NCBI GenBank assembly: GCA_046727435.1
Contig: JBKPCR010000315.1
Coordinates: 1 to 11,739, forward strand
DNA length: 11,739 nucleotides
Origin: CAVPRW01 sp046727435 [NCBI: bacterium]
GTDB lineage: Bacteria > Tectomicrobia > Entotheonellia > J063
Direction: 5' to 3'
Under the pieces are notes generated by a model, which was not told where the DNA came from, did not search any database, and saw only the letters and a program-made list of their open reading frames with translations. Shown here in pieces: positions 1-11,739 of this stretch (its first letter is position 1; every line of letters begins with the position of its first letter). The translations under genes and the position numbers were made by a program.

Positions 1-140
1 ACGAGCCCTTCTTCTACCAGTTCCGGGAGCATCTGCAGCATCTTTTCCTTGACCGAGGTCACCCCTAAGTAGCCGGTGCCGCCGATGCCGATGACCAAGG
101 TGGGTCGAAGCTCCGCAATCGAACCGGCAGGTCTCTTCAT
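1..140 (-). CDS. Tubulin/FtsZ-superfamily protein, N-terminal fragment (cut by window edge)
   Basis: Only the first 46 codons are in the window; the gene continues past base 1. The ATG at 138-140 has a strong purine-rich Shine-Dalgarno (AAAGGGGGGAG) 3 bases upstream. The start MKRPAGSIAELRPTLVIGIG leads into GIGGTGYLG. This glycine-rich P-x-LVIGIGGTG opening is typical of the bacterial 'tubulin-like' (Tubulin_2) family, where it forms the first nucleotide-binding strand and loop of the FtsZ/tubulin fold. Family knowledge: such proteins are often encoded beside vWA-domain proteins, as here, and have been proposed to act in membrane remodelling. The upstream vWA gene ends 96 bases before this start, so the two are probably co-transcribed. 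The GTPase signature loop and C-terminal domain lie outside the window. A Rossmann-fold enzyme with a similar GxGGxG start is possible but less likely beside a vWA gene. Confidence 0.7.
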   Translation of the reverse strand, partial: MKRPAGSIAELRPTLVIGIGGTGYLGVTSVKEKMLQMLPELVEEGL

Positions 141-172
141 CGTCTCCCCCCTTTAAAGACAGTGACAAGTGG

Positions 173-227
173 TGAGTGCTGAGGACTGAGGACTCGGTGC
201 CTACTTGACTCATGACTCAGCACTCAG
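173..227. repeat. Heptad-type CTGAG/ACTCAG repeat cluster with 11-bp inverted repeat
   Basis: The 96-base gap between the vWA and tubulin-like genes is filled by near-repeats of a 7-base unit. GAGGACT occurs twice in tandem (181-194), and GACTCAT is followed by GACTCAG (207-220). The ends form a perfect 11-bp inverted repeat, TGAGTGCTGAG (173-183) against CTCAGCACTCA (216-226). As RNA this could fold into an 11-bp stem with a 32-base loop. Similar TGAGTGCTGAGGACTGAG heptads are, from memory, scattered between genes in several environmental bacterial genomes. The cluster may be an intergenic repeat rather than a site specific to these genes. Confidence 0.6.
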
Positions 228-236
228 TACCGTCTG

Positions 237-2498
237 TTATGCATCAAAGGTCATCTCATAGTCGCCGAATCGGACGCGGACGGGTTTTCCCAGAGTTTCC
301 CCATCCGTCAAGATGACACCCCGCTTGTCTGTCACCTCGACCCCGTTCACCGAGACATGGCTGGGGCTTCGGAAGCTCCGCAAGTATAGCGCCCCCGTCC
401 GTTCCCACCACGGCCCAGCGCAGATCTCGGCGTCGATGTCAACGCCAGTCTCGCGCCGATCTAACTGGTAATCGCAATGTGGCTCGGTCCCAATGGTTGC
501 CCCCTTTCTCGGAAAGACGCGCCCCCAGGCTTCCTCCTTGGGGTTGCTATTCAGCACGAACAACTGTGGAGTCCCCGCTCCAGTCGACAACAGCCAACCG
601 CGTAGAGGGGTGCGGACATAGTGGCCGATGAACGCCATCCCCGCTGCGCAGGCCATTCCCAACGCCATCCCCACCAACGAGATGTACTTGATGATGCGAC
701 CCATAGTCCAGGGTGTTGGCGCTACTGTCAATTTTGTTGGGTAAACAATCTGTACCGGATTCACGCGCAAGCTCTTGGTGCTGATGAGTCGGTCGTCCCA
801 GACCTCCGCCATGGCGTTCCCCTCCGCCCGGAACGTCACGGTATAAGCTCCAGCGGAGGGCAGCGTGAAGAGTTGACTGCGATAGTGCGCGGTCTCTCCT
901 TGGCTTACTCGTTCGAGTGGGAACACTTGCCATGATTGACCATTGCGCCATACCTCGGCTCGCACCATCGGCTCACGGCGAAAGTCGACCGCGGTGCCGC
1001 CTGCCAGCTCGGCCAACAACTCGACGCGATCCCCAGCAAAGACCGCTTCTTGAGCACGACCATTGCTGGATACGAGGACGGGCGAAGCAGTGGAGAGTCC
1101 ATGGCGCACTACAGCGAAGTGAAAATAGGGCGCACCCACCTTGAAGGACGTACCAATCTTGCGGTTGAGACTCGGATGTTGTTCACTCAAGAGTTCGACT
1201 TCGAGGCGATAGTCACCTTCTGTAACGGTCTCCTCGAACGTACCTGTGAACACGAATTGTCCGTCTTCGCCCCGCGGGGTGAGCCGTCTGGACACCGGCA
1301 GCGGCACATGCGGCAGCCAAACGCTTGCCACGATCTCCGCCCCTTTTAAGAACTCCGCCAGTTGTGTATCTTCCTGCATGTTCCGCAAGCCAAACGAGTG
1401 GACCTTAACCCCCAGATGCAAGACTTCATGGAGCGCATACTCCTGCTTGGGAGGGTGTTCCCAGGCGAGGGTGATCGCCGAGTGCACTAAGGCCTTGGTA
1501 TCCTGGACAGGATTGCCGTTTTGATCGACCACATGATAGATGCCCTCGTATCCCGCGAGGTCACCCAACGGCCGGGAGAAAATGGCCAGCGACCAGTGCT
1601 GATAGGGATAGACACGCACCCATGGGCTTTCGGCAGACGCGGCCAGCCCCAAACCGATGCGTTGTCCCCGTGGTGTCACCAATATCATGTCGCGTGGGCC
1701 GATGACGATGGCTTCCGCATCGAACTGATTCAGGTAAAATCTGCCGTCCGCCTGCCGTGGCAGGGTGTACAGGCTTGGAGGGCGCACCTGCAGGAAGATG
1801 TCGAGGAAGGCATCGAGGTAGTCTCGTTGGCGGAGAATACGATAGAATTTGCCGTTCGTGCTTTCGGCGATCTCTTTCAGCAAGAGTTCGCCAGAAGTCA
1901 TTTGAATGGGCGCATTGGGTTGCAGCTCAGCACCGCCAGCCAACGCTTTGCGGGAGGACTCTGTGAGAGCGATCGTGAAAACGAGGACATTCTCCTGACG
2001 CAACTTGGCATAGAGCGCTCGCAACTCGCGCAGCGCTAGCTCGTCGTCACGGGTCCAGCGTTGTGCGGCGCGTCCAGAACGGTCCAACTCGCCATCGCTC
2101 ATAACGACGAGGTAACGCGTCCCGCCGCGCCCCTCCAGAAGTTCTACTCCCTTGGCCATGCCGAGGCCAATCTCCGTACGCTGCGCCCGACTATCGATCG
2201 GTGAGAGGCTGTCCTTGAGACTTTTCAAGGTCTCCCGTTGGATGGCCCTCACAGGTTGCATCACGCGGGCCTTGGCTCCGAAAAACACCACGCCCAGATG
2301 ATTGCCTTCCACGCTGTTGAGGAGATCGATGAACGTTTGTTCGCCATCACTCCGGATGTTGTGGGGATCATTGTCTTGCATCGAGCGCGAGATGTCGAGC
2401 ACAAGGACGCCAGTTGATTCCCACGCACTCTCGGCAACGCACCACAGGCTTAGGAGCGCAACGAGGCATCCCCAGGTCCCAATGACCCTTCGTCTCAT
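237..2498 (-). CDS. Membrane-anchored vWA-domain protein with C-terminal FHA-like domain
   Basis: A 753-residue protein. I chose the ATG at 2496-2498 because GAGGGAGGG lies 5 bases upstream and it begins a clean signal/anchor (MRRRVIGTWGCLVALLSLWC); an in-frame ATG 48 bases earlier lacks both. Residues about 28-240 form a vWA domain with a complete metal-binding MIDAS: DISRS (D35, S37, S39), T108 in RTEIG and D135 in VMSDGE. A long beta-rich extracytoplasmic region with no recognised signature follows. Residues about 605-628 form a membrane helix. The last ~115 residues resemble a divergent FHA domain (IGTEPHCDYQL, then SPSHVSVNGVEV and LTDGETL), which would be cytoplasmic if both helices span the membrane. 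vWA domains bind protein ligands through the metal, and FHA domains bind phosphothreonine. The protein may therefore link the envelope to the cytoplasmic tubulin-like protein encoded just downstream. That role is inferred. Confidence 0.82.
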   Translation of the reverse strand: MRRRVIGTWGCLVALLSLWCVAESAWESTGVLVLDISRSMQDNDPHNIRSDGEQTFIDLLNSVEGNHLGVVFFGAKARVMQPVRAIQRETLKSLKDSLSPIDSRAQRTEIGLGMAKGVELLEGRGGTRYLVVMSDGELDRSGRAAQRWTRDDELALRELRALYAKLRQENVLVFTIALTESSRKALAGGAELQPNAPIQMTSGELLLKEIAESTNGKFYRILRQRDYLDAFLDIFLQVRPPSLYTLPRQADGRFYLNQFDAEAIVIGPRDMILVTPRGQRIGLGLAASAESPWVRVYPYQHWSLAIFSRPLGDLAGYEGIYHVVDQNGNPVQDTKALVHSAITLAWEHPPKQEYALHEVLHLGVKVHSFGLRNMQEDTQLAEFLKGAEIVASVWLPHVPLPVSRRLTPRGEDGQFVFTGTFEETVTEGDYRLEVELLSEQHPSLNRKIGTSFKVGAPYFHFAVVRHGLSTASPVLVSSNGRAQEAVFAGDRVELLAELAGGTAVDFRREPMVRAEVWRNGQSWQVFPLERVSQGETAHYRSQLFTLPSAGAYTVTFRAEGNAMAEVWDDRLISTKSLRVNPVQIVYPTKLTVAPTPWTMGRIIKYISLVGMALGMACAAGMAFIGHYVRTPLRGWLLSTGAGTPQLFVLNSNPKEEAWGRVFPRKGATIGTEPHCDYQLDRRETGVDIDAEICAGPWWERTGALYLRSFRSPSHVSVNGVEVTDKRGVILTDGETLGKPVRVRFGDYEMTFDA

Positions 2499-2590
2499 GC
2501 CAGCCCTCCCTCGTGTATGCACCCGATGAACATGGATGTCGCCCATATACCCCTCCCGAGGCCCATCTCATTCGGGGGCTTCCGATTGCT

Positions 2591-2619
2591 ATCCTAACGG
2601 CGACAACCCCCCTTTGCAA
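2591..2619 (-). promoter_or_regulatory. Candidate sigma-70-type promoter of the vWA gene
   Basis: On the minus strand, TTGCAA (2614-2619) and TAGGAT (2591-2596) are separated by exactly 17 bases. Each matches its consensus hexamer at 4 of 6 positions. The expected transcription start, near 2584, would leave an 85-base leader before the ATG at 2498. It is the best -35/-10 pair I found in this gap, but the matches are only moderate. Confidence 0.35.
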
Positions 2620-3083
2620 CACCCTGCACCGTATCAGGCTGAATTTTCTAATGAGCCGAACGATTGTCAAACAGCCCGTGCTCGGCCGTGCCGCAGGCAG
2701 ACTACTTCACCTGCTGCAGAGCAGCGCTATCCCACACAAGGCTCGCCATGGACGATCGTTTGGATCTTCGACAAGATGAGCTGGACCATCACGGCCGACA
2801 CCGGAACCAACGGGGGATCGCATGGAATTACTCGGCCGCCGGTGGCAAGGAGGGGCGGTGTCACATGCATCTGACAAGGGATGAAGGAAGAGGAGATGGG
2901 CTGTGCAGGTAATTTGTGCCAATGGATCGCTTCCAACCTCAGCCATATCGCGATGTTGGAATCATCAATGCCTCAACGTCCCGACTACGCTCTCATGGAC
3001 CTGCGCATCTGGAGTACAGCCATGACAAAGAGACAGGACCTGTCCACAGCAGAACGGCAGGGAATTGTCGAGATTCTCTGGCT
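2620..3083. other. Gene-free stretch between the vWA gene and the small unknown gene
   Basis: No reading frame here has a convincing Shine-Dalgarno, a recognisable domain or a natural composition. The open frames on both strands are rich in Pro, Arg, His and Ser, as expected of chance frames in GC-rich DNA. A plus-strand frame from 3021 opens MTKRQDLSTAERQGIVEIL, which looks protein-like, but it runs through the hairpin at 3084-3125 and into the antisense of the 3149-3424 gene. It could be a decayed gene fragment. Confidence 0.5.
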
Positions 3084-3125
3084 CTCAGGCGTCCCGTGGG
3101 AGCTGCCTCCCACGGGACGCCTGAG
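3084..3125. terminator. Perfect 19-bp-stem hairpin, possible terminator without U-tract
   Basis: Arms 3084-3102 (CTCAGGCGTCCCGTGGGAG) and 3107-3125 are perfectly complementary around a 4-base loop (CTGC). The hairpin starts 23 bases after the stop of the small gene ending at 3149, the right place for a 3' end. Neither strand has a T-run after it, so it is not a classical intrinsic terminator. It could stabilise the mRNA 3' end, act as a U-less terminator, or be a palindromic repeat unit. Confidence 0.5.
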
Positions 3126-3148
3126 CCCCTGCGCTCTCAAGCTATTGA

Positions 3149-3424
3149 TCACAGTTTGTCTGGAAATGTTCTCGTCGGCATGCGATCTGTCACGCGTCGC
3201 AAGACATCTCGCGAGAATAGCGCCAACGGCAGGATCTGGCGCTGTTTGGCCAGAACCTCCTCAATCGTATTGCCATCACTAACAATGTTGTCGCCCGAAT
3301 CGAGAACAGTTTCAGCGGTATGGATGAAACCGCCATTTTTCTTAGGATACCGATAGACGTGTGTCATATACGTCTTCTCAGCGCATTGAAGCATACGGCT
3401 ACCCACTAAATGCATACTGGACAT
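3149..3424 (-). CDS. Small hypothetical protein (91 aa), probable sigma-54-controlled gene
   Basis: The ATG at 3422-3424 is preceded by AGGAGG 9 bases upstream. An in-frame ATG at 3445 would place that Shine-Dalgarno inside the gene, so 3424 is the better start. The product starts MSSMHLVGSRMLQ. It contains a hydrophilic, structured-looking stretch (MTHVYRYPKKNGGFIHTAET, residues 20-39), then an acidic turn (DSGDNIVSDGNTIEE) and a helix ending LPLALFSRDVLRR (residues 65-77). It has no signal peptide or membrane helix and one cysteine (C14). I do not recognise the family. A -24/-12 promoter lies 73-88 bases upstream of the start, a large palindrome lies further upstream, and a 19-bp hairpin follows the stop, so it looks like a monocistronic regulated gene. 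It lies 284 bases downstream of the histidine kinase gene and is a plausible output of the nearby two-component system. Confidence 0.62.
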   Translation of the reverse strand: MSSMHLVGSRMLQCAEKTYMTHVYRYPKKNGGFIHTAETVLDSGDNIVSDGNTIEEVLAKQRQILPLALFSRDVLRRVTDRMPTRTFPDKL

Positions 3425-3496
3425 CGCCAAGCACCTCCTGTCCATGCTGCTTCACATCTGTGACGTGGTGAGCATCTACATAGTATGTCCTCAGAA

Positions 3497-3512
3497 AGCA
3501 AAAATGATACCA
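3497..3512 (-). promoter_or_regulatory. Sigma-54 (-24/-12) promoter for the 91-aa gene
   Basis: The minus strand reads TGGTATCATTTTTGCT. Against the sigma-54 consensus TGGCAC-R-N4-TTGCW it keeps the invariant GG (-24) and GC (-12) with exactly 10 bases between, and matches TTGCT fully. The deviations are T for C, T for C and C for the purine in the -24 half. Transcription would start near 3486, giving a leader of about 60 bases with AGGAGG near its end. The DNA just upstream (3521-3570) has only 7 G/C in 50 bases, which suits DNA bending between activator and promoter. Confidence 0.58.
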
Positions 3513-3591
3513 GAGACTTAGATAAATTATTTTGATGATAATATATATATTATGATTTCTTAAGATCATTTCTGACAATGCAGATGATTCT

Positions 3592-3630
3592 GCCCCACAT
3601 CTGTGCGACTCAGTCGCACAGATGTGGGGC
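3592..3630. promoter_or_regulatory. Perfect 39-bp palindrome, candidate upstream activator site
   Basis: Arms of 19 bases, GCCCCACATCTGTGCGACT (3592-3610) and its exact complement (3612-3630), flank a single central base at 3611. The centre lies about 125 bp upstream of the predicted sigma-54 transcription start, the usual distance for an NtrC-type enhancer. The core TGCGAC-TCA-GTCGCA is a natural dimer-binding shape. Part of one arm, CACATCTGTG, recurs at 3453-3462 in the leader of the small gene. No T-run flanks it on either strand, which argues against a simple terminator for the kinase gene that ends 79 bases earlier. Confidence 0.5.
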
Positions 3631-3708
3631 CCATGAAAGGGAACTGTCCAGCGGGCGAAGTGCACACCGTATTGGGCATTGCTCGTCATGACGTGCGGGA
3701 GCGGTCTT

Positions 3709-5616
3709 TCAGCTTTCATTGTGGAGGGGTAGGAGAATGGTGAAGGTGGACCCGATGCCAAATTGGCTCTCCACATGCAGATGCCCCTGATGTTCTTCGA
3801 TAATCTTGTGCGTCAGGGCGAGACCGAGGCCCGTCCCTTTCTCCTTGGTGGTGAAGAATGGCGTGAACAGTGAATCGAGTTGTTCGGGGGTCATCCCTGT
3901 TCCCGTGTCTGCCAGCGTGATGAACACAAACGCCAGAGCGGTATCGGCTGCTGTACCGAGATCGACATGGGCCGTCGTCTCGCCCAGTGTGGACTGCCAG
4001 GGCACTCCATTGCCAGTGCGGATGGTCAACCTTCCCCCTGCCGTCATGGCTTGAATGGCATTAATGGCCAAATTGCCCACGGCACGCGACAGATATTCCG
4101 GATCAGCACGGACGTATGCGAGTCCTGGCGCCAGTTCCTGGACAATGGTGATGCCGCGTTCCGCCGCTTGTTGCTCATAGAGTGCCACACAACGGGCGAT
4201 GATCTCATGGACATGGAGCGGCCGCGGCGAAAGACGCGGCGGTCGACTCAGTTCGAGTAACTCCTCCATAATGGCGTTCACACGATCGACCTCTTTGGGA
4301 ACGATATCCTGGAATCGAGTGATAAACGCCGGATCCTTCGCCCGACGTGGGACCATGTCGACGAACGTTTTCAACGCCACAAGCGGATTCTTGATCTCAT
4401 GGGCTACCATGGCGGCCATGCGCCCAACCGCTGCCAGGCGATCGGCCCGTCGCAATCGTTGCTCCAACTCGCGCACCAGAGAGAGATCGCGGAAAATGCC
4501 GAGCAGCCCGGTGGTTTGTCCGACCTCGTCCTCAAGCAAGCTGGTGTTGATCTCGATGGGGACCTCATGACCATCGAGCCGGATGAACGACACTCCCCGG
4601 TCCCACCACACGCGCTTGCCCTGGATACCGTCCAGGAGAAGCCGCATAAATGACGCATTGCTGGCGAAAAGTTCTCGACAGAGCCGCCCCTCAACCTCGC
4701 CTACTGCGTAGCCGGTAATGCGTTCCGCCATATCATTCCACTTGACGATGCGTCCCTCCATGTTCAAGGTCACCAAGCCATTGGTCATCGAGGCAAGGAT
4801 ACGGGCGTTATACCGTTCCAGATTCGACACCTCCCTCAACTGGGCATCAAGTTCGAGGTTGGCCTCTTGCAGGGCCGCCTGCTGGGCTTGTAGGTCATTC
4901 GTCATGTGGTTAAACGTCGTCGCCAACTCGCCGATCTCATCCGCCGAGCGCACATCGATGCGATGCGCCAGGTCACCTCCAGCCACGGCCAATGCTCCAG
5001 CCCGCAATTGCTCGAGCGGCGAGGTGATCCGGCGCGCCAAGATCAATGCGGCGAGACACCCCACCAAGGCGGCGACGATGCCGAAGATAAAAATGGTGAG
5101 TCGGGTCCGCTGAATTTCCCCATACATTCCCTGCAGTGTGATAGCGACACGCACTGTTCCCCATTTATCGCTCTCGTCAGTCGGGAATACTGGGATCGCG
5201 ACCTCAAGGATATTCCCCTGGCGTGGGTCGACCCCGGACTGGATGAGAGGATCAAGGGTTTCCAAGGCCTTCCGGCTGACCAGGTCCGTGAGATGCTGCC
5301 CCTGCAGATCACTGCGCTGGCTGTGTGCCGCCACACGCCCTTCGCGGTCGAGGATGATGACATATACTACGTCCTCTTCTTGTGCGAGGCGTCCGACTTG
5401 CTGCTCCAGTAGTACATAGTTATAGGTCACCAGGGCATTGGTACTGACCGCTGCCAGATTTCTGGCAATTGTCATGCCGCGCTTGCGCACTTGAGCTTCG
5501 ATGGCCTTGCGTTCACGGTACTCGACGACTATCATCATTACCGCCGTCAGGAGCACCACTAAGCATACAACCGACAAGGCTAGCTTGGTGCGAAGGCGCA
5601 TGTTGCGGAAATGCAT
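3709..5616 (-). CDS. Membrane PAS sensor histidine kinase (NtrB/AtoS/ZraS type)
   Basis: A 635-residue kinase that autophosphorylates and passes phosphate to a response regulator, very likely the NtrC-type one at 8351-9724. Domains: membrane helix ~11-31; extracytoplasmic sensor ~32-171, probably Cache-like (VVYVIILDREGRVAAHS); membrane helix ~174-194; HAMP ~195-247; coiled coil; PAS ~268-380 (GLVTLNMEGRIVKWNDMAER); HisKA with phospho-acceptor H406 in VAHEIKNP; and an ATPase domain with N-box N515/N519, DTGTGM at 570 and GTGLGLAL at 594. All catalytic motifs look intact. The start is uncertain: the ATG at 5616 has GAGG 11 bases upstream, while a GTG at 5643 would add nine residues and overlap the lipoprotein gene by 14 bases. 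Either way the two genes are translationally close. The sensor could be read directly or through the co-encoded binding lipoprotein. Confidence 0.93.
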   Translation of the reverse strand: MHFRNMRLRTKLALSVVCLVVLLTAVMMIVVEYRERKAIEAQVRKRGMTIARNLAAVSTNALVTYNYVLLEQQVGRLAQEEDVVYVIILDREGRVAAHSQRSDLQGQHLTDLVSRKALETLDPLIQSGVDPRQGNILEVAIPVFPTDESDKWGTVRVAITLQGMYGEIQRTRLTIFIFGIVAALVGCLAALILARRITSPLEQLRAGALAVAGGDLAHRIDVRSADEIGELATTFNHMTNDLQAQQAALQEANLELDAQLREVSNLERYNARILASMTNGLVTLNMEGRIVKWNDMAERITGYAVGEVEGRLCRELFASNASFMRLLLDGIQGKRVWWDRGVSFIRLDGHEVPIEINTSLLEDEVGQTTGLLGIFRDLSLVRELEQRLRRADRLAAVGRMAAMVAHEIKNPLVALKTFVDMVPRRAKDPAFITRFQDIVPKEVDRVNAIMEELLELSRPPRLSPRPLHVHEIIARCVALYEQQAAERGITIVQELAPGLAYVRADPEYLSRAVGNLAINAIQAMTAGGRLTIRTGNGVPWQSTLGETTAHVDLGTAADTALAFVFITLADTGTGMTPEQLDSLFTPFFTTKEKGTGLGLALTHKIIEEHQGHLHVESQFGIGSTFTILLPLHNES

Positions 5617-5629
5617 GCCCAGCCCAACC

Positions 5630-7447
5630 TCACTTCCTGCCACTCGTCTTCCCGGTCTGCTTTAACCAGACCTTGCGAAGGGAGACATATGCTTCGCCAA
5701 GGGCGCTGACCACAACCCCTTCGACGTACGGTTGGAACACGCTTTCATACGTGAAATGCAGCAGCATCACGGCCGGTGCACCGTTCAGGATAAGCTGCTC
5801 AGCCTCCCGGTAGAGCTTGACGCGGCGCAGATCGTCGGTTTCTCCGCGTGCGTCGTCTAAGAGCTTATCCACCGAGGGGTTATGATATCGGTAATAGTTC
5901 CTTTGGCCTGCAGAGTGAAAAAGAGGATAGAGGAAGTTATCCGGGTCCGGGTAATCGGCGGTCCATGAATAGCGGAATAGCTGGACATCCCCCTGCTCGA
6001 AGGCCCGTCCCAAGGTTGGCCAATCATCGAATTCCTGCAAGTCGACCTGGACGCCGAGAACCGCCAGATAGTGTTGGACGATTTGAATCTCCATACGTAC
6101 CGCTTCTGATTTCGCTGAATTGGACAGCGTCACGGGTGTCAGATTTTTTCCACCCGGATGGCCCCCCTCCGCCAATAGCGTTTTCGCTCTGGCTGGATCA
6201 TAATCGTAACCCTGCACCTCAGGGTTATATCCTGGCATGCCCGGCGGCAGAATACCTCGGGCCACGACATAACGCCCCCCTTGGGCCTCCTGGTTAAGGC
6301 GGATCTTATCGATGGCATAATTGAATGCCTGCCGCACCTCTCGCTTCTGAAACGGGGGACGATTAAGGTTGAAGCCGAGGAGTCGGAGGTTGAGGCTCGG
6401 CTTTCGGATGACTTTATACGTCGCCGCTTCAAGAAATTCATTCCGGCGGTCCGGAGTCAGGGGGCTCTCCTCCAGTTCTCCTTGCTCAAAGGCTCTTAGC
6501 ATATCGCTTTCTGTGTGCCCTGGAAAGATGACAAAGCGGACGCGATCCAGGGCTGGCTGCCCCCCCAAATAGTGCTTGTTGGTCTCGAGAAGGATCTCCT
6601 GTCCTCGCACCCATCGCACGAAGCGAAAGGGACCAGTGCCCACAGGCGCCATGTCAAAGTCCGAGCCTAACCGTTCAACTTCCTCCCGGGGCACTACAGA
6701 TGTATGGGGCATGCCAAGGATGCTGATAAAGGGGACGAAGGGCTCAGAAAGGGAAACCTCTATGGTGTAGCGATCGACGGCCTTGATCCCCTCAAGCACT
6801 TTCGTTGTGCCGGCCCGAAACTCGGCCGCCCCCTTCACTTTATCCAAAAGCTGACTACTGCGCGAACCCACGGTGGGATTGAGCAATCGGGAAAGCGAGT
6901 AGACAACATCCTCGGCGCTCATCTCTCGCCCGTTATGGAACTGCACGCCTTTGCGGAGATGGAAGGTCCAGACGACGCCGTCACGCGAAGCCGACCAGGA
7001 TTGAGCCAGGGCAGGCACCACGTTGAGGTGAGCATCAAACGCCACCAGGCCATCAAAAATCTGGTTGGCAACGGCTACCCCATACGAATCAACAATCTTG
7101 GCGGGATCGAGGCTGGAGGGATCGTTTCCCAAAGGCCGTCGGTAGGTACCCCCGATGGCTGGCGCTTGCGTCACTTGCGATAAATCCTCACGCGGCTGCT
7201 TCGTTTCATTCTGCTCGCTACAGGCGGAGATGGCGAGAGTCACTGCCACCAAAAGAGATAACCCGATGAACCGACGCGAAGGTCGCCAGGCCTGTGAGAG
7301 CTTTGCGATGGCGCGGCATGCAGTTCTCCTGACCCTGTCGAGCGCCCGCGTCTGGGCAAGCAGATAGTGAACGACTGCGTCTCTCCAAGGCACTACCTTT
7401 TTCACCGAACCGGCCTCGCTGAGCTTCTGATAGGCCCTCGCTTTCAT
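5630..7447 (-). CDS. Oligopeptide-type ABC solute-binding lipoprotein (SBP_bac_5), orphan
   Basis: A 605-residue periplasmic binding protein of the DppA/OppA family, which binds peptides or other small solutes. The SBP_bac_5 hallmark is clear (AQSWSASRDGVVWTFHLRKG, then VQFHNGREMSAEDVVYSLSR), and the fold runs to the C-terminus at normal length. A lipoprotein signal (FIGLSLLVAVTLAISAC) gives lipid attachment at C76. Unusually, about 55 charged residues precede that signal. The ATG at 7447 has a G-rich Shine-Dalgarno (GGGGGGCGG); an ATG at 7498 has none. No permease or ATPase gene lies near. The next gene is a sensor kinase whose start overlaps or abuts this stop, so it may present ligand to the kinase rather than feed a transporter. 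Binding proteins of this family also serve as peptide-pheromone receptors, notable given the small exported peptide encoded upstream. The ligand cannot be told from sequence. Confidence 0.9.
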   Translation of the reverse strand: MKARAYQKLSEAGSVKKVVPWRDAVVHYLLAQTRALDRVRRTACRAIAKLSQAWRPSRRFIGLSLLVAVTLAISACSEQNETKQPREDLSQVTQAPAIGGTYRRPLGNDPSSLDPAKIVDSYGVAVANQIFDGLVAFDAHLNVVPALAQSWSASRDGVVWTFHLRKGVQFHNGREMSAEDVVYSLSRLLNPTVGSRSSQLLDKVKGAAEFRAGTTKVLEGIKAVDRYTIEVSLSEPFVPFISILGMPHTSVVPREEVERLGSDFDMAPVGTGPFRFVRWVRGQEILLETNKHYLGGQPALDRVRFVIFPGHTESDMLRAFEQGELEESPLTPDRRNEFLEAATYKVIRKPSLNLRLLGFNLNRPPFQKREVRQAFNYAIDKIRLNQEAQGGRYVVARGILPPGMPGYNPEVQGYDYDPARAKTLLAEGGHPGGKNLTPVTLSNSAKSEAVRMEIQIVQHYLAVLGVQVDLQEFDDWPTLGRAFEQGDVQLFRYSWTADYPDPDNFLYPLFHSAGQRNYYRYHNPSVDKLLDDARGETDDLRRVKLYREAEQLILNGAPAVMLLHFTYESVFQPYVEGVVVSALGEAYVSLRKVWLKQTGKTSGRK

Positions 7448-7450
7448 ACC

Positions 7451-7467
7451 GCCCCCCGCGGCGGGGC
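7451..7467 (-). promoter_or_regulatory. GC-rich hairpin over the lipoprotein gene's ribosome site
   Basis: The leader just before the ATG at 7447 reads, on the minus strand, GCCCCGCCGCGGGGGGC. Its ends can pair as GCCCC against GGGGC. The G-run is also the only Shine-Dalgarno, so the fold would hide the ribosome site. This could damp translation or make it depend on upstream ribosomes. The structure is short and the call is based on complementarity only. Confidence 0.3.
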
Positions 7468-7574
7468 AGATAACACAAATTCTCCCTGAGATTGGCATAA
7501 AGAGAGGAGAAAATCAACAAACTATTCACCTCATCCTTAAACAGTCTGGTTGCGAAGGCCACTGGCTGAGAACA

Positions 7575-7610
7575 GCACAAGGATGAGAGATTCTTCCCTC
7601 ACCCTTGTGC
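7575..7610. repeat. 13-base imperfect inverted repeat upstream of the lipoprotein gene
   Basis: GCACAAGGATGAG (7575-7587) and CTCACCCTTGTGC (7598-7610) pair at 12 of 13 positions around a 10-base spacer. It lies in the 294-base gap between the small peptide gene and the lipoprotein gene. No T-run follows on the minus strand. It may be an operator, an RNA processing hairpin or a weak attenuator. I found no -24/-12 promoter in this gap, so the lipoprotein and kinase genes may depend on read-through from the peptide promoter. Confidence 0.4.
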
Positions 7611-7704
7611 AAAGGGGGCTGAGTCTTGACATTACATCCCTACAATCTTCTTGATCATCAACCACTGCATCTGGAGCACGCTCATCATCACTGCGACGAA
7701 TGCC

Positions 7705-7733
7705 GCCCCTAACGACGTAGTCGACTCAGGGGC
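7705..7733 (-). terminator. Hairpin just after the small peptide gene
   Basis: GCCCCT (7705-7710) pairs with AGGGGC (7728-7733), and an inner CGAC/GTCG pair (7713-7716 and 7720-7723) extends the stem across an internal loop. It begins 8 bases after the stop codon at 7742. No U-tract follows, so any termination would be partial. That would fit a highly expressed first gene with lower read-through into the lipoprotein and kinase genes. Confidence 0.35.
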
Positions 7734-7741
7734 TTGTGTTG

Positions 7742-7864
7742 TTACGAGCCGTCGCCTTCGGCAGAAGCGCTGCTGGTCCACTGGCCGCTAGTGAAGGTCG
7801 TCGCCGAGATGCCGGAGACAATCAGGGCCGCGGAAATCATGAGGGCGATGATCAGTTTACGCAT
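7742..7864 (-). CDS. Small exported peptide (40 aa)
   Basis: The ATG at 7862-7864 has GGAGG 8 bases upstream and a TAA stop at 7742-7744. Residues 1-21 form a textbook export signal: a basic start (MRK), a hydrophobic core (LIIALMISAALIV), then SGISA. The remaining 19 residues are polar and small (TTFTSGQWTSSASAEGDGS). Signal peptidase could cut after SGISA-21, or after SASA-35, which would release only EGDGS. There is no cysteine, so it is neither a lipoprotein nor disulfide-bonded. A strong -24/-12 promoter match lies 104-119 bases upstream. The next gene is a peptide-binding-type lipoprotein, followed by a histidine kinase. A signalling-peptide precursor is the attractive inference; a small envelope stress peptide is the main alternative. 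I know no family for it. Confidence 0.62.
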   Translation of the reverse strand: MRKLIIALMISAALIVSGISATTFTSGQWTSSASAEGDGS

Positions 7865-7967
7865 GTGTCTTGCCTCCATAAGCGGTTCGAGGTATGTTGT
7901 CTGCTCTGCCATGTAAAGGGGGCATTGCCCCTAGTATTGCCGTCGCTGAACACTGCTTATTAGGTAA

Positions 7968-7983
7968 CGCAAGGGCGATGCCA
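7968..7983 (-). promoter_or_regulatory. Sigma-54 (-24/-12) promoter for the small exported peptide
   Basis: The minus strand reads TGGCATCGCCCTTGCG. It matches the sigma-54 consensus at TGGCA and TTGC, with GG and GC separated by exactly 10 bases. The last base of the -24 box is T rather than C, and the final base is G rather than A/T. Transcription would start near 7957, giving a leader of about 93 bases before the ATG at 7864. An NtrC-family activator gene with a GAFTGA motif ends about 370 bp upstream. This is the better of the two -24/-12 matches in the window. Confidence 0.65.
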
Positions 7984-8030
7984 ACATGTGCTTGGTATAG
8001 AGATGGATCATGTAAGTCGGCGTCGGTCGC

Positions 8031-8057
8031 ATGTTTGCGCGCACGTCGCGCCCACAT
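8031..8057. promoter_or_regulatory. Imperfect dyad, candidate activator site for the peptide promoter
   Basis: ATGTTTGCGCG (8031-8041) and CGCGCCCACAT (8047-8057) are inverted copies matching at 9 of 11 positions around a 5-base spacer. The centre lies about 87 bp upstream of the expected sigma-54 start. Its core TTGCG-N5-GTCGCGC lines up with TGTGCG-N5-GTCGCAC in the palindrome at 3592-3630. Further GTCGCA half-sites occur at 8026-8031 and 8240-8245; the latter lies in TGAGTCGCA, which is also in that palindrome. The sites may be bound by the response regulator encoded just upstream. Confidence 0.42.
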
Positions 8058-8150
8058 ATGCAGGCATACGACGAAACGGGCCTGCACGGAAATACAGGCA
8101 ATCACAGGTGAGACGATAAGTGGCAAGGCTTACTAGACGACAGCTCAACG

Positions 8151-8176
8151 ACTATGCATAATGATTTGTGCATAGT
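8151..8176. promoter_or_regulatory. ACTATGCA palindrome between regulator and peptide genes
   Basis: ACTATGCATAA (8151-8161) and TTGTGCATAGT (8166-8176) pair over 11 positions, one of them G-U, around a 4-base loop. It lies 175 bases after the response regulator's stop and about 200 bp upstream of the sigma-54 promoter. No T-run follows on the minus strand. It could be an operator for another regulator or a 3'-end hairpin of the regulator mRNA. The rest of 7984-8350 holds no gene that I can support. Confidence 0.4.
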
Positions 8177-8350
8177 GCCCTATTTAACAGGCAGTGGCCA
8201 TTGAATGGAGGGGGTTGGCGGATATGTTTGTACCATTGAGTCGCATAAAATCATGTTGATCAATGTTGATTACTGGAGGATAAGGCGGCGTCTGCGTCGT
8301 GGGTTCATGGAGTGCTGTGGCGCTAACGTAGGGGCTGGAGGAAAGCCGTG

Positions 8351-9724
8351 CTAGCGCAGGTCAAGTTGTTCGATCTTCCCCAGTAGGGTATTCCGATGAA
8401 TACCTAGCATACGGGCAGCCACTGTTTGATTCCAATGGGTTTTCTCGAGAACTCGACGAATGTATTCACGCTCGAATTGCTGCACCGCTTTGCGTAAATC
8501 ATACCCTTCCTCTTCCAGCTGCTCGAGCAGCGGAGTGTGCGATGACTGGAGGTCGAGGGGGAGGTCTCGGAGTTGGATCATTTCATGCTTACTGATCACT
8601 ACCAGGCGTTCGACGATATTCTCTAATTCCCGCACGTTTCCGGGCCAGTCGTAGGCTTGCAGCGCGTCCATAGCCGCCAGAGAGAAGCCCCGCACCTGGC
8701 GGTTGAATTGCCGGTTATACTTGGCCAGGAAGTATTGGACCAAGAGCGCGATATCACTCTTGCGGGACCGGAGAGGTGGCACAAACACTGGGATGACATT
8801 CAAGCGATAGTACAGATCATCACGGAAGCCCTTGGTCTTGACCAGTTCGCGAAGATCAGCATTGGTCGCCGCTACGATGCGTACGTCAACCTTAATGGTA
8901 CGCTCGCCCCCGACCCGCTCGATCTCACGCTCCTGGAGCGCGCGCAGGAGCTTGGTCTGCATATCAAGTCGCATACTCCCGATTTCGTCGAGGAGCAGGG
9001 TGCCACTATGCGCCAGCTCGAATTTCCCGATCCGCCGCTGGATAGCCCCCGTAAAGGCGCCGCGCTCGTGCCCAAAGAGCTCACTCTCGATCAGCTGTTC
9101 GGGGATCGCCGTACAGTTGACGGCCACGAAAGGCCTCTGGCTCCGACGGCTCTGCCGATGGATGGCTCGGGCGATGAGCTCCTTGCCGGTCCCACTCTCC
9201 CCGGTGATCAGCACCGTCGCATCGCTATCGGCCACCTGCCCAACCAGATCGAAGATCTCGACCATCTTCTCATCGCGCCCGACGATATCCACAAAGGGGT
9301 GATAGTCTTCCACTTCGGACCTGAGATAGAGCACCTCTTTCATGAGCGCCTGTCTCTCCAATGTGCGCGAGACCACTCCCTGGAGCGTTTCCACATCGAA
9401 CGGCTTGACGAGATACTCACTGGCCCCTGCCTGCATGGCCCGCACAGCTGTCTTGACATCACCCACCGCCGTCACCACGATGACCCCGAGATACTCATCC
9501 ATCTCCTTAATGCGCTGGAGAACTTCCAAACCCTCCATATCCGGCAAACGGAGGTCCAGGATGACGAGACGAATATCTTCATGAGCCAGGACTTTGAGGG
9601 CAGCCGTACCATCCGCAACAGTGCGGACCTCACAGGTATCCTCCAGCACGACCTTATAGGATTCCAGTACCCCAGGCTCATCGTCGACTGCTAGCACAAG
9701 CGGATTGCTTGCCTCGAGCTGCAT
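8351..9724 (-). CDS. Sigma-54-dependent NtrC-family response regulator
   Basis: A 457-residue transcription activator. The receiver domain has acidic D14/D15, phospho-acceptor D57 (LVILDLRLPD), T85 and K107. The AAA+ domain has Walker A GESGTGKE (175-182), GAFTGA (222-227), the loop that contacts sigma-54, and Walker B LLLDEIG (243-249). A Fis-type helix-turn-helix ends the protein (NQTVAARMLGIHRNTL, about 432-447). All parts needed to open sigma-54 promoters are present. I chose the ATG at 9724 (MQLEASNP), with GAGGG 4 bases upstream; in-frame ATGs at 9745 and 9784 would add unstructured residues. It follows tlyA by 76 bases and may be co-transcribed with it. The only histidine kinase in the window (3709-5616) is of the class that pairs with this regulator, and two -24/-12 promoters lie nearby. 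Pairing is inferred from neighbourhood. Confidence 0.95.
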   Translation of the reverse strand: MQLEASNPLVLAVDDEPGVLESYKVVLEDTCEVRTVADGTAALKVLAHEDIRLVILDLRLPDMEGLEVLQRIKEMDEYLGVIVVTAVGDVKTAVRAMQAGASEYLVKPFDVETLQGVVSRTLERQALMKEVLYLRSEVEDYHPFVDIVGRDEKMVEIFDLVGQVADSDATVLITGESGTGKELIARAIHRQSRRSQRPFVAVNCTAIPEQLIESELFGHERGAFTGAIQRRIGKFELAHSGTLLLDEIGSMRLDMQTKLLRALQEREIERVGGERTIKVDVRIVAATNADLRELVKTKGFRDDLYYRLNVIPVFVPPLRSRKSDIALLVQYFLAKYNRQFNRQVRGFSLAAMDALQAYDWPGNVRELENIVERLVVISKHEMIQLRDLPLDLQSSHTPLLEQLEEEGYDLRKAVQQFEREYIRRVLEKTHWNQTVAARMLGIHRNTLLGKIEQLDLR

Positions 9725-9800
9725 ATGACCCTCTTTCCCATGCATCGATGCCTGAGGGAGTCTTGGGCGATGCGATCGGGGCATGCCGCCCGAGGATGTG

Positions 9801-10571
9801 CTACTGCCCCGTGGCGATCACAGCCTGCTCCACTGCCCAGCCTAGGTCGATGAAGATTTCTCTGTTGCCATGGGGGTGCGAGCGAGGTGCATCCGCAGCC
9901 TGCAGCACGCGAAAGCCAGCATCTTCAGCAGCGATCATGACACGGCGCAGCGCCAGCTCTCGGCAGCGAGAATCGCGCACGATCCCACCCCGACCGACAT
10001 GCTCCGCTCCAACTTCGAATTGCGGTTTGACCAGAGCCACAACGCGTCCGCTACGCCGCAGAAACGGGGGGAGTAGTGGAAACACCAGCGTGAGAGAAAT
10101 GAAGGAGACATCGACGGTGATCAGATCAACCGCTTCAGGAATCTCGGCTGCCTGAAACGTCCGGACGTTTCGCCCATCCAGGGCGATCACTCGGGCATCC
10201 TCACGAAGCCTCGGCGCCAGCTGTCCAACCCCCACATCGAGGGCATAGACCCGCTGTGCGTCCCGCTGCAGCAGGCAATCGACGAATCCGCCGGTTGAGG
10301 CTCCAATATCCAAGGCTACCAGGCCTGTGACATCGAGGCCAAAGGTTTGCAGCACTCGTTCGAGTTTGAGCCCACCCCGGCCGACATATGGCAGCCCCGC
10401 ACCACGGATTTCGATCTGACCTGGGTCGGGAGGCGTGACGGATGGCTTGCGACAGGGCTGGCCACGTACCCATACCTGCCCGCTCTCGATGAGCCACCGC
10501 GCACGGTTGCGTGTCTCCGCATAGCCATGCGCGACCAGCCACTGATCGAGACGCAGACCACTCGCAGCCAT
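9801..10571 (-). CDS. tlyA: TlyA-family rRNA 2'-O-methyltransferase
   Basis: A 256-residue protein, usual for TlyA, which methylates the 2'-OH of cytidines in 16S and/or 23S rRNA using S-adenosylmethionine. Residues 1-60 are an S4 RNA-binding domain (RLDQWLVAHGYAETRNRA). GRGGLKLERVL follows, then the Rossmann methyltransferase core with the SAM loop ALDIGASTGGF (86-96). The catalytic tetrad known from the mycobacterial enzyme is present at the same positions: K69, D154, K182 and E238. Older annotations call the family 'hemolysin', but the tetrad supports methyltransferase activity. The ATG directly abuts the ispA stop (TAAATG), with GGGAG inside the end of ispA serving as ribosome site, so the genes are translationally coupled. 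The xseB-ispA-tlyA order is a common bacterial arrangement, often with dxs between ispA and tlyA; dxs is missing here. Confidence 0.95.
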   Translation of the reverse strand: MAASGLRLDQWLVAHGYAETRNRARWLIESGQVWVRGQPCRKPSVTPPDPGQIEIRGAGLPYVGRGGLKLERVLQTFGLDVTGLVALDIGASTGGFVDCLLQRDAQRVYALDVGVGQLAPRLREDARVIALDGRNVRTFQAAEIPEAVDLITVDVSFISLTLVFPLLPPFLRRSGRVVALVKPQFEVGAEHVGRGGIVRDSRCRELALRRVMIAAEDAGFRVLQAADAPRSHPHGNREIFIDLGWAVEQAVIATGQ

Positions 10572-11465
10572 TTACGACTCCCGCGCGATGATAAAGTGCG
10601 CCAGGTCACGCAGCACGGCCCCCCGTTCGCCAATGATATCAAGTGCGGCAATACTGGCGGTGACGGCGGCCTGCGCCCGCACCTCGGACTCGGCCAGCCC
10701 CACCAGGCGTGGGTAGGTAGCTTTGCGTCGCTCGTTGTCTTTGCGCAAGGCCTTGCCCATGCGCTGTTCATCGCCCCGCACATCAAGGATGTCATCCATG
10801 ATCTGATACGCCAGCCCGATATGCGTGCCGTACTGGGTGAGGGCCTCCACGGCAGCCGGCGAACCACCGCCGAGGATCGCCCCGCTGCGCACGGAGGTGC
10901 GAATCAGCGCGCCGGTTTTGTGGGCGTGGATATACTGCAGCCCCCGCAGATCGACGTCCTGTCCCTCCATCTGCAGGTCGACGACCTGGCCGCCGATCAT
11001 CCCGAACGTGCCGATGGCATAGGCGACTTCGTGCATCACTTGCACCACACGCTCCGGCACAAACTGTGGCCAATGCCGTGCATCGGCCATCAACTCAAAG
11101 GCAAACGTCAGCAGGGCATCCCCAGCCAGGATGGCGTTCGCCTCGCCGAAGACTTTATGGTTCGTCAATCGACCCCGCCGGTAATCGTCGTTATCCAATG
11201 CTGGAAGGTCATCATGAATGAGTGAATAGGTATGGATGCACTCCAGCGCACAGGCCACCGGGAGCACATCGGCCGCTGTTCCCCCGAGCGTTTCAGCGGC
11301 GGCGATGGCCAGGATCGGCCGCACCCGCTTGCCCCCCGCAAATACGCTATACTGCATCGCCTGAAAGATGGCTGGGGGGTAGTGCTCTTCTCCGGGGAGA
11401 TAGCGTGCTAACGCCTCATCAACGAACGCTTTCTGCTCCTGTAAGTAGCGCAGGATGTCCACCAT
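10572..11465 (-). CDS. ispA: Farnesyl diphosphate synthase (polyprenyl synthetase)
   Basis: A 297-residue soluble prenyltransferase that condenses isopentenyl diphosphate with dimethylallyl and geranyl diphosphate to make farnesyl diphosphate, the precursor of undecaprenyl carriers, quinones and hopanoids. Substrate-binding GGKRVRP is at 44-50. The first aspartate-rich motif is DDLPALD (85-91), with the two-residue insertion typical of bacterial enzymes, and the second is DDILD (224-228). Y80, five residues before the first motif, is a bulky residue that usually limits the chain at C15. KATYPRLVGL near 248-257 is also characteristic. The ATG at 11465 has AAGGA 6 bases upstream. The gene follows xseB by 18 bases and abuts tlyA, so it sits in the middle of an operon. 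A geranylgeranyl product cannot be excluded from sequence. Confidence 0.95.
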   Translation of the reverse strand: MVDILRYLQEQKAFVDEALARYLPGEEHYPPAIFQAMQYSVFAGGKRVRPILAIAAAETLGGTAADVLPVACALECIHTYSLIHDDLPALDNDDYRRGRLTNHKVFGEANAILAGDALLTFAFELMADARHWPQFVPERVVQVMHEVAYAIGTFGMIGGQVVDLQMEGQDVDLRGLQYIHAHKTGALIRTSVRSGAILGGGSPAAVEALTQYGTHIGLAYQIMDDILDVRGDEQRMGKALRKDNERRKATYPRLVGLAESEVRAQAAVTASIAALDIIGERGAVLRDLAHFIIARES

Positions 11466-11483
11466 GGTCGTTCCTTCCCCGGC

Positions 11484-11739
11484 TCACGGTCGCTCGGCTG
11501 CGCCCGTGGTATCCTCGGGCTCCTCGGGAAATGGCGCGACATGCAACTGTCCCTCTTTGTCGGCCAGCAAGATCTCGATACGGCGCTCAGCTTCATCTAA
11601 GCGACCCGCACAGAAACGCACCAGCTTCACCCCTTCCTCGAAGACTTGCAGGGATTGCTCAAGAGCCAGTTTATTGTCTTCGAGCTGGGCGACGATCTCC
11701 TCCAGGCGCTTCAACGACCCCTCAAATGTCGGTTCTTGC
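11484..11739 (-). CDS. xseB: Exodeoxyribonuclease VII small subunit (5' end outside window)
   Basis: The frame stays open to the window edge and reads QEPTFEGSLKRLEEIVAQLE before continuing to the TGA at 11484. The family normally starts only a few residues before this motif, so the true start is almost certainly just past 11739. An in-window TTG at 11714 is unlikely, because it would cut off the conserved TFE-x-SLKRLE start. The mostly helical protein (DNKLALEQSLQVFEEGVKL, then LDEAERRIEILL) ends in an acidic, Pro-rich tail. XseB subunits assemble on the catalytic XseA to degrade single-stranded DNA in repair and recombination. The partner xseA is not seen and may lie upstream, outside the window. 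The stop is 18 bases before ispA, consistent with one operon. Confidence 0.93.
   Translation of the reverse strand, partial: QEPTFEGSLKRLEEIVAQLEDNKLALEQSLQVFEEGVKLVRFCAGRLDEAERRIEILLADKEGQLHVAPFPEEPEDTTGAAERP

Follow-up and report, generated by a model that had tools for sequence, protein, structure and literature searches.

A candidate two-component locus with an orphan peptide-binding lipoprotein and two possible sigma-54 output units

Introduction

What does a peptide-binding lipoprotein do when its gene lies in a two-component locus and no transporter gene is nearby? This question is raised by an 11.7-kb stretch of DNA, referred to as the window, whose minus strand carries genes for a regulator, a 40-aa ORF, a lipoprotein, a histidine kinase and a 91-aa ORF (Table 1). 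A sequence-only reading had listed these five genes on one strand, where we found them as described, and had joined them into a peptide-sensing feedback circuit. Our literature search, within the portions of text available, found no described system with this combination of genes. The reading we favour, tentatively and at a probability of about 0.45, is an NtrB/NtrC-type (AtoS/AtoC-like) system with the orphan peptide-binding lipoprotein as co-sensor and two sigma-54 output units, a set that could enable the cell to detect peptides beyond its inner membrane. Its basis at the sequence level is the domain content, the overlap or near-contact of genes, residue D515 of the lipoprotein and the −24/−12-like sites.

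Table 1. Positions in the window of the genes, candidate promoter elements, palindromes and hairpins
Feature	Position	Strand	Basis
NtrC-type sigma-54-dependent response regulator, 457 aa	8351..9724; alternative start 9784	−	Pfam, NCBIfam, GAFTGA
Imperfect palindrome ACTATGCACAAATCATTATGCATAGT, candidate activator site	8151..8176	−	Palindrome scan; function inferred
Second palindrome, 7-bp arms and 14-bp spacer, candidate activator site, weak	8059..8086	−	Palindrome scan
−24/−12-like site TGGCATCGCCCTTGC before 40-aa gene	7969..7983	−	1 mismatch; matrix score
40-aa ORF, signal-sequence-like N-terminus	7742..7864	−	ORF, codon score, RBS
16-bp RNA hairpin in the peptide–lipoprotein intergenic gap, no T-tract	7575..7610	−	−28.8 kcal/mol, z −3.4
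SBP_bac_5 peptide-type binding lipoprotein	5630..7498 (start 7498 or 7447)	−	Pfam, fold, lipobox
Histidine kinase	3709..5643 (GTG 5643 or ATG 5616)	−	Domains, NCBIfam, ORF
18-bp hairpin 3′ of kinase gene, no T-tract	3592..3630	−	−39.4 kcal/mol, z −7.5
−24/−12-like site TGGTATCATTTTTGC before 91-aa gene	3498..3512	−	2 mismatches; matrix score
91-aa protein	3149..3424	−	ORF, RBS, codon score
19-bp hairpin 3′ of 91-aa gene, no T-tract	3084..3125	−	−48.4 kcal/mol, z −7.4

Results

The regulator carries the Pfam domains Response_reg, Sigma54_activat and HTH_8, and its GAFTGA motif occupies residues 222–227. A receiver, a GAFTGA-bearing AAA+ domain and a Fis-type HTH define the NtrC type and all three are present, so that domains and motif agree with the class proposed earlier. 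The best NCBIfam match was AtoC, at 487 bits against an equivalog cut-off of 714, and the protein is accordingly not a named AtoC; a PEP-CTERM regulator label was dropped (432 bits against 502.6, NCBIfam). The kinase has the architecture sCache_3_2-HAMP-PAS-HisKA-HATPase_c (Pfam), with the sensor domain at residues 34–180, and a HEIKNPL box, and fell below the AtoS equivalog cut-off (340 bits against 646, NCBIfam). Its PAS domain had been recognized in the sequence-only reading, which left the Cache and HAMP domains unnamed. The pair is of a common type and resembles AtoS-AtoC and NtrB-NtrC in kinase and regulator architecture, in the GAFTGA motif and HEIKNPL box and in best NCBIfam matches, but differs from AtoS-AtoC in that both proteins score below the curated cut-offs, and from both systems in that the 40-aa ORF and the lipoprotein gene sit between the regulator and kinase genes.

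Our genome searches scored 4 to 6 candidates per genome, of up to hundreds, and closer relatives may have been missed. Within that scope, relatives of the kinase were collected from 22 loci in other phyla; in the phylum of G003, none of 299 genomes gave a match at E 1e-60 and 10 of 249 did when the search was repeated at E 1e-40. A regulator matching ours (P0005) at 33–47 % identity (BLASTP), over roughly 410 residues or more, lies directly 3′ of the kinase in six of the 22 loci (L049, L050, L051, L111, L112 and L114). In these six the kinase match starts at residue 185 or later and covers the kinase core only, so that the resemblance to our kinase does not extend to the Cache sensor. The five matches that do extend over the Cache half (L102, L103, L105, L106 and L107) are hybrid kinases, each carrying its own receiver. 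A separate full-length regulator was absent from the fetched flanks of 16 of the 22 loci, some of these flanks ending with the contig, and a SBP_bac_5-type lipoprotein like ours was found in the fetched flanks of none of the 22. Plasmid relatives of the kinase were all below 60 % identity. Judged on sequence, the kinase and the regulator of our locus are plausible partners.

The five-gene set as a whole had no relative among the searched genomes (other phyla), plasmids and viral contigs. The DNA of the region gave zero matches to plasmids, no viral-contig relative was confirmed for proteins P0001, P0002 and P0003 or with the neighbouring methyltransferase as query, and no Rfam family exceeded its threshold in the window.

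The lipoprotein belongs to the SBP_bac_5 family (Pfam, E 1.7e-95) and has the lipobox ISAC with Cys93, which upholds the earlier assignment as an oligopeptide-type binding lipoprotein. Its fold matches include DppA, OppA and 8upi, MppA matches by both sequence and fold, and PDB 6ofq (heme-binding protein A / AI-2 binding protein A) is a further SBP_bac_5 match. Residue D515 aligns with the DppA aspartate described, in the available text, as binding the peptide amino group (PMC12136057); 55 of 56 relatives in the G003 and G001 phyla retain it, whereas all seven more distant ones lack it. The DppA arginine that, according to the same portion of text, clamps the carboxyl end of the dipeptide (R383, precursor numbering; PMC12136057) aligns with asparagine 460. 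A scan of genome contigs gave eight relatives at 24–31 % identity in other groups, and plasmids and phages held only distant family members.

No ABC permease or ATPase was found anywhere in the 11.7 kb, a short window. The sequence-only reading was therefore right about their absence nearby, but this is weak evidence of a non-transport role, because solitary relatives of the lipoprotein occur and MppA borrows a permease. A crude scan found no permease-like ORF in 7 of 20 longer stretches around relatives, these stretches having been picked mostly from loci without a nearby permease. MppA of Escherichia coli is, like our lipoprotein, an isolated peptide binder without a permease of its own; its gene lies away from its own transport operon and the protein relies on Opp or Dpp, and the available portions of the sources mention no kinase partner (PMC6022919, PMC12136057).

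Alternatively, the lipoprotein and the kinase may sit together by chance or be only loosely linked. The kinase would then sense a small ligand by its own Cache domain, the lipoprotein would feed a peptide transporter encoded elsewhere, and the system would regulate peptide scavenging rather than signalling. Besides MppA, this explanation draws upon the absence of a kinase or regulator like ours beside the lipoprotein relatives (0 of 56 loci, with flanks reaching about 1.5 kb at most) and upon a same-strand membrane-rich ORF near 22 of the 56 (crude scan). Nitrospira marina, in the text available, encodes di-/oligopeptide ABC transporters (PMC8115632), which is relevant only if the host belongs to Nitrospirota. 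Against the scavenging view stand the window without a permease and the contact between the lipoprotein and kinase genes, which overlap by 14 nt if the kinase starts at GTG 5643 and are otherwise nearly touching, with ATG 5616 lying 13 nt past the lipoprotein stop. We consider this explanation unlikely, though a serious one.

The two −24/−12-like sites rank second (40-aa gene) and fourth (91-aa gene) in the window by a rough scoring matrix. Sites of such scores are expected by chance 1.3 and 1.5 times window-wide, against 2 and 4 observed. Scaled down by simple arithmetic to the correct strand of the two upstream gaps, the expectation falls to about 0.05, against the two seen. At two or fewer mismatches the consensus occurs 20 times in the window against 13.6 expected, so that each site is weak taken alone. 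Their function as sigma-54 promoters of the 40-aa and 91-aa genes is plausible, with modest support. Of the two promoters claimed earlier, the sites before both genes are confirmed as matches, but each is singly weak and the 91-aa gene is also preceded by two sigma-70-like matches (3578-3549 and 3563-3535), one of which scores 10/12; the region holds four such sites against 3.3 expected. The imperfect palindrome lies about 205 bp upstream of the inferred peptide transcription start, and a crude search found no 14-mer common, within two mismatches, to the regions upstream of both sigma-54-like sites.

The hairpin between the peptide and lipoprotein genes, which the terminator scan did not flag, makes read-through from the peptide promoter into the lipoprotein gene uncertain. 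No sigma-70-like site was found directly upstream of the lipoprotein gene, so that the lipoprotein-kinase pair has no recognized promoter. The earlier proposal of a single loop in which the regulator drives both signal and receptor is unsupported, as hairpins stand between the units and the crude search found no common activator motif. The sequence likewise gives no support to the 40-aa product as the ligand or to docking of the lipoprotein on the kinase.

The 40-aa ORF looks genuine. GGAGG precedes its ATG, and its codon score was matched by 3 of 2000 base shuffles. A comparable ORF, by criteria fixed only after this one was known, arose on the same strand in 6 and on either strand in 21 of 2000 copies when the 852-bp gap was simulated with a first-order Markov model. 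Residues 1–19 form a hydrophobic stretch ending in what appears by eye to be a cleavable site, for a predicted mature part of about 19 residues. The ORF, its ribosome-binding site and its signal-like N-terminus therefore match the exported peptide named in the sequence-only reading, export itself being a prediction. The product had no convincing relative in Pfam, NCBIfam, PHROGs or plasmids, the matches to phrog_20687 (unknown function, E 0.019, the best found) and to Wzz (Pfam, E 0.094) being rejected as weak.

One reading of this ORF, in line with the sequence-only one, is a positive pheromone loop, in which its product would be exported and trimmed before the lipoprotein binds it and acts through kinase and regulator to raise more peptide and receptor. 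The genuine appearance of the ORF under a −24/−12-like site and the peptide-type binding protein gene directly downstream are consistent with it. So are two matches of the lipoprotein, one by fold to a complex of OppA with a PhrE-derived pentapeptide (PDB 8are) and one by sequence to PrgZ, a peptide-pheromone binder. Several observations oppose it: a strong hairpin separates the two genes, neither a protease nor a dedicated exporter was recognized within the window, the peptide lacks convincing relatives in the databases searched, and about 19 residues (cleavage placed by eye) is long for ligands of pheromone-binding SBP_bac_5 proteins. In a two-membrane cell, moreover, the product would stay periplasmic unless it crosses the outer membrane. 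We regard this loop as clearly improbable.

Alternatively, the ORF may encode a small membrane protein that stays uncleaved and, as a sigma-54 output, acts on the membrane or the kinase, with the lipoprotein sensing cell-wall peptides as a report of envelope turnover. This would suit the one hydrophobic stretch and the murein-tripeptide binders MppA and DppE among the fold matches, but the end of that stretch looks cleavable by eye, and MppA and DppE rank amid many other family members and so give no particular pointer to murein peptides. We regard this possibility as improbable.

AGGAGGT precedes the ATG of the 91-aa ORF, whose codon score was equalled by 2 of 2000 shuffles. The protein had no convincing relative in Pfam, NCBIfam, PHROGs, viral contigs or plasmids and none among 151 genomes from the G001 phylum (4 to 6 candidates scored in each), in agreement with its earlier description as an unknown protein. 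A DUF5678 match (Pfam, E 0.2) was rejected as weak, and the model of the protein folded alone was unusable (pLDDT 43.8).

Discussion

In the favoured co-sensor reading, the lipoprotein, anchored in an envelope membrane, would close upon a peptide whose amino end is free and alter the kinase via its periplasmic Cache domain. The kinase would phosphorylate the NtrC-type regulator, which would then turn on at least two sigma-54 units, one for the 40-aa exported peptide and one for the 91-aa protein. The 40-aa product would serve the circuit as output or accessory and need not be its signal, a role that environmental or cell-wall peptides may fill. Counting against this reading, a kinase with its own Cache domain may itself bind ligand. 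D515 is absent in distant relatives, the crude search gave no motif common to the upstream regions, and sigma-70-like matches are present before the 91-aa gene but not just before the lipoprotein gene, all of which also tell against it. So do the 16 kinase loci with no separate full-length regulator in their fetched flanks, the limitation of the six others to the kinase core, the hybrid nature of the five matches over the Cache half, and the failure to find a relative of the whole set in the sequences searched.

LuxP-LuxQ, TorT-TorS and XylFII-LytS use binding proteins of families other than SBP_bac_5. Activation by a binding protein is established for these kinases, according to the available text (PMC6321045), and each pairs a periplasmic binding protein with a kinase bearing an extracytoplasmic sensor, as here, where the gene of a SBP_bac_5 lipoprotein is linked to that of a single-Cache kinase and docking of the two proteins is hypothetical. 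The same portion of text describes AibA and AibB of Helicobacter pylori as activating the sCache chemoreceptor TlpB, and dipeptides as likewise sensed in E. coli chemotaxis (PMC6321045). The likeness to our locus lies in an sCache domain addressed by binding proteins and in 6ofq as a SBP_bac_5 match; these are chemoreceptors, in contrast to a kinase with a sigma-54 regulator. The binding proteins of the Gram-positive OppA/PrgZ pheromone systems share the family of our lipoprotein. In those systems the peptide is imported and then read in the cytoplasm.

A self-contained arrangement, which we hold very improbable, would be a peptide circuit of a two-membrane bacterium, in which a sigma-54-driven exported peptide undergoes trimming in the periplasm, and an OppA-type lipoprotein that has given up transport catches it and shows it to the Cache kinase. 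The NtrC-type regulator would then raise this peptide together with a 91-aa effector. If this were true and the peptide stayed periplasmic, the circuit would report the state of secretion or the envelope, not cell density.

If an OppA-type protein does serve as a kinase receptor rather than as part of a transporter, as the co-sensor reading supposes, it would represent a peptide-sensing route besides import in two-membrane bacteria. The locus would then also allow small exported peptides under sigma-54 control to be tested directly, and orphan peptide-binding proteins would become testable sensor candidates.

Gene layout and small genes

As proposed in the sequence-only reading, the five genes were found to share one strand (see table). 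They are preceded by S4-FtsJ methyltransferase and polyprenyl synthetase genes and followed, after the 91-aa gene, by a VWA-domain protein gene (Pfam). The latter protein has two hydrophobic stretches, a C-terminal part that appears FHA-like by eye, and weak NCBIfam matches below cut-off.

Features of the five-gene region and its surroundings
Feature	Position	Strand	Remark
Regulator gene	9724-8351	minus	First of five
-24/-12-like site before 40-aa gene	7983-7969	minus	GG and GC kept
40-aa ORF	7864-7742	minus	Second, between regulator and lipoprotein genes
Hairpin between 40-aa and lipoprotein genes			-28.8 kcal/mol
Lipoprotein gene	7498 or 7447 to 5630	minus	Third
Lipoprotein signal sequence	7498-7220	minus	
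Kinase gene	5643 or 5616 to 3709	minus	Fourth
Hairpin 3' of kinase gene	3592-3630		-39.4 kcal/mol; arms 1 nt apart
Sigma-70-like match before 91-aa gene	3578-3549	minus	10/12
Sigma-70-like match before 91-aa gene	3563-3535	minus	9/12
AT-rich palindrome ATCATAATATATATATTATCAT	3535-3556	minus	Directly 5' of -24 element of 91-aa gene
-24/-12-like site before 91-aa gene	3512-3498	minus	GG and GC kept
91-aa ORF	3424-3149	minus	Fifth
Hairpin 3' of 91-aa gene	3084-3125		-48.4 kcal/mol; arms 4 nt apart
VWA-domain protein gene	237-2546	minus	

The ATG of the 40-aa ORF is preceded by GGAGG and its N-terminus is hydrophobic. When the gap was simulated 2000 times with a first-order Markov model, 6 of the copies held a comparable ORF on the same strand and 21 on either strand, by criteria chosen post hoc, after the ORF was known. 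Base shuffles matched its codon score in 3/2000 cases and that of the 91-aa ORF in 2/2000. Searches of Pfam, NCBIfam, PHROGs and plasmids brought up no convincing relative of either small protein; for the 91-aa protein, viral contigs and 151 genomes of one other phylum, Chloroflexota, with a few candidates scored per genome, likewise gave none. A pheromone loop with the 40-aa product as its signal is improbable; it would call for a mature peptide that is conserved, for its binding and for control in common.

Kinase and regulator

The kinase has the Pfam architecture sCache_3_2-HAMP-PAS-HisKA-HATPase_c, with hydrophobic stretches at residues 15-33 and 179-197, and the GAFTGA motif previously ascribed to the regulator was located in its sequence. 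The top NCBIfam matches were AtoS and AtoC, respectively, each below its cut-off. Searches that scored only a few candidates per genome returned kinase matches in 3 of 198 genomes (phylum of reference genome G002), 10 of 249 (Pseudomonadota) and 8 of 201 (Chloroflexota), and all 22 resulting loci were examined, the flanks of some ending at contig ends. A separate regulator directly follows the kinase in six loci (~410 or more residues matched, 33-47 % identity to the window's regulator); in ten the sole receiver match lies inside the kinase ORF itself, in two a neighbouring ORF carries a receiver only, and in four the fetched flanks hold no receiver match. In the six loci with a regulator, the match to the window's kinase starts at residue 185 or later, so that what they have in common with it is the kinase core, not the Cache sensor, whereas five matches covering the Cache half (L102, L103, L105, L106 and L107) are hybrid kinases with no separate regulator in the flank. 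The 22-locus comparison indicates a kinase core of a type able to adjoin such regulators. In the window, the 40-aa ORF and lipoprotein gene separate the kinase and regulator genes, whose products are likely partners.

Lipoprotein and its relatives

The solved sequence nearest to the lipoprotein is a Mesorhizobium peptide-binding protein (8upi), followed by heme- or glutathione-binding and dipeptide-binding proteins, and fold matches to the predicted model (mean pLDDT 75.6) belong to the same family. According to PMC12136057, the DppA aspartate aligned with D515 of the lipoprotein contacts the amino group of the peptide, and the DppA arginine aligned with N460 contacts the carboxyl group of the dipeptide. 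D515 is conserved in 25/26 relatives from Pseudomonadota (presumed phylum of reference genome G003) and 30/30 from Chloroflexota (presumed phylum of G001), all selected by similarity to the window's lipoprotein, and in 0/7 more distant relatives (an eighth, a fragment, was left unaligned). The alignment suggests a ligand, probably a peptide, whose amino end is free, and we read the protein as other than a dipeptide specialist of the DppA kind. The N-terminal region is unusually long, with Cys93, if the start is 7498 or 7447. On this numbering a twin-arginine-like motif, RRFIG, begins at residue 75, and a Tat route is conceivable.

No lipoprotein like the window's was found in the flanks of the 22 kinase loci, and no comparable kinase or regulator within flanks of ~1.5 kb or less at 56 lipoprotein loci (all 26 matches from Pseudomonadota and the 30 best from Chloroflexota). 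In 22 of the 56, a crude scan picked out a same-strand ORF that is membrane-rich. Among 20 longer stretches, 17 had no such ORF in the short flanks, so this sample leans towards solitary genes; a kinase or regulator occurred in none within 1.5 kb and farther off in four (L083, L093, L094 and L099), and seven lacked any permease-like ORF by a crude scan. Four Chloroflexota relatives (L082, L084, L091 and L092) appeared solitary, with no permease-like, kinase or regulator ORFs in 8-13.5 kb on crude scanning. The window does lack a permease, as had been noted, but because solitary relatives exist this is weak evidence. The main rival explanation, an MppA-like orphan lipoprotein that borrows a permease, is somewhat unlikely.

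Promoters and transcript units

Both -24/-12 promoters reported earlier are present as sites, ranking second and fourth best in the window by a rough matrix, with a chance expectation of ~1.5 sites of that score in the whole window, or ~0.05 in the two upstream gaps; however, sigma-70-like matches also precede the 91-aa gene (four in the whole scan versus 3.3 expected). The AT-rich palindrome overlaps these matches. No 14-mer (≤2 mismatches) is shared upstream of the two -24/-12-like sites, which lends no support to a single regulator of both promoters, although one may exist. Three strong hairpins without a T-tract, none flagged by the terminator scan, may mark off three separate transcript units; two are perfect 19-bp inverted repeats flanking the 91-aa gene.

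Proposed mechanism

Binding-protein action on kinases has precedents in LuxP-LuxQ, TorT-TorS and XylFII-LytS, AibA/AibB address the sCache receptor TlpB, and dipeptides act via a binding protein in Escherichia coli chemotaxis (PMC6321045). From the sequence we infer a lipoprotein-kinase interaction and regulation by the regulator. Following these precedents, the most likely mechanism, at a probability of roughly 45 %, is that the ligand-loaded lipoprotein would act on the kinase as its receptor.
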